Source: Chrysophaeum taylorii
Taxonomy: Eukaryota > Sar > Pelagophyceae > Pelagomonadales > Pelagomonadaceae
Assembly (NCBI GenBank): GCA_029834535.1
Contig: JAQMWT010000191.1
Span: 1 to 64,000, forward strand
Reading direction: 5' to 3'
DNA: 64,000 nt
The translations under genes were made by a program, and so were the position numbers. Below, piece after piece: positions 1-64,000 of the stretch; within the stretch, counting starts at the first letter, position 1, and every line of letters begins with the position of its first letter. The notes below the pieces were generated by a model, which saw only the letters and a program-made list of their open reading frames with translations, did not search any database and was not told the DNA's origin.

Positions 1-233
1 AGCGTGATGGGTCGCACCGGCACTTCCATGTGGACCGCGACCGTCACCATGACGTTGCCTTCGCCGTCGCGCCACGCGCGCCCGCGCGTGCCGCGGCCCG
101 CCGTTTGCCGGGCCGCGCCCACAGCCAACGGCCCGCACCACTCGCGCCTCTGCACGAGCCGTCGCGCCTCGTCCATCGTCGACTCGACAGCGGCGACCCA
201 GTGCCACTCGAGTGCGTGCGCAGCCCCGACCAT
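1..233 (-). CDS. Biotin--protein ligase (BirA/BPL family), N-terminal part, cut by window edge
   Basis: Reading the minus strand from an ATG at 233 gives an open frame to the edge of the window, so the 3' part is missing. The translation has the two early landmarks of the BPL/LplA/LipB catalytic domain: the opening substrate segment 'ESTMDEARRL' at about residues 17-26 and the ATP/biotin loop 'RQTAGRGTRGRAW' at about 48-60, matching the family pattern QTAGRGRRGRxW. It then runs into a strand ending 'GNVMVTVAV', also as in the family. Enzymes of this family attach biotin to carboxylases such as acetyl-CoA carboxylase through biotinyl-AMP. About 77 codons are visible, so organelle targeting and the C-terminal domain cannot be judged. 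The start is the first ATG before the domain and leaves almost no leader, which suggests a cytosolic form or a further upstream exon. Confidence 0.8.
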   Translation of the reverse strand, partial: MVGAAHALEWHWVAAVESTMDEARRLVQRREWCGPLAVGAARQTAGRGTRGRAWRDGEGNVMVTVAVHMEVPVRPIT

Positions 234-409
234 TGCCACAAACCCCCTCATCCTTTTTTACACCACCATAACCCTTAATAATACTTTGGTTTAAAAAATT
301 ATAGCCCTCTCGAAGAGAAATAAAAATCTATGCTGCTAGCCGTTGAAAAATAGCAAACTTCACTGAGGGTTCAAACCCTTTAAAACGGTCCAAAGATCCC
401 AAAAAACCG

Positions 410-811
410 ATGGAAAGCCTCGAAGAAATGATGGCGACGGCTCAGGAACTCACGGACCAACAACGGCGTCTCCTCGAAAAAGAGCGACGCGATCGCGCGA
501 GACACGCGCGGCGGGCGGCCTGCGCGGCGGCCTACGCGGCGGAAGCTGAGAAGCAGCAGAAGCATCGCGACAGCGATGGCCGACCCTTCTTGATGAGAGG
601 GATTAGGCAAGAATCAATAGATTCCAAGAAAAAACAAGCAAGATATGCAAAGAGTGGCAAAAGGGCAATACAAATCCTCGGTACAGAGGTATCCGTGGCA
701 AAACAGGTGGTGGAGGCGTCACCTGTCCAAATTCAAGGTAGCAGGCAGGTAAGCGGGTGGATCGGCGTTACCGCCACAGGGAAAGGACGGAGACTGGCAT
801 GGGTGGGATAA
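410..811 (+). CDS. Hypothetical 133-residue basic/helical protein
   Basis: An ATG-initiated frame encodes a protein whose first 50 residues are a charged helix ('LTDQQRRLLEKERRDRARHA') rich in alanine and arginine. The second half is basic and less structured. No family is recognised. Codon use in the first half resembles the GC-rich host genes, while the second half is AT-richer and less gene-like, so the true gene could end or splice near 590. The stretch 234-409 upstream is AT-rich with no gene seen. The stretch 812-983 downstream holds a (GAAA)n tract at about 897-930. Confidence 0.25.
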   Translation: MESLEEMMATAQELTDQQRRLLEKERRDRARHARRAACAAAYAAEAEKQQKHRDSDGRPFLMRGIRQESIDSKKKQARYAKSGKRAIQILGTEVSVAKQVVEASPVQIQGSRQVSGWIGVTATGKGRRLAWVG

Positions 812-983
812 AGTGAGATACCGCAAGAAGAGACGCGAGAAGTGAGGTGCAGCTCCGAATGAAAGAGAAAGGGAGATGACCGTAGCCGAGTCTGTCAAAA
901 AGAAAGAAAGAAAGAAAGAAAGAAAGAAAAAGAGAGAGAGAACCGCGGCCGCGTCTGTGTCAGGCATGACATCAGGGGGACAA

Positions 984-1909
984 TCACTTTTCGAGGTCTT
1001 CGTCGGTTTTGCCGAGGGCGTCGGCGGGCAATATGACAGCGTGGGAGGCCTGCGCTTTGAAGAGATCTAGAGTCTTTGGGTCCCTGAGGGTGACGGTGGC
1101 GTTCGCGTAGAATCCGACTTCGATGTCTTCTGTCGTGGTGAGGATGTAGGGCTTGTTCGACTTACGCATGACCCTCGTGAGGCCGAGTGCCCAGAAGTGA
1201 TGGCCTTTGTATTTTCCAGAGTAATTGATCGCCGTCGAACCGCTCAGACTCGCTTCGTAGGTGATCCGGAGCTTGAGCGTGCCGCGGGACGCGCTGAGTT
1301 CGGCTATCACAGATTCACCTGGCTCAAGATAGACGCTGACGCCAGTGCTCGCCGAGAGATTGACCTGCTTGCTCTTGCTCTCTCCTTTTCCGAAGCTCTG
1401 CGTAAAAGTCATGCTCGTCTCGCCTTTGCCGCCGGTGCCTAAAAACGACACTCCGTACTCGAACTTCTGACCAATGGAGAGCGAGCTGACGTTGTTCCAG
1501 CTTGTCGTCGTAGTCACCGTGATATCCTGCGAGGCGTTGGCATTGAACGTCCCGGCCTGGGAGCTATCGTTCTTTAGCGTGTTCGTCGCGACGATCACCG
1601 GCTCCGACGTGACGCCCAACACCTCGGACCGTATTGGGCGCAAGTTTGTTTCATCATGACCTGCGACCAGTCGTACCTCTTGTACAGGTCGCCCCATGGC
1701 GTCGGGCTATGTAGGTATGCGTCGTTCGGAGCATGTCCGAAGTAGGTGCCGACCGCTGACTTCAAGTCGTGATCCTCGATCTCGTAGGTCTTTCTCTCCG
1801 TGTCCGTAATGATGTGGGAAATCTGGCCCGCGACCGTCAGCGAAGAATCTTCCGCAGTCGCCGCCGCCGCCTCGATGTTGATCTGCATGCTCATGACTCT
1901 CTCGTGCAC
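984..1909 (-). pseudogene. Fossil aerolysin/ETX-MTX2-type beta-pore-forming protein gene
   Basis: The minus strand encodes a Ser/Thr-rich, alternating-polarity beta protein of the kind seen in the ETX/MTX2 branch of aerolysin-like pore formers. Runs such as 'ITVTTTTSWNNVSSLSIG' and a later 'VYLEPGESVIAELSASRG' match the family's insertion-loop and flanking strands. A shorter N-terminal piece lies upstream at about 1595-1909. The gene looks broken, with about one reading-frame interruption; a splice junction cannot be fully excluded. Its upstream side abuts a Helitron helicase fragment (1938-2139), so it may sit in transposed DNA. Proteins of this type are spread patchily among eukaryotes and are often linked to horizontal transfer. 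The family call is from beta-strand pattern only and is moderately secure. Confidence 0.55.
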
Positions 1910-1937
1910 TTAGACGCGTTCTTCTTTACGAGCCCTT

Positions 1938-2139
1938 CGTTTCGACGGGGCGTGCAATCCCGCTGAAAAAGCGCCGCGGGTTGTGGAAATAGTCTGCGAG
2001 GTCGCCGTAGACAGCCACGAATCGAATCATGTTGATGGAACGGAGTTCCATTGACTCTCGCGCCTACGATCGAATAAATCGAGGGACAAACAAACAAACA
2101 GACAGACAAACATCTGTCGATTAGTAGTTAGGATTATTA
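1938..2139 (-). mobile_element. Helitron (PIF1-like helicase) fragment, copy A
   Basis: The minus strand encodes 'VYGDLADYFHNPRRFF', the block that precedes the conserved 'RAILTPxNxDV' segment in Helitron/PIF1 helicases. The piece is followed, toward 2139, by about 100 bp of non-coding sequence containing a (GACA)n-type tract and ending in 'GTTAGGATTATTA'. The whole 200 bp is repeated in the same orientation at 15728-15950. Because both copies pass directly from helicase C-terminal coding DNA to the same end sequence, they look like deletion derivatives of one Helitron family. Read on the minus strand, the shared end contains a TC after an A, compatible with a Helitron 5' terminus, but this is inference. 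Confidence 0.6.
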
Positions 2140-3751
2140 AATGCTCACGTTGCGTTTTGAAGCTTTAAATATGATACCTCTAGCTTTGTAGAAAGGCTGA
2201 GTCAGCTTGACGTCATCAGCTTTGGTTCGGAATTTGGAGAGAGAAATTCTGACGTTGCAGCAGCACTTTTTTCGGATTCAGGATTCGCATCCTTTGGTTC
2301 TATTCTCGGCTCCTTCTTCTTCTTCTTCTTCTTCTTCTTCTTTTTTTTCCGGAGGACTGCTGCGCCGGTCGTGCGAGGTGGGAACACGTCGCCGAACCTC
2401 TCGCCTTGGGCTACGACGAGCGCCGGGGCACATCGAGACCAGCGGCATTCGTTTGAAAAAAGCCGTCCGCGAAAATCCGTCCGTCCAAACCCTAGCTCGG
2501 CACGTTTGAGGCCGCCCCGCCCGAGCGCCGAGGGCCTTTACTTACTTCGCTGAGCCACGCCGCCAGGACCTTGTTCCGGACCTGGAGTCAGCTTGGTAAG
2601 TAAAGGCTGTCCACCACACTCGGTCGAACACGCGAGACGCATGCCATGCGACCGTTCGAGCTCAACGTCGACGCGCCACTTGTCAAGGCTGTTCTGGCCA
2701 CCGGCACTTGTCGACAGGCCTGGTCCGACTGGCACCGTCTGAACACTCTCGTTGCGCGCGACTGATCGAAGAATCTCCGAGGCGTGACCCTCGATTCGCT
2801 GAATCTCGCGCTCTCCTGGACCACGACACGCATCAGGCGAGTATTCCGACAGCGCGAATGGGATATACCGGCGCAACTGCAATAAAAACGGCGTCTGGCG
2901 CAGTGCCTACGTCGTCATGCAGCAGCGCGAGAGCTTGCCGTGGCCGACCGGCCGAATTCCGTTTCCGGAGGCTACGAACGAGACGTTTTGGACCACAGAC
3001 GGGCGAAAACGAGCCCGCAGCCTTTCGCTAGAGCCAGCGCTTGCGATCCTGCCGGCTCCGGCGCCCGCTCCGGTACCCCCGGTCGTACAGGGCACCGACA
3101 TCGGCCGAGCTCGAAGCCCGCGCCGACGCCCGTCGCCGACGCATCGGTCCGAGACGCGAGCGACGCGTCCAACGAGGCCGAAGCCACGCCGCCGCCTCGC
3201 CAGAAGGATTGAGCGAGTGGCCCGGAAGAAAGATGACGGCTAAAACAGCGACGGAAACGAAATGGACGCGGAGTTGAGTTTGGAGGAGCTGCTGAAAAAG
3301 CGGGTGCGGGATCATGAAGCTGGTGAACTCGCTACGTATGACCGTAAACCGCCTGCATTGCGCGCCGGACGAGAAAGAGGACAAGATCACTGCCCAGCAA
3401 GAGGAAATCCGTACCGTACGCGCCGACCTTGATGCTGTTCGATTCGCGTACCAAAGCACCGATGCTGGAGAAGGAAGAAGACGATGATGCGGCGGAGCTG
3501 ACTTCCCAGCGTCGATTAGAGCCCCTCTCTGGTCACTTATGGCCGTGCGCGAAAAGCTTCCGCGAGGACGACATCGGCGACGCGACGTCCTCGCCGAATT
3601 CTCCATCGAGACTCCCAGCGCACGAGCATTCGGCTTTGATGACGATGTTCCAGGACGCCAACGCGCGCCCGTCCGTCCGTCCGTCTACTGGAAAAAATCA
3701 ACGGATCAGGCGTTAGTTAGCCCTTCTGAATAATAACCCTTCATCCGAAAG
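2140..3751. other. 1.6-kb stretch without a confident gene
   Basis: Several short open frames occur on both strands, but none has a recognisable domain or a consistent frame. Two weak plus-strand signals are a proline-rich segment at about 2917-3243 ('PAPAPAPVPPV') and a short helical, charged peptide at about 3314-3480 ('DEKEDKITAQQEEIRTVRAD'). They may be remains of one degraded gene. The last 60 bp before 3752 probably hold the NAF1 promoter and 5' leader, with nothing distinctive seen. Confidence 0.5.
2311..2345. repeat. (TTC)n microsatellite
   Basis: About eleven TTC units followed by a T-run. It is simple-sequence DNA in a stretch without a confident gene. Confidence 0.9.
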
Positions 3752-4282
3752 ATGGATGGCGAGATCCGAGATATACTCGCGGGAATCGTCGACGTCATAG
3801 CCGAAGATGCGCCGCCGCGAACCGCGCACGAGGTCGTCGAGCTGCCGCCGATCGAGCCGGTCGAGACCCTCGTGGTTGCAGAGGGGCCCTTGTTCCACGT
3901 TGGGGGTGTGTCGACGTGCCTCGACGACGGCCAGCTAGTCGTTCGCGGCCTCGAGAACGGCAAGGCCCTCGTCGAAGGTATCGTGTTGTGCCTCGGCGAC
4001 CGGTCACCCCTGGGGAGGATCTGGGAGGTCTTCGGACCCGTGCGGCATCCCCACTACGTCGTCAGGACGTCGTCGGCAGCTTCCCTCGACCTCGGAACGC
4101 TAGTCTTCGCGCCGCAGACAGAGGCCGCCTTCGTCGACGCGGAATACGTCTCGAAATTGCGCGGAACCGACGCCTCAAACGACCACGACGAGGAGCTCCA
4201 GGACGACACCGACGACGAAACGACTGGCCTCCTCGACGAGGACGGCTTCCTCGTCGAGGATGACGACCACCACGAGAGGTAG
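3752..4282 (+). CDS. NAF1: NAF1-like H/ACA snoRNP assembly factor (Gar1/Naf1 domain)
   Basis: The 176-residue product carries one Gar1/Naf1 beta-barrel at about residues 45-115. Landmarks are 'VRGLENGKALVEGIVLCLGD' followed by 'RSPLGRIWEVFGPVRHPHYV', a close fit to Naf1 (loop 'LxDxTPLGxVxEVFGPVxxPxYxVR'). The C-terminus is acidic (about residues 140-176), as in Naf1 rather than the Gly-Arg-rich tails of Gar1. Naf1 binds the pseudouridine synthase Cbf5/dyskerin during nuclear assembly of H/ACA snoRNPs and is later replaced by Gar1, so it serves rRNA pseudouridylation. The protein is much shorter than animal or yeast Naf1 and keeps mainly the core domain. It stands next to other ribosome-related genes. 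Confidence 0.85.
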   Translation: MDGEIRDILAGIVDVIAEDAPPRTAHEVVELPPIEPVETLVVAEGPLFHVGGVSTCLDDGQLVVRGLENGKALVEGIVLCLGDRSPLGRIWEVFGPVRHPHYVVRTSSAASLDLGTLVFAPQTEAAFVDAEYVSKLRGTDASNDHDEELQDDTDDETTGLLDEDGFLVEDDDHHER

Positions 4283-4402
4283 TGGTCTTCCGTCGGACGC
4301 GGGGATCTGGGATAAAATTACCTCGATCGACGTCATCACTCGGGCAGTGATGACTCGCGCCGGGTGATGTACAACCACGTCGGCTGCTTGAATCACAATT
4401 TT

Positions 4403-5008
4403 CTAAACTTGCACACCCGTCTGTTTGATGCGCGAGGGAAGATTCGGGATCGCGGCGAGCATTTCGGTGACGCGCTCTTTGTTTTTTCCGAGGTCGCTGT
4501 AGCCGTAAATGGAGCCCGAGTGGAGGACGAGGGTTGAGGATCGGTCGTTGATCGGAACAAATTGGACGTTGATGATGTCGGGGAAGCGGAGGAGCGGGGT
4601 GCGCTCGACGTAGACGTAGTGGCGTTTGTGTCGGTCCGAGAGCGTGGGTGCGGCAAAGGCGGGTATCGCGTAGCGTTTCTCGAGCATCGCCTCGAAGCTA
4701 CGCTTAAGTTCGTCGGCGTCGACGGGGAAAACGGGCGCCTGCTGGCGCTTCTCGTCGGTCGTGAATTTCGGGCACCGATCTTTGGGGGCGGCGAGGTACT
4801 CGTTCGGCGACGACCTTGCTTCGAGTGTCTCGAAGTCAACCATGCCCCCCAACCCTGGAATGCCCTTCCCGTAAACGGGCGCGCACATGACGCCAAAGTA
4901 GGTCGCCACCGGCCACGCGACCTTGGCGACGTCGTTCCGCAGTCGGCACAAAGGCCGGAGGGCACCCACGCTCGTCACCAACTGCGCAATCCACGCGCGG
5001 AGCCGCAT
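4403..5008 (-). CDS. DUF1499 family protein
   Basis: The 201-residue product ends in a DUF1499 domain at about residues 75-195. The diagnostic late motif is 'LHSGSIYGYSDLGKNKERV', equivalent to the family's 'xYSxSRxGxSDLGxNrxRv'. The earlier 'PLLRFPDIINVQFVPIND' matches its central strand. The N-terminus has a moderately hydrophobic segment around 'VAWPVATYFGVMCAPVYG', possibly a membrane or targeting stretch. The family's function is unknown; members occur in bacteria and in plastid-bearing eukaryotes. The gene is convergent with NAF1 (gap about 120 bp), and its start is about 150 bp from the 3' end of RIO2. Confidence 0.75.
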   Translation of the reverse strand: MRLRAWIAQLVTSVGALRPLCRLRNDVAKVAWPVATYFGVMCAPVYGKGIPGLGGMVDFETLEARSSPNEYLAAPKDRCPKFTTDEKRQQAPVFPVDADELKRSFEAMLEKRYAIPAFAAPTLSDRHKRHYVYVERTPLLRFPDIINVQFVPINDRSSTLVLHSGSIYGYSDLGKNKERVTEMLAAIPNLPSRIKQTGVQV

Positions 5009-5161
5009 TCTCTTTCGAAAAGCACCTACCTGCTGACGTGGCGACAGTGCTATTTGCCAATAGAAGTCCGTTCGATGTTATTAACGTTTCGGAAAGTGAT
5101 TATGACGTCAACATAATACGTCATACACTTGAAGTAGTCTGTCTGTCTGGTGAGACTGAGA

Positions 5162-6244
5162 CTATCGGGCTGCTGCAGGGAGGGTATTATCGTCGTCGTC
5201 GTCGTCGTCGTCGTCGTCGGAATCCTCCTCCTCCTCCTCCTCCTCTTCCCCCTCCTCTTTGTCGTCGCCACCACCACCAAGGAGGCGCTTGTCACAAGAA
5301 GAGGAGGCGTTGTCGTAGCCCGAGGCCTTGACCTCGAGGTCGATGCGCGGCAAATCCTGCGGTATGCTCGCGAGGTCGTCGTAGGCGTCCGGCTCGTGGT
5401 CGAAGTCATCGAACTTGAGCTTTGACTCGAAAAACTTCAAGAGACCACGAACATCGCGGCGAAAGTATTCGGCCGCGTTGGGGTGGTTGGTGGAGACCAT
5501 CTGCGGAAAGTCGATAAGGGTGACGCGGGGGTCGTCGACGATGAGGTTGAACTCGTTCAAGTCGCAGTGGACGAGACCGCGTCGGGCGAGGTCTCTAGCC
5601 ATGCCGAGGCACGTCTCGAATACCCGGCGGGGGTCTTCGAGGTGGTTGATTTGGTACATGGGATGACCGGGGGCGAGACTCATCACGACGGCGTGGCGGT
5701 TGTGGTCCAGCGGCGCGGGCGTCTGGAAATGCGGCGACAACGCCTCGAGGAACGCCCACTCTCTATTCGCCGCGAGCCGCGACATGTTCAACCAATTGCC
5801 CGCCGAGACGCGGCCATCAAGGTAGTCTCGTTTTGCCTTGACGGCCTTAAAACTCGTCTTCCCGAGGCGGTGGAACTTTATGACGACCGTCGCGCCGTCG
5901 GAGTCGCGGTAGCCTTCGTAGACGTCCGACTCTTTTCCCTCCCCAATCTTCGCCCCCAGGCGGTCAACGGTCCCCCGTCGACACAACGCGTGCAGCGCGA
6001 GCACGTCGTACCCCGTCCACGTCAGACGGTACCCGTCGTACTTGGTCCGATCGTGATAGACGAGCTTGAATCGCAGCAAGGTGTTCAGCAGCTTGTGGGC
6101 GCCTCCGTGCCGCAATCCTGCAATCGAGACCACCAACGGAACGGGCACGGCGTGGTGGTTACGCATACCCAACTCGACGGCCGTCAGCACGCGGAAGTCC
6201 TCGCGGCTCATGTGCCGCATGATCTGAGCATCCAGCTTGCCCAT
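5162..6244 (-). CDS. RIOK2: RIO2 atypical protein kinase/ATPase
   Basis: I chose the ATG at 6244 because the protein then starts '[20 protein letters not shown]', the N-terminal winged-helix start typical of RIO2. That domain covers about residues 1-90. The RIO kinase core follows: the P-loop-like '[12 protein letters not shown]', the lysine in 'VVIKFHRLG', the STSS-region '[20 protein letters not shown]', the catalytic '[13 protein letters not shown]' and the metal-binding 'TLIDFPQM'. A very acidic tail of E and D repeats ends the 360-residue protein. RIO2 acts in late cytoplasmic maturation of the 40S subunit. The gene is divergent from uL23, with 126 bp between the start codons. The same frame stays open well upstream of 6244, but that extension has no family similarity. 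Confidence 0.95.
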
Positions 6245-6370
6245 CTCGCAATAAGAAATAAAATAGAACCCCCTTTGTTTCGTGTTTCGTGTTTCGGGGG
6301 GTCTTGTTTCGTGTTTCGTTTCACCCCCCCAGTCTACCGATCGCCCGTTCGCCAACAACAAGAAGGAATC
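6245..6370. promoter_or_regulatory. Shared intergenic promoter region, RIO2 / uL23
   Basis: Only 126 bp separate the two divergent start codons. It contains an imperfect tandem of 'TTTCGTGTTTCG'-type units at about 6278-6321 and a C-rich run just after, with no clear TATA box. A single bidirectional promoter for two ribosome-related genes is inferred from spacing alone. Confidence 0.5.
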
Positions 6371-6793
6371 ATGGTGAGCTCGCAGGCTGCCGCCGCCGCG
6401 ACCGCCGTGCGGTCCGGCACGGGAAAGAATATGGTGAAGCGGCGCACCAAGGTGCACTTTTATCGGCCCAAAAGCTTCGAGCCGCCGAAGAACCCAAAGT
6501 ACGCGCGCAAGTCGGTGCCCACGCGCAGCAAGCTCGATAAGTGGCGCGTTATCAAGTACCCCCTGACGACCGAGAGCGCGATGAAGAAGATCGAGGACAA
6601 CAACACCCTCGTCTTCATCGTGGACGTTATTGCCAACAAGCGCCAGATCAAGGAGGCCGTGAAGCAGATGTACGAGATTCAGTGTTCCAAGGTAAACACG
6701 CTCATCCGGCCCGACGGGGCGAAGAAGGCCTACGTCCGCCTCACCCAAGACTACGATGCGCTCGATGTCGCAAATCGCATTGGGATTATTTAA
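6371..6793 (+). CDS. RPL23A: Cytosolic large-subunit ribosomal protein uL23 (RPL23A)
   Basis: The 140-residue product is a complete uL23 of eukaryotic type. It has a basic N-terminal extension ('[20 protein letters not shown]', about residues 20-39), then the globular fold: '[20 protein letters not shown]', '[20 protein letters not shown]', and the terminal '[20 protein letters not shown]' strand and helix. uL23 lies at the polypeptide exit tunnel and binds nascent-chain factors. The ATG at 6371 gives the normal length; an in-frame extension upstream runs antisense to RIO2 and is a chance frame. The stop codon TAA (6791-6793) overlaps the stop of the convergent fusion gene. Confidence 0.97.
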
Positions 6794-8982
6794 GCCGAAG
6801 AAGAAGATGATGATTTTGCTTGTTGCCAGCGGCGTCGTCGGTTGGTAGCTACGCGGATCACGAGAGTCGAGGTGTCGATGAGGTCGTACCGTTTCGCGGA
6901 CCTTTGGGTTTGGAGGTGGATGTCGAGGGCGTCCGCGCGCACGAAGTCTCCCTCGACGAAGCCGAGACGCTTGAGGGCGAGGTAGACGTCTTCTACGTCG
7001 GCGCGCGGGCGTAATACCAGGCAGAGACCGAGGGGGTCGTCCCCCAGGCAGTCCGACTTTAAACTTGGTGGTGATTTGAGGGTGGTGAGGTCGGTCACGG
7101 CATAGGCATAGGTCGGCTGGGCGAGGGCGACGGCCTTCGACAGGACCTCGAGGGTCGTCGACGCACCAAAGGGGCCGCCGTCGCGATAATAGTCCGCCGC
7201 GGCAGTTCTTGCCTCGTCGTCGTCTGACATCATCATCGAGTCGACAATCGCAGAACACGGGAGTGCTGCCGTGTGTTGTCGTTCCATAAAAAAGCGACGC
7301 ACGTTGCGTCGCGCCGAGGGCCGGTCGCACTTGTTCAAGGCGACGACCGTCGGAAACCTCAGCTCCAAGAAGGCGACGACGAGGCGGTGGAGGTCTCGGG
7401 ACGTCCAGGTCGCGACGTTCTCGTCCAGGTCCGCGAGTACCCGCGCGTCCTCGACAATCGCGCTCGAGCAGTGGTAGCCGTGGAATAAGTCGGCTAGCCT
7501 CTTGCGCGCGGCCTCGGTCGAGTGGCGCGCGAGCCGCGCGACGCTATGCCACTTGGCGGCAACGTTTCCGACGATCCATCGGTGAAGCTCGAGTCGCACC
7601 CAGTCGACTTCCTCGCCGATGTCGAAGACCTCCTCGGACGACGCTTCGACGGCGGCGCCCGTCTCGTCGGTCTCGCCCGAGGCATCCACGACGTGGACGA
7701 GGGCGTCGGCGTCGCAGAGATCGTTCAGAAATCGGTTTCCCTTGCCGCGGCCGTCTGCCGCGCCCGGCACGAGGCCCGCGACGTCCTTCAGAAGAACGTC
7801 CATCAGCCGTCGGCGTGTGGTGGGATCGCGGCCGAACTTTCCCGTCGTCAAAGCCCGGGCTCTCGCCGGCTCGGACTCGAGGGGAACCGCGTACAGCGCT
7901 TCGGAGACGTTCGGGTCGATAGTCGTGAACGGATGAGCGGCCGTCTTCGCCGCGAGGGCCCCCGTCTGGCGCGTGACCGCGTTGAAAAACGTCGACTTGC
8001 CTGCTGACGGCTTGCCAACGATCCCGATCTTCACTTCCCAGAGTCCGCGCCGTTTGCGCGGCGGGTTCCGGGCGCGCTCGCGAACGGCCGCCCGGAACCG
8101 GGCTATCCGCGCGGCTTCCGGCTCCTCCACAACCTCCTCCACAACCTCCTCCACAACCTCCTCCTCATCATCATCATCATCATCGAGGTTGGCGAGTCTA
8201 TCGTTGCAGGCGACAACCGCGCCGTAGACCGAGGGCTCGCCCGGAACGAAGGCCTCGATTGCAGCCCTGCGAAGCGCGGCGGGCGACAGGAAAAAATCGC
8301 GAGCTTCGATAGAGAATCTCGGCGCCGACCGCGGGTAGTCTGGCGGGAGCGCGGCAACGAGAATGACCTCGCGGTTGTCCAACCTGACCCGAAACTCGCG
8401 GCCGCGCCGCGAGAAGTCGTCCCCATATATAGCCCCCAACGCCTCGGCTTCCTCGTCTATTTCGCGCCGCGCGAAACTCGAGTACCTGTCCAAATCTCGA
8501 GCCCGCAGCGGCAAGCAATGTCCCTTGTCGTGCACGTACTCCTCGTACTCGAGACCCGCGACAAACCGCCGCGAACTCGCCGCACTAACAGCCTCGTCGG
8601 CCTCTCCAACGACCAGAAGCACGGGACAGCACTTTCCGCTTCCTTCGACGCCCCAGTCCGCGAGGCTCGGCCGTTCGGGGGGGCTCGCGAGGATCGCCCC
8701 CACCCGCACCCGCCCGCTCGCCGCGAGCGCCCCCGCGAGCGACGCCCCGGCAGAGAACCCCACCACCAGGTCGCACTCCCCTATACCCTCGAGAGACGCT
8801 GTGAGGTCACCCTCGATCCACGACAGCCACGTCTCCCCCGTTTCGCCGCACGATATCGCGTGCGGCGCGTCGGGGAACCGCACGCTCGCCCCTTCCTTCC
8901 GGAACCGCGCCTCGAGAGCCCCCACCCGCGCGCGGAACACCTCGCCCGTCTGCCTCGCACCGTGCAAAAACACCACATCCAT
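6790..8982 (-). CDS. Three-part fusion: FSH1-type serine hydrolase, RWD domain, Obg/YchF-type GTPase
   Basis: One uninterrupted frame of 730 residues. Residues 1-165 are an FSH1-family alpha/beta hydrolase: '[13 protein letters not shown]', nucleophile elbow '[13 protein letters not shown]', acid in '[11 protein letters not shown]' and 'HDKGHCLPL', so Ser, Asp and His are all present. Residues about 170-265 are an RWD domain ('[14 protein letters not shown]', then the YPxxxP motif 'YPRSAP'). After an acidic linker with [10 protein letters not shown] repeats, residues about 310-730 form a GTPase of the eukaryotic/archaeal Obg-YchF-like type: G1 '[12 protein letters not shown]', switch region '[12 protein letters not shown]', G3 'DVAGLVPGA' followed by '[12 protein letters not shown]', and G4 'NKCD'. 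The C-terminus resembles the TGS-like end of this group. RWD modules bind partners such as GCN1-type or RWDD1/DRG complexes. Gene fusion is the plain reading; no intron or internal promoter is evident. Confidence 0.85.
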
Positions 8983-9769
8983 ACACCTTCGAATAATAAT
9001 AATCCTAAACCCTGCTTCGTCGCTTCTTGTGGCAACACAGTAGTAAGCTGTCGGAGTGTTCTCTTCGCCTGCCTAAAAGTTAAAATCTTGAGAGATTTAC
9101 CCAATCGCTCAGGCCTCGTCATCGGACATTTCGATCAAGTACCCAACCCGACGACCAGGGGTGGATCGGGGACATCCACGAGGTTTTCGGCAAATCACGG
9201 AGTCTGGCTCTTGACGTTCGAGGAGTCACGACGAAAAAAAAGGTCGACCTCACCTCCTCGAACGGCTGCGCATTGAACCCGAGGTGAAGGATAACCGCGG
9301 CAGGCCAAAGTAACCTCGAATTTCTTCGAATTGAACCCGTCGTCGCTTCAGGCGCGTCGCCGGATCCGACCCGCGGACATAATAATGGAACACGTAGATG
9401 CGCGAGGTTCGCGACCTCCTCCGGACGAGGGCGGGGGGCTTCAAGAAAATCCACCGACCCCGAAATCTTGCAATTACAGTCTCATCAAGACTACATGCGC
9501 TTCGTTTGTGTGAGTTACGGCGGGACGCCAACGTCGACGACGATGGAAACACGAAACGGGACCCCAACAACCATGATGCCCTCTTTTTACCGACGCGTGT
9601 GTCTCTCGGTCGATCGATCGATCGCGACAGCAGCTGGATGGCAATCCCACGTGCGAATGAGCAGTGCGCGAGTTGGACGGACGGACGGACGGACGGACGC
9701 AGGCCGCCGCTTAAAGATGGGAAGACAGGAAGCGCCGTCGGAGTGGTCGGAAATAAAAATAGCGAGAAA
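8983..9769. other. 790-bp intergenic stretch
   Basis: Promoter side of the fusion gene and 3' side of malate dehydrogenase. It contains a short 'GGAC' tandem near 9678-9698 and a 'CGATCGAT' cluster near 9611-9624. Open frames here have no recognisable domain and mostly mirror one another. No gene is called. Confidence 0.5.
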
Positions 9770-10750
9770 CTAGTGGTTCTTGACGAAGGCAATGCCCTTC
9801 TCGGCCTGGGCGAGGAGGTCCGGGAGCATGGCGTCGAAATTGTCTTGTTCAAAGGCGGAGAGGGTGCCGAAGGGATGTATGGTATCGACGCCGTGCTTGC
9901 CGAGGGTGACGGGCGTGGAGAAGAAGGGGGCTCGGGTGAGGTCGTTCTCGACAAAAGTACATTCGGTGACGTTCGGGGCGCCGTTCAGGGCGTCGAGGAG
10001 GCGGAAGGTGAAATGCGCCCCCGCATAGGCCATGCTCAAGGTCGCCGATCCCGCGCCGTCCTTGGCCTGGACAACCTCGTCGCCGCCAAACTGAACGCGG
10101 CGAGTCAGGGCTTTGACGTCGTCGTCCGAAAATTTTGCGCCCGGAATTTGCGACAACAACGGAAGGATTGTCGTGCCCGCGTGGCCGCCGATGACGTCGA
10201 CTTTTGTGGTAGCGACGTCAGTGCCTTGATTCTCGGCGACGAAGGTCTGCGCGCGCACGACGTCGAGGGTCGTAACGCCGAAGAGACGCTTCTTGTCGTA
10301 GACGCCCATCTTTTTAAGGGTTTCGGCGAAGATGGGGACCGTCGAATTGACTGGGTTGGAGATGACGAGAAAGCAGGCGTCGGGGCACGCCGTCCCGCAG
10401 GCCTCGGCGAGGGTCGCGACGATCTTCGCGTTGGTGTTGAAGAGGTCGTCGCGCGTCATGCCTGGCTTGCGCGGCACGCCCGCCGGAATCACCACCACGT
10501 CGGCGCCCTGAAGGGCCTCGACCGCCTTGCCCTCGCCCACCGTCGCCCGCACTTTACCGGGGGTGTTGCAGTGCGAGAGGTCGGCGGCGACGCCGGGCGT
10601 GTTGACGACGTCGTACAACGACAGCTCGGAGACGAGCGGGGACTGCTTGATCAGGAGACTCAGGGGCTGGCCGATGCCTCCGGCGGCCCCCAGCACGGCG
10701 ACCGAGGACCCGTGCCGCCGCCGACTCTGGACTAGGAGGCGGCGAAACAT
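9770..10750 (-). CDS. MDH: Malate dehydrogenase, NAD-dependent, mitochondrial type
   Basis: The 326-residue protein is a complete LDH/MDH-fold enzyme. The NAD-binding loop '[18 protein letters not shown]' starts at about residue 18. The substrate loop '[17 protein letters not shown]' carries the Arg residues, '[12 protein letters not shown]' is the conserved Asn segment, and the catalytic His lies in '[15 protein letters not shown]'. It catalyses malate/oxaloacetate interconversion. The sequence is of the eukaryotic mitochondrial type. A short Arg-rich, Ser-containing leader ('[16 protein letters not shown]') precedes the domain and fits a mitochondrial presequence. The gene is divergent from FabD with only 89 bp between the starts. 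Confidence 0.95.
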
Positions 10751-10839
10751 GACTGGCGCTGGTTGTCGAAACCGCGAAACCGGATTATTAGTACTGGTAA
10801 ACTTTCCGGAGCAAGAAGGATCTCCGATTCAACGGAAGG
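10751..10839. promoter_or_regulatory. Shared intergenic promoter region, MDH / FabD
   Basis: There are 89 bp between divergent start codons. It holds an AT-rich 'GGATTATTAGTACTG' patch near 10781-10796 and no canonical TATA box. A bidirectional promoter is inferred from spacing only. Confidence 0.45.
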
Positions 10840-11844
10840 ATGATGTGGCGGGTAGTGATGATGTGTGCGTCGGCGCGGGCCCTCGTCGTGCGGTCGGCGA
10901 TGCGCATGAGCGACGACGCCTTCTCCTCGTACTCGGCAAAGACAACCTTTCTGTTTCCGGGACAAGGGGCGCAGTCCGTCGGAATGGGGGCCGAGGTGGC
11001 GGCGGCGCTGCCGGCGGCGAAGAAGTTGTACGAGACGGCGAGCGAAATCCTCGGATACGATCTGCTGTTGAAATGCACCGAGGGGCCCAAGGAGGAGTTG
11101 GACAGTACGGTCATCTCGCAGCCTGCCATCTTCGTGAGCTCGATGGCGGCCGTCGAGAAGCTCCAGGCGGAGGATTCCCGAGTCGAGGCGACCGCCGCCG
11201 CTGGTCTTTCGCTTGGCGAATACTCGGCCCTGTGCTTCGCGGGGGCGATGTCTTTCGAAGATGGCGTCAAGCTCACCAAACTCCGCGGCGAGGCGATGCA
11301 AGCGGCCTCCGACGCGACCGCGGGCGCGATGGTTAGCGTTATCGGTCTCGATAAGACGACGGTCGCCGAGATCTGCGACAAGGCGGCTGCCGAGACGGGC
11401 GAGCCCATCCGCATCGCTAATTTCCTCTGCAACGGCAACTACGCCGTTTCCGGCAGCGTCAAGGCCTGCGAAGTTGTCGAGAAGATCGCCAAGCCCGACT
11501 TCAAGGCTAGAATGACCGTTCGTCTCGCCGTCGCCGGCGCCTTTCACACCGACTTTATGGCCCCCGCGGTCGAAACCCTCGAGGCCGCCCTCAAGGAGAC
11601 CGATCTCCACGCCCCTACCATCCCCGTCATCTCCAACGTCGACGCCAAGCCCCACAGCGATCCCGATCAAATTAAGAAACTCCTCGCCCTCCAGGTCACC
11701 TCCCCCGTGCTCTGGGAGGACTCGGTCGCCCAACTCCTCGCCAACGGCTTCGAGCTCGGCTACGAACTCGGCCCCGGCAAGGTCATCTCTGGCATCTTCA
11801 AGCGCATCGACAAGACGGCCGAGGTCAGAAACGTCGTCGTCTGA
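10840..11844 (+). CDS. FabD: Malonyl-CoA:ACP transacylase (FabD), probably plastid-targeted
   Basis: The 334-residue product matches the complete FabD fold. The oxyanion glutamine is in 'FLFPGQGAQSVGMG', the nucleophile serine in 'GLSLGEYSAL', the malonyl-binding Arg in 'KLRGEAMQ', and the catalytic His in 'AGAFHTDFM'; 'ELGPGKVISG' closes the fold. It loads malonyl groups onto acyl carrier protein for type II fatty acid synthesis. About 30 residues precede the domain: a hydrophobic start ('MMWRVVMMCASARALVV') then a Ser/Arg/Met stretch. This fits an N-terminal targeting region, expected for a plastid enzyme in algae, though a clean stramenopile cleavage motif is not obvious. Confidence 0.93.
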   Translation: MMWRVVMMCASARALVVRSAMRMSDDAFSSYSAKTTFLFPGQGAQSVGMGAEVAAALPAAKKLYETASEILGYDLLLKCTEGPKEELDSTVISQPAIFVSSMAAVEKLQAEDSRVEATAAAGLSLGEYSALCFAGAMSFEDGVKLTKLRGEAMQAASDATAGAMVSVIGLDKTTVAEICDKAAAETGEPIRIANFLCNGNYAVSGSVKACEVVEKIAKPDFKARMTVRLAVAGAFHTDFMAPAVETLEAALKETDLHAPTIPVISNVDAKPHSDPDQIKKLLALQVTSPVLWEDSVAQLLANGFELGYELGPGKVISGIFKRIDKTAEVRNVVV

Positions 11845-12439
11845 GCGCTATCGTGGCGGGCCGAGGTCGCTAATAATATCTATGCCCAATAATTTAAAAT
11901 TGCGCCCGCCGCCGCCGCCGCTGCTTCGATGGCGTGGCCTCGATGATGATGAGATCCATGCATGGCCTCGCTCTTCGGGCAGAATGCGTGCGGCGACCAC
12001 CACACTCCGCCCTTCTCCAACATATATGTCGACGACGACATTGTGGATAGGGCGCCTCAGTCTAGCAGTGCTTCGCGTCTCGAAGGGCTCGGGGGGTCTC
12101 GTCGCTTACGTCGTCTCGTTTTTTTCGTACAAATTGTTTTTTGAACAGCACTGCTTTGTGGATTCGCTTCAACGTGGAGTAGTAGTAGTAGTAGTCAATG
12201 TTGTTGAAGCGCGTTACCTCGTCGGGCACCGACCAAGCGACTGTCGCCCGCGTTGGCGGAGCTTTGTTCTGCTGCGACAATTTGGTGGTTGTGATGGGAT
12301 CATTGAGCGGCATCATCTATCTATGTGCCCCACAAGCTGCTGTTTGGTGATCTTCTGTCTTGATGACAAGGGCGTGGTCATAACTGGGGGGCGCGTAATG
12401 TAATTACTACGAGAGACTTGAACAACAACAACACAGAAA
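11845..12439. other. 600-bp intergenic stretch
   Basis: Contains GCC repeats near 11905-11920 and a short TAG repeat near 12179-12195. No domain or plausible start-to-stop gene is seen on either strand. Confidence 0.5.
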
Positions 12440-13690
12440 ATGAAAAAAAATATTGACGGTAAGAAGTGTGTCGTGGTAAAAAAATACAAGCGACGGAGCC
12501 GGTCGAATAACGGGTTCTTCGTCGTCGAGGCGGAGTCGTCCTCGTTGGTCGAGTTTTCGACGGCGATGCGCGCGATCAAAAGCCTCCCGTCGACCCAAAA
12601 GGAGTGCCGGCGGTGGGCATCCGTGTTTTCTCGGGAACGAGACGAAGTGGGTCGTCGTCCACAAGAACGGAGTGGTGTGGGGAAACGGGGTGGTGTGGGG
12701 ACTCGGGGATATTTTGGCACGGTTCTCGAGCTTCGCCGCGGCGACGAGAAGGAAATTCTACGTCGAGCATCCCTTCAACTCTTCCCTCGCGAGCTTCGCT
12801 CCCCCGTCTCGCCTCGAGAACAGAACGGTGTTCGCCGAGCAGAACAGGCGACGATCTCTTGGGCGCAGACCGCTAACGTTTTCGCGTCGAGCTCTTACCC
12901 GCGACCCCCGAACCGCGCCTGTGGCTGGACGTGGCGCGAGAAGCTCGAATGCGCGTGGTGGTCGCCGAGCGACGACGACGACGCTAGGGTGTGCGTTCGG
13001 CCGCGGGCGATTTTTTGCGGTCTCGTTGCGCGCGCCGACGCCTCGTCTGCCTCTTGTCTTACTTCGTGACGCCCCAGCCGCCGGTCCTGGATCTTATCCC
13101 CGAACCCCCGGCGAATGTTGTGTCCGTGGTCGTTCGTCCGACGAAACTTTTTCGGCTTTGAAATTGTGGCGCGCAGCCAGCAGCGTACAACAAAGTCGTT
13201 GCCGCCGCCGAAATCGTCTTCGTGTTCGGGAATCGCGCCAACATCGCCTACCGCATCGAGAGCGACGACCGTTGTCTGTGGTTAGAAATTGTCCGAGAAC
13301 AAGAAGAACCCAACGACGACGCGACGATTACGCCCCTCGTCGCCCGCGACGTCACCTCGGACGACGGCGAGCAGCTCGCTTCCTGGTTTGCCCTCTCGCG
13401 AGCCGACGGCTTTAAAATCGTCTCTCCCGTGCGCTGTCTCGAAGGACCCCGCGGACGACAAGTACGGCCACGTCTCCGACTTTCTTTCCCCGGTTCTTCG
13501 CGCCGGTGGTTCCAGGCTTCGTCGACCACGGTCTCCTCCGGCTCTCTTCGTGGTCGATCATGGCGGGCGTCAACGGGGCCTCTGTTCCAAGCGACCACCC
13601 GTACGTAGCCTGGGCCCAGCAGCTCCGCCGACAAAACGCCAACTTGGTCGAGAAGCGCCTACAATCAATCCCACCTTGTTTTTTCCTCTA
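12440..13690 (+). pseudogene. Possible frame-disrupted or intron-rich gene, unrecognised
   Basis: Protein-like composition appears on the plus strand but jumps between frames. An ATG at 12440 opens a stretch containing 'NNGFFVVEAESSSLVEF'. A Trp/Gly-rich block 'NGVVWGNGVVWGLGDILARF' lies in another frame around 12665-12730. A block with 'GNRANIAYRIESDDRCLWLE' lies at about 13224-13450. A last block with 'HPYVAWAQQLRRQNANLVEK' lies at about 13596-13660. No family is recognised. The jumps could be short introns, since this genome has 50-bp introns, or real damage. The final block runs in frame into the next gene, so the two could also belong together. Confidence 0.3.
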
Positions 13691-13698
13691 TATATATA
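13687..13698 (+). promoter_or_regulatory. TATA-like box
   Basis: The sequence 'CTATATATATAC' stands about 20-30 bp before the ATG at 13719, so a transcript driven from it would have almost no leader. It is a plausible core promoter for the following gene, but it lies inside an open frame and may be chance. Confidence 0.3.
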
Positions 13699-13718
13699 CG
13701 CTAGGACATTATTGTCTG

Positions 13719-14864
13719 ATGGAGGCAAGGAGGGAGGAGAAGAAGAAGAAAAGCTCGCTGGACGAGCGCGTGCGGGAGCTGGACGAGGCTATTGACGCCG
13801 TCGCCGAGTCGTTGATCCGCGAGGAAGAGGGATGGGTGGCCCCTCGGCCTCTTGACGCCGCTGCCCTCGAGGCGCGCGCGGGGCCGCGGCATCGACCAAT
13901 CCTAGACGGGTACATGTCGGCCGTCGATGTTGTGGAGCGCCAGTTCTCGCGCCCGCCGCAAACGCCTTTGTCTTTGTCTTCCCCCCGCGGGGCCGTCGAG
14001 GTGGACCACGCGGCCGTCGCTCTCCACGCTCTCGCGTGTCTTCGCGGTTCCCCGGAGACGGCTCCGACGGCCATCGCGCGCCAAAGTGACCCCAAACTCG
14101 CTTTGCGAATCTACGAGTTCGAGGACGTTGTGGTGGTGCTGGACGACCGCCGCGACGATTACGACGACGACGACGAGGCCTCGGCACGATACGTCGCTGA
14201 CTTTATCGGGGGAGATCCCCCGCGCGTCCTGACCGGCTACGCGAGGGGCGCGCGCATCGCCGCCCGAGTAGCGTGTTTGAGGAGGCCCGCCGCGACCGTT
14301 CTCTTCGAGACCTCGCCCCACCACGTCCCCGGCCCCGACTGGACCCTTTATACGGGCGAGCCCTCGATCGATAACTCGAGTCCGTTATGGAAAGGGGGCG
14401 TCGATTGCCACCACGTCCGCCTCGACATCCCGCCCACCCGCTGGTCCCTGCGCTGCGCCTACGGCTCGGCGACGCGCACCATCAACCTCTTGGCCCTCGG
14501 GACCCCGCTCCTGGGCCTCGCGAGGTTAACCGAGCTGATCGTCGCCGCCTCCCGCGCCAACCTCCTCGCCCAGCTCCTCGCGACCCTTCGCAGCAACCTC
14601 AAACAACCCAACAGCGTCGACCACATGGCCGCCCTCGCCGACGCCCTCGCCGATTCCTCGAACTCCCGCCGCCGCAGGGTCTTACGGTGGCCCAGCTTCT
14701 ACGACCAGCTCCGAGACCTCGCGTGGGACGCGCTCCGCACGGAGTTGGTCCTCTTCCACCCCGCCAACGCCGGCCTCCACACCATCCTCGACCCAAACAA
14801 GGCCCACGACCGACGCCTCGCCACCCGCACTAATCTCCTCGAGACCCCCCTGTCGTCGTCCTGA
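13719..14864 (+). CDS. Unknown protein with alpha/beta-hydrolase-like segment
   Basis: I use the ATG at 13719, which gives 381 residues; the frame is open further upstream. The N-terminus is a charged helix ('RREEKKKKSSLDERVRELDE'). The middle resembles a lipase-class core: strand 'RIYEFEDVVVVLDD' and then 'PPRVLTGYARGARIAARVAC', where the elbow reads G-Y-A-R-G in place of G-H-S-x-G. If this is a hydrolase relative, the nucleophile serine is therefore replaced by alanine. 'AATVLFETSPHHVPG' would be the following strand. The C-terminal third is helical. The family is not firmly recognised; a catalytically dead lipase-3-like protein is the best guess. Confidence 0.55.
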   Translation: MEARREEKKKKSSLDERVRELDEAIDAVAESLIREEEGWVAPRPLDAAALEARAGPRHRPILDGYMSAVDVVERQFSRPPQTPLSLSSPRGAVEVDHAAVALHALACLRGSPETAPTAIARQSDPKLALRIYEFEDVVVVLDDRRDDYDDDDEASARYVADFIGGDPPRVLTGYARGARIAARVACLRRPAATVLFETSPHHVPGPDWTLYTGEPSIDNSSPLWKGGVDCHHVRLDIPPTRWSLRCAYGSATRTINLLALGTPLLGLARLTELIVAASRANLLAQLLATLRSNLKQPNSVDHMAALADALADSSNSRRRRVLRWPSFYDQLRDLAWDALRTELVLFHPANAGLHTILDPNKAHDRRLATRTNLLETPLSSS

Positions 14865-14939
14865 TACCATTTTATTACCACCAAGAGACAGGTTTAGTAG
14901 TAGTTTTTCAACCAAATCGTCGTCGTTATTACAAGTGCA

Positions 14940-15235
14940 GGCCAGTAAGTTCACCTAGTCCCAATCTCTAACCCCAGTAAGTTCGGCGTAAACCCACTCG
15001 TGCTCACACCCACTCACCCCACTCTCCTTTGAGCTCGTCGCTCTCACCCCCGCCAATCCAAGCTGCTTTGATCCGCACGCGCCGCCAACCCTTGAGTTTA
15101 CTCTAAACACCCCAGAAAGTTCACCTGGTCCCAGTTAGTTCACCTGGTCCCAGTTAGTTCACCTGGGCACTCAGCTCACCTAGTCCCAATCTCTAACCCC
15201 AGTAAGTTCACCTGGTCCCAGTAAGTTAACCTACA
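14940..15235. repeat. Degenerate short tandem repeats of AGTTCACCTGGTCCC type
   Basis: Units such as 'AGTTCACCTGGTCCC' recur at about 15118-15232, and a longer phrase, 'CCTAGTCCCAATCTCTAACC', appears at both ends of the block (about 14956-14975 and 15179-15198). The block lies just beyond the coding end of the Helitron helicase fragment and may be element-derived. No gene is seen in 14865-15234. Confidence 0.65.
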
Positions 15236-15950
15236 GTGCGCGTGTAGACGCCGTGAGGGGGCTTATCGGTATTGCGCAGCACGTGTGGGGTAGGGTGGAG
15301 TCGTCGACTTAGAAGAGGATATCCTCGGGGTTGCCGATCGACAGAGAGCCACGTAGAGCTGGACGTGGCAGAAGACGGGCTTCGCCAAGAGGACGCCGAC
15401 CTCGCGGGGCGTCTGGCCCTGGCTCTTGGTGATCGTTTGGCGTCGGTGGGGCTTGAGGGATACAGGTTGGAGGAGCCTCGGTGACACGACACTATCGATG
15501 ATGTATCTGGTACCGTTGCAGTGGCCGTGCGACGGGTCGAGGTTGCGAAGACTTTAAGCTCGCGATCAAAGTCAGCATGCCGTTGGTTGTCAGGGAGTTG
15601 AAAACTCGACTGTAAAGAGCGAGGCGTCGGCTTCCGACCCAACCTAGTCGGCCGAAAAGAACTCCGACGCCTCGTCTTCGGGAAAAAAAGGCCGCGGTCA
15701 TGCGCGCGTTGTCAGCATCGACAACATCGTTTCGACGGGGCGTGAGAATGGCGCGCTGAAAGAGCCGCCGCGGGTCGTGGAAATAGTCTGCGAGGTCGCC
15801 GTAGACGGCTTGGAGGATCACTGTCTGGCTCTCGCGCCTACCTGATCCTTACTCTCGCGCCTAACTGATCCTTACCCTAAATCGAGGGACAAACAGACAA
15901 ACAGACAGACAGACAGACAAACATCTGTCGATTAGTAGTTAGGATTATTA
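15235..15950 (-). mobile_element. Helitron fragment, copy B, with C-terminal PIF1-like helicase
   Basis: Reading the minus strand from 15825 down to about 15263, I find in order 'VYGDLADYFHDPRRLFQRAI' and 'LTPRRNDV', 'LRNLDPSHGHCNGTRYIID', and 'TITKSQGQTPREVGVLLAKP' followed by 'VFCHVQLYVALCRSATPR'. These are the classic C-terminal landmarks of Helitron helicases (LLRNLDPxxGLCNGTR; INKSQGQT; PVFSHGQLYVALSR). The segments sit in different frames with stop codons between them, so this plain DNA transposon copy is decayed, and its Rep and N-terminal helicase parts are missing. The last 223 bp (15728-15950) repeat copy A at 1938-2139, including the (GACA)n tract. The 15950 end coincides with the first base of the threonine aldolase start codon. 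Confidence 0.8.
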
Positions 15951-17041
15951 TGACGCGTCGACGACTCCTCGCCCTCTGCGCCGTCGTGCGTCGCGGGCTG
16001 AGCCTGAGCGTGGACTTGCGGAGCGACACCGTCACGACGCCCACACCGCGCATGCGCGAGGCGATGGCCCGGGCCGAGGTCGGCGACGACGTCCTCGGGT
16101 CGGACCCAACCGTTCGAGTCCTCGAAGAGCGCGTCGCCGCGATCTGTGGGAAGGAGGCGGGCGTCTTCGTGCCCTCGGGGACCCAGGGGAACCTGATCTC
16201 CCTGATGGCGCACTGCTGGGAGCGGGGCTCGGAGTACATCGTCGGAGACGCGGCACACATGTACGTCTACGAGCAAGGCGGCGGCGCGACGATCGGGGCC
16301 GCTCACCCGCGCGTCGTGCAGACCGCAAAAACGGGAGAGCTTCCTATCGATGCCGTGCGATCCGCCGTTCGCGGAAACGACCAACACTTCCCCGTGACAC
16401 GTCTCGTCGCGATAGAGAACACCCACAACATGTTCGGGGGTCTCCCGCTGAGCTCAGACTACGCCTCGGACCTCGGCGACCTCTGCCAGGAGTTGGGACT
16501 CAAGCTCCACATCGATGGGGCGCGGATCTGGCACGCGGCGGCCGCCCTCGACGTTCCCATTTCAGACCTCTGCGCCCCGGCCGATTCCGTTTCGTTGTGC
16601 TTGAGCAAGGCTCTCGGCGCGCCCGCCGGAAGCGTCGTCGTCGGCGACGCCGCCTTCGTCGCGAAAGCGAGGCGTCTCCGCAAGGTTTTGGGGGGCGCCA
16701 TGCGCCAGACGGGCGTCCTCGCTGCCGCGGGCCTGGTTGCCATGGACGACCATCTCCCAAACCTTCACCGGGACCATCTCCGGATACGGACCCTCGCTCG
16801 CGGCCTCGAAGCCCTCGGCTGCAAGGTCGATCCCGCGCCAACCAACGTCCTTTTCATGGAGACCACGCCTTCCAACGCCGATGCCCTTGTCGCGCACTGC
16901 AGGGACCATTTCGACGTCCACTTCCTCCACGTTGGCGCCGGCCGCGTCCGCTTCGTCGCGCACCACCAGGTCGACGATCTCGCCGTCGACAAAACCCTCG
17001 CCGCAATCGAACACGCCATCGCACACCCTCTTTCCTCGTAG
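15950..17041 (+). CDS. Low-specificity L-threonine aldolase (PLP-dependent)
   Basis: The 363-residue product has the family's start 'VDLRSDTVTTPTPRMREAM', the stacking-His segment 'AHMYVYEQGGGATIG', the glycine/substrate region 'IENTHNMFGGLPL', the PLP-binding Asp in 'LHIDGARIWHAA' and the Schiff-base lysine in 'CLSKALGAPAGSVV'. It cleaves threonine or allo-threonine to glycine and acetaldehyde. About 18 residues precede the domain ('MTRRRLLALCAVVRRGLSL'), hydrophobic enough for weak targeting but short. The upstream 220 bp is a repeated Helitron end, so the present promoter and leader are probably transposon-derived. A TATA-like box is not apparent. Confidence 0.93.
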   Translation: MTRRRLLALCAVVRRGLSLSVDLRSDTVTTPTPRMREAMARAEVGDDVLGSDPTVRVLEERVAAICGKEAGVFVPSGTQGNLISLMAHCWERGSEYIVGDAAHMYVYEQGGGATIGAAHPRVVQTAKTGELPIDAVRSAVRGNDQHFPVTRLVAIENTHNMFGGLPLSSDYASDLGDLCQELGLKLHIDGARIWHAAAALDVPISDLCAPADSVSLCLSKALGAPAGSVVVGDAAFVAKARRLRKVLGGAMRQTGVLAAAGLVAMDDHLPNLHRDHLRIRTLARGLEALGCKVDPAPTNVLFMETTPSNADALVAHCRDHFDVHFLHVGAGRVRFVAHHQVDDLAVDKTLAAIEHAIAHPLSS

Positions 17042-20000
17042 TAGTAAAATCGACGGTTTATTTCTTTTGTGTCTGTGTCAACGTTGAAAGACCTTCTTTT
17101 TTTTTTCCATAGTAAGTAAAACCACCCGTGCATGTAGTAACAACGAATCGTGCTGAACGAGGTGACCCGTCCCTACTACGGCGGAGGTGCGCGTTTTGTC
17201 TGCCCCCTCGCTACTATGCAGATTGTCGCGTCGCCTTGATAATTAATTAATCATCGTCGCGCGAGGCCGCAGCTGCTCTTTTTGTAACTAGCTCAACAGA
17301 CGACCCCGCCGTCCGTCGTCATTCGCAGATCTCTATATGCCATCTCGGCGGACCCATGATCGCCGCCCCATATATTGAATTGAATTAGAATGCCACCACC
17401 ACAGGTCTAAGAAGCGCCAGAGACCCAGAAACTACTACTTGGTAGGGCTCGTGGGCCCACCAGAGCTTGCACCACGTGACCACCACAAAGAAACAAAGAA
17501 AGAAAGAAAGACATATCGCCTACTCTTGAGCGCGTACTTCTCTTGATGACGAGAGCCCCGCCTTGACGTACGGGTGCACAGCATTTCGGGGCGTAGCCGC
17601 TGAGGATGACCGTCGGGCCTGTGATTACCACTTCGAACAACCAATTGCCCGAGCCACGGCCGTGGGGCCGGAGCTTGGCGTCTCGTCGCCCACAACGAGC
17701 TCAATCACGCCATCGTACGTTGATGCGAGCGACATTATGGTGCACTACCGTTTGCACCATTGCTAAAAGACTGTTCGCGCGACTGATGTAGGGACACTTC
17801 GAGATTCGCCATTACGCCAACCACACCAGGTCCATTACAACGTGCCGGTGTACCACCGGTTCAGAGATACTTGGCCTCCCCGCGCGCGACGACATCCGCC
17901 GGGATAAGATTCTTGCCGCCGCCATCGCCCGTCGTCAGCACGTACTCTACAATGCCCGCTTGCCTTGTATGCACCATGGCTGGCTCCAACCATTAATTAT
18001 TGCGGGAGAGACCAAAACAGACGCTGATTCTCAGCATCTACGTTTCAAGCGCTGCTACGCAGTCCTCCTTCAACGTGCTCCGCCCATCACGCGCTAATAC
18101 GCAGCCCTCAGATTGGAGATATTTGCTCGCGGGAAACCAAACCAAACCAAACCATCGTTCGGTTGTCGCGTTCGTTCCAGCGGAGATTGGCACACAAGGG
18201 AGAATCTCGCGGGTGGCGCTTTGGTGGCCGTGGCGGTCGCCGCCGCCGCACGTCGCGCAGAACCCAAGGCTACGGCGGGCTGACTCGCGATAGGGCTGCT
18301 TGTTGGGACGCCGATGCGACGCAATCCGATGACATTCAAGGAGCTCCATACACTATCGCAGCAACACACGATTTAACTCGCTCTTAAAAACAACCGGCGA
18401 GTGCATCTGAAATGGCCGGTCGCGGCGGCGCCGCTGCAATCGTCTAGCTGGACTGACGAGTCAGCGATCCATGCGGCAAAATACAGCGGGCAAGACTCGC
18501 GAGCATAAAGATCGAGACTGCATCGCACGCGAAATCAACACCGCCGTGCAAACGGTCACCATGCAAGCCGTCGCTCACTAAATGGCTGCTGTCGCCGTTA
18601 AAGTTAGAAGCGACTGGTGACAGGTTATCGGATGCCGGAGCTGCGCCAGACCTCGGAGCAACAGCTGGGACGGGACATACCCATCCACTACAGGATTGCT
18701 TAACGACACGAGAACATAGCGCGGATGTCATCTCACATGCAGGCTTTTGCCCGCTTTCTGAGCAAGTATCCTAGAGCGAAACCGTGGTAGTGCGAAATTC
18801 GACGAGAGTGGGTGGGGACTATTCAAACGTAGCTCGCGGCCAAGGGAGCGCACGTCGACGTGATCGACGCGGAGAGAGAAGATACAAAGCTCGGCGACAT
18901 GATGCTCGGCGGCGATTACTGCGCAACCTTGCGTGGCTCGACTACCCAAGACAATCGATTACGCGTGTTAGGAACCCTATTCTCCCAGGATCTTGGCCTT
19001 CGCCCGAGAGAGCCATGGAACCTCGCGCCTGCTTATCAACCACGAAAGCGAGGTCTGGCGTCGGATTTTGAGATTCCAGAAGGGTGTCGCCAGCAACAAA
19101 AAACAGCGCATCTGCAGAGAGTAAGACGAGTCCCCCCACGGTCATCACGCTGGGCCACCGGGGCCATGTCCTTGTCGCGACAAGATCATTGCCTTCAAAA
19201 AAGACAAGTGGAGTCCCCTTTCGTGTTCGTCATTCCTGGGCTTGGTCAATTTACAGAAACTGCCGCGCCCTTATAAGTCCGAGAATCGGCGGCACGGCTG
19301 TCCGACGCAGGCGGCGGTGGCGGCGGCGAAAGAAGCACACGAGCACCTCGCGCCGATCGCAAGCTCGTTACAACTCTCCAACACGAGAATCGGAGATTGT
19401 TCCACGATCTTGTACTCCGCTACACTACTCCCTGCGATATCCATTCCATACTTTGCAACCTGACGTTGGATCCAACTCGCTTCCGCCTGCTTTTCTCAGT
19501 AGCATGATCGTTTTTCTCAGGTGCCACAAAGGATGATGTCCAAAAAAAAATATGTATAGTCGTTGGACTGAGCCTTTGGTGGTCTCTTTGGAGCCCACTA
19601 TTGTTGCGATTTTCGCGGCGCATTTTGGAACGAGCAACCGCATCCGGCGGCTCCTGGTTAACAATCGCAACTCACCCGAGTACAACATCGGAGCAGCAGC
19701 GTGGATGGGAAAGCTTACGCAACGGTCTCAAGTCACAAATAGCACGGGTTTGTTTGCGGTGGTGGTGGGCCGTCGAAAAAGAGGCTTTGACGTTATCCGG
19801 CCTGTTGATCTTGCCGGCGGTTCGGAATATAGATCTAGGCCAATTATATTTGTGGTTGACTCTCCCCGCACGAGTCATGCCGTGTTGAGTCCTGGAGCCA
19901 AAAAAAGTAAATCGAGCTTACGAACAACAGCCATCAGGGTTCGGCGAGGTGGACAACCGAGGGCACAATGCGAGCTGGTATACTCGTCTTGAGCAGGCGG

Positions 20001-20357
20001 GTTGGTTGATGCTGCATACGTTTTTGAAAGCCGCGCCGTGGAGGGCGTAAGATGAAATGTACCGTGCATGCTGTCTCTCCCGTTGGGAGTCGTGAAATTC
20101 GAATAATCGACACGTGCTCGCACCATGAACGGCGTTAGGCACGCTCGATGACATCTATTAGGTCGTCCGAGGAAAAGAGCATCAAGAATAGACTCAAGAA
20201 GACGACACAAAGCGTGGCTCGGAATCTCTTTCGGGCAGGGCGGTTTTCTGAGTGACCACCGAGTAGTGCTTAGTATTGGCGAAAAAAGATCGGTATCCGC
20301 GAAAGAAGAAGACAACGCTGGAATTATGTCGCTAAGGGACTAACGTCGTCGTCGTCG
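17042..20357. other. 3.3-kb stretch without a confident gene
   Basis: Codon bias is weak and frames are short. On the minus strand at about 17880-18000, 'GIVEYVLTTGDGGGKNLIPA' reads like protein, and at about 17560-17640 so does 'FEVVITGPTVILSGYAP'. Both are isolated and unrecognised. On the plus strand, 'DMMLGGDYCATLRGS' near 18900 and 'FLSDHRVVLSIGEKR' near 20240 recall the GDFN and SDH motifs of LINE-type endonucleases, but they are 1.3 kb apart and no reverse transcriptase is seen. The base composition is lower in GC than in the flanking genes. I read it as old decayed repeat DNA. Confidence 0.45.
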
Positions 20358-23300
20358 ATGGCGAAGCTGGAGTTTTCTGTCGAATTTGCCGCGTCTTCGG
20401 ACGAAAAGCCCGTCTCGGCTAGGGTGGCGTGTCCAAGTAGACTCGAGGCCCAGCCAATTTCCATCATGATGGCCACGCTCCTCGAGGGGTACAACAACAA
20501 GCAGCGAAGCAAGCACAAGGACCACAACCCCTGGACCGTGGACACTGTCAAGATCGAGGTCAACGGCCGTGCCGTCGGAATCGACCGCGTCCTGAACAAG
20601 GCCATCCCGTGAGTTTCTTTCATTCCTTCTTTCTGCACGCGCGATAACTAGCTCGATTCCGTAGATTTGACGCGCGAGTCGTTGTCCGTGGGCCCCAAAA
20701 AGCTCGCCGCGATGCTGACGACAACCAGGAGGCGCAGCATGACGGTAGAAATGAAGTGAAAAAGGTCCTCCAAAGGCAGCCGGTCCTGCCCGAGGCAGAG
20801 GACGAGGACAACTTTGACGGCGAGGAGGAGGAGGAGGACGACGAGATGCGAGAGACTTTGGCCACGTACGAGCGCCGGATCGAGCAGCTCGACGAGGCGC
20901 TCGTCGAGGCGTGGCGCACCAAGGCCTCGAAGAATGCCGTCGATACCCTCGAGCACAAGCTGCGAAAGTACAAGAAGAAGCGGTACAAGCTGCGGGACCG
21001 GCTCGACGCGCGTCAAAAAAAGACAGCTCTCAGGAACGTCGTCGCCGGGGACTCCGCGGGACGCAAGGTGCCGTCGGACGCTGCGAGTGCCGTCTCGAGT
21101 CTGACGAGCGAGGCCTCGTCACAGCCGACGACGGTGTACCACCAGTTCTACGAGGACCATCCGCGCGAGCCGCGCGAGGCGAGCCAGTGGTACAAGTCGG
21201 TGCAGTTGGCTGCCAAGACGCCCGCGCGCCGCGAGGTCAACTTCGGGGACTGGACGGCGGGCTCGGTCTCGATCCCGAAGACCCCCGGCAATCCGCGAGC
21301 GCCGCCGCTGCCGCCGCCGCCGCCCCCTCGAGAAAAAGAAGAAGAAGAAGAAGAAGAAGATAAGACCGCGCCTGCCAGCGAAGAGATGATCGTCCGCGAT
21401 GAAAGGAAGAGCGAGGCGAACGTGACCGCGTCTGGTGCCATCGTCCTCGACAGCACGCAATGGCTCAAAGGTTTTTTCGAAGACGACGGCACGACGCCAT
21501 CGCGGCGCGAGATTCTGCGGAATCGGTTCGCCGACGTCGTGCACGACGTCGTGCGGAGCAAGCGCGGGCGCGACTCCCCAAGAAACAAAAAATGTGCGGG
21601 GTGGTCGGCGTGGCGCGTGCGGAGTTCGAAGAATAAAACCGAGGAACGGTCCGAGTTCGTAAAAGCTCGGCTCCGGACGTTGGTCTGTTCCCGCGCGTGG
21701 CGCGGCTTCGAAGTTCGCGGCGGCTTCGTGAGCCCGCCGGCGGCGCTCGAGTGCGAGCCGATCTCGGCGCTCGGCGAGACCGCCGACGGGCTCCGCGGGA
21801 CGCACCGCCTGACCAAGCCCGAGGTGCGACAGATATTCGTGCGCCGGGTCGTCGACGCGTACTGCGATCGCGTCGGCGACGCGGCCGCGCGCGGGCTCCG
21901 GTACGTCGGGCTCGGGTCGGGCTTGTGTCTCGTGGATTTCGAGATTCTGGCGACGCTCGCGAGCCGCGGACATCCGGCGACCTCGGTGGTCCTGGCCGAC
22001 CCCCTCTACGGCGGCGTCTTCGAAGACGCGCAGGACGTCGACGAGCCGCAAAAGCACCGGCGGCTCGCCGCGCTCCAAGAGGCGCTGGACGTCGCGTGGT
22101 CGCGCGACGACGCGTCGTCAAAGGTCGCCACGGCGCGCAACTTGCTCCACCGCGGCGACGGCCTCGCGAGCGGCCTCACGCCGCGCACCGCCGCGGCCCA
22201 GGTGGTGGTGGCTGCTGCTGAGAGCAGGGCGCGGTCGTGGTCGCAAGAGACGCCCGTTCTTCCCTCGGAGACGGACGAGGCGACGCTCAAGCGGTGCACC
22301 CAAGCACTCAAGCAGCTGGCCGAGGTCCTGGACTGCGAGCAGGTGCGCGTCTTGAGTTCCCTCGAGGAGCTCGAGGCGGCCGCCTCGGAGCGGCAGGAGC
22401 TGTTCGGCGAGGCGACGCTCGTGGTCACGTGCGACGCAACGCGCAAGCGCTGCCTCCGCGCCCACGACGAATCCGAGCCGCTGGGGTGCGGCATGGACAA
22501 GGTCCACCTGCTCGAGGCGACGCGGGCGATCCTCGATCCCGCGGGGCCCGCGGTGGTCGCGACGCTCGAGGACACCACGCCCGACGCGCGGCAGCGCGCC
22601 GTGCGGCTCAGCTGCGCGACCGTCGAAGCCGCCATCGACGACGACGACGACGACGACGAGGAGAAAACGCAAACGACGACGACGACGCGGGCGACGACCG
22701 CCGCGACCGAGCAGCGCGCCATGTACGAGGTGGAACGATACTGGGCCGAGGCGCGCGTCGGGACGAGCGAGACGCGGGTCGAGATCTGGCGGCCTGATGC
22801 CGTCCCCGAGCCGATTTCGGCGGCCCCGCGCGACGCCCACCTCCTCGCGGACGCCGCCGAGCTCCGCCGAGCCAAGGCTCGCTACTGGCGCAACCGCGTG
22901 CAGCGCGACGAGCTCCAGGACATCGAGGACCGCTTGTGGGCGCAGACCACCCAGCCCAAGGCTCGCTTTTTGTGCGTCGCGCTCGAGAACCCGTCGCGGG
23001 CGATCGCGGAAACCCCGCTCGCCGCCGTGCTCTTTTCCAAAAGCGGGGCCCACCCGACGGCCTCCCCGACGCTGCCCGCCGACAAGATGGGCTCGGCGAG
23101 ACCCGCCGAACTGTGTCGACTCGACCTCGCGCCCGCCGAAGCCGCCGTGCTGCCGCCGCTCGACGACGGCACCGAGCTCGTCGTCGAGGTTCCCCTCGAC
23201 TTTCAAGGAGGATGGGCGAACGTGGCCGCGGGTTCCTACTGGTGGCGCGAAGCCCTCGCGACGCTCGCGACGCTCGCCGCCGACGACGCCGAGCTCCGGA

Positions 23301-23899
23301 CCGCCGTGGCGCCCGTCGTCGCCGACGATGCGACGGCCTGGGTCCGCGTCCAAGGCCCTGGCTGCCGGCGACTCAAGACCGTTCACAAGCTCGGCGCTAT
23401 CGCGCGACGCGGCCTCGCAATCGACTCGCAGTTTGCTGCCGAGCTCTCGCCCGACGAGATTGTCGAGGTTCTCGAAGAGCGCGTCACCACCTGTGGCCAG
23501 CGCCTCCATCGCACCAAGATCGCTACGCTCCTCGCTCATCCCAAGCGGCCCAACGGGCCCGCGTTCGGCTGGGTCTCGACGAAGACGCTCGTCGAACTCG
23601 ACGACGTCCGCACCGTTCCAAACTTCGTCCCGCGCAACCCGGCTCTCAACGACAAACCGCCACCGGACGGCGACAAGAAGCCCATTCCGCCCGTGGACCG
23701 CATTCCCGACGCGACCTTCAAGGTGCCCCCCGGCTTCGCGCCGGGCGACGACATGGACGTCCAAATACCAAAACTCGCCACGGAGCCCGCCAACACCAAC
23801 CTCACCTACACCATCACTGTCCCGAAGAACACCAAGCCGAATGGCCGCTTCCGCGTCAAGATGCTCTCTCCGATGCTCGACCCCACCGTCAACAACTAG
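20358..23899 (+). CDS. Unknown 1161-residue protein, two exons, possible methyltransferase-like region
   Basis: Exon 1 is 20358-20608 and exon 2 is 20665-23899; removing a 56-bp intron (GTGAGT...GTAG) joins them in frame at a phase-2 codon. Residues 1-110 form a compact domain ending 'VNGRAVGIDRVLNKAIPFDA'. An acidic and coiled-coil region follows ('LATYERRIEQLDEALVEAW'), then a proline tract and a (GAA)n-coded acidic stretch. Around residues 520-560, 'LRYVGLGSGLCLVDFEILA' plus 'TSVVLADPLYGG' looks like a Rossmann/methyltransferase-type glycine loop and second strand. The C-terminus has 'FKVPPGFAPGDDMDVQIP', a motif of small beta modules. No family is firmly identified. The single long exon and GC-rich codons match the host genes. 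Confidence 0.8.
20609..20664 (+). other. 56-bp spliceosomal-type intron
   Basis: Begins GTGAGTTTC and ends CCGTAG. Exon 1 would otherwise stop at the TGA formed across the donor. The spliced frame is open for a further 3.2 kb. Confidence 0.8.
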
Positions 23900-23962
23900 T
23901 CATCGCTCTCTTTCTTACCCTTGTTTTTCGCGCATTATTACTACACTACTAATAAGTCTTAG

Positions 23963-23981
23963 AAGACCCGTTCTCTACAAA
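23963..23981 (+). repeat. Left terminal inverted repeat
   Basis: Perfect 19-bp match to the complement of 25871-25889. Confidence 0.9.
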
Positions 23982-24261
23982 ATGAAATTGGCCAAATAAT
24001 CAATCAGGGTTAATTTCGCCTGACTATTTACGCCAGTTTTAAGTGCGGGTTCTCTACTGGTCTCATGCGTGTAAACTAAAATCGATTTGATGGGTGTTTT
24101 TGCGGCTTAAATGTCCGGGTCACGACTTGAACAACGACGGCGCGCTGATACGAGCGACTACTCCGAATCGGACAGCGACGACGATGGCCGCCTGGCCGGC
24201 ATCACCGAAGCGTTAAAGCGTCGTCGTCGAATCGCGGCGATCACCGCATTTGGTGCGTTTG

Positions 24262-24750
24262 ACCGTGAGAAGCGCTTTGGGCCGTCGGGGCCCAAGCTTC
24301 GTGCGTCGCGTAAAGTGGTATCATCACGTGCGGACAGAGGGTCCACGAAAATTTCGACGGGTGTATCGCATGGAGGTCTAGCATTTCAACGAGTTGCTGG
24401 AGTTGGTGCGGAGGGAGATACAGACGCAAGACATCGAGAGAGCCGTGGGTTCTTCTTCTGGGTCCGAGGTATGCGCCGAGGTCCGACTTGCGATCACCAT
24501 GCGCTACCTTGCTGGGGGGAGCTACCTCGATATCTGCTCTAACTTTGGGGTGTCTCCGGCGGAGTTTTATCGATCGATTTGGAGATGTGTTGAGGCCATC
24601 AACAACACGTTCCCTACAGACTGCTTCCCGCTGGACGACGAGACGGAACTCGAGAAACTGGAGGCGGGCTGGGCTCGCAAGTCACGCCTCGCGGTCCTTC
24701 TTCGAAGCGTGGTGGGTGCCATCGACGGTTGCTGCATTTGGCTGCGGTAA
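24262..24750 (+). pseudogene. Harbinger (HARBI1/DDE_Tnp_4) transposase, truncated
   Basis: In one plus-strand frame the protein reads 'KWYHHVRTEGPRKFRRVYRM', then, after an in-frame TAG at 24379-24381, 'HFNELLELVRREI', 'EVRLAITMRYLAGGSYLDIC', 'FGVSPAEFYRSIWR' and 'VVGAIDGCCIWLR'. This is the N-terminal helix-turn-helix and the first catalytic Asp (GAIDG) of Harbinger transposases. Coding stops right after the first Asp, so the second Asp and the Glu of the DDE triad are lost. The stop falls in a 23-bp sequence that also occurs at 24214-24236. A separate overlapping frame from 24111 gives a Ser/Asp-rich peptide and is probably chance. Confidence 0.8.
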
Positions 24751-24795
24751 AGCGTCGTCGTCGAATCGCGCGGCGAAAGGTCCAGTCCCACCTCG

Positions 24796-25720
24796 TCAAG
24801 TCCCCACCCCGCGCACTATGCTTGAGGCGCTCTCTCCTCCGCGAGGAGGGGCTTCTTTTTTTTTTGCGCCCTCGGCAGCGCTAAGTATAACGATAGCATT
24901 CTTCATATCGGAGGAGGCGGCCGGTGGCAGGGGCGGGCCGGCCGCCAGGGGGCGGAGGAGGTTTTTTAGGTGACGAGGCACGGAGGTGGAGTCAAGAAGG
25001 TAAGGAGTGAGTTGCAGGTTCCTGACGAGCTCGGGAACATCAGGATCGGCGGCATACAGGATATCGTCCACTGCTGGATCGTTCGATTTGCAGACCTTGG
25101 CCAGCTCCTCCCAGTGCAAGCTGGGCTCGTCAAGCTTTTGCCGATATCGTCCACTGCTGGATCGTTCGATTTGCAGACCTTGGCCAGCTCCTCCCAGTGC
25201 AAGCTGGGCTCGTCAAGCTTTTGCCAAGATGGCGTTATGACCCGCAAAAGGTGGGCGTCTCGCGTCTGGACGATGGACACGACCATCTGCGATCGGCAGG
25301 GATCCTTCGACCAGTGATTCTTCGACGGCGACGGCGGCGAGCGAGCTTCACAAAGCGGGTTGCGCCAGCTCGGGGACGCAGCCTCAGTCGCGGCCGCACG
25401 CGCTGCGTCGACAGATGCAGCCTCTGACTCTGCGCCCTCCGGCTCCGACTCGGCCGAGTCACTCAGTGTGAAGAGCGTGGCACTCGTTTCCACCTTCTCG
25501 AGCCAAGCCACGAGCGCGGACCAGTTCCAGGCCTTGCACCTGAGCTCCGGCACGCTTTGCTCTGCCGCCCGGCGCTTGATCCATCTCCGCCATGAGGTGT
25601 TTGTTTCCCGGCCGCGAAACAAACCTTCGGGGTCCAGCTCTGCATCGTCATCGCAGCCCAGCCGGGTTTGATCTTCAGCGTCGCTGCCCGCCGCTGCGCT
25701 TCCTTCGTGGTCCTCGCCAC
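24796..25720 (-). pseudogene. Second protein of the Harbinger element, frame-broken by an 83-bp tandem duplication
   Basis: Upstream pieces include 'ELRCKAWNWSALVAWLEKVE', and later pieces include 'LHWEELAKVCKSNDPAVDDI' and 'LVRNLQLTPYLLDSTSVPRH'. An 83-bp segment (25060-25142) is repeated at once at 25143-25225. As 83 is not a multiple of three, the repeat shifts the frame. Harbinger elements usually carry a Myb/SANT-like second protein; the Trp-containing helices near the start of this one are compatible, but I cannot confirm that family. Confidence 0.55.
25060..25225. repeat. 83-bp perfect tandem duplication
   Basis: Two adjacent copies starting 'GATATCGTCCACTGCTGGAT' and ending 'AAGCTTTTGCC', with no difference seen. 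The event is therefore recent compared with the decay of the transposase. Confidence 0.9.
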
Positions 25721-25870
25721 GGTCGGTGTATTTGCTTAAAAAGTTTTTTCACTTTCGCACCCTCGAAAAACCCGACCCCAGTCAGTCATCAGGTCCGATT
25801 ATTTGAAAATCCTCCACATATCCTGCCCTGATTATTTGGCCAATTTCATTATTTGGCCAACTATATTATC

Positions 25871-25889
25871 TTTGTAGAGAACGGGTCTT
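25871..25889 (-). repeat. Right terminal inverted repeat
   Basis: Perfect 19-bp match to the complement of 23963-23981. Confidence 0.9.
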
Positions 25890-25954
25890 ATATTACCCTA
25901 CGCGAAAGTCGAATGTTCCGAAAATAGGGCCGGGCCAACCACAGCACGGGAAGG

Positions 25955-26794
25955 ATGATTCCCAAGTGGATACCGCGGGCGGTGTCTATCGTCTGGTCCG
26001 CGGGCGCCGTGTTCGGTCTGTTCGCGGGCCCGCCTCTGCTCCTCAAGGCGCTCGTCATGGTGGCGTTGCTGGCGAATGTGATTATATTTGTCGTGTCCAA
26101 CTCGACGCGCGTCGGGTCCTTGTTCTGGACATTGAACACCTTCGTGGGCTGGGTCGTCCCAAGCTTCTTCGTGATGCTCGACGAGGTGCTCCGGACGGCC
26201 AAACCAGGCGATCCGGACGACGTTCTTGCGAAGATCGACAAAATCGGCTGGGCGGGAAACTTCATGATGAACGTCGGCGACGTCAAAGGAGCTCTCGTCG
26301 ATAACGAACTCAAAAAGTACAAGCCCAAGGTTGCCGTCGAGCTCGGCGCCCACTTGGGCTACAGCACGGTTCGTTTCTCGCGGCTGCTCGAGCGTGGAAC
26401 CAAGCTCTATTCTGTCGACCCCGAGCCGATCGGTCACGCGGTGAAGGCTGCCCTCGTCGCGTTCGCCGGACTTCAAGATCGAGTAGTTCCCGTCTACGAT
26501 TACTCCGACAAATTTATGCATGCGATGGCCGACCGCAACGAAAAAATCGACTTTTTGTTCATCGACCACGTCAAGGAGATCTATCTCAAGGACCTCCAGC
26601 TCGCGCTTTCGCTTGGACTCCTCAAGCCGGGCGCTGTCGTCATGGCTGACAACGTTCTCTTTCCTGGCGCCCCGGACTACAAGGAATTTGTCCTTCTTGA
26701 CCCTCGCTTCGAAACCACCGTTCATTCTACCTTTGTCGAATACTCCACCACCACGAAAGACGAAGTCCTCGTCTCCATCTACAAGGGAGAATAG
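25955..26794 (+). CDS. COMT-like O-methyltransferase with N-terminal membrane segments
   Basis: The 279-residue product has two hydrophobic segments near the N-terminus ('GAVFGLFAGPPLLLKALVMV' with 'ALLANVIIFVV', then 'FVGWVVPSFFVML') followed by a catechol O-methyltransferase domain from about residue 85. Landmarks are 'MMNVGDVKGALVDNEL', the SAM loop 'VAVELGAHLGYSTVRFSRLL', the metal and lysine segment 'FLFIDHVKEIYLKDLQLA' and the second metal site 'VVMADNVLFPGAPDYKEFV'. The Asp in IDH and the Asp-Asn in ADN correspond to the Mg2+ ligands of COMT. Animal COMT also has a membrane-anchored form. The natural substrate here, a catechol or other small diol, is unknown. The gene begins 65 bp after the Harbinger element. 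Confidence 0.88.
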   Translation: MIPKWIPRAVSIVWSAGAVFGLFAGPPLLLKALVMVALLANVIIFVVSNSTRVGSLFWTLNTFVGWVVPSFFVMLDEVLRTAKPGDPDDVLAKIDKIGWAGNFMMNVGDVKGALVDNELKKYKPKVAVELGAHLGYSTVRFSRLLERGTKLYSVDPEPIGHAVKAALVAFAGLQDRVVPVYDYSDKFMHAMADRNEKIDFLFIDHVKEIYLKDLQLALSLGLLKPGAVVMADNVLFPGAPDYKEFVLLDPRFETTVHSTFVEYSTTTKDEVLVSIYKGE

Positions 26795-27444
26795 TAACAT
26801 AAGCACGTTCGCGCTTCGAGAGTTAGTAAAAACTCGTGGGCCTCGTCGACCATGCTCGTGGTGTGGCCGCGAGCGAAGGCGACTCGGCCGACCGACCAGG
26901 GCCAGCTCGTTGTTGTTTTGGTGGTGGAGGCCGTCGTTCGTACTGCCTACCACCGCTGGGTTTTTCGTTCGTGCCGACCTTTTTTTTCGTGATGATGCTC
27001 CACGACGGCGAGGTGCCTGAAAGGGCGCCAAGCCGGGCGACGAGAACGACGTCGTCCCAAAAGTCGACGAGCGGTGCTGGCCGTCGGCTACGACGGTGAT
27101 GTTGGATGTGGTGGTGGATCCAACAACAAGAGGTCGTCGTCGTCGTCGTTATGGTCGTCGTCGTCGAAAGGGACGAGTCCAATATGGTTGGTAGTCGCCA
27201 TTCTTCGCTGGCGCTTTTTAGGCTCGTGTCGTCCCTCCGTATACTCCCGCAATTATCCGAGAAGATCGACACTCTCTTCTTCGCGCGAGACCTTCTACCA
27301 CCACCACCACCCGGACCTCGTGCTATCGCTCGACCGACGATGAAAGATCCTCCTATCCCGGTTTGCCCAAGATGGGTCGTCATCCGACATTGGCCGAATA
27401 GTCCACCACGATCCGAAGGCTTCTTCTTCTTCTTCTTCTTCTGT
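26795..27444. other. 650-bp intergenic stretch with simple repeats
   Basis: Holds (GTC/TCG)n tracts near 27136-27170, a CCA run near 27297-27312 and a (TTC)n tract near 27421-27440. Frames are low-complexity. No gene is seen. Confidence 0.55.
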
Positions 27445-28287
27445 TTACGCCGCGTAACGACGCCGAGCCGCGTCGTAGAGCTGGATGTCCCAGACGTTTT
27501 CATGTTGGAGTTTAAGTCGGACGTCGGGCGGGATGGTCGCATTGGTGGGCTTGGTGTTCTGGCTGCCGTGGGTGATGCGCGTACGAACCATCGCGCGCGC
27601 GAACGGTTCGCGGTCGGCTTCTTCCAATCCGAGGGCGGCCGCGAGCGCGCGGGCGGATTGTTCTGCCAATTCAAGGATGTAAACGACGTCGAACTTGGCG
27701 AGGATATCGATGGCCTGGCGCGCGTCGTTGGGCCCCAGTCGGCGCCGGTGCGCGCAAGCCCCGGCCTCCATCGTCTCGGCCGACCTGTCGCAGGAAAGAC
27801 TCGAACCGTCGCACGCGCCGCACCGCGCGGTGAGTCGTCGCGTGTAGTAGTTCGGGATGTACCCCCCGGCGCCGAACTTGCATCCCCGGAGGCTCGGGAG
27901 CATCCACCTCCGCCACCGCTCCGCGCTGTTCTCGTGGCTCTTGCTGCCCGCGCCCTTGTACCAGTACTCGGACTCGTGCCGCCCCAGCGGCTCGCGCAGA
28001 TGCGTCACCAGCACGGCGCGACTTGCGAGCGGCAGGCAGTTCATGTTGAGCGCGAACTGCTCCGCGACCACGACATCGATCTTCACCCAACCGCGCAATA
28101 CGTTGCACAAGGTCGAACTCCCGGCCTTGCGCATCCGCATCAACACGGCGGACCGCGCCAAGGGTCGCAGTGGCACCCACGGCACCGTCACCCGCGTTCC
28201 CCCGCAAATGTGGATGCGGTTGGTGACGTTGCTCGTGTTAGCGAACCCGTGTGCTCTGAAGATGATCAGGAGCAGCACCAGCAGCAT
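27445..28287 (-). CDS. Sulfotransferase-family protein, secreted or Golgi
   Basis: I start at the ATG at 28287 because it begins a signal or anchor segment 'MLLVLLLIIFRAHGFA'; an upstream ATG at 28371 adds 28 residues. The mature part shows the PAPS-binding landmarks of carbohydrate sulfotransferases: the 5'-phosphosulfate loop 'LMRMRKAGSSTLCNVLRG' and the 3'-phosphate segment 'LVTHLREPLGRHESEYWY'. Cysteines such as in 'RCGACDGSSLSC' suggest a luminal, disulfide-bonded protein. The family moves sulfate from PAPS to glycans or proteins; algae of this kind make sulfated polysaccharides. The protein is 280 residues, normal to slightly short. The acceptor cannot be inferred. Confidence 0.8.
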   Translation of the reverse strand: MLLVLLLIIFRAHGFANTSNVTNRIHICGGTRVTVPWVPLRPLARSAVLMRMRKAGSSTLCNVLRGWVKIDVVVAEQFALNMNCLPLASRAVLVTHLREPLGRHESEYWYKGAGSKSHENSAERWRRWMLPSLRGCKFGAGGYIPNYYTRRLTARCGACDGSSLSCDRSAETMEAGACAHRRRLGPNDARQAIDILAKFDVVYILELAEQSARALAAALGLEEADREPFARAMVRTRITHGSQNTKPTNATIPPDVRLKLQHENVWDIQLYDAARRRYAA

Positions 28288-28744
28288 TTTTGCACACCAA
28301 CCAGCAGTACCCTGAGTGAACGAACTTACGAACGAACGAATGGGGGGGACAATGACAACGGCAATCATCATGGCTGCCGAATAAGTGACTCCCTACGTCC
28401 TTCCTTCCGTCCGTTCGTCCGTCCATATTGGCTGGTGGGCGCTGGCGCCAGGCGCACGGAGCCGCGGCCAGTGCGGAGTGCCCCGTGTTGAGTGAAGTAG
28501 GATCACCACTTTAAGAAGCATAAACCGGAGGGAGGAGAGAAGAGAAGAGAAGAGAATAGAAGGGAGTGGGGATGAAAACTACTACTACGACGGCAAGAAG
28601 CACCTCCCAAAAACGAGAGCCCGAATAAAGAGAAAGGCCTTTCCGCCGCCGAAAGGACAGGAGGTGCAGAGGGCAGGAAATGAGCAGCGCACAGGACAGA
28701 GGCAGGGAAGGAAGATGATGTCAAAGGAAGAAGGTTCCTGGGTC
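28288..28744. other. Intergenic stretch, purine-rich
   Basis: Sulfotransferase 5' side and lipase 3' side. It contains a GGAAG/AGAGAAGA-rich purine tract near 28530-28565. No gene is seen. Confidence 0.5.
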
Positions 28745-30175
28745 CTAAATAAGGTTGCTTTCTGCCTTGTAATGGTCGGAGTAGAAGGAAACACCATTGC
28801 GGTTGTCCGTGAGCTTATTTTCTCGGAAGAACAAGTCGAAGGCGTCCGTTATCGTGAGCTTGGGACTTTGCGCGTCATCGCTAGCATCTCCCAAAGCGAC
28901 TCGGAGCCGGTCGACGTAAGACCACGTGTAGTGCGTCGCGATGCCGGTGGAAAAGAGGGTGGAGACGACCTCGCCTTTTCGGCCGTCGACGTCGGGGTAA
29001 TCGATACCAAACGAGGGGATAGGGTTTGTTTCTGAAGGTCCGAGGACGACCCTGGAGCCGACGTGCGTGTACCGTCGCATCCCCGCGACTATCGACAACA
29101 AGGGCAGCGTGGGGACGATGTCGTCGTTGCTCACGAACCGGACGTGGCGCAGTTTGCCCCCGGCCTCGGCTTCCTGATGGAGGCGACGAAAATCGACGTC
29201 GCCGACGCGGGACGAGGCGAACGACATCACGGTCACGGGGCTAGACGGAAACCATTCGCGCACCTCGTCGTCGTAGGCAAGCAAAACTCCACAGATTGTC
29301 GCGAGGGCGGCCCCGCGCGAATGCCCTATCACCGACAACGAATACTCGCCCTTGTTTTTGAGGCGTTGCTCGTCTGCCGTTTCTGGGTTAAATCCGACGA
29401 ATTCGTCGAAAAGTATCTTCTTGATCTCATCAATCAACGCCATTTCGTCTTTTTTTTCGACCAGAGTGTCGAGGTAACCTCGGTGGAGTCGCATCTTACG
29501 GCCATCGGGCAGTTCGTGCACTTTCATGCGCGTGTCCATGTTGTTGATCCAATCGCCCCGTATCTGACTCCCGCGGAACAGGATCGTCACACTCTTGCGA
29601 TCGTTGTCGACAACGACGGCGAAGACGCCGTTGGGGTTGCGGTCCTCGACCTGAATGTACGCGATCTCCGCGTTTTGATAATTTTCTTCTTCGAAATGGT
29701 ACAACCACCGCCGTTGCATCCGGGTTTCGGCAGATCCAAGCTCCTGCGCGCCGTTGGCAAGCGCGAACCGCAGCAGCCGCCCCTGCAAGAACGAATTGAG
29801 GTCCTTCAGCGGGAACCCCCGCCCCGGGTTGAAGTTGCTCCTGCTGAAGAACTTTGCCTGCGTCTCGTTTCGCAGCTCCGCGATATCTTCGGCCGTGAAT
29901 TCCCCAAAGGGCTTAGAGTTGCGGCCCGGCAAGTAGGTGATGAGGTTCATCAGCACACACCCGCCGAGTGCGTCAATCGCGGTCGATAGCAGCGTCGCGT
30001 CGGAAACCGTAGTTTGGTGTCGTTGGTGTTGTTCAAGGGCCTCGTGTTGAATGTCCATTATCGCGCGTCGCGCGAGGCGGCGGCCTTTCTGCTTCGGCGC
30101 CGCCAGAGACGGTGGGGGCCGGAACCCCGCCGTCGCCGCGACGTATGCGCACGCAACCAACCACACTCGACACAT
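28745..30175 (-). CDS. Lipase class 3 family protein
   Basis: The chosen ATG at 30175 gives 476 residues and a leader 'MCRVWLVACAYVAATAGFRP': a hydrophobic core, then A-T-A followed by G-F. This resembles a stramenopile plastid or secretory signal with Phe close to the cleavage site. The frame is open to 30373 but runs through a (TTG)n-coded polyglutamine. The catalytic core has 'AVVVDNDRKSVTILFRGSQI', the nucleophile elbow 'VIGHSRGAALATIC' (GHSRG), the acid region 'VRFVSNDDIVPTLPL' and a late His ('IATHYTWSYVDRL'). Class-3 lipases hydrolyse acylglycerols or galactolipids. Upstream, at 30283-30359, is a 20-bp perfect inverted repeat. Confidence 0.88.
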   Translation of the reverse strand: MCRVWLVACAYVAATAGFRPPPSLAAPKQKGRRLARRAIMDIQHEALEQHQRHQTTVSDATLLSTAIDALGGCVLMNLITYLPGRNSKPFGEFTAEDIAELRNETQAKFFSRSNFNPGRGFPLKDLNSFLQGRLLRFALANGAQELGSAETRMQRRWLYHFEEENYQNAEIAYIQVEDRNPNGVFAVVVDNDRKSVTILFRGSQIRGDWINNMDTRMKVHELPDGRKMRLHRGYLDTLVEKKDEMALIDEIKKILFDEFVGFNPETADEQRLKNKGEYSLSVIGHSRGAALATICGVLLAYDDEVREWFPSSPVTVMSFASSRVGDVDFRRLHQEAEAGGKLRHVRFVSNDDIVPTLPLLSIVAGMRRYTHVGSRVVLGPSETNPIPSFGIDYPDVDGRKGEVVSTLFSTGIATHYTWSYVDRLRVALGDASDDAQSPKLTITDAFDLFFRENKLTDNRNGVSFYSDHYKAESNLI

Positions 30176-30282
30176 CTGTTGTTGTTGTTGTTGTTGATTT
30201 TTGGTTGTTTTGTTGCTTCTTGTTTTTCGACTGCTTTCGAACTGCTGCCTCAGAAAGAGGGTATATCCTATTAAAAGCCACC

Positions 30283-30359
30283 AACGGATCCTAAATGCAA
30301 CTCTTGGTATGTTTGATATACGTAATGGCTCTGTCAAAAAGTTGCATTTAGGATCCGTT
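30283..30359. repeat. Perfect 20-bp inverted repeat with 37-bp spacer
   Basis: 'AACGGATCCTAAATGCAACT' at 30283-30302 has its exact complement at 30340-30359. The arms could form a strong hairpin or be the ends of a tiny MITE. It lies about 110 bp upstream of the lipase start. Confidence 0.9.
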
Positions 30360-30988
30360 CGAGTCTGTAGCACTTCTGCACATAATTATTAAGACGTGCA
30401 CTTTGGTTGAAGTGGTGGGGAAGCGACATTTGTCGTCGTCGTCGCTTGCGTGGTGGCCAACCACTACAGCATGTGCGGAGGCCGTCATGCTCGCAGTGGT
30501 CCTCACCCCCCGCTGGTCGGCGACCGGGCGACTTCGTGACGAGGGTGGTAAGGGTTTTTTTTCGAAGGTCGATTCCTAATGGGAGGGGTCTGTGCGAGCG
30601 AAGGGGGGCGCGTTGCGTTGAGGGGTTCTGGTGGATTGCGTGAAGAAGGGGTTTTAGTTACAAATCGACTGCTTCAAGGGGGGGGGCACGGATGCTGAGG
30701 GGCCCTGGTGGATTGCGTGAAGACGTGAAGGACGCCGGAAAGGCGAAGGTATACCGTTCAGGGGCTCTGGGAAGACTTGAGGGACGCCTTAAAGATGGGG
30801 CCTAGTCGGGGCCATCGCCGGGGTGACGAGGGTTTTTCAAGAGTCGACTCGAGTTTCTAGCGAGGAGTGTAATAATAAGCCGCCGCCGCCGCCGCAGGAG
30901 GATCGAAACAGCTGTGTCGGAAAAAACCAAAAGAGGCGTTATTTCGACGTGCGGCGGGTAAGGGATAAAGTTGGCAGACGTCACGAAG
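30360..30988. other. 630-bp G-rich intergenic stretch
   Basis: The phrase 'CTGGTGGATTGCGTGAAGA' appears twice, near 30628 and 30706, in a G-rich context with 'AGGGACGCC'-like echoes. No gene is seen. The last part is presumably the promoter of the next gene. Confidence 0.5.
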
Positions 30989-31951
30989 ATGGCGAAGGCT
31001 TTTGTTCTGGGGGCGGCGGTGGTGATTAGCCGGAGCGCGTGGGGCTTTGTCGGGCCGGGCAGCGAGCGAGGGCCGTGGCGGCCGCGGAGCCAGATGCTCG
31101 ACACGGACGCTCTGATCGAAGAGCTCGCCGCCACGGCTCCGTTTAATCTACCAGCAAAAGTGAGCCAAGAAGCCGTGATGAGGACTGTCGGGCGGCCGCA
31201 GTTCTTCCTGCGCATCGCCGAGCTGTGCGACGAGGCTGACGGTGCGACGCGGGAGAGGTACAAAGCCCTCGCTGACAACCTCAGCAACACGCTGAGCGCC
31301 GTGGTCGAGCGGACGGAATCGAAGCTCGAGGACGCGTCGCAGCGCCTCGCCGGTATGGTCGCTGCCGCGAGCGAGGAAGACGGCGAGTTTCTGATGCCTT
31401 TGAGCCCCGACAAGCGCCAAGCCCTCAAAGAGGCGGTAGAGGCGGCGGAGGTCGACGAGCCGGTTCTCTCGACGCTGAGCGCCGTCGCGAAGAAAGCCGA
31501 AACAGATGGCATGGACGGCGTTGTGGCTATTTTGCGCAAGGTCTTGCAGTTGTACGCGGCCAAAGCCCTCGCCTTTGACCCCACGGCCGTCCAGGACTCG
31601 TTTTTCTTCAGCACCCAACGGGACCAACCTCCCCGGGACGCGCCCGAGATCCACCCCGACTACGTCGGCGCGATCGACACTTACAATCAACTCCTAGAGG
31701 CCGACGCCGACGACTGGGACGCGATTCTCCAGCGTCAAGACGATTCTCTCAAGAAGTCGTCGCTCCTCGCTATCGTCCAGGCCCAGATCGAAAGGGTCGT
31801 CCTGCTCGAGGAAAACGGGAGCTTTGCCCAGCGCGTACAGGCTGAATTTCTGCGGGAGCTCGTGACGCGCGTCGAGGCTAACATGCCCTCCGATGACGAT
31901 GAGGAGGGGGCCCCGGCGGATATTGTCTCGGCGATACTCAATGATCCCTAG
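30989..31951 (+). CDS. Probable plastid-targeted protein, function unknown
   Basis: The ATG at 30989 gives 320 residues starting 'MAKAFVLGAAVVISRSAWGF', then 'VGPGSERG'. That is a signal peptide ending S-A-W-G|F-V-G-P, close to the ASAFAP-type motif of stramenopile plastid preproteins, followed by a short Arg/Pro/Ser-rich transit-like stretch. The mature protein is acidic and alpha-helical. It has 'LADNLSNTLSAVVERTESKL', 'LKEAVEAAEVDEPVLSTLSA' and a late 'LLAIVQAQIERVVLLEENGS', the appearance of the helical uncharacterised chloroplast proteins found in algae and plants. The final residues are 'IVSAILNDP'. No catalytic motif is seen. Confidence 0.75.
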   Translation: MAKAFVLGAAVVISRSAWGFVGPGSERGPWRPRSQMLDTDALIEELAATAPFNLPAKVSQEAVMRTVGRPQFFLRIAELCDEADGATRERYKALADNLSNTLSAVVERTESKLEDASQRLAGMVAAASEEDGEFLMPLSPDKRQALKEAVEAAEVDEPVLSTLSAVAKKAETDGMDGVVAILRKVLQLYAAKALAFDPTAVQDSFFFSTQRDQPPRDAPEIHPDYVGAIDTYNQLLEADADDWDAILQRQDDSLKKSSLLAIVQAQIERVVLLEENGSFAQRVQAEFLRELVTRVEANMPSDDDEEGAPADIVSAILNDP

Positions 31952-34512
31952 TCCGATCACCACCAATATTGTGTATCTTCTTCGTAGAATTTATTCTCTC
32001 TTGGACGCGGGAGCAGAGAAAAAAGGTATGTGTTATAACGAGAAATCCCCCTTCTCACCTTCTGCTGCGTCGCTCCCATGCTCTGGCTCCGATGCCTCGG
32101 GAGAGGTCTGAAGTTCGTTAGTTCACCTTCTGCTGCTCTCTGGATCGACTGACCGCCGCCGCGTGACTTTGTTCGGTATCAAGAAGATCCTGGGAAATTT
32201 GGCGCGCGCCCTCGGCTCTGGTTCAATGCCGCGTTCGAAGCAGGGAGGGCGATCGGTGCTACTACGCTCTAAATCCCGTTTGCTGTAGCAACACCGCGAA
32301 AAGCGGCCGAGTGGCGGTGCTGCAAGGTTGGCACTAAAGCTTCATTTCGGCACGATCTTTGGGAGTGTTCTGTGGCTCTCTGTCCGTGTGGACCGAATAG
32401 GCCTCCCCGACCTATTGAGCGGCATATAAGTTTAAACGACCGGTGATGGATTCGCAGTTGGCAAAATCATCTCGTTGGTCGCGGAGTTTCCATTTGCACG
32501 TCGAAGAAGTATATTATCAAGTGTGAGCTCGCGGAGGATGTGGACGCGACGATAGGAGCAAAATCTCGGCGTCGAAAAGCACTTGCTACCCACTCTCTTT
32601 TCATGACGAAAGCAATTATTGCCTTGCGCACACTACACCGCCAACATATATAATAATCCAGACGGCTCACGCACGAACCTAAAAACCCTGCTCGGGCCGC
32701 GGTTGGCTCTGCTCGCGCACTCAAAGTCGCCGACACTTTCGTGCATCTGCATTTGGCACTTCAACTTCTGCGTGTCGTCTGCGGCTCTGTCTCAACCAAG
32801 TTTGCCGCTGCGAGTCGTGTGTGTGCGAAACCGTCGTCTGCGCGCGAGTGTTATCTCTAAGCGTTCCGTCGCACAAAACTACCCGCCATACGGAGACAGC
32901 GGTCGCTACGAGTTTTCAAGAATGTGGTGGACAGTACTAACAAGTACTGTCGGGCATCTTGGATAATTTTCAACGCATCTTTCAGTCCTTCGGGAATCTG
33001 CCGACCATCGACTCAACAGGCATTACGCCCGCGTCTGCTGGTCGCCGGGTCGTCTGCTTTACGGCGCGACAGACAAGAGCAGGCGCAGGCGGAATCTGAG
33101 GGTCGTGCACATACGTCGTCTGTAGGTTCCTTTGGTCCGCTCGCGCGTCGTAAAGGTCGCCGACGCGGCCTTTAGGTGTGTTGAGCTCTTCAGGAGGTTA
33201 ATAAGCTTTTCTGGACGGTCTTGCTCGCGGAATCTGCCCACTGACGCGAGGTGATTTCGATTTTGAAAGCCCGCTGCTACATCATGGTACGCTTCGCGAC
33301 TCGCTTCTCGCCAAGAAGTGTCATCGCGTCCCGCCCTAGTCATCAACGGGGCTTAATAGGGCCGCCGCCTACACGCAGAGGCTGTAGATCCTTCGAGAGC
33401 GACGTCTGTCTCTGCTCGCGGCACCACTCAATGCCGCCGCCGGTGTCGATGTTGCGCGCAGCGCTTAGCGCCAAGGTTACGACAATTTTTGGTGCAGCGC
33501 GAGGCGATTCGTGCGGCCCAGCTCGAGACCAACGTCATGGTCTTGTACGCATTATTCCACTCACACATTTTCCCGCGTCCTCTCGCGTCGAGCAGTCGGC
33601 TATGAAATTGCCTTCCAAATTTAGCAGTCGCTCATGACAAACACCTGTGATAACTCAAACTCGAGGCCGATTATCTGGGGCTCCGTTCCCCAAAATGCAT
33701 GGGCCCGCGCGAGGATTCAGCACAATACGATGTTCTTCCTCCCCGACGCGAAAACGGGGTGCTCGACCGAGCCGGGATCGGACGCGAGCTCGAAGACTTA
33801 TTTCTTCAGTGGTGTGTCCCTAGGCATCCTCGATGGCAGCGACCAGATTTTGTTCGTCCGACTGGATATCAAGCAGGATGCCCGCACGCCGACAGCGAAA
33901 GACATAATAACACGGTGCTCCGTCGAGACTTCATCACAGAGCGATGATTTGAGTGCCGTCGTGACACCGGTAACCCACACGACGAGTGCGTGTGCCACCA
34001 AATACGCCGACGAGAACCTGACATTGCTGCAACCGGCTGCACCGTCCTGTTTTGTCAGCGGCTCGATCGATCGAACCCAAGTTTTTGGCGCCGCCAAGCA
34101 TCCTCCATTCACTAACTAACTAACTTCAGACCTCTCCCGAGCATGGGAGCCAGGCCGGACCGACAGGAGCCAGTCCGGAATCACGGGCCTGTAGACGAGG
34201 GGCGCCGAAAGGTGGGTCGGCGGAGAGTGATCATCAAGCTTGTCGCCATGCGACGAGGAGACCGCGATGTGACTGACAACCAACTCGTCGATAACCTTCC
34301 GTCTGCGCCCCGCGACCATCCCCCGTCCCACTGCGAACGTTCCGGCTGCCAACCGGCCCGCCCGGATCCTCCATTGTCGGCCAACAACCGTAACCCCTGT
34401 TTTCGGACAAAACTTCCCGTTGCGCGACAACGACAAACCGTTGTTTTTTTTGTGAACAACAACGTCATACGATTTGTGTGGTGAGAATCCACCAATCATC
34501 ATCGACCAATCA
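31952..34512. other. 2.5-kb stretch without a confident gene
   Basis: The sequence has weaker GC bias and many short frames. Protein-like patches on the plus strand include 'ILDNFQRIFQSFGNLPTIDS' near 32960 and 'QREAIRAAQLETNVMVLYAL' near 33500, in different frames. An open frame of 161 codons at 33634-34119 is Ser/Thr-rich and unrecognised. A 45-bp sequence at about 34137-34182 recurs at 52734-52780, beside the Gypsy element. Decayed repeat DNA is the best reading. Confidence 0.45.
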
Positions 34513-37041
34513 ATGGGGACGACGACGACGACGACGACGACGACGAAGAAGACCTTGGGGACGCTGTTGGTACGCGGCGCGACGTGCGGGGTGCTGGTGT
34601 ATCTCGGGGCGGTGGGTCACCGGTGGTTCTCCGAGTCGTCGTACGTGAGCGAACCGAATTTTGGAAAATGGAAAACATGTTCTGGATACACGAAGAAGGA
34701 GTTTGTCGGGGTAGCGATGATGAGCTTCGGGTGGCCGTTCGCGTGGGCGATGGGGGTGAGCTTTTCGATCGGTGTGAGCAAGGTGGATGTGTCCGAAGCG
34801 GGAAAAGCGGTGGTCTTCGCGGGGCTCGTGGCGCTGTGCGTCGCGGCAGCGGTCAGGAGCTTCGCGGACGGGCGGGACGTGCTGCGGTGCGGCGTCGTCG
34901 CGTGCTACAAGGTGAACGGAACTCACGCGAAACCTGCGTACAAGGTGGTCGTGGGCATGATCGCCTTCTTCGCGTCCGTCGCGGCGACCGTCTTGGAGCT
35001 CCGGCTCCTGGCGGGGTGCGCGGGGAGGGTCCTTTTTTACCGCGACGAACGATCGTCGCGGGACGCGCCACTCGCGCGACCGTTGCTGCGTTGCCGCGAC
35101 GACGAAGAAGAAGGAAGCTCGAACTCGTCTTCCGTGGTTGCTGCTGCTGAAGTCGTCGACAAAAGAAAGAATACGCCGCGGCGCGTCTTGGCGGGCAGCT
35201 TTGGGCTTATCGCGACGCTCGTCTGCCTCTTGTTCTTATCCGCGACGCTCCCGAACAGCTTCACCGAATTCAATAGTGCCGGCATCAAGTCGTGGGCCGC
35301 CACCCACCGCCAAACTGGGGACATGCCGGAGGGCGAGGGGAAGGACCGCGCGCTTCTCCGGACGTTGTATTTGCGCGTCAACAACGAGTTAGTCTTGAAG
35401 TTTTTTCCCGACGTTTGCATATTCTACGGCTTTCTCGCGGCTCTCGCGCTCCTGGGAACGGCCGCGCGTCTGTTTCCCGAGTTTGGACGCGCCCTGAACT
35501 ACCGCTTCCCGATCCCGGGCCCCTTCGAAATCAAGCTGACCTTCCCTCCAGCGACGGCAGCGTCGTCGCGAGCGTTCTGCCTCGCCGTGGGCAGGCCGCG
35601 GCGGGGCGACGTCAAGGCACTCCCCTCCAGGGAAATGACGATATTTTCCGTTGGTGGGGGGGTCTCGAGTCTCGGCGCTACCGTCGTGCTGGAGCTGTGG
35701 GCGGTCATGATGGCCCTCGAAGCCCGGTACTGGTTCATCGACCATCGATACGACCATTCGAATGGTCAGACGAACGCCGAGATCCGCGCTCGAGGCTTCG
35801 GCCAGCTCGCCAACGCGTGTCTCGGGCTCTTGCTGTTGCCAGTCTCGAAGCACTCGGCGCTCACCCAAGTGTTTGGAATCGCCTGGGAGCAAGCGCTCTG
35901 GGCGCACGTGTGGCTCGGATACGCAACGCTCGTTCTCTTCGTCGCTCACGCGGTCTCGTGGTGGACCGTCTACCATCAACAGCATATCTTTCCCAACGAC
36001 GTCCTCGAGGTCCCGGGGTACTTCCCGTTGAACGGCTTCCCAAAGAGCCGCGGGCGGTGCTCGGACAACTGGACGATCCCCCTCGCGACGATCGCGGTGT
36101 TTGTCGCGCTCTTCGCGATGGGCGTTCTCGCTCATTTTCAAGTCCGTCGCGCCCGCTTCGAGGTCTTCTACTACGCCCATCACTGGTTTCTCGCGATCTA
36201 CGCTGCCGCTCTCTGGCACGCCGCGAGCTGCTGGTACTTTGTTCTCGGTGGCCTCACCCACTACGTCTTCGACCACGCCTTCCGCACGCGCAACGCCGCC
36301 GCTCGCTGGCGAGTGGCGTCGTGCGAACCCGGTCCGGCAAACACGACGCACCTCGAACTCTCTTCCGGCGAAGGCGCCGTCTTTCCGTACGAGGCTGGCC
36401 AGTACGCGTTCCTCTGCATCCACGAGATTTCCCCGCTTCAGTGGCACCCGTTCACCCTCAGCGCCGCGCCTTCAGACGCCCGCAGACTCGACCGCCTCGC
36501 GTTCGACGTCAAGGCCGTCGGAAACTTCACCAAAACGCTCCGGGAACTTGCGTCCACCGACCTCACCGTAGCCGTCGACGGCCCGCACGGCGCGCCCCCC
36601 GACCTCTCGCGCCACGACGCCATCCTCCTCGTCGCCGGCGGCATTGGGATCACGCCAGTCCACAGCATCTTCCGCGAGCTCCGGATCCGGGGCTGCTCGA
36701 GCGCCGTCACCCTGGTCTGGATCCTCCGCACCGTCGAGCCCCTCGCCCTCTTCCAGACCTCCTTCGTGCGCCTCCCGCCGAACTTCACCGTCCGCCTCTT
36801 CGTCACCGCGGACGACCCGCCCGCCCTCTCCAACGCCGCCGCCACCACCACCATCACCCTTGAGACGGGCCGTCGCCCCGACGTCGGCGACCTCGTCGAC
36901 GCATTCGCCCAAGACTCCAAGACCCACCTCCGCGCGGCTCCCGCCGTCTTCGTCTGCGGCCCCAAGTCCATGGTGTCCGCCGCGAGCGACGCGGCCATCT
37001 CGAACAACCTCCACTTCCACGCCGAGATCTTCGAGTTCTAA
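34513..37041 (+). CDS. NADPH oxidase / ferric-reductase-type transmembrane flavocytochrome
   Basis: The ATG at 34513 yields 842 residues after a (ACG)n-coded Thr run. Residues about 20-360 hold several hydrophobic helices of an extra N-terminal membrane region. Residues about 370-620 form the ferric reductase-like transmembrane domain with the haem His pairs, in 'WAHVWLGYATLVLFVAHAVS' and 'YYAHHWFLAIYAAALWHAAS'. The cytosolic part has the FAD motif 'HPFTLSAAPSDARR', an NADPH pyrophosphate loop 'LLVAGGIGITPVHSIF' and 'VFVCGPKSMVSAA', ending in 'HFHAEIFEF' as in NOX/FRE proteins. It should pass electrons from NADPH across a membrane to O2 or Fe(III). No EF hands are seen. The sequence alone does not separate NOX from iron reductase. 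Confidence 0.92.
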   Translation: MGTTTTTTTTTKKTLGTLLVRGATCGVLVYLGAVGHRWFSESSYVSEPNFGKWKTCSGYTKKEFVGVAMMSFGWPFAWAMGVSFSIGVSKVDVSEAGKAVVFAGLVALCVAAAVRSFADGRDVLRCGVVACYKVNGTHAKPAYKVVVGMIAFFASVAATVLELRLLAGCAGRVLFYRDERSSRDAPLARPLLRCRDDEEEGSSNSSSVVAAAEVVDKRKNTPRRVLAGSFGLIATLVCLLFLSATLPNSFTEFNSAGIKSWAATHRQTGDMPEGEGKDRALLRTLYLRVNNELVLKFFPDVCIFYGFLAALALLGTAARLFPEFGRALNYRFPIPGPFEIKLTFPPATAASSRAFCLAVGRPRRGDVKALPSREMTIFSVGGGVSSLGATVVLELWAVMMALEARYWFIDHRYDHSNGQTNAEIRARGFGQLANACLGLLLLPVSKHSALTQVFGIAWEQALWAHVWLGYATLVLFVAHAVSWWTVYHQQHIFPNDVLEVPGYFPLNGFPKSRGRCSDNWTIPLATIAVFVALFAMGVLAHFQVRRARFEVFYYAHHWFLAIYAAALWHAASCWYFVLGGLTHYVFDHAFRTRNAAARWRVASCEPGPANTTHLELSSGEGAVFPYEAGQYAFLCIHEISPLQWHPFTLSAAPSDARRLDRLAFDVKAVGNFTKTLRELASTDLTVAVDGPHGAPPDLSRHDAILLVAGGIGITPVHSIFRELRIRGCSSAVTLVWILRTVEPLALFQTSFVRLPPNFTVRLFVTADDPPALSNAAATTTITLETGRRPDVGDLVDAFAQDSKTHLRAAPAVFVCGPKSMVSAASDAAISNNLHFHAEIFEF

Positions 37042-37101
37042 TAATAATAAGTCTTAAAAAGAAGGTATGTATCCCCTAAATTTTTTTTATGCCACAGCGA
37101 G

Positions 37102-38442
37102 ATGGAGGATCAGGAAGTCCTCGCGATGGCACGGTCGTTTGTGGCCAGGAGACGCGGCGGCGGCGGCGGCCCCAAGGGGCGGCTGCGAGCGGCTCTCGCG
37201 CGAGGCCAGCTGCGCGGCACGCCGGGCGCCGTGGACGCGAGGGACGTCGAGGTGACGGAGCTCTCGGCGGCGGTCGCCGCAGCAGCGTCATCATCATCAT
37301 CATCAAGCGAAGAAGAAGAAGAAGAACTACTCAGGGCGACGGCCGCCGTGGTCCTGGACCTCCGGCTCCGCGCCCTCGAGGACGCCTGGCGCACAGTGCG
37401 CGTTCCGGCCTCCGTCGCCCCTGAGGCGCGCGAAGAGTGCGAGCTGTTTCGGGCACACGCCGCGATCGTCGACGGAGCCGCGCGTTTCCGTCACGACCTC
37501 GCCTGCGGCCGGCCGGTCGACGCTCTCGCGAATCTCCGCGAGGCCGCGGCCGCCAACCGCTGGGGCCTCGACGCCAAGCCCCCCGCGCGAGGACGAGGAT
37601 TCGCGACGGACGGGATCTCGCGGCACCGGCGCCTCGCCGCCGAACTCGGAGCGAAATCGAGAGCAGCCGTGTCGTCTTTCGTGCCGCTGCTCGAGGCGGA
37701 GAAGGGCACGGTGGCGGCTATCCTCCAGGAGGTATCTCATCTCGAGTCCCCCGAGGTTGAGGCTATTCGCGACGCGTTGTACGCGAAAATATCCGACCGA
37801 CGTCTTCGCGAGGCCCTAGAGAACGCGAGCGTCCGAGACGACGGTATCGCGACTCTCGAGGTGGTGGGCGACGCGTCTGCGGCGATCGAGGTCGCGGAAA
37901 CCCTGGGCCCCGCCGACCCCCTCCTCCTCCACGGCGCGTACCTCTTCGAGAACATCAAGCTCGTCGCCCCCCGCGGCGCCCCGCCTCTTCGCGACCTCGT
38001 CGGTTTCGCCGCTGCCGTCGATGCCGCCACCTACGTCGACTGCATCGCCCACTGCGTCGCGCCCTGCGAACAATACCTCGCGCGCCGCGCCCTCACCGAC
38101 GCCCTCATCACGAACCTCGACGCCCGCGACTACGACCGCCTCGCCGACGTCCTTCGACGAGTCTCGGCTATGCCGTCCCAGGCTCCACTCCTCGCTGCGC
38201 TCCTGCGCACCTCGCGCGCCGCGCTCCTGTGCCGCCACGGTCTGAGCCGCAATCCCCTCGTGCGTCGCCGCCAGGTCGACGCGATTAACGATCTTCTAGA
38301 AAACCGTCGTATCTTCGCGAATAACGAAGACGACCAAGTCGATCCCGCCTCGAAACCTACGCTCGAGACCGTGCTGGACGTCCTTCAGAGGGCCACGACT
38401 GACTTGCGTTGCCTCGTCCACAGCAACCATCCTGTCTCCTGA
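37102..38442 (+). CDS. Unknown alpha-helical protein, 446 residues
   Basis: It starts only 60 bp after the NOX/FRE gene on the same strand. The N-terminus is basic and Gly-rich ('SFVARRRGGGGGPKGRLRAA'), followed by a Ser run and a Glu run encoded by simple repeats. The rest is helical with even hydrophobic spacing, such as 'LRALEDAWRTVRVPASVAPE' and 'LLHGAYLFENIKLVAP'. The C-terminus contains 'LETVLDVLQRATTDLRCLVH'. The composition recalls tethering-complex or scaffold subunits, but no family is recognised. Codon use is fully host-like. Confidence 0.7.
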   Translation: MEDQEVLAMARSFVARRRGGGGGPKGRLRAALARGQLRGTPGAVDARDVEVTELSAAVAAAASSSSSSSEEEEEELLRATAAVVLDLRLRALEDAWRTVRVPASVAPEAREECELFRAHAAIVDGAARFRHDLACGRPVDALANLREAAAANRWGLDAKPPARGRGFATDGISRHRRLAAELGAKSRAAVSSFVPLLEAEKGTVAAILQEVSHLESPEVEAIRDALYAKISDRRLREALENASVRDDGIATLEVVGDASAAIEVAETLGPADPLLLHGAYLFENIKLVAPRGAPPLRDLVGFAAAVDAATYVDCIAHCVAPCEQYLARRALTDALITNLDARDYDRLADVLRRVSAMPSQAPLLAALLRTSRAALLCRHGLSRNPLVRRRQVDAINDLLENRRIFANNEDDQVDPASKPTLETVLDVLQRATTDLRCLVHSNHPVS

Positions 38443-39260
38443 GTCTCCTCGTACATAGGACGACCTATATGCGCTGAACCGCGATGGCCGTGCCTCAACG
38501 ACGCCGTCTCCTTCGTGCGTGGGCCGGTTCGGCCCGTTGATTTTTCAGTGTCAGAACGAGTGGCGCAAACACCTGTTGGCTTTCCTCCTCAAATGGGCAG
38601 CGCGTCGGGAAAAGCGGGCTTATTAACCTAGTCGCCATGGCGTGCGCTCTCATGCGTGTACGCACGCCTCCGCGGCAGCTTTCCACACCATGATCTTTGT
38701 CGGACGCAGCGCGACGACGACGACGACGCGGACAGTGTTGGGATCCGCTTAACAGTCAGAATGAGTGCCGCTCAACCCGGCTGACGCACCGCTCGTGCAT
38801 ACCGTACACAGCTCGCGTGTTGCGCGCTTTTTTGTGGTTTGACGTTATTTTAACGATAGTAGTAGTACTGGTGATTGATGAGCTGAACCGCTGTATTTTT
38901 GAGCATCTTTCATCGATATAATATCTTCGGCCTTGGGAGTTCTGGTTGTGGCTTGTGTCCGCTAATTCGCGGCGAACACCCCGAAAGAAGCGCGACTGAA
39001 AGAATCGAGGGATTTTGTCTCTCGCCCTCGTGCAAGCTGTTTCAGGCGGATTCCTTACATCCCATTTTTTTGCTGCCGTCATGCAGAGAGGTAAGGACGA
39101 TGTACAAAGCTTATCCATTCTGGCTCTTTGAGCCTGGGCGTTGCTTACCGAGCCGGGCTGTCGTCGCCGATGAGGTGGTAACTAGTCATATGGTTCGGGT
39201 AATGTTGTTAGCTCTGAAAAAGCCACAAGAAGTAAATGACTGCCAAAGACGGGGGGTATT

Positions 39261-39292
<32 letters not shown>

Positions 39293-40049
39293 CACCCGCT
39301 TCGCCGGCGTTGCCCGCCTTTCCTCAGTTTAATAATAACTAGTGTGCCCTTTGTTGCCTACGACCGCAACGCGCGATCATCGCGAGCAAAGTCCACGCGA
39401 GCTCCCTTCAGCGCAGAGGATGACTAAGGAACGCGGGTGTCTCGCGCCGAGGCCCAAGATCCCCAAGGAGACTGGACCGATGTTAATTAAAAGATCCTGA
39501 AATACACCCAAATTTTTGATGGTCCCGGTCTACTTTGGAACGATGAATACGCCAGATCGATAAAATTTGCATTTCAAGGCACTCCCTGTGGGTCTGGTCG
39601 TCGCGTGCACGCATGAAAGTGGGTGAAGAAGAGCAATATGCATATCTACGGGTCCATGGAAGTTAAAACGACGTCCATTGATTCTATGAACAAATTTGAC
39701 TGGCGAGGCAGGTCTGCGGAACATCCGCGGCCGGCATCAGCAATCAGCACCGTCATCCATCCATCCATCCATTCATAAACCCGCGAGTCCTTCGTCATTG
39801 ATCCCGTCGTTCTGCTCGCTCTCATCATCCTCGTCGTCCTTATCATCGTATTCATCGTCCGCCAACTCAAAGCGTCAGGAGCTGGGCTTGGTATCGTTGA
39901 AGAACATCGGTCCGCCTCGAGCCATCCAGCGAAGCCGTCATCGTACTTGGCAAACACAAGCCCAGCCTTATCTTCCGGCGTCCTTTATTGGAATTCAACG
40001 TCGAGATCGTCTCAATGACGCCGGGCATCCCAGCAGACGCCTGGATGGA
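38443..40049. other. 1.6-kb stretch without a confident gene
   Basis: Contains a (CAG)n tract at about 39259-39291 that would encode polyglutamine in one frame, and a CCAT tandem near 39757-39772. A possible frame at 38899-39342 ends soon after the CAG run, but it has low coding bias and no domain. Confidence 0.5.
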
Positions 40050-43000
40050 CAGCCATCTCTAGAGCACCTCGAGCCGCCTGAAAACCAAACTCGCCATCGA
40101 TCGTCGGAAGTTAAGAGCGACGAGTCGGTCGCCGCTTCCGCTTCTTCGATGCGAATCGCGGCGCGGCACTCGAGCTACTCGTCGCTCGCGGGCCGCCGAG
40201 ACCCGAGGTCGAGGCGCTGCGCCGTCGCAAAGGATGGGCAGTTGCCGCGCGCGCGTTCCCGGCACAACCCCTCCGTCAAGAGCTCGCGACGCTCCGACTT
40301 AAGGAAGTCGTAAACGTGCTTCTCGGCGATGCTAGCCTTGCCGACGGCCGCGTCGTATGAGGACGTATAGGACTTGGGCCTGAGGTCCTCGATGCCAACG
40401 CTCCACCGTTCAACGTTCGCCTTGAGCTCCTTCATCCGCACGACGGGCAGCTGCTGCTCGAGGGTGGTGTCGAGGTGCGCGTTGGCGGTCGAGGTCTTGG
40501 ACTTGCTACCCGGCGCGAGCGGGGCCTCGTCGTCGAGGAGAAAAGGCGTCGCGAGCCGTGTCGGAGTCGGCGATCAACCGCTCGAGCACCTTTTCCAAAG
40601 CCTTCGCGCATCTGGCCTGGTGGCGGTCCATGATGGCGCGCGCTTGGGGTCCACGCCATGTTTCCTACGGCTAAGACGAGCTGCCTCGATGACGGCCAGC
40701 CCAACGTCGGCGCCGAGATCGTCGAGATGCTCTCGAAGCCTCCGTTCTTCAGCGTCTCGGATCACTAACATCGGCGTCAGCACTTTTCCGGCGCATCACA
40801 GCACAAATATCGGCGCTGAACGACCGAAGACGTTGTCGATCTGGCACGAGACGACGCCGCCGGACACGCTTTCGACATGCATATTGGAGCACATCCTGGC
40901 GTAGTAATCGAAGGAGCCGAACTCGCCCTCGACGCGATTCGTGTTGTTACGGCGCGAGCCCCTCGCAGGCCTGCTGCAACTCCGAGGTCTTTGTGGCAGC
41001 GGCGAGGTCGCCGTCGTCGACGTAGCGCGTGGCCTGGCCATTCTTGAAGGTGTGGATGCAGCCAAGGCTTCGATTACCTGGAATTACGTGGTCTTGATTT
41101 CCGGATTGTCGTCTACGTCGAGTCGAACGTCGTAAAGCCGCACGCGTGGCCGCGAAGTCGGTGATCTTCGTCCGACCGTCGACCGACAGTCTGATCGACG
41201 CAGCCCCCCGCGCGAGAAAATTGGCATAGGCCTCCACGTCGGAAGCCTCGCACTCTGCTGTCGCCACGATCTGTGGGTAATCCTGGCACCTCTCGAGGAA
41301 TGTGAGCTGACGCTTGTTGATTCGCTTCTTTTCGAGGACGGACCAGTCGCCGAGGTCGTGGGAGGCGGCGAAGAAGCGGACGGGTACGGCGAGCGTGTCG
41401 TGGATGACCCCCCGGCCCTCCCGAACATCGTTCAGGCTTCTTGGCAACGCAACAGACGCGTGGGGGGGGAGTTTGAATGACGTCACCCTTGCCCTCAACC
41501 CCTTAGCTGTCTGTCGCATTTAAAAAAAAAACCAGAGCAACCTGCCCTCTTATTACCCCCGCCCTCTTATTACTCTTACTAATCAGGGGGCAATCGTACC
41601 CAACATCTTTGACGTCAGCGGATATATATATATAGCGAATCCAATACAAAAGAGGCGATGGCGGCGCCGGCTGCCACAGGAGGCCCCATCCTCCTTCGTA
41701 GCTTGCCCAAACCAGTCACCGGGCTTGGGATCGACCTCGACTAGTCAACTTTGGGCAAGCTAGGACGGAGGGAGCGCTCATCGCCTGGCCGTCAGGCCGT
41801 TCGCCGTGCAGCTGCCCCGAAAATGGCTGCGATGGAGACGGATGACGACTTGGCGAGAATGTGGGAGTGCGAAAACGACCCGGGCGAGCCTGGCTCAGCT
41901 CCAAAGGTCGACATCGACGACGCCTTGGGCGTCAACGACGTCGTGGATCGCGTCTGGCGCCTCGCCCCAAGGGGTCGTTGCCTCACCCCAACCGAAGACA
42001 ATGCTGACACTACCAATAATATGACTGACTAAGGAGGAGCTGCGGCGCGGAGGCGACGAGAAGCTAACCACCCCTTGAGAGCCTCGAGGGCGTAAGGGAG
42101 CTCGTCTTTCGCGCGCTGAAGTCTGTCCTCGCGAGGATCGTTGCTGTAGTCACCCTCGATGGCGTCCAGTTTTATCAGCCACTCGTCGATGAATTTGTTC
42201 GTATCTTCCTACGATTTCGCGGCGTAGCTGGCTGCCAGCCGCTCATTTTCTGTCTCTTGGCCGCGACAACCGGCCTCGCGACCAGCGCCGCGGCCAACAC
42301 CGGAAGTGGCGACCTCGTCTCTCCGACGACAGTCTGTGGAGTGCTGTGATACAGCAAGAGATTGTCTCGTACGTTTCGACGTTGGCGACTTGGCGTGCAC
42401 GAGCGAACCGGCCGTGAAGGGCGTTGTTGATCTCGATATCCTCTTCGTCAGCAGCGGCGCAGCTCGAAGCAAGGGAGCGAAGGAAGGCGGGGAAGTGCGC
42501 GCGGTAATGCAGCATACGTTCCTGCTGCAGCAACATAAGCTTGCGCACCTGCGGCTTGCTCGCGGCGAGTACTTGCAGGACCATGAGTGGGAAGGTTTGC
42601 ATAAACGGAAGGAGGTCGCCTTTCACCCACTCTTCGAATGGAACAGTAGCGGTACGCAGCTCTATGTCGAGCAGGATCCACAGCATCTCGAACCTTGGCG
42701 ACCGCTGGCAGGCTGCCGCCACAGCGGGATCGTCCGGCTGCTCGTCGCCAATCCCAGACACACGGCGCGCGCACCTGATCCACTCGTCGCGCACGCTCCC
42801 CCGGCAGGCCAGCCGAGGGCCTTACCGTCAAATCGTAGGAACGCGTTGTAGAGTGTCTGCTTTATGCGAAAGAGCGACATCTTTGCTTCCGTCTCGTTAG
42901 CCAAAGCCGCCGGCTGCGCCCGCCCTTCATTTTCTTCCTCCGCCAGGGCCCAGAGTCGGTCCGCCATGTCCTTTTTCAATCCGTGGTGGCGTCCGCGCCA

Positions 43001-43725
43001 AGTAGCAGCAGCTCCTCGCGTAGCTCAGCGCAGTTCAGCCTGGTGACCTGGCTCTTCAAGTCAAATCGCCAGCCGCTCCTCGAAGCATCGCCTCCAGTCA
43101 TATCTGCAACAGCTTCGCACAGGATGTCCTTGATCGAGTCCCTGGCCAGTCGCGAGACGGGCACGTCGTCAGGGCTGGCAATGGTGTCGGCCTCCTCCAA
43201 CGGCAAATCCAACGGCATGAGGCCGTTCGCGATCGTGTCATTCAGCGCTCGCAAGTTCTCCAAATGGTCCTACTCTGCCTCGATCGCCGCGGTCCACACG
43301 GGCGGCAGCATCTGGGTCGTCCCCGCCGTCGCGCTCGGCTCGGCAGCTCTCTCGATCTCCACTCGCCGCTACTTCATCAAATCGTCGAACTTCTCCCCGA
43401 GCTTTGCGGCGAGTTTCGCCCACTTTTCTTTGGCGTACGGAAGCGTGTCCTGGAAGAGCGGGATGAAGAAGAATTGAAGATACGGTCGGTGCTGGAGGAT
43501 GCTCTCGAGGACGTGCTTGCGGTTCCGCAGCTTCGGCCAAACATGGAAGATGTTCCGAGGATTGAGGTCCCGGACTCGCTCGACAAGCGACGGCTCCGCA
43601 GGCTCCACGCCCTCCCCATCTGCGTCGACCTCGTCGTGGCCCTCCACGAGCACCACCTCCTCGTCGTCAGGCATTTTACGTTCAGAGTGCCAGAGTGGCA
43701 AGTTGAGGTGTGACGCGACAGTCAC
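40050..43725 (-). pseudogene. Broken, probably repeat-derived minus-strand gene(s) with a SAP-like motif
   Basis: Protein-like sequence continues on the minus strand for 3.6 kb through several frames, so the unit is broken, with several interruptions. From the 5' side come an acidic start ('MPDDEEVVLVEGHDEVDADG'), a helical part ('YAKEKWAKLAAKLGEKF'), a SAP-like helix ('LNCAELREELLLLGADATTD'), then 'FEMLWILLDIELRTATVPFE' and 'EEDIEINNALHGRFARARQV', which read like a conserved enzyme-sized domain. Further down are 'RQLTFLERCQDYPQIVATAE' and 'VERWSVGIEDLRPKSYTSSY'. The family is not identified. It sits directly beside the Gypsy element. A decayed transposon gene is likelier than a living host gene. 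Confidence 0.45.
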
Positions 43726-43798
43726 ATACTAAAGATTAACTCTATGCGGGTTTTAGCGTTAGGTAGGCGTTCTCCCCGCTGATTGGTAAGAGTAACTA

Positions 43799-44121
43799 TG
43801 GCGGCACAGAAAAACCACTCCCGACCCCCTGGTGACAAAAGGGGTACTCACCGACTCGTCCTAGACCTCACTGAACGAGGAAAACACGGACTCGGGGTCG
43901 GATATGCTCGCCACACACCTTGCTCACGCTCACCAAGCCTCTCAACAAGATGGAGAGATGGTATATGAAAGCAAGAATGCTACAAGAATACTGCAAGAAT
44001 GCTTCTCACAAGAGAGAGAGGTATGATGTCACTAGGAAGCGAGGGGAAGGCGTCCCGTTGAACGGGTATTAAGCCTCGAGAAAGGAGGGTAAAGCCTTAA
44101 CGGTCAGGAGTTGCCGCCACA
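43799..44121 (-). repeat. 3' LTR of the Gypsy element
   Basis: A 323-bp direct repeat of 52407-52733, with TG...CA ends in element orientation. Confidence 0.93.
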
Positions 44122-44208
44122 GGACTCCCCTGGTGAGAATACGAGCTGCCCTCAGCGAGTCCGGCGAGAAGCACGAGCCTTGGCTGAATGAGCGTCTCGG
44201 GAACGTAT

Positions 44209-45900
44209 CTACTTGTAGACACGTTCAACGACAGGTTCGGGAGCGCGTCCACTACGCAAAGTGAACGTAGGAATCAACACATCGATCTCATGCGGGGCGA
44301 AGTCGGTGACACAAGGAGTGGTACTGTTGTTGACCTTGGTCTTGTCGGTGAAGCTGCGACCGTCCACGTCCTTGTATTTTGGCTTAAGCTTGCGAGTAGA
44401 GAGATGTGAGGTAGGCTTGTAATAAGAAACCTTGTCATGGGGACCAAGATCAGCATAGAAATGCAGAGCGACTCGATCATTCACAAAATCATAGGGTTCA
44501 TAAACTTCAGCGACGTAAATCTTCTTTCGCCAATCGGACCGTTTGTTATTCGGAATCCGAAAGATAACGAACTTACCATGCTTGTAATCATCCCGAAAGG
44601 TCTCCTTGGGCTTGGGCACAGCTCGATCGACCACTGGAGAAACCATCACAGGGGTGATCTGGCTAACATGAACACAACGGCGTTCAGGAGGAGAATCAAG
44701 AGACTCAATCCTGTAAGTGACCGGGGACAAGCCTTCCAAAATACGAATGGACCGCGCCATTTCGGTCGAAGCTTGTTCTGAAGAAAAGGGGTGTAGAGCA
44801 GAACATGTGAACCTTCTTCATACTCCACATCGACATGGTCCGCATTGTAGGCGAGACGTTGTTTACGAAAAGCCTTCTCACGAGCTTCGTTCACCGTAGC
44901 GGTATAGAACTTCAGCCTCTCGCGAGCCTCTGCCACAACATCGGAGCGAGTTTTCGGCAGGCGGCGGACATCAAGATCCATAATCGTGTAATCGGCTGGC
45001 AATAAAGGCTGCCGGTTAAGACGAAGCATGAAAGGTGAGATCTGAGTTCCCGGAATAAACTTACGATTGTAGCAAAAAGCAATGTACTCCGCGAATTCGG
45101 GCCATTCCGTGATCTTGCGGTTTTGAAGGCACGCACGGAGGAAAGCCTTGACAAAGCGGTTGACCCTTTCCGCAGGATTAGCCTGAGCATGATGCGGAAT
45201 CGTGGTACTATACCGAACATTGAAGAGATGACAAAACTCTTCCATCAACTTGTTGACGACCTCTTTCCCATTGTCGGTACGAATCCTCTGAGGTATATAA
45301 CCTTTGAGTAATATATTCGCGACAAAAGACTCGAGGATTGACTCAGCAGTCTTATGGTGTAGTACGTCAAGAATCAAGAAATGAGAAAATGGATCAAAAA
45401 AGATGATCAGATATGTCTCGGGACCAGCACTGGGCAAAGGTCCGAACAAATCCATACAAAGGACGGCGCAATCACCATCATACACCGGTTGCTGAAGCAG
45501 ACCTGCTCTCTTTGGTTCAGGCGTACGAGCTTTCTTGCACACTATGCAACCAGCAATGTAAGCACCCACCTCATTAGACATGTGGGGCCACCAAAAATCG
45601 TTCAAGTATCGACTGCACTGTACTTTGACGACCCATGTGACCACCATTGAGAGGTGTGCCGTGGTACAATCGGATGATGCGCGTCCGTAAAGTTCGGGGT
45701 GCGACTATCATCGGGTGCAAGTCGGGTGCGGCACGGTAGAGAACTCCTTTCACCACTTGATAGCGATAATTGGCTCCGTACCGACGAAGAGAATGGCCCT
45801 GAGCCATGCGATAACGAATGTCCTCGCAAGTAGCATCAGTGATCTGCTCTTTGGCTATCTCTTCCAAAGTCAAATTATCCGGAATCTTGTCGATGTACTC
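44209..45900 (-). other. Gypsy integrase and C-terminal tail (fossil part)
   Basis: The zinc-binding start is seen in 'LYHGTPLNGGHMGRQSTV' and 'CIVCKKARTPEPKRAGLL'. The DDE core shows 'CMDLFGPLPS', 'IRTDNGKEVV' and 'HAQANPAERVNRFVKAFL'. The tail ('PVTYRIESLDSPPERRCVHV') matches the usual Gypsy integrase C-terminal barrel. The extra 150 residues after it have no recognised chromodomain. Confidence 0.88.
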
Positions 45901-48032
45901 TTGGTAATCATCGGCATCACGGAAAATACTAGGCTGGGTCTGCAGACGTTGCTTCTGACGTTGTTTCGTAGCATGAGACGTGACCAATTGCATCGGATCA
46001 TCGAGGTCTTCTTCTTCTTCCTCCACAGGCAACTCAGTCGTAACAAACGACAGAATGATATGGCACCCAGGTGAAGGTACTCCTTCATCATCGACAGGGC
46101 GAGGAAGTTCTTTGCACACTAGGTACGCTTGGTTCAAGGGTTCACCAAACTCGCCCGTCTCGATGACATGATCTGTAGGATTGCGAGAGAGACAGTCAGG
46201 GATACTCATTCCCGGCGACTTCCCTGGTTTGTAACCCAATTCAGGATCAAAGTTGGCGAGCCGCATCGCCCATCGAGCCAACTGCCCAGACGAGTGCTTC
46301 GCCTTTCGTAAAAACGTCAAGTTGCGATGATCCGTTTCAAGGATCGTCTTGTGACCTTCGATATAAGAGCGCAAATGCTCAAGAGACAGAATAATAACTG
46401 CCAGCAGCTCTAGCCGGCGAGGCTCATAGTTCCGCATTTCTTTCGGCACAGCTAGGCTCCAATACTCAATTACTCGTTCCTCTCGTGTCACCTTGTCGGT
46501 TTCGTCCTTGACTTCCACGAGCTGAAAAGATACGCGCCCAGACCATCCTTGGAAGCATCCGAGCGGATCTGAAAAGGAAGATCGTAGTCAGGATGATAAA
46601 CTCCGCGAGAGTCCACCAAAGCTTCGATGATCGTGTCCCATGCCTTTTGGCACTCAGGCGTCCACTCAAACTTAACGCCTTCAAGACACAATCGCCTAAG
46701 CGGCTCCACAATCTTCGAATAATTCTTCACATATCGGCGGCAATAGTTGCTCATGCCAATGAAAGATCGAATCTGGGTCTTCGGGGACGTATTAGGCAAC
46801 GTACCGGGGCATCTGCTGCAACGCTTCTAACGTCTTGGGATTCGGCTTCAAGCCTTCCGGAGTCGAAATGTGTCCCAGAAACTCGATTTCATCCTTGAGG
46901 AGGTGGAACTTCGAAGTTCGTCCACTATATCCTCGCTGCGCTAAATGGCACAACACTTCAATCAAAACTTGTAAATGTCGATGGAGTTCATCCGATCCCA
47001 TCATAATATCGTCGACAAACGCGACCAAGTCCTTATACATCCATGTGGACAAATCGCTAGCCATCTGCTTACAAAAGAGAGCTCCTGCTGTTTTTACTCC
47101 TAGAGGCAAGCGCAAGAAACTATGGGCTCCAAGTGGACTAACCATCGTAACGGCGTCCTGAGCGGCGGCGTCCAAACGTAGGTTATGATAACCCCATCGA
47201 ATATCAATGCACGTCCGCCAACGGCGCATGGCAAGAAAAGCCAAAGCATCATCTTGACGAATATTCGGCCAACTGTCATTGACCAGCTGATCATTGAGCT
47301 GACGCAAGTCAACTGCAGCACGAAAAGCATTCGACGTCCCGGCCTCTGCTCCCTTCTTAGGCAGCATCAGTACAGGGAATCCCCACGGAGAGTTCGCCGG
47401 TCGGATGACTCCATCGCGACACCACTCGGTGATCTGCTTTCTGAGACACTCGAGCTTTGCTGGCGTAACCTATAAGGCGTCATCTTGATCGGTCGTGGGT
47501 TTGCGTCTTTAAACCGTAGAGAAACCGGTGGCGAGTCCACGGGTCTCATAATCGGATCAAAAAAAGCCCACGCGTATTGCACGCAGTGGCTCAACATCGT
47601 CTTCGCATCATCATCCAGATGCGTGTTGTCGGGAATTCCCAGATCTCGAACAACCTTTTCGACTTCTTCCTTCGTCGGAATTACGATTTTCATCGCATCA
47701 TTGTCCTTGACGTGCTCGGGAGTCTGCGGTAACGGTACACCGTCCGCATCGCGCGGTGCATCCTTCCATGGCACATCGAACTTTTCTTCGTATTTGAACC
47801 TCACCTCAGGGTGGCTCTTATTGATCTTTTCACCTTTGACGCGCACATTCGGCTTGCTCCTTACTTTCGGCTCCTGTTCAGGTTCAGGATGGGGCGGAAC
47901 GTCCTTTTTTGATTGTCGGGGGGACCCAGCAGAAAAAGCATAAGCCGTCCCCGGCGCATCTGTTGGAAGCGGAAGCATAGGGACTTCTGGCGATTCCCAT
48001 TTAGTGGGATCCTGGAGATCATCTTTTGACAC
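45900..48032 (-). other. Gypsy reverse transcriptase and RNase H (fossil part)
   Basis: RT landmarks are 'RAAVDLRQLNDQLVND', 'DIRWGYHNLRLDA', 'FLRLPLGVKTAGALFCKQMA' and the catalytic 'LVAFVDDIMMGS'. RNase H follows with 'FQIRSDASKDGLGAYLF', 'RRLELLAVIILSLEHLRSYI' and 'ILETDHRNLTFLRKA'. The segment before RT (about 47460-48030) contains the usual 'YAWAFFDPIMRPVDSPPVSL' lead-in. Confidence 0.9.
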
Positions 48033-48113
48033 CCACTTAACGACACGAGTACGCGTATTTACAGCGGAATCTGTACGTGACGAAAGGTGGTGTCGGAGAT
48101 TCGCAAATACTGC

Positions 48114-49208
48114 TCAAAGGATCGATCTTTCGGGCTCAACGCGGTCGGCAGGACTTCGCCACTTTGGCGGAAACCTCTGGTCACGGAGTTGTGCAGATCG
48201 ACTGCTAAAATCGCAAGAGTGTCCGGAGGGAACGACAGACGCTAAATGTTTGAACGAATCTGTCTTAGACAAGCTAGCCCAATCATGGTCCACCGGCATC
48301 GTGAGCAACTCGGCCGTCATCTCGAGAGTCAAAGGCTGAGTGTCCGAGCGATGCGGTCCCAATCGAAGAGGAACTCGCGTAACGGTGTAAGCCGTATCTG
48401 TTGCTTCTCGGGACGAGCCGAGATTATTCAGCTGGAGCAGGTGGCGTTCATGAGCATAACCTAAAGCTGCAGCAAATTCTTGTTGCATGTTCACTCATGT
48501 CTTCGGAGCCTCTTGCAAGTGCAGTGGGTGACTGGAAACCAACAATCGCACGCGAGAGCTCATCAGAGTGGGCGTGATATCATGTAAATTGACGACGTAC
48601 ACGTAAGGGTGTAAACGCGCTATATAACAAATGATGGACGCCTCCTGTTCAATCAGCCACATCATGAAGCCAGCCATTATGCACAGCTTCATCGTCCAGT
48701 TAGTGGCCGTAACACCCCTGCCAACATCTCTGGATGTCAAGTTGCAGAGTGCTGAATGAACGCAGGGTGGAGACGCTATACACATCGACGATGACCATTC
48801 CGCTTCAGGCAAATAAGCCTTGATCAATCGGAGGGTCGAGTCATATCGTCCGCAGAGCGTGTGCTGAACCACAGGTATCTTCGGAAAATTCTTCTGATGA
48901 ACCTTGTTGGCAGCTGTTGAAGAGTCAAGAGCAAGGACGACTCGAAACGACGTCCCGCACAACTCGTTCGCTCGTTGCAGTCCTAAAGTACTTCCTCCGG
49001 CGCCGCTAAAGAGCATCACAACCTTGCGATACGTGATCGGCACCCAGTGGACCTTTTCAAACCTTCGGCGAATCTCGCCTTCTGTAACTTCTCGGCATTT
49101 CTTTTCCTCCTCGTCAGTTCGTCGGTCGAAATCGTCGTTACCGAGCGATTCTTGACGAGAATTCTTCTTCTTATCGGCAGAAGGAGACGCCTTCTGCACT
49201 GAGCTCAA
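48114..49208 (-). other. C5-cytosine DNA methyltransferase domain inside the Gypsy element (fossil part)
   Basis: Motif I is 'VVMLFSGAGGSTLGLQRA', motif II the acidic-ended strand 'FRVVLALDSSTAANKVH', and motif IV with the catalytic cysteine 'CIASPPCVHSALCN'. A QxRxR-like motif VIII is suggested by 'LMSSRVRLLVSSHPLH', and motif IX/X-like sequence by 'PLTLEMTAELLTMPVDHDW' and 'HLASVVPSGHSC'. The order and spacing fit a Dnmt/Dcm catalytic domain (Pfam DNA_methylase). The domain lies between protease and RT in the same orientation, so it belongs to the element rather than to a host gene split by it. The upstream part is a charged linker. Confidence 0.82.
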
Positions 49209-50734
49209 AGCATCGGTTCGGGAGCCGCATCGCCTTGAGTCAGATGGCTTGCGACCGAAACAGTGAATGATAGGTTAGCCTTGTTAGATTCGGCTTCACC
49301 ATCCTTCGTTAAATCGTCGACCGTCTCAGCATTCAGCTCGTCATCAAAACGAACAATATCGCCCAAAGCGAGAACTTCACCTTGAGTAATCACGGTCGGC
49401 ACATCCTGGGTAGAGGATATCGCCACTCGAGCTGCGAACTTATCATGATCCTCAGGAGAAGAACACATTCCATCGACTACCCCGAGTTGCTCGTACCCAG
49501 AGGACGTAGCAACGAAAACATGCCCGGATTCCATGGGCTCTGAAAGAGCGACTGGCACGCAGTAGGTGCGCCCAGGCTCGACCTTCATCGTGCGCGCAGC
49601 ATAGGCTATCACTTCATAGGCATCGCTGTTCGAACTTTGAGAAGGCGTAACTGGAGGGACTCCCCAAGTCGTCGAAGCTCCCGCTCGTTTCGGCGGTGGA
49701 CGCTGGAGGTCTTCAGTCTTGCACAAGCGAGCGTAGACTCGGTTCTCAGCTGTGCTCAGGCTCTTTTGCATCGCATGGTGCTGTTGCCCATAAACCTGAA
49801 CTACCACGGGGTTGCGCTCGTCATAAGTTGTTCTGAACGTCAAAATCGGAGAATCGACTCGTCGATCCTGCACCTTTAACTTCTTGCGCCGATAAGCGAC
49901 TTGTGTGCGGAGAAACGCAATGCGATTTCGCGGGTAGTCCACTATGGCTCCCAACACCCGAATATCGCGCGCTGCCAGCAAAAATATATGATTAGTATCG
50001 GCAACAATAGCAACAACTGGAACGGCCACGTCGTCCGCAAGCGCAATCCGCAATGCGACCCATTTGTGGATAGTCGTCTTATTCAATCCTGACCCGTACA
50101 GGGTGCGCTCGACTGGAAGATCGCCCCGGTCAAGGATGATACTATCCTTTGCCAGTTTTTCGACCATCCCACGACAAATATAGGAGACATCAGCTATTCC
50201 ATCCACGCCTAAAGTCGTTGCGAACTCCGGCCCGTCTCGTCGTCTATAAATATGACCAACTATAAACGTAAGTGTACCAGGGTCTAGACAACCGATGGTG
50301 ATAAGGCTTTGCTCCATTTCCCCCCCATCGCTCGGCGAAAGTGCAGTGTGATGACATCGTATCTCCGGTTTCGCATCGCCCTGCATCTGCATCGTCACCG
50401 CTGCCATATCTGGCGTTCCACATCTCGCCTCTGAATCTATATTGACGCTCGCCGCTTCGGGTGCTTCCTCATTCCCCAGTTTCGCTGACAACAAACTCTG
50501 ACACTTCTCAATCGGAGGCACATATATTTCCTCCTTTATCTCTTCTGGCAATCGTCGTTTCTCGTCCATCAAATCGGACATTCCCGTCAACTTCTCCTCC
50601 ATCGGCGCCGCTGTGGTCTGCTCTGCTGCGACCAAAACTGTATCGGCTAAAACATCGGCTAAAACGGTCTCAACATCGGCTAAAACGGTCTCGGGGGGCC
50701 CCGTAGGAAAAGAAGACGTCGGCCCCGACGTCAA
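49205..50734 (-). other. Gypsy protease-containing segment (fossil part)
   Basis: A retropepsin-like stretch reads 'LGVDGIADVSYICRGMVEKL', then 'LNKTTIHKWVALRIALADDV' and 'HIFLLAARDIRVLGAIVDYP'. It matches the D-x-G...flap...ILGxD layout of element proteases loosely. The rest is acidic linker. Confidence 0.6.
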
Positions 50735-50753
50735 CTCAGAAGGTCAAACATCA

Positions 50754-51968
50754 TCATCGTGAACTGCCCTGCAAGACATGCACATTGACGAATGGGGGGG
50801 ACACTGGAACCTGCGGCATGGGTTCGTCGGTCTCCGAATCTGAGTCTTCCCAGTAGTACGGAGAATCCAAAGTAGCATCTGATATTGCTTCCACATACGA
50901 TGTAGAAGGCCACCGAACGATCCGAGCGTTGGTGGTATTTTGCTCCTGTTGCAAACGATGGCTGCTCGTCACAGCGACATCGGCAACATCATCGGAGACT
51001 CGGGCGGGGCGCGCCGTCGGGTAAAAGACAACTCCCGACGATGGCGGCGCGTCGCATAAAAAGATTGGAACGCAAAATTTCCGCTCGAATGTCCCGAACT
51101 ATCCTGATATCGGCCTCCGTCATATTCGTCATCGTGATGTCGATGACGTCGGCGCCGGCGCGAATTGCGACTATAGCTCCGGCTATGGCGGCGACGGCGG
51201 GGACTCGGGCTTGTTTGAGGAGTATTGGCCTTTCGATCAGGGCTCTTGCTTCGATGTCGGCGCGACGATCGTCTAGAAGGTGATCGTCCGTCTCGCTGTC
51301 GTGTAGAAGACGACTTGCTATCCTTGATGCCTCTGACCTCGCTCACCATGGTCGCCATTGTGGTTCCAAGATCGGTGAGGGCCGGTTGAATTTCATTAGA
51401 AGGCTCCGATCCGCGCGTGGCGTTCGCATGAGATGCATCATCAGGCTTCTCCCAATCGGAGCGCGATATGGGTTGCTTCTTCTGCTTACCAATACGCTTC
51501 CACATCGCACAGTAATAACGATCCGGATCGCGGTTGCAAACCACGCGATTTCCGTGTTCATCTTCATCATGGGTGGTCCAGAAGAACCCACAGTGCGGGC
51601 ACGTTCTCTTGCCCCACAAAAAATGATCTCGTAAGATCAGCGGATCCGTATTCCCAAACGGTTTATCCGCATCTTGCTGGCAAAACGCTCAGCTAATCGT
51701 TCATTTTCGCGACGTCTCTGCTCGAGGTCTTCACGAAAAGTCGACATCGGGCTGCAGATCTGCGCCCAATAGTAACACGCTCGCCACGGTCCGGAGTCGT
51801 TGGACTCAACGGCGAAGAAATGGCAGTATCCGGAGGCACGTCAGGGGGCACGTCAGCAACGTCGACTGCCTCGGCCTCTCTTGATTCACCTTCCTCGCGG
51901 CCTATCTCAGGGGCGGCGGGAAGAACTGGAGGAGATTCTTCCTCACGCACGTCTGCGCTTATATCCAT
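50754..51968 (-). other. Gypsy gag-like region (fossil part)
   Basis: Contains a Cys/His cluster ('CPHCGFFWTTHDEDEHGNR', then further Cys) and a long Ser-Arg-rich stretch ('RRSSRRHRSKSPDRKA'), suited to nucleic-acid binding. The position just after the 5' LTR leader supports gag. No classical capsid motif is recognised. Confidence 0.5.
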
Positions 51969-52406
51969 ACTGCATCAAAATATCGATCAGGAACCTCGAA
52001 ATACGTGCGGATCCGATCACTCGAAGTCATGCACGTTGATTCCAACAACGCTATCTGTCGCTGTAAAAACAGCACTCGCGGAATTCCAATCCGCTGGCAA
52101 TTCAAAAATGCCCGTGGGTAGCGATCCCACTCGCCAACAGCTTCCGCCGTTCAGCTATACCAAAATCAAGTCCCGGGAGAATGCGCTGCGATTTCCAACT
52201 CGCACGCGTGTTCGTCGTCACTCGGATTACACGAACACAAACAACGTTCGCGTATATTTATTCTCAACGCAAACCTGTCCACTGGAACTCCGCGTGCTTG
52301 ATCAGGGCACACGTACAAACCCGGACCACGTAATAACAATACGTACGGCAGCACCCGCTCGTCGGCGACCGATGTGGTCGCACGATCTCATATCCTCCAC
52401 CACGTA

Positions 52407-52733
52407 TGGCGGCACAGAAAAACCACTCCCGACCCCCGGGTGACAAAGGGGGTACTCACCGACTCGTCCTAGACCTCACTGAACGAGGAAAACACGGACT
52501 CGGGGTCGGACATGCTCGCCACACACCTTGCTCACGCTCACCAAGCCTCTCAACAAGATGGAGAGATGGTATATGATAGCAAGAATGCTACAAGAATGCT
52601 GCAAGAATGCTTCTCACAAGAGAGAGAGGTATGATGATGTCACTAGGAAAAGGTAGGGAAAAGCGTCCCGTTGAACGGGTATTGAGCTTTAAGAAAGGAG
52701 GGTAAATTTTAACGGTCAGGAGTTGCCACCACA
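52407..52733 (-). repeat. 5' LTR of the Gypsy element
   Basis: A 327-bp direct repeat of 43799-44121. The right side continues into a 45-bp sequence also present near 34137. Confidence 0.93.
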
Positions 52734-53483
52734 CCGAGCTTGGGAGCCAGGCCGGACCGGCAGGAGCCGGTACGGAATCACAGAGGAAAATCACGCAGTT
52801 GGGGCAGAGGCGAGGGACGAGGACGGACTTGTTGATGGTGGACCGCCACTGCGGACCGCGGTCTTGTGCGAGGTCGTCGTGCAAAAGCGTCGCAGGCCGC
52901 GGACGTGTTGGTCCACGAACAATCGACCTGTCCGTCGCGTTCTGCCCAACCGAGCGAACCCCATTGGGACCCAGCGCGGACTTTTTTCCCGGGTGCTAAG
53001 AGTATTAGCAGTTAGCTTCACTTTCTATAGAGTCGGTGATTCAACTGCCGCACAATGATTCTGATTCCGCGTCGCTCGAGGTGCCGATGGCCTTGTGGCT
53101 TTCTCGTCGATACCCAAATGGTTCTGAACATGCAGCCCCGTTGATACAATACAAAATATGCCCTCGGTCGACCCCCCCGAAATCGCTTCCCCCCCCCCCA
53201 TCATCTCAAGAGGAGGGTGGGTGGCTTCGTCGGCCGTGTCGCTCGTGCGAGATCACACTTCCTTCTGGGATCGTTCGTGTCGAGTGTGTGAACGAACTCG
53301 CGGCGGCGGCGGCGGTCTCTGGTGCGAAAGAATAGAATCCTCGGTGATGGATGATTTAATTTCGTTGTTCCGGCCCCGTGTGAATTTTCTGGCTCGGGTT
53401 GAACTTTCTGGGACACCCCAGTTTTGAATGCTCTCCCAACGCCGAGGCTTTGTTGTTTCAACAGCGTTCGTCGCGATTCTAAG
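52734..53483. other. 750-bp stretch between the Gypsy element and the next gene
   Basis: Begins with a 45-bp sequence ('GGGAGCCAGGCCGGACCG'-type) shared with 34137-34182. No gene is seen. It contains a C-run near 53190-53200 and ends in the 5' leader of the acidic-protein gene. Confidence 0.5.
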
Positions 53484-53857
53484 ATGTTGGCCTCGGCACA
53501 CAACAAGGACAAGGAGGAGAGCGCGCTGAAAAAGCAGAAGCTTGAGAACGACGCCTCGCAGGCGACCAAGGAGGTGCGCGATGTCTCGAGTGATTGAGCC
53601 TCGACGTACTGCTTGGTCCTCCTACGCAGGCCGAGACTACGATGGACGACGCTGCGGAGGATCTCAAGACCCCCGCCGAGGAGGAGCCCAGCAAGGAGGC
53701 TGGTGGTGCGGCCTCGACCGAGGAGGAGGCAGGCAAGGAGCCGACGACGTCGAAAGGAGAAGATTCGGCTGGGGCTTCCGAGGAGGAGGAGGTACTCGAG
53801 GGTACCGAAGAGGGGGCGCCGGCGAGCGAGGACGCCCAAAAGACGCCGAAAGAGTGA
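53484..53857 (+). CDS. Small acidic, low-complexity protein, two exons
   Basis: Exon 1 is 53484-53573 and exon 2 is 53630-53857, joined in phase 0 over a 56-bp intron (GTGCGC...CGCAG). The 105-residue product begins 'MLASAHNKDKEESALKKQKL' and is mostly Glu, Ala, Thr and Ser after residue 35 ('EEEAGKEPTTSKGEDSAGAS'). It ends 'SEDAQKTPKE'. The exon 1 part could be a short amphipathic helix. Its composition resembles acidic chaperone-like or HMG-tail proteins, but no family is recognised. Support comes from the clean splice and from codon bias. It is convergent with the DUF1275 gene, 118 bp away. Confidence 0.6.
53574..53629 (+). other. 56-bp spliceosomal-type intron
   Basis: GAG|GTGCGC at the donor, CTACGCAG| at the acceptor, and a TGA inside. 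Its length equals that of the intron at 20609-20664. Confidence 0.65.
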
Positions 53858-53975
53858 TGCTGCATTTATTTTCGTACCAACGCCTCGGCCTTTTAATTTC
53901 ATTTTATCGCGTGGCGAGGGTCCGCGCACGCACCGGGGAAAAAAAAAAAAATGCCGCGATCTTTTAATTTTTATA

Positions 53976-54923
53976 CTACGACGACGACGAGGCCGGGAAT
54001 ACGTCGGGGCTCGAGTCTCGCACCGGGGGATCGGAGGACGGGGCCGTCGACCCCTGGTGTGTTGGTATATGTCGTCGTCGGGAGTCGATTCCATTGCGGG
54101 AGGGGTGGAAAGAGGAGGTGAGGGCGTGGCGGATATTGTCGGCGGCCTTCAAGGCGAAGGAGAGCGCGCGGGCGGTGACGTCGAGGGGGGCCGTCGCTGC
54201 GCAGGTATGGGCGAGGCGGGCGCGGACGTGGCGGTCGTGCAGACAGAGAAGGCTGGCAAAGGCGAGGCCGAGCGGGGTAAACGCGGGGGCGAAAGTATCG
54301 TGGCGGCGGTACAAGCCGCGTTCCACCGCCAAGGTCCCGCAACAGACGCCGAGAAAAAAAGATAAAAAGACGGCGGAGGAGTCCTTGAGACTCTCGAGGG
54401 TCTCGGCATCCCGGCGACCGAGTCCGAAGAGGTCGAAAAGCGCCGCGGCCGTCCGCTGGATGTGACCGGTGACCATATTCACGACCGTGCCGTCGACGTC
54501 GTTGGCGAGCGCGCACACGATCCCGAGAATGGTGCTCAAGAGCAAGACGTGCCACCGGTCAGATGCCGGAAACGCAAAGTCTAAAGCGTCTTGCGCGAGC
54601 GCGAGCGCGAAAACGACGGGCGAGACGGCCGTCGCAGCACCGGGGCCGCGGCGCGCGTCGACGAACCGGAACGTCGTCTGGCCGACGCAAAAGGCCCCGA
54701 TCACCGACGCGTAAAACCCCGCGTCTGAAAAGCGTCGCTCGGCCAGAGCCTGTGCCCAATAGATCGAGTTTCCCGTCAGCATCGTTCCAAAGGTCGTATA
54801 CTGCAGCAGACACAGCACGTTCGACCACCCGATCGTGAAGGCGAGGCCATTCACGAGCACCCGCTTCTTCGACGGCGCGGATATCGATGAGGTGCGAATC
54901 GACCAAGTTCGGTTCGAGTCCAT
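53976..54923 (-). CDS. DUF1275 (YoaK-type) membrane protein
   Basis: The 315-residue product has about six hydrophobic segments and the DUF1275 signature near the N-terminus. 'AFTIGWSNVLCLLQYTTFGT' followed by 'MLTGNSIYWAQALAE' matches the family's 'G..D...l......FxsxxTGNxv'. The later 'VNMVTGHIQRTAAALFDL' is its second repeat (TGNL/TGH). 'FLSFFLGVCCGTLAV' is another helix. The family is a small-molecule-transporter-like membrane protein of unknown substrate, common in bacteria and fungi. The C-terminal 60 residues are polar and low-complexity. The start codon lies 105 bp from the divergent zinc-knuckle gene. Confidence 0.8.
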   Translation of the reverse strand: MDSNRTWSIRTSSISAPSKKRVLVNGLAFTIGWSNVLCLLQYTTFGTMLTGNSIYWAQALAERRFSDAGFYASVIGAFCVGQTTFRFVDARRGPGAATAVSPVVFALALAQDALDFAFPASDRWHVLLLSTILGIVCALANDVDGTVVNMVTGHIQRTAAALFDLFGLGRRDAETLESLKDSSAVFLSFFLGVCCGTLAVERGLYRRHDTFAPAFTPLGLAFASLLCLHDRHVRARLAHTCAATAPLDVTARALSFALKAADNIRHALTSSFHPSRNGIDSRRRHIPTHQGSTAPSSDPPVRDSSPDVFPASSSS

Positions 54924-55028
54924 CGCTTCGCAAGGGTTCTGGAACCCCCAGACTTTTTGTCGTCACCGCTTACCCTGCGTCAAAATTTTTGAGGTGGACA
55001 TCACGCGCAACCCGACGACCTCTGCTCG

Positions 55029-55424
55029 ATGAGCGAGCCCATGATCCCTGGCACTTTCGCCCCCGCCGACCTCGGCGGCGGTGTGGTTCAAACCGCGACC
55101 GCGGCGCGCCGCCGGAACCGAACCAACTACCGCTGTTCCAAGTGCGGCCAGCCAAAACGCGGCCACGTCTGCCCCTATCAACCGCGCGTCATTCGCGCTG
55201 ACGGTACGTTCATACATCGCCTGCCTCACGAGCTACCTTCAGGCGAGTCGCCGCCCGAGACTCGGACGATCGGGGTCCAGGTCGAGATCGATGCGCGCCT
55301 TGTTGTGAGACATCTCCAGCTTGAGGCCCAAGGTCTCCCAGAATCTTACGGCGAAGCCCCGCCTGGCGCCCCCGAGATGATGCAGCCCGCGGTGCCCAGC
55401 GAGGCCCCCATGCTCTTCTCCTAA
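55029..55424 (+). CDS. Small zinc-knuckle protein (CxxC...GHVC), putative transcription-related factor
   Basis: The 131-residue product has a conserved core 'RRRNRTNYRCSKCGQPKRGH' followed by 'VCPYQPRV', which places Cys-x2-Cys and His-x-Cys as a CCHC-like zinc site. This phrase is known from stramenopile and plant nuclear proteins, some with Myb repeats. A second conserved bit, 'RTIGVQVEIDARLVVRHL', follows. Between them, 39 bp (GTACGT...TTCAG, about 55205-55243) has intron-like ends and a length divisible by three, so it could be spliced or translated. The tail is Pro/Ala-rich. The protein lies divergent from the DUF1275 gene. DNA or RNA binding in the nucleus is inferred. Confidence 0.65.
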   Translation: MSEPMIPGTFAPADLGGGVVQTATAARRRNRTNYRCSKCGQPKRGHVCPYQPRVIRADGTFIHRLPHELPSGESPPETRTIGVQVEIDARLVVRHLQLEAQGLPESYGEAPPGAPEMMQPAVPSEAPMLFS

Positions 55425-55828
55425 CTTGTGTCGATACTTCTCTTGTTTGTGGCACTACTGCCAGTCACACCTTCACCAAAGAAGCTCTCATCCTCAGCCC
55501 GTCTCTTCAGCAGGATGGACAGACACCCTCCTGCCTGTTGCACCATTGCTTCCCCTTTATATTTACGATTCTTATCACCAGCGGCACCATCTTTCTTTCT
55601 TTCTTCCTTTCTTTCTTTCTTGCGCGTCCATTTCCATCACGAGCGAGAGACATTGTCGGATGATGACATCGGCTGGTGGCTTCCCCGCCGCTAAGCCGCC
55701 TAGGGACGGAAATCAAGTCAAGTACTGTTGCCTCCGGTGCCAAAGGTCGACTGCCAAGAGGAGGAGGGGCTTGAGGATTCGCCTCTGGTTAGTTGTTCAA
55801 AACCCAACGGTTCGAAAAGCCGGAGGGC
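55425..55828. other. 400-bp stretch with CTTT repeats, possible upstream exon
   Basis: A (CTTT)n tract lies at about 55592-55621. A frame beginning at 55661 encodes 'KYCCLRCQRSTAKRRRG' and could be an upstream exon of the repeat-protein gene, but no junction is clear. Confidence 0.35.
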
Positions 55829-58754
55829 ATGACGCGCGTGTACGACTGGGCGCTGAGGCGCGGTTTTTCCGCGTACGCGACAGACGTCGCCGAGGCCGCC
55901 GACTCGATGTCGGATCTTTTTTCCGCCACCTCGGACGATCTCGACGCGCTCACGTGCGTCGTACTCGTGGTTCCCTTGATGTCTGTCTGTCTTTCCCCGC
56001 AGGCAAGACTGGAAGAATCTGACGCGGAAGCGATTCCTCAGAGAGCTCAAGGAAATTTCCGCGTCGTCCTTCGAGATGGCCGACGCTGTCACGCAGACCC
56101 CCGGCGTTACGGCCCACGTCGAGCAGGTCCGGGCGCCCTCCGCGCCGGACGCCGCGACGCGAGTTGCCGCGCCGACCGCTAACGCCAAAGCCCAAGCCCA
56201 GGTGCGCGCGGAACTGACGCGGAAGCGATTCCTCAGAGAGCTCAAGGAAATTTCCGCGTCGTCCTTCGAGATGGCCGACGCTGTCACGCAGACCCCGGCG
56301 TTACGGCCCACGTCGAGCAGGTCCGGGCGCCCTCCGCGCCGGACGCCGCGACGCGAGTTGCCGCGCCGACCGCTAACGCCAAAGCCCAAGCCCAGGTGCG
56401 CGCGGAACTGACGCGGAAGCGATTCCTCAGAGAGCTCAAGGAAATTTCCGCGTCGTCCTTCGAGATGGCCGACGCTGTCACGCAGACCCCCGGCGTTACG
56501 GCCCACGTCGAGCAGGTCCGGGCGCCCTCCGCGCCGGACGCCGCGACGCGAGTTGCCGCGCCGACCGCTAACGCCAAAGCCCAAGCCCAGGTGCGCGCGG
56601 AACTCGCGCACGCCGAGACTCCATTCGAGCGCGTTGCGGTTGTGGCCGCGGAGACGCGGTTTGCTGCTACTGAGACAGCTCACGCCGAGACACAAATGAT
56701 GGGTGTCGAGGTGGCGGTGGCCGGGACGCAAGCGGCGGCGTTAATGATTGACGCCGAGTCGCAGTTTGAAGAAGAACAGCCTACGGCGGTTGAGGAGGTC
56801 GCGGTGGATGCGACGCAAGCTAGTGTTCCCACAGCTCACGCGGCGACTCAAGCGGCGGTGAGTGTCGTCGAGGTGGCGGTGGCCGGGACGCGAGCGGCCG
56901 CGTTGATGCTTGACGCCGAGTCGCAGTTTGAAGAAGAACAGCCTACGGCGGTTGAGGAGGTCGCGGTGGATGCGACGCAAGCTAGTGTTCCCACAGCTCA
57001 CGCGGCGACTCAAGCGGCGGTGAGTGTCGTCGAGGTGGCGGTGGCCGGGACGCGAGCGGCCGCGTTGATGCTTGACGCCGAGTCGCAGTTTGAAGAAGAA
57101 CAGCCTGCGGCGGTTGAGGAGGTCGCGGTGGATGCGACGCAAGCTAGTGTTCCCACAGCTCACGCCGAGACACAAATGATGGGTGTCGAGGTGGCGGTGG
57201 CCGGGACGCAAGCGGCCGCGTTGATGATTGACGCCGAGGCGCAGTTTGAAGAAGAACAGCCTGCGGCGGTCGAGGAGGTCGCGGCGGATACGACTCAAGC
57301 TGGGACCGACACTGCTCAAGCCGAAACTCGCGCCGGGATGGTCGTGGAGACCACAGATGCCGAGATACAAGTGGACGGAGCTCCGACGACTAGCGCCGAG
57401 GCGCTCCCGTCCGCGCACCCCGAGACCCAAGTCGAGCCTATTGTCGTCGAGCCCTCGGCGACGTCGGAGCAAGTTGGTGCCGACGCGGTTCACCCAGAAA
57501 CACAGATCGGAATGGTTGCAGCACTTGGCAAGCAGCAAGGTGCCATACCAACCGCCGAGGCGCGCGCGGAAACTGTGTTTGAGAGATTAGCTAAAGTCGT
57601 TGGAACGCGCGCGAGCTCGCCAATAACCACTCGCGAGAAGCAGCCTATCGCGGCCGGAGCAGCGACGAGCGTCGAGCCCGGTATGGCGGAGACTGCAGCG
57701 ACGGCCGGCGAAATAAAAAGCGGCACGATCCGTGCCGACGCGCGAAATGTTGTCGGGGCGGACGAGACCCGAGATGCCGAGAGGCCCCGAGCAGCGCGAG
57801 CCGAGACCTTGTTAGAGGTGCGCGAATCTGTCGTTCGTCGTAACTAGGGTCCAGGTGGCGCCGAAACTGGGTGGAACGCAGGCCGACGCGGTTACGGCGG
57901 TGACCGCGCCGAGCAGCGCGGCCGCGGCAGCCCTCGACGACGCTCGGGCCGCCGGCGACGCGCCGCTCGACCGCGTCGAGTCAGCTTCGGAGTCTCGAGG
58001 ATCTCACGAACGGATCCGCGGTAACAAGCGAGCCGATTTTCTCGCGCGCATGGAACGCGACGGGTGGGAGTTCAGAAAGGTCCCGCGCGCGCACAATCGA
58101 AAAATCGCCGACTTGTACTACGTCAAGGGCGACGTCGCGCTCAAGTCGCTGGCGAGCGTCGCGAAGCAGCACTACCCAGAAATGTCCGAGGAGCTCCTAG
58201 TTTCGCGCACGCAGAAGAAGCGCGAGTTCTCTTATTCTGACGCGTTTGCTCAGATCATCGCCGAGGGCGATGGCCGGAAGAGGAGCAAGCCGCGCCGTTT
58301 CAATCCCGGAACCGCGACCAACACGAAAAGTTGGACCGACGACGAGGTCGCGGCGGTGACGCCGGGAGAGAAGAAAGAGCCGAAGAGACAGCGCTCCGAG
58401 CCCCCGAAGGCGTCTCGCGAGCGCGCGGCGGAGATGGCCAAGAAGCAGCGCGTCAAGAAGGAGCCCGGCGTTGTTGTTGTCGCCGCGGCCAAGGAGGACC
58501 CCGACCTCGTCCGGCTCAAAAAGCTGTATTTGCACAAGAAGTTCACGGACGCCGAGTGGGGGTCAGACTACCTCGTTTGCGAAGTGGTCTTCTCGCAGCA
58601 GTTCGAGGCCTGGTGTGCCGCCGCTCGCCGCTACGACCGCGAGCGCAACGCCCCTCCCGACGACGGCCGATACCGGTACTACTCTCTCGGCAACGACGCG
58701 GACTTGATGGAAATGGATCGGATGATCCAGCTCTACGCCGACGCCTTGAGATGA
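55829..58754 (+). CDS. Long tandem-repeat protein, unknown function, with short introns
   Basis: Proposed exons are 55829-55953, 56003-57817 and 57855-58754. The first intron is 49 bp (GTGCGT...CCGCAG), the second only 37 bp (GTGCGC...TCCAG). Exon 1 encodes 'RVYDWALRRGFSAYATDVAE'. Exon 2 holds three copies of a 65-residue unit ('LTRKRFLRELKEISASSFEM' onward), then about four of a 54-residue unit ('AESQFEEEQPTAVEEVAVDA'), then acidic Ala/Thr-rich sequence. Exon 3 encodes a basic domain ('NKRADFLARMERDGWEFRKV') and an end rich in Lys and Tyr ('KLYLHKKFTDAEWGSDYLVC'). The second 65-residue copy is one base short (194 bp), which breaks the frame; it may be a real lesion or an assembly error. No family is recognised. 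The exact start is uncertain. Confidence 0.55.
56019..56602 (+). repeat. Three tandem copies of a 195-bp (65-codon) unit
   Basis: Copies start at 56019, 56214 and 56408. They are almost identical; the middle one is 194 bp because it has one C fewer in a C-run. Confidence 0.92.
56702..57300 (+). repeat. About four tandem copies of a 162-bp (54-codon) unit
   Basis: The phrase 'GTCGAGGTGGCGGTGGCCGG' recurs with a 162-bp period; the second and third copies are nearly identical. The outer copies are more diverged. Confidence 0.88.
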
Positions 58755-59729
58755 GCATACTCATCGGTTTGTTAAAAAACCTGCGACTCTGATCGTGGTT
58801 GGCGAGCAGGGACTTCCGTTTGTCGCCGCCGAGAGGCAGCAGCAGCAGCAGCAGCAGCAGGTGAATGTCACACCATGTGATCTACTACTAAACACCGACC
58901 GACCGACCGCCGTGGACCCCTCCCGTCGCTGGAGTGGAGTTCGTGCTTGGTGAGCACCGGCGGCGGTGTACGATGGCCGTCAGCCAGGGATGCTGGCTAG
59001 TTCATATTATGGATGATGGTTGTTTCGCTTGATGGTAAGGTCGATGCTTTCTTTTTTTCAGAGAAGGGATATATATAAGAAGGCTCGCGTTTTATTTGTT
59101 TGTTTCGAGGGTGTGATGTACAAAGCCCCGCGTCGCTGACGTCGCCGCCCGCCGATCAACAACGACCTTGACTGCGACGAGGGGAGGCGATGTGTTGAGA
59201 TGTGCCGGGGTTTAGATAGAGCGGCGACGACCGTCGGATTTTTTTCATTATAAATTCTCGTGTCGTCGTCGCTGGTGTGTGGGTTTTTTTTTGCTGTCGT
59301 CGTGGTTTCTTATTAAGAGAGCTGTCGTTGTCTCTTTTCTTTGTGATTCTTCCTTCTAATGCGTTTTTTTGGGATCAGCCTGCGGGTCCCATAGAACTAA
59401 TAGTTAAAGTTAAAGCACAAAACAAAACGGGGTAAGTAATTAATTAATTAATTAATTAATTAATGACTCCACATATTATTACGTGGTTGATCCGTTAGTC
59501 GGTCCGTTGTGAAGTGCAATATCAGGTTAGAGTACAGCAAAGTTGCCTGTATTTCCAAAAGGGAGTTAAAGAATGCATAAAAAATACTGGAGTAGAACGA
59601 AAACCGTCGTGTTGAGAGAAATTCCGGAGTTATGCAACAACAAGACCAAGAGTGTATTTTTTTGTGTACAGAAATATAATGTGAGCGCCGCGCGTTTGCC
59701 ACCACCACCAGCACCACCACCACAAGTGG
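58755..59729. other. 1-kb AT-richer intergenic stretch with simple repeats
   Basis: Holds (CAG)n at about 58839-58860, a TATATATA tract near 59079-59086, and (TTAA)n at about 59438-59462. No gene is seen. The last 100 bp is the promoter and leader of the PhoD-like gene. Confidence 0.55.
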
Positions 59730-60872
59730 ATGTGGGTGGTTGTTCTGGCGGCGGCCGCGGGCCAGTCTTGCGCGGAGCGAGTTCGCATCGGGTTTTCGAG
59801 CTGCGTTAACCAGAACCGAGCGTCGGCTGCGCTCGAGGCCGTCGGGCGCGAAGCGTCGCTGGAAGCCTTCGTGTTTCTTGGTGACAACGGATACCACGAC
59901 ACGCCGTCGTGCGGTATTCCCTGGGCCATCGAGGCCTGCAGTGCGTGGGAATGGTTGGGGGAAGTGGGTCGGCTCTGGGTGCGGTTGTGGCGTCGGGCGT
60001 GGCGGGGCGCGGCCGCCGAGGACTCGTTACGACGGGCCGACGACTATCGGGACTTGACGTCGCGCCACGTCGGACCCCTCCGACGCATGCTGCCGTCGAC
60101 CGCCTTTCTGGCGACCTGGGACGACCACGACTTGGGCGCGAACGACGCCGATTCGACGTATCCCTTCCTGAGCGACGCCCTCTCGGCCTTCGTGCGTTTT
60201 TGGCGACGCCCGGATATGGAACTCGAATATTCCGGAGGAGGAGCGAGCGCCGCAAGCACAGTCTACAAGGCGTATCGGCTCAAAGGCGATATTCAGGTCT
60301 TGCTGCTCGATGTGCGATCGTATCGCACGCCCTTGACGCGCGCGTTCGGCTCGGCGTGGAAACTCGTCGAGTTGGCCAAGCTCGCGAGGCTACGCGCCGC
60401 CGACGCGATCTGCGAGCCGCGCGAGTACGAGCCGAGCGAGGGCACCATGCTCGGGGTGGGGCAGTGGCAATGGCTCGAGGAGAGGCTTGCCGAACCAGCG
60501 CGCGTCCGCGTCGTGGTCAGTTCTATTCAAGTCTTGAGGCCAGACGACGGCGCGGAGAGCTGGGCTAACATGCCGCGCGAGAAAGAACGGTTATTAGCCG
60601 CTCTCGAGGGAGCTTCGGGACAAGTGATCATTCTCTCGGGCGACGTCCACTACGGCGAGGTCTCTGTACTTGGGTCTCTCACCGAGGTCACCGCCTCGGG
60701 ACTGACCGAGACCTGGCCGTGCGTCCACTACAATCCCCTCGCCGTCGACGGCTCCCTCGTTCGAACGCACAACTACGGCATCGCCGACATCGATTTCGCA
60801 AACAACGCCACCACCCTCTCGCTCCACAACGCCCGCGGCAACATGACGTTCCGCCTCCAACTCGAGCTCTAG
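59730..60872 (+). CDS. PhoD-like alkaline phosphatase/phosphodiesterase
   Basis: The 380-residue product starts with a signal-like segment 'MWVVVLAAAAGQSC'. The PhoD metallophosphatase landmarks follow: 'IGFSSCVNQNR', 'FVFLGDNGYHDT' (metal ligands), 'LATWDDHDLGANDADSTYP' and 'ILSGDVHYGEVSVL'. This group uses a Ca/Fe-type centre and often acts outside the cell or on membranes to release phosphate from phosphodiesters and monoesters. In marine algae PhoD-type enzymes help phosphate scavenging. The protein is shorter than bacterial PhoD, but it keeps the metal-site residues and lacks only the N-terminal beta domain. It is convergent with the channel gene, 17 bp away. Confidence 0.9.
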   Translation: MWVVVLAAAAGQSCAERVRIGFSSCVNQNRASAALEAVGREASLEAFVFLGDNGYHDTPSCGIPWAIEACSAWEWLGEVGRLWVRLWRRAWRGAAAEDSLRRADDYRDLTSRHVGPLRRMLPSTAFLATWDDHDLGANDADSTYPFLSDALSAFVRFWRRPDMELEYSGGGASAASTVYKAYRLKGDIQVLLLDVRSYRTPLTRAFGSAWKLVELAKLARLRAADAICEPREYEPSEGTMLGVGQWQWLEERLAEPARVRVVVSSIQVLRPDDGAESWANMPREKERLLAALEGASGQVIILSGDVHYGEVSVLGSLTEVTASGLTETWPCVHYNPLAVDGSLVRTHNYGIADIDFANNATTLSLHNARGNMTFRLQLEL

Positions 60873-60889
60873 AGGAGGAGGAGGAAGTT

Positions 60890-61681
60890 TTAAAGAACGA
60901 TTTTCGGGAGGCGATCGGTCCCGGCGGCGCGCGCCGAGTCTACTTCGGGGGAAGAGCAGCCCATCGAGGCGATAATCGCGTCGACGCGCGGTTTCATGAT
61001 GGCCTTGGAGGAGGAAGATGATGACCGCGCGGCGGCGGCGGCCTTGGTGCGCTCGGCGATGCGCTGCTTGGCTTTGTAGGCAAGGATCTGCTCGTAGTCG
61101 GTCGCGGAGACGCGGCCGCGTTTGATCATCGTGGCCTCGATCTCGCGCTCGAGGAGACGACAGTCGGTCTTAAACCTTGCCTTGAGAGCGACGTAGGCGG
61201 CGCGGTTAAGGACGTGGAGCCTGACGCAGACGACGGCCTCGACGGCGGTCGCTCGTCGAACGTGGAACAACATCCCTAGCTCGCCGACGAGGTCGCCCTC
61301 GTACAAAATGTAGAGCAAGGTCGTGTTTCCTCCTCCTCCTCCTCCTCCTCCTTCGGAAGAGCCTTCGTCCTTGCTCTTTTTTCGTTGGAGCACGGCGAGG
61401 CGGCCGTTGGTGCCGAGAAACCCCATCCACGCGTTGACCTCGCCCGCCTTGAGGACGCGATCCCCGGGGAGGTAGACGGTGGTGAAGAGGCAAAGCACGA
61501 GTTCCTCGATGAGATCGGGCTGGCACAGCACGAAGATTGGATTTTGCTTGAGCATTTCGGAGAAGAGGTGCATCTTGACTTCGGTCCGCAGGTTAGGGCT
61601 CAGCTCGTCGAGGAAGCTCGTTCTTTCGGTTCGCGCGGAAAACGCGGCTTTTTTTTCTTCTTCGAGGACCAGCTTTGTGGT

Positions 61682-61713
<32 letters not shown>

Positions 61714-63397
61714 CGTCGTCGTCGTCGTGTAAGGGCGTCTCCTGGAGGGCGTTGGTCGCGCCCGCGAGCGAGATGCCCGTCATTTGCTCGAGCTTCCACA
61801 TCATGTGGAAGTAATGGCAGACGCGATCTCGGAGCGACTTTGGCAGGTGCATGCGTCGCATTCGCGAGGCAACATTCATAACTTTCTGGCGGTGCTCTGT
61901 CACTTCCGCATCGAGACTCGAAAGCAGGACGGCGACGGCACCGAAGACCGTCGCTTGGAGGCACGCGCCGTAGATCGACATGCAGACGGCGAGGACCGTC
62001 TCGACGTTACTCAACGGATTGACCGCGCCCAACCCCAAGATGAAGGAGGCCGCGATGTAGACGACTTTCAAATAACGCGTCGCGAGGCCCACGTGACGCC
62101 ATTCGACGACGACGTTGTTGCTGTAGATTTCGACGCATCGCACGCAGTCGGACGTCGACGCGCGACCCCCGCATACGGTCTCGCACGCCGTCGGGACGCT
62201 CGCCGGGACGTCGAGGCGGTACTCCCGCGCGAAGCTCGGCGACACGGCTGCGTAGAAGCAGCACGCGCTCCAGTGGAGGTTGAGGGCGATGAAGGCCAGC
62301 AGCTGCGAGAGCCGGAGTACGACCGACCCGTACGCGTGTTGTTCGGCGCTCCTCCGAAACAGCTTGCCGCCGCCGCGGACGACGCGGAGCAACCGCACGA
62401 CCTTCAACAGCGTCGCCGCGCGCCCTCCTTCCCGATACGTTGTGAAATCCTCCGAGGCGAGGGCCTTCGCGATCTGTTCTCCCGGAAGGGTCGTGATGAG
62501 ATCGAGAGGAAACCACCGCGACGTTACGTAATGCCTCGCTATCAGTTTCGAGTCGCGAATTTCCCGTTCGCCCAAATAATACGTCGTGCGAAAGTTCACG
62601 AAAATGTCCGCGACAAACACGACGTAAACCGCGCGCTCGCACGCGCGGAACCCGTGGTCGTTCCACCCCTGGTCCTGGAAACTCAGCGCAAACGGCGTCG
62701 CGACGGCTTCCCACAAAATCGCGCACGCCAAGACGACGTCCCACGAGTTGCGCTCGTTCGAATTCGCGCGCAGCTGCATGGAACAGGATCGTTTCCGTTT
62801 CGAGTTATCGCCATGCTCCTTGAGCAATCGCCGGCACGACTCTCCCAGCAAATGCTCGCCCTGGAGCTTTATCATCGCCGTCTCGTCGATCGGGGTCGCC
62901 GTCGGGTGAACTTGCAATTGCTTGCTGCGGCGAACCCAAAACGCGCCGCGTCGCTTCTGCACCTTCAACGGCTCATCGTCTACCACCATCTCTGGCACGG
63001 GTTCGTCCTCGCCGTCGCCGCCCTCCGACGGGTTCTTATCGGAGAAGAACCCGTCGTCCTCCGATAAGCTCCGCGAAATCTCGTACTTGTCTTTGCTGCT
63101 TCGGATCGACGACCGCTGCGCGTGCTCGCTCGTGTCAGCGATGGACGAAAAAGACGCCCTACGGCTCCCCACCACCGACGCCTCGTCGTTGTTGTTGAGC
63201 GCTATGAGGCGCTCGAGACGGTCCATCGACGCGCTCATGCCGAGAAGCAACCCCTCGACATGTGACATGCGAGCACTGATTTCCATCATCAACCTGTCCC
63301 CCTGCTGCTGCTCCAGCGGCCACAGTCGGGGAATGCTCAGGCTCGACCTCCGTCGCCTCGGCTCCGCGCTCGATATCGGCCGCCTCCGCGCCATCAT
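60890..63397 (-). CDS. Voltage-sensor channel with cyclic-nucleotide-binding domain (HCN/CNG/KCNH-like), atypical pore
   Basis: The 835-residue product has a coiled-coil-like start ('HVEGLLLGMSASMDRLERLI') and a Ser-rich linker. A six-helix ion-transport domain follows at about residues 210-530. S2-S3 shows 'VYVVFVADIFVNFRTTYYLG', S4 has spaced Arg ('LLKVVRLLRVVRGGGKLFRR'), and S5 is 'LLAFIALNLHWSACCFYAAV'. The C-linker is 'RMRRMHLPKSLRDRVCHYFH', and the cAMP/cGMP-type binding fold has 'LPGDRVLKAGEVNAWMGFLG' and 'EGDLVGELGMLFHVRRATAV'. The pore loop lacks GYG/GFG; 'GLGAVNPLSNVETVLA' stands where TxGYGDxxPxxxxE is expected. Poly-Gly and poly-Asp inserts come from simple repeats. The ion selectivity is therefore uncertain. 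Confidence 0.88.
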
Positions 63398-64000
63398 CTC
63401 GTTGTTGTTGTTGGAATTCTACTACTAGTAGTACGTACGACCTGTGTTTCGGGCCTTTGGCCTTTTAGTGACGACAAGTTGCACTTGCATCTTTTTACTC
63501 CTTTTCCAGAGAGGAGCTCACTCAAATGCCGCCACCACTTCTTCTCCTTCTTCCTTCTTCTGAGAGAGAGAGATGATGATGATGGCTTGCCGGACGGAAC
63601 CCACCCACCCTCTCGTGGCGGCCTGGTCCGCCTCGCCTCGTGCGCAGCTCCCCGACGCTCGGAGCCCAGTAGTTCGGCGGCGTGGAACGACGACGGCGAG
63701 GACGACAAATCAATCAAATTCGGGGGGAAACGAGAAGCGCAACGACGTTGAGCTCAGCGGCGGCGGCGGCACTAAAGAGTTATTATTATTATTATTGTTT
63801 TTTTTTTGTAAGACGGATGGCACTGCCGCGAAGGCTTGGGAAAGGCGGTGGTGGACTGGGCGCTAGGGCGGCTCGTGGGGAGGATGAATGTCTTTTTTTT
63901 TTTTTCTTGAGGGATTCTTCTTCTTCTTCTTATTATTATTGTCCGAACGCATATTATATTCTATACGAGGGAGGGAGGGAGGGCGGGCAGAAGAAGAATG
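63398..64000. other. 600-bp promoter-side stretch with microsatellites
   Basis: Upstream of the channel gene. It contains GAGA and GATGAT tracts near 63560-63580, (TTA)n near 63779-63795, a poly-T run near 63890 and GGGA repeats at the end. No gene is seen up to the window edge. Confidence 0.55.

Follow-up and report, generated by a model that had tools for sequence, protein, structure and literature searches.

A DNA methyltransferase (DNMT) is shown here to be a regular, selectively maintained part of two families of Ty3/Gypsy retrotransposons in the genome of Chrysophaeum taylorii. The window, a stretch of 64,000 nucleotides (contig JAQMWT010000191.1, positions 1 to 64,000), contains a decayed copy of one of them, an old, high-copy family that carries the DNMT within Pol in the order protease-like part, DNMT, reverse transcriptase (RT).

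The Gypsy element of the window and its copies

On the minus strand of the window lies a Ty3/Gypsy element bounded by two direct long terminal repeats (LTRs), which are identical at 308 of 330 aligned positions (93%, 6 gaps; Table 1). Pfam analysis of the open reading frames (ORFs) of the window gave the domain order DNMT, RT, RNase H, integrase, all on the minus strand, confirming the claim of an earlier note on this DNA that a Gypsy element within matching LTRs has a DNMT ahead of RT. The order RT, RNase H, integrase, which is that of a Gypsy-type Pol, is present in the window element and in another copy, L041. Comparison of the flanks of the window copy revealed no evident target-site duplication; such duplications are commonly missing in old or recombined copies. 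The G+C content of the element (0.50-0.54 in four 2-kb bins from position 44001) is below that of its surroundings. At a distance of 3.3 kb from the element, two adjoining arrays of long direct repeats with periods of about 195 and 160 nt occupy positions 56019-57340, and the outer copies of the first array are 99% identical.

Table 1. Features of the Ty3/Gypsy element in the window.
Feature	Position	Strand	Evidence
3' LTR	43797..44121	-	93% identity with 52405-52733
Integrase: H2C2 zinc domain and rve core	44646..45647	-	Pfam PF00665 E=3.4e-11, PF17921 E=6.2e-6
RNase H	45574..46518	-	Pfam PF17917 (RT_RNaseH) E=2e-17
Reverse transcriptase	46792..47367	-	Pfam PF00078 (RVT_1) E=1.2e-14
Linker ORF, DNMT-RT interval	47367..48032	-	ORF; conserved in L046-L049, partly in the second Gypsy family
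Predicted C5-cytosine DNA methyltransferase core, motifs I, II, IV, VI-like, VIII, IX/X	about 48183..49031	-	PF00145, open copies, full-length profile match
237-aa ORF, N-terminal part of the DNMT domain	48495..49208	-	PF00145 E=1.5e-4
ORF 5' of the DNMT, retropepsin-like stretch	49205..50734	-	motif recognised by eye
Gag-like ORF	50969..51619	-	position only
5' LTR	52405..52733	-	93% identity with 43797-44121

The core boundary at position 48183 was set by alignment to L041. No convincing Pfam match was obtained for the two ORFs upstream of the DNMT; the nearer one is a putative protease, judged retropepsin-like from a motif recognised by eye on which Pfam is silent. The DNMT itself is open from 48498 to 49031, meets a stop codon at 48495-48497, resumes in the same frame and is then frameshifted near its 3' end, and the Pol frames of this copy are split. 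Since stop and frameshift cut the DNMT domain, the window copy is dead. The DNMT that had been placed at 48114-49208 is indeed present there, but that span is interrupted by both lesions.

A search of the genome (70.8 Mb) with the DNMT piece of the window yielded at least 150 matches (150 scored of 885 candidates), which form one group of about 82-98% identity and another of about 74-80%. We inspected 32 copies, a non-random sample consisting of the 30 best matches and two copies picked for their long frames. The 283-residue DNMT core is open in 22 of them; SPPC and RVRLL are found in all 32 and FSGAGG in 31. In L041 (contig C5), DNMT, RT, RNase H and integrase are encoded within one open frame of 3,063 codons.

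Among the 150 RT places listed (the best 150 of 948 candidates), 68 are preceded, in the same orientation, by a DNMT from the list of DNMT matches; a look for further copies with this order had been suggested in the earlier note. In 66 of these pairs the two domains lie 1,791-1,859 nt apart, with about 1,840 nt as the typical distance. The other 82 RT places, apparently DNMT-free when compared with a DNMT list of 150 scored out of 885 candidates, were considered as close relatives lacking the domain. This was rejected, since all 18 loci fetched from them (four by choice and 14 at a fixed step of six, entries 1 to 79) hold DNMT sequence. The domain is thus a fixed part of the family, as the earlier note had proposed.

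The DNMT is uninterrupted in four of these 18 loci (L049, L056, L063 and L064) and broken or truncated in 14, despite an RT at least 92% identical to that of the window. Only 33 DNMT residues are left in L055 (contig C100, RT 100% identical to the window RT) and 28 in L061 (contig C119, RT 95% identical), and as these two loci illustrate, the DNMT may be dispensable for some copies. L055 and L061 are possibly DNMT-free derivatives that are still spreading. No Gypsy family free of the DNMT was found, with three loci inspected outside the family of the window. L048, considered as a third family at 43% identity, was rejected because its alignment shows a frameshifted copy.

The methyltransferase domain of two Gypsy families

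A match to PF00145 had been predicted for the DNMT part, and it is found for the window at 21.8 bits, slightly below the cut-off of 22, and for all 22 open copies (best E=6.7e-7); where its range is shown (window and L041), it is confined to motifs I-II. L041 also matches TIGR00675 (E=0.001, far below the cut-off of that model) and two PHROG DNA-methyltransferase profiles (E=1e-6 and 2e-6). When a profile of the window family was aligned with a set of six known C5-methyltransferases, made up of five phage enzymes and the host Dnmt2, the score was 56.5; 60 column-permuted controls did not exceed 19.5. Confidence in this alignment is confined to motif I-II, and a forced full-length alignment brings PPC and the IX-X region into register. 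A single-sequence fold model of the DNMT piece of the window (178 residues) reached a pLDDT of 38.

A second Gypsy family, represented by three loci (L069-L071), was reached via other RTs in a PF00078 search. Its RT is 57-63% identical to that of the window family, and a DNMT with 40-42% identity is located at the same place in all three loci, in L071 with a stop inside the domain. Because so distant a family keeps a related DNMT in the same position, the Gypsy capture is old. At least 144 genomic matches to the DNMT of the second family were found (136 scored of 887 candidates). L069 and L070 match PF00145 (E values 1e-9 and 4.9e-9) in two separate stretches each; the best stretch (257-321/324 in L069) corresponds to the C-terminal motifs IX-X, which Pfam recognises in both loci. 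With the second family included, the profile scored 80.7 over 260 columns (60 permuted controls at most 21.4); scores of the two-family alignment against known enzymes were 80.7-91.5 over 250-260 columns, the permuted maximum of 21.4 being that for the 80.7 set.

Invariant across both families (four-sequence alignment, 41-42% identity) are FxGxGG, ALD, ASPPC, EQE and RxRLL, and the catalytic PC of motif IV aligns with the PC of the known enzymes. For motifs VIII, IX and X, the invariant RxR and the C-terminal PF00145 stretch of the second family are in agreement with the profile alignment. Canonical motif VI is ENV (Glu-Asn-Val), and canonical motif X contains Gly-Asn. In the Gypsy DNMTs, EQE is found near the expected motif VI site, where the profile alignment leaves the register loose and the Glu is kept in both families, and motif X departs from the canonical Gly-Asn. 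Judged by these comparisons, the Gypsy domain is a C5-methyltransferase over its full length. It is probably catalytically active; activity may be lost or changed, since motif VI reads EQE for ENV and motif X has an altered Gly-Asn.

The class of the enzyme was approached with solved structures and reference profiles. For the window-family profile, Dnmt2 ranked first, weakly and in the motif I-II region only (1g55, E=0.072), and likewise for L041 alone; for the two-family alignment, entries named Cytosine-specific methyltransferase came first, again weakly (8yf3, E=0.078; 3g7u, E=0.42). No Dnmt3 chain was present among the matches at E<=5 for the window-family profile and at E<=1 for L041 and the two-family alignment. 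The two-family profile scored 88.8 with the five phage enzymes and 33.0 with the host Dnmt2, an uneven comparison of a five-sequence profile with a single sequence. The host Dnmt5, also a single sequence, reached 16.7 and 15.3 versus 51-89 for the phage enzymes, which does not point to the Dnmt5 class; the permuted controls reaching 19-22 beside these Dnmt5 scores were run against other reference sets. The protein collection yielded no relatives for the window ORF, the DNMT-RT piece scored on its DNMT or the two-family alignment, in a search of proteins with 0.55-1.75 of the query length in which the best 7,993 (DNMT-RT piece) and 7,999 (two-family) candidates were scored. The viral contigs and phages searched with the Gypsy DNMTs contained no relatives either.

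Substitution rates were compared between copies. For the DNMT core, dN/dS is 0.049-0.066 in 20 copies versus L041 (0.055 between subfamilies), at a dS between subfamilies of 1.3-2.1 (median 2.07 versus L041) that is near saturation. The median dN/dS is 0.136 for 190 pairs within the subfamily of the window, where dS is small (0.067); L041 versus L042 gave 0.174 and the second Gypsy family 0.055 (one pair, dS 1.7). Between the window and L041, dN/dS is 0.082 for the DNMT, 0.017 for RT and 0.111 for RNase H (integrase dS was not computable); constraint on the DNMT is thus weaker than on RT and close to that on RNase H. The DNMT copies are under purifying selection, and that this is a captured DNMT maintained by selection appears almost certain.

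Host methyltransferases and a Copia family with a different DNMT

A profile search of the genome with PF00145 returned at least 57 places (123 of 474 candidates scored). Ten were fetched, namely the host Dnmt2 (L001), a Dnmt5-type gene (L002) and eight loci that all match a Ty1/Copia element. Altogether, 41 of the 57 places belong to Copia (by overlap with the Copia-DNMT list, or fetched) and two are host genes; the other 14, outside the Copia list, could be more Copia copies or further host DNMTs.

The host Dnmt2 gene (L001:1501-2478) is uninterrupted in frame and matches PDB 1g55 with E=7.7e-39; close prokaryotic relatives of it were not found in genome contigs. The Dnmt5-type gene (L044:3668-9799, which contains L002) combines PF00145 with an SNF2-related domain in one open frame of 2,044 codons that reaches the end of the stretch. 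It matches PDB 7r76 (E=1.9e-123), an entry named DNA repair protein Rad8 that we take to be Cryptococcus Dnmt5. According to the accessible text of PMC10538959, Dnmt5 acts in maintenance in Cryptococcus and occurs widely in stramenopiles. Neither Dnmt1 nor Dnmt3 was seen in the host by exon-by-exon scoring, with 43 of the at least 57 PF00145 places classified.

Contig C697, presumably the plastid, carries rbcL, the best solved relatives of which are 7yk5, 5mz2, 5n9z and 5oya, taken by us to be diatom enzymes. Since rbcL is closest to these, the plastid is of the red type and the host probably an ochrophyte alga, in line with the stramenopile affinity suggested before. On contig C696 there are eight matches to RVT_1, with scores of 56-105 bits, which may represent organellar group II introns.

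The Copia family with a DNMT (L043:3097-8952 on contig C96, also L003-L010) has a high copy number, with at least 88 genomic matches to its DNMT (79 scored of 719 candidates). In L043, the DNMT and RVT_2 share one frame of 1,952 codons, which also gives a weak match to rve (E=0.003). The DNMT motifs TLPC, ENV and TRY occur in order, motif I is degenerate, and all three open copies match PF00145. Against the six enzymes the Copia DNMT scored 57.2 (permuted maximum 22.4); separately, it scored 62.8 with the five phage enzymes, 17.5 with the host Dnmt2 and 14.2 with the host Dnmt5. Three pairs gave dN/dS values of 0.10-0.14. The genome is rich in Copia elements (an RVT_2 search gave 1,670 candidates, of which the best 150 were scored), and the two elements fetched from the RVT_2 list contain neither DNMT.

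The Copia and Gypsy DNMT profiles show no similarity to each other (18.1 and 13.1, within the reach of permuted controls against the enzymes), and therefore two separate captures are the simplest reading, with a single capture followed by very deep divergence as a possible alternative. Both DNMTs follow a protease-like region and precede the first core enzyme, which is RT in Gypsy and integrase in Copia. The earlier note had described a single capture, that by Gypsy, which stands; it had missed that a further Gypsy family and a Copia family also carry DNMTs.

Possible roles and relation to known systems

DNA methylation is a classic host weapon against transposons, and a transposon that carries it is a paradox. 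As a domain of Pol, the DNMT would be synthesised and enter the particle along with RT and integrase. From this layout, the packaged enzyme could be expected to methylate the new cDNA of the element or its freshly inserted copies, and a de novo mark set once in this way might be copied on by the Dnmt5-type maintenance enzyme of the host. The presence of such a host enzyme makes this seed-and-maintain idea directly testable. The likely benefit would be that new DNA passes as self, or that the element, by moderating its own expression, becomes tolerable to the host. A captured, selected DNMT in Gypsy Pol that would mark the element's own DNA is the best explanation of the whole, and we hold it with moderate confidence; that methylation of own cDNA or own copies is the main role is proposed more tentatively. 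In a yeast assay, SymbioDIRS-Dnmt3 domains conferred de novo CG methylation, and no methylation was obtained with the domains of KnitGypsy and SymbioLINE, an outcome termed inconclusive by the authors, according to the part of that paper available (PMC5890265).

CpG observed/expected is 1.32 in the host stretch and on average 1.18 in 30 Gypsy loci. The window LTRs have values of 0.72-0.77 with GpC equally low, and CpG sites show no significant excess of transitions (12/116 versus 23/315, p=0.32). With CpG above 1, GpC in the LTRs as low as CpG and unenriched CpG transitions, there is no clear deamination footprint of heavy CG methylation.

Could the domain instead methylate RNA in the manner of Dnmt2, for example the genomic RNA of the element or its tRNA primer? 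Gypsy elements prime with tRNA, and Dnmt2 is the first, weak hit among solved structures for the window-family profile. Against this, the Cytosine-specific methyltransferase entries take the first ranks once the second family is included, also weakly, the five phage enzymes outscore the host Dnmt2 in the uneven comparison given above, and by eye the Dnmt2-type stretch after PPC is not retained in the Gypsy DNMT, which makes an RNA methyltransferase quite improbable. Loss of catalysis, with the domain serving Pol structurally or by binding DNA or SAM, would fit the altered motifs VI and X of the Gypsy families and the degenerate motif I of Copia. We regard it as unlikely, given that the catalytic PPC is retained in all 32 Gypsy copies inspected and in the second family, together with FxGxGG and the acidic residue of ALD.

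A use as a weapon, in which rival elements or viral DNA would be silenced through methylation by the element, accords with the anti-viral role argued for transposon-borne methylases (available text of PMC6338049) and with giant-virus insertions that carry 5mC in other protists (available text of PMC12344493). No sign of targeting was seen here, and Copia elements are abundant, with both DNMTs absent from the two fetched from the RVT_2 list; a role against rivals thus seems rather doubtful. Insertion of a host DNMT gene by chance into one element copy is rejected by the copy number (at least 150 genome matches, of 885 candidates), the constant DNMT-RT spacing and the second Gypsy family with the same layout, and its likelihood is negligible.

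The preferred reading, a selected DNMT that marks the element's own DNA, can be extended to the cell as a whole. Host methylation would then be maintenance-only through Dnmt5, the retrotransposons would supply the cell's de novo methyltransferase, and Gypsy and Copia would each have acquired an unrelated DNMT, independently and at one and the same position in Pol, since an element that marks its own cDNA is tolerated and survives longer than one that leaves it unmarked. This extension is speculative and, taken in full, unlikely to hold. That one genome has two different DNMTs, each in another superfamily of retrotransposons, and that the domain persisted as its sequence drifted to 40% identity, argues for such captures being adaptive and recurrent.

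DNMTs borne by retrotransposons form a known group, defined by de Mendoza 2018 (PMC5890265, seen in part), and the elements described here agree with it in having the DNMT in the coding frame of many copies and under purifying selection. Worked-out cases found in print come from dinoflagellates and streptophytes (PMC5890265, PMC12344493, as far as their text is available). Titles and abstract beginnings, covering few subscription journals and no preprints, contained no stramenopile case and nothing on captured DNMTs for Aureococcus or pelagophytes. DAM- and DCM-encoding Ty3/Gypsy and DIRS elements are said to occur in stramenopiles among others (PMC6338049); the accessible text of that source lumps adenine and cytosine enzymes as well as both clades, and names no stramenopile Gypsy element with a cytosine enzyme.

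A close counterpart is KnitGypsy-Dnmt3 of Klebsormidium nitens, which differs in several respects according to the available text (PMC5890265). Its enzyme is of the Dnmt3 class, whereas here no Dnmt3 chain is found among the solved-structure matches and the motifs are ASPPC and FSGAGG. Its repeats are arranged as in DIRS, unlike the two direct LTRs of the window element, its host is a charophyte and not an ochrophyte-like alga, and its copies are fewer than in Symbiodinium, compared with at least 150 here (of 885 candidates). Symbiodinium, with SymbioDIRS-Dnmt3 and SymbioLINE-Dnmt, likewise has hundreds of DNMTs inside retrotransposons and several element classes in one genome, and in SymbioDIRS the DNMT is part of the DIRS Pol, in an ORF common with RT (PMC5890265, same part). 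Those elements are DIRS and LINE, whereas those of Chrysophaeum taylorii are LTR elements of the Gypsy and Copia types.

DNMT3 members in LTR Copia and DIRS elements are mentioned, with the 2018 paper cited for streptophytes and dinoflagellates, and no stramenopile is named in the accessible text (PMC12344493). The Copia DNMT of that source is described as a DNMT3, while the one found here scores best with the five phage enzymes (62.8; references phage, Dnmt2 and Dnmt5). An orchid Ty3/Gypsy element with an AlkB m6A demethylase has likewise captured a nucleic-acid modifying enzyme; unlike the DNMT described here, it is an RNA demethylase in an additional ORF (PMC9289625, available part). The DNMTs of Chrysophaeum taylorii look like a new lineage of retrotransposon DNMTs with two captures in one genome, likely independent of the dinoflagellate and charophyte captures.
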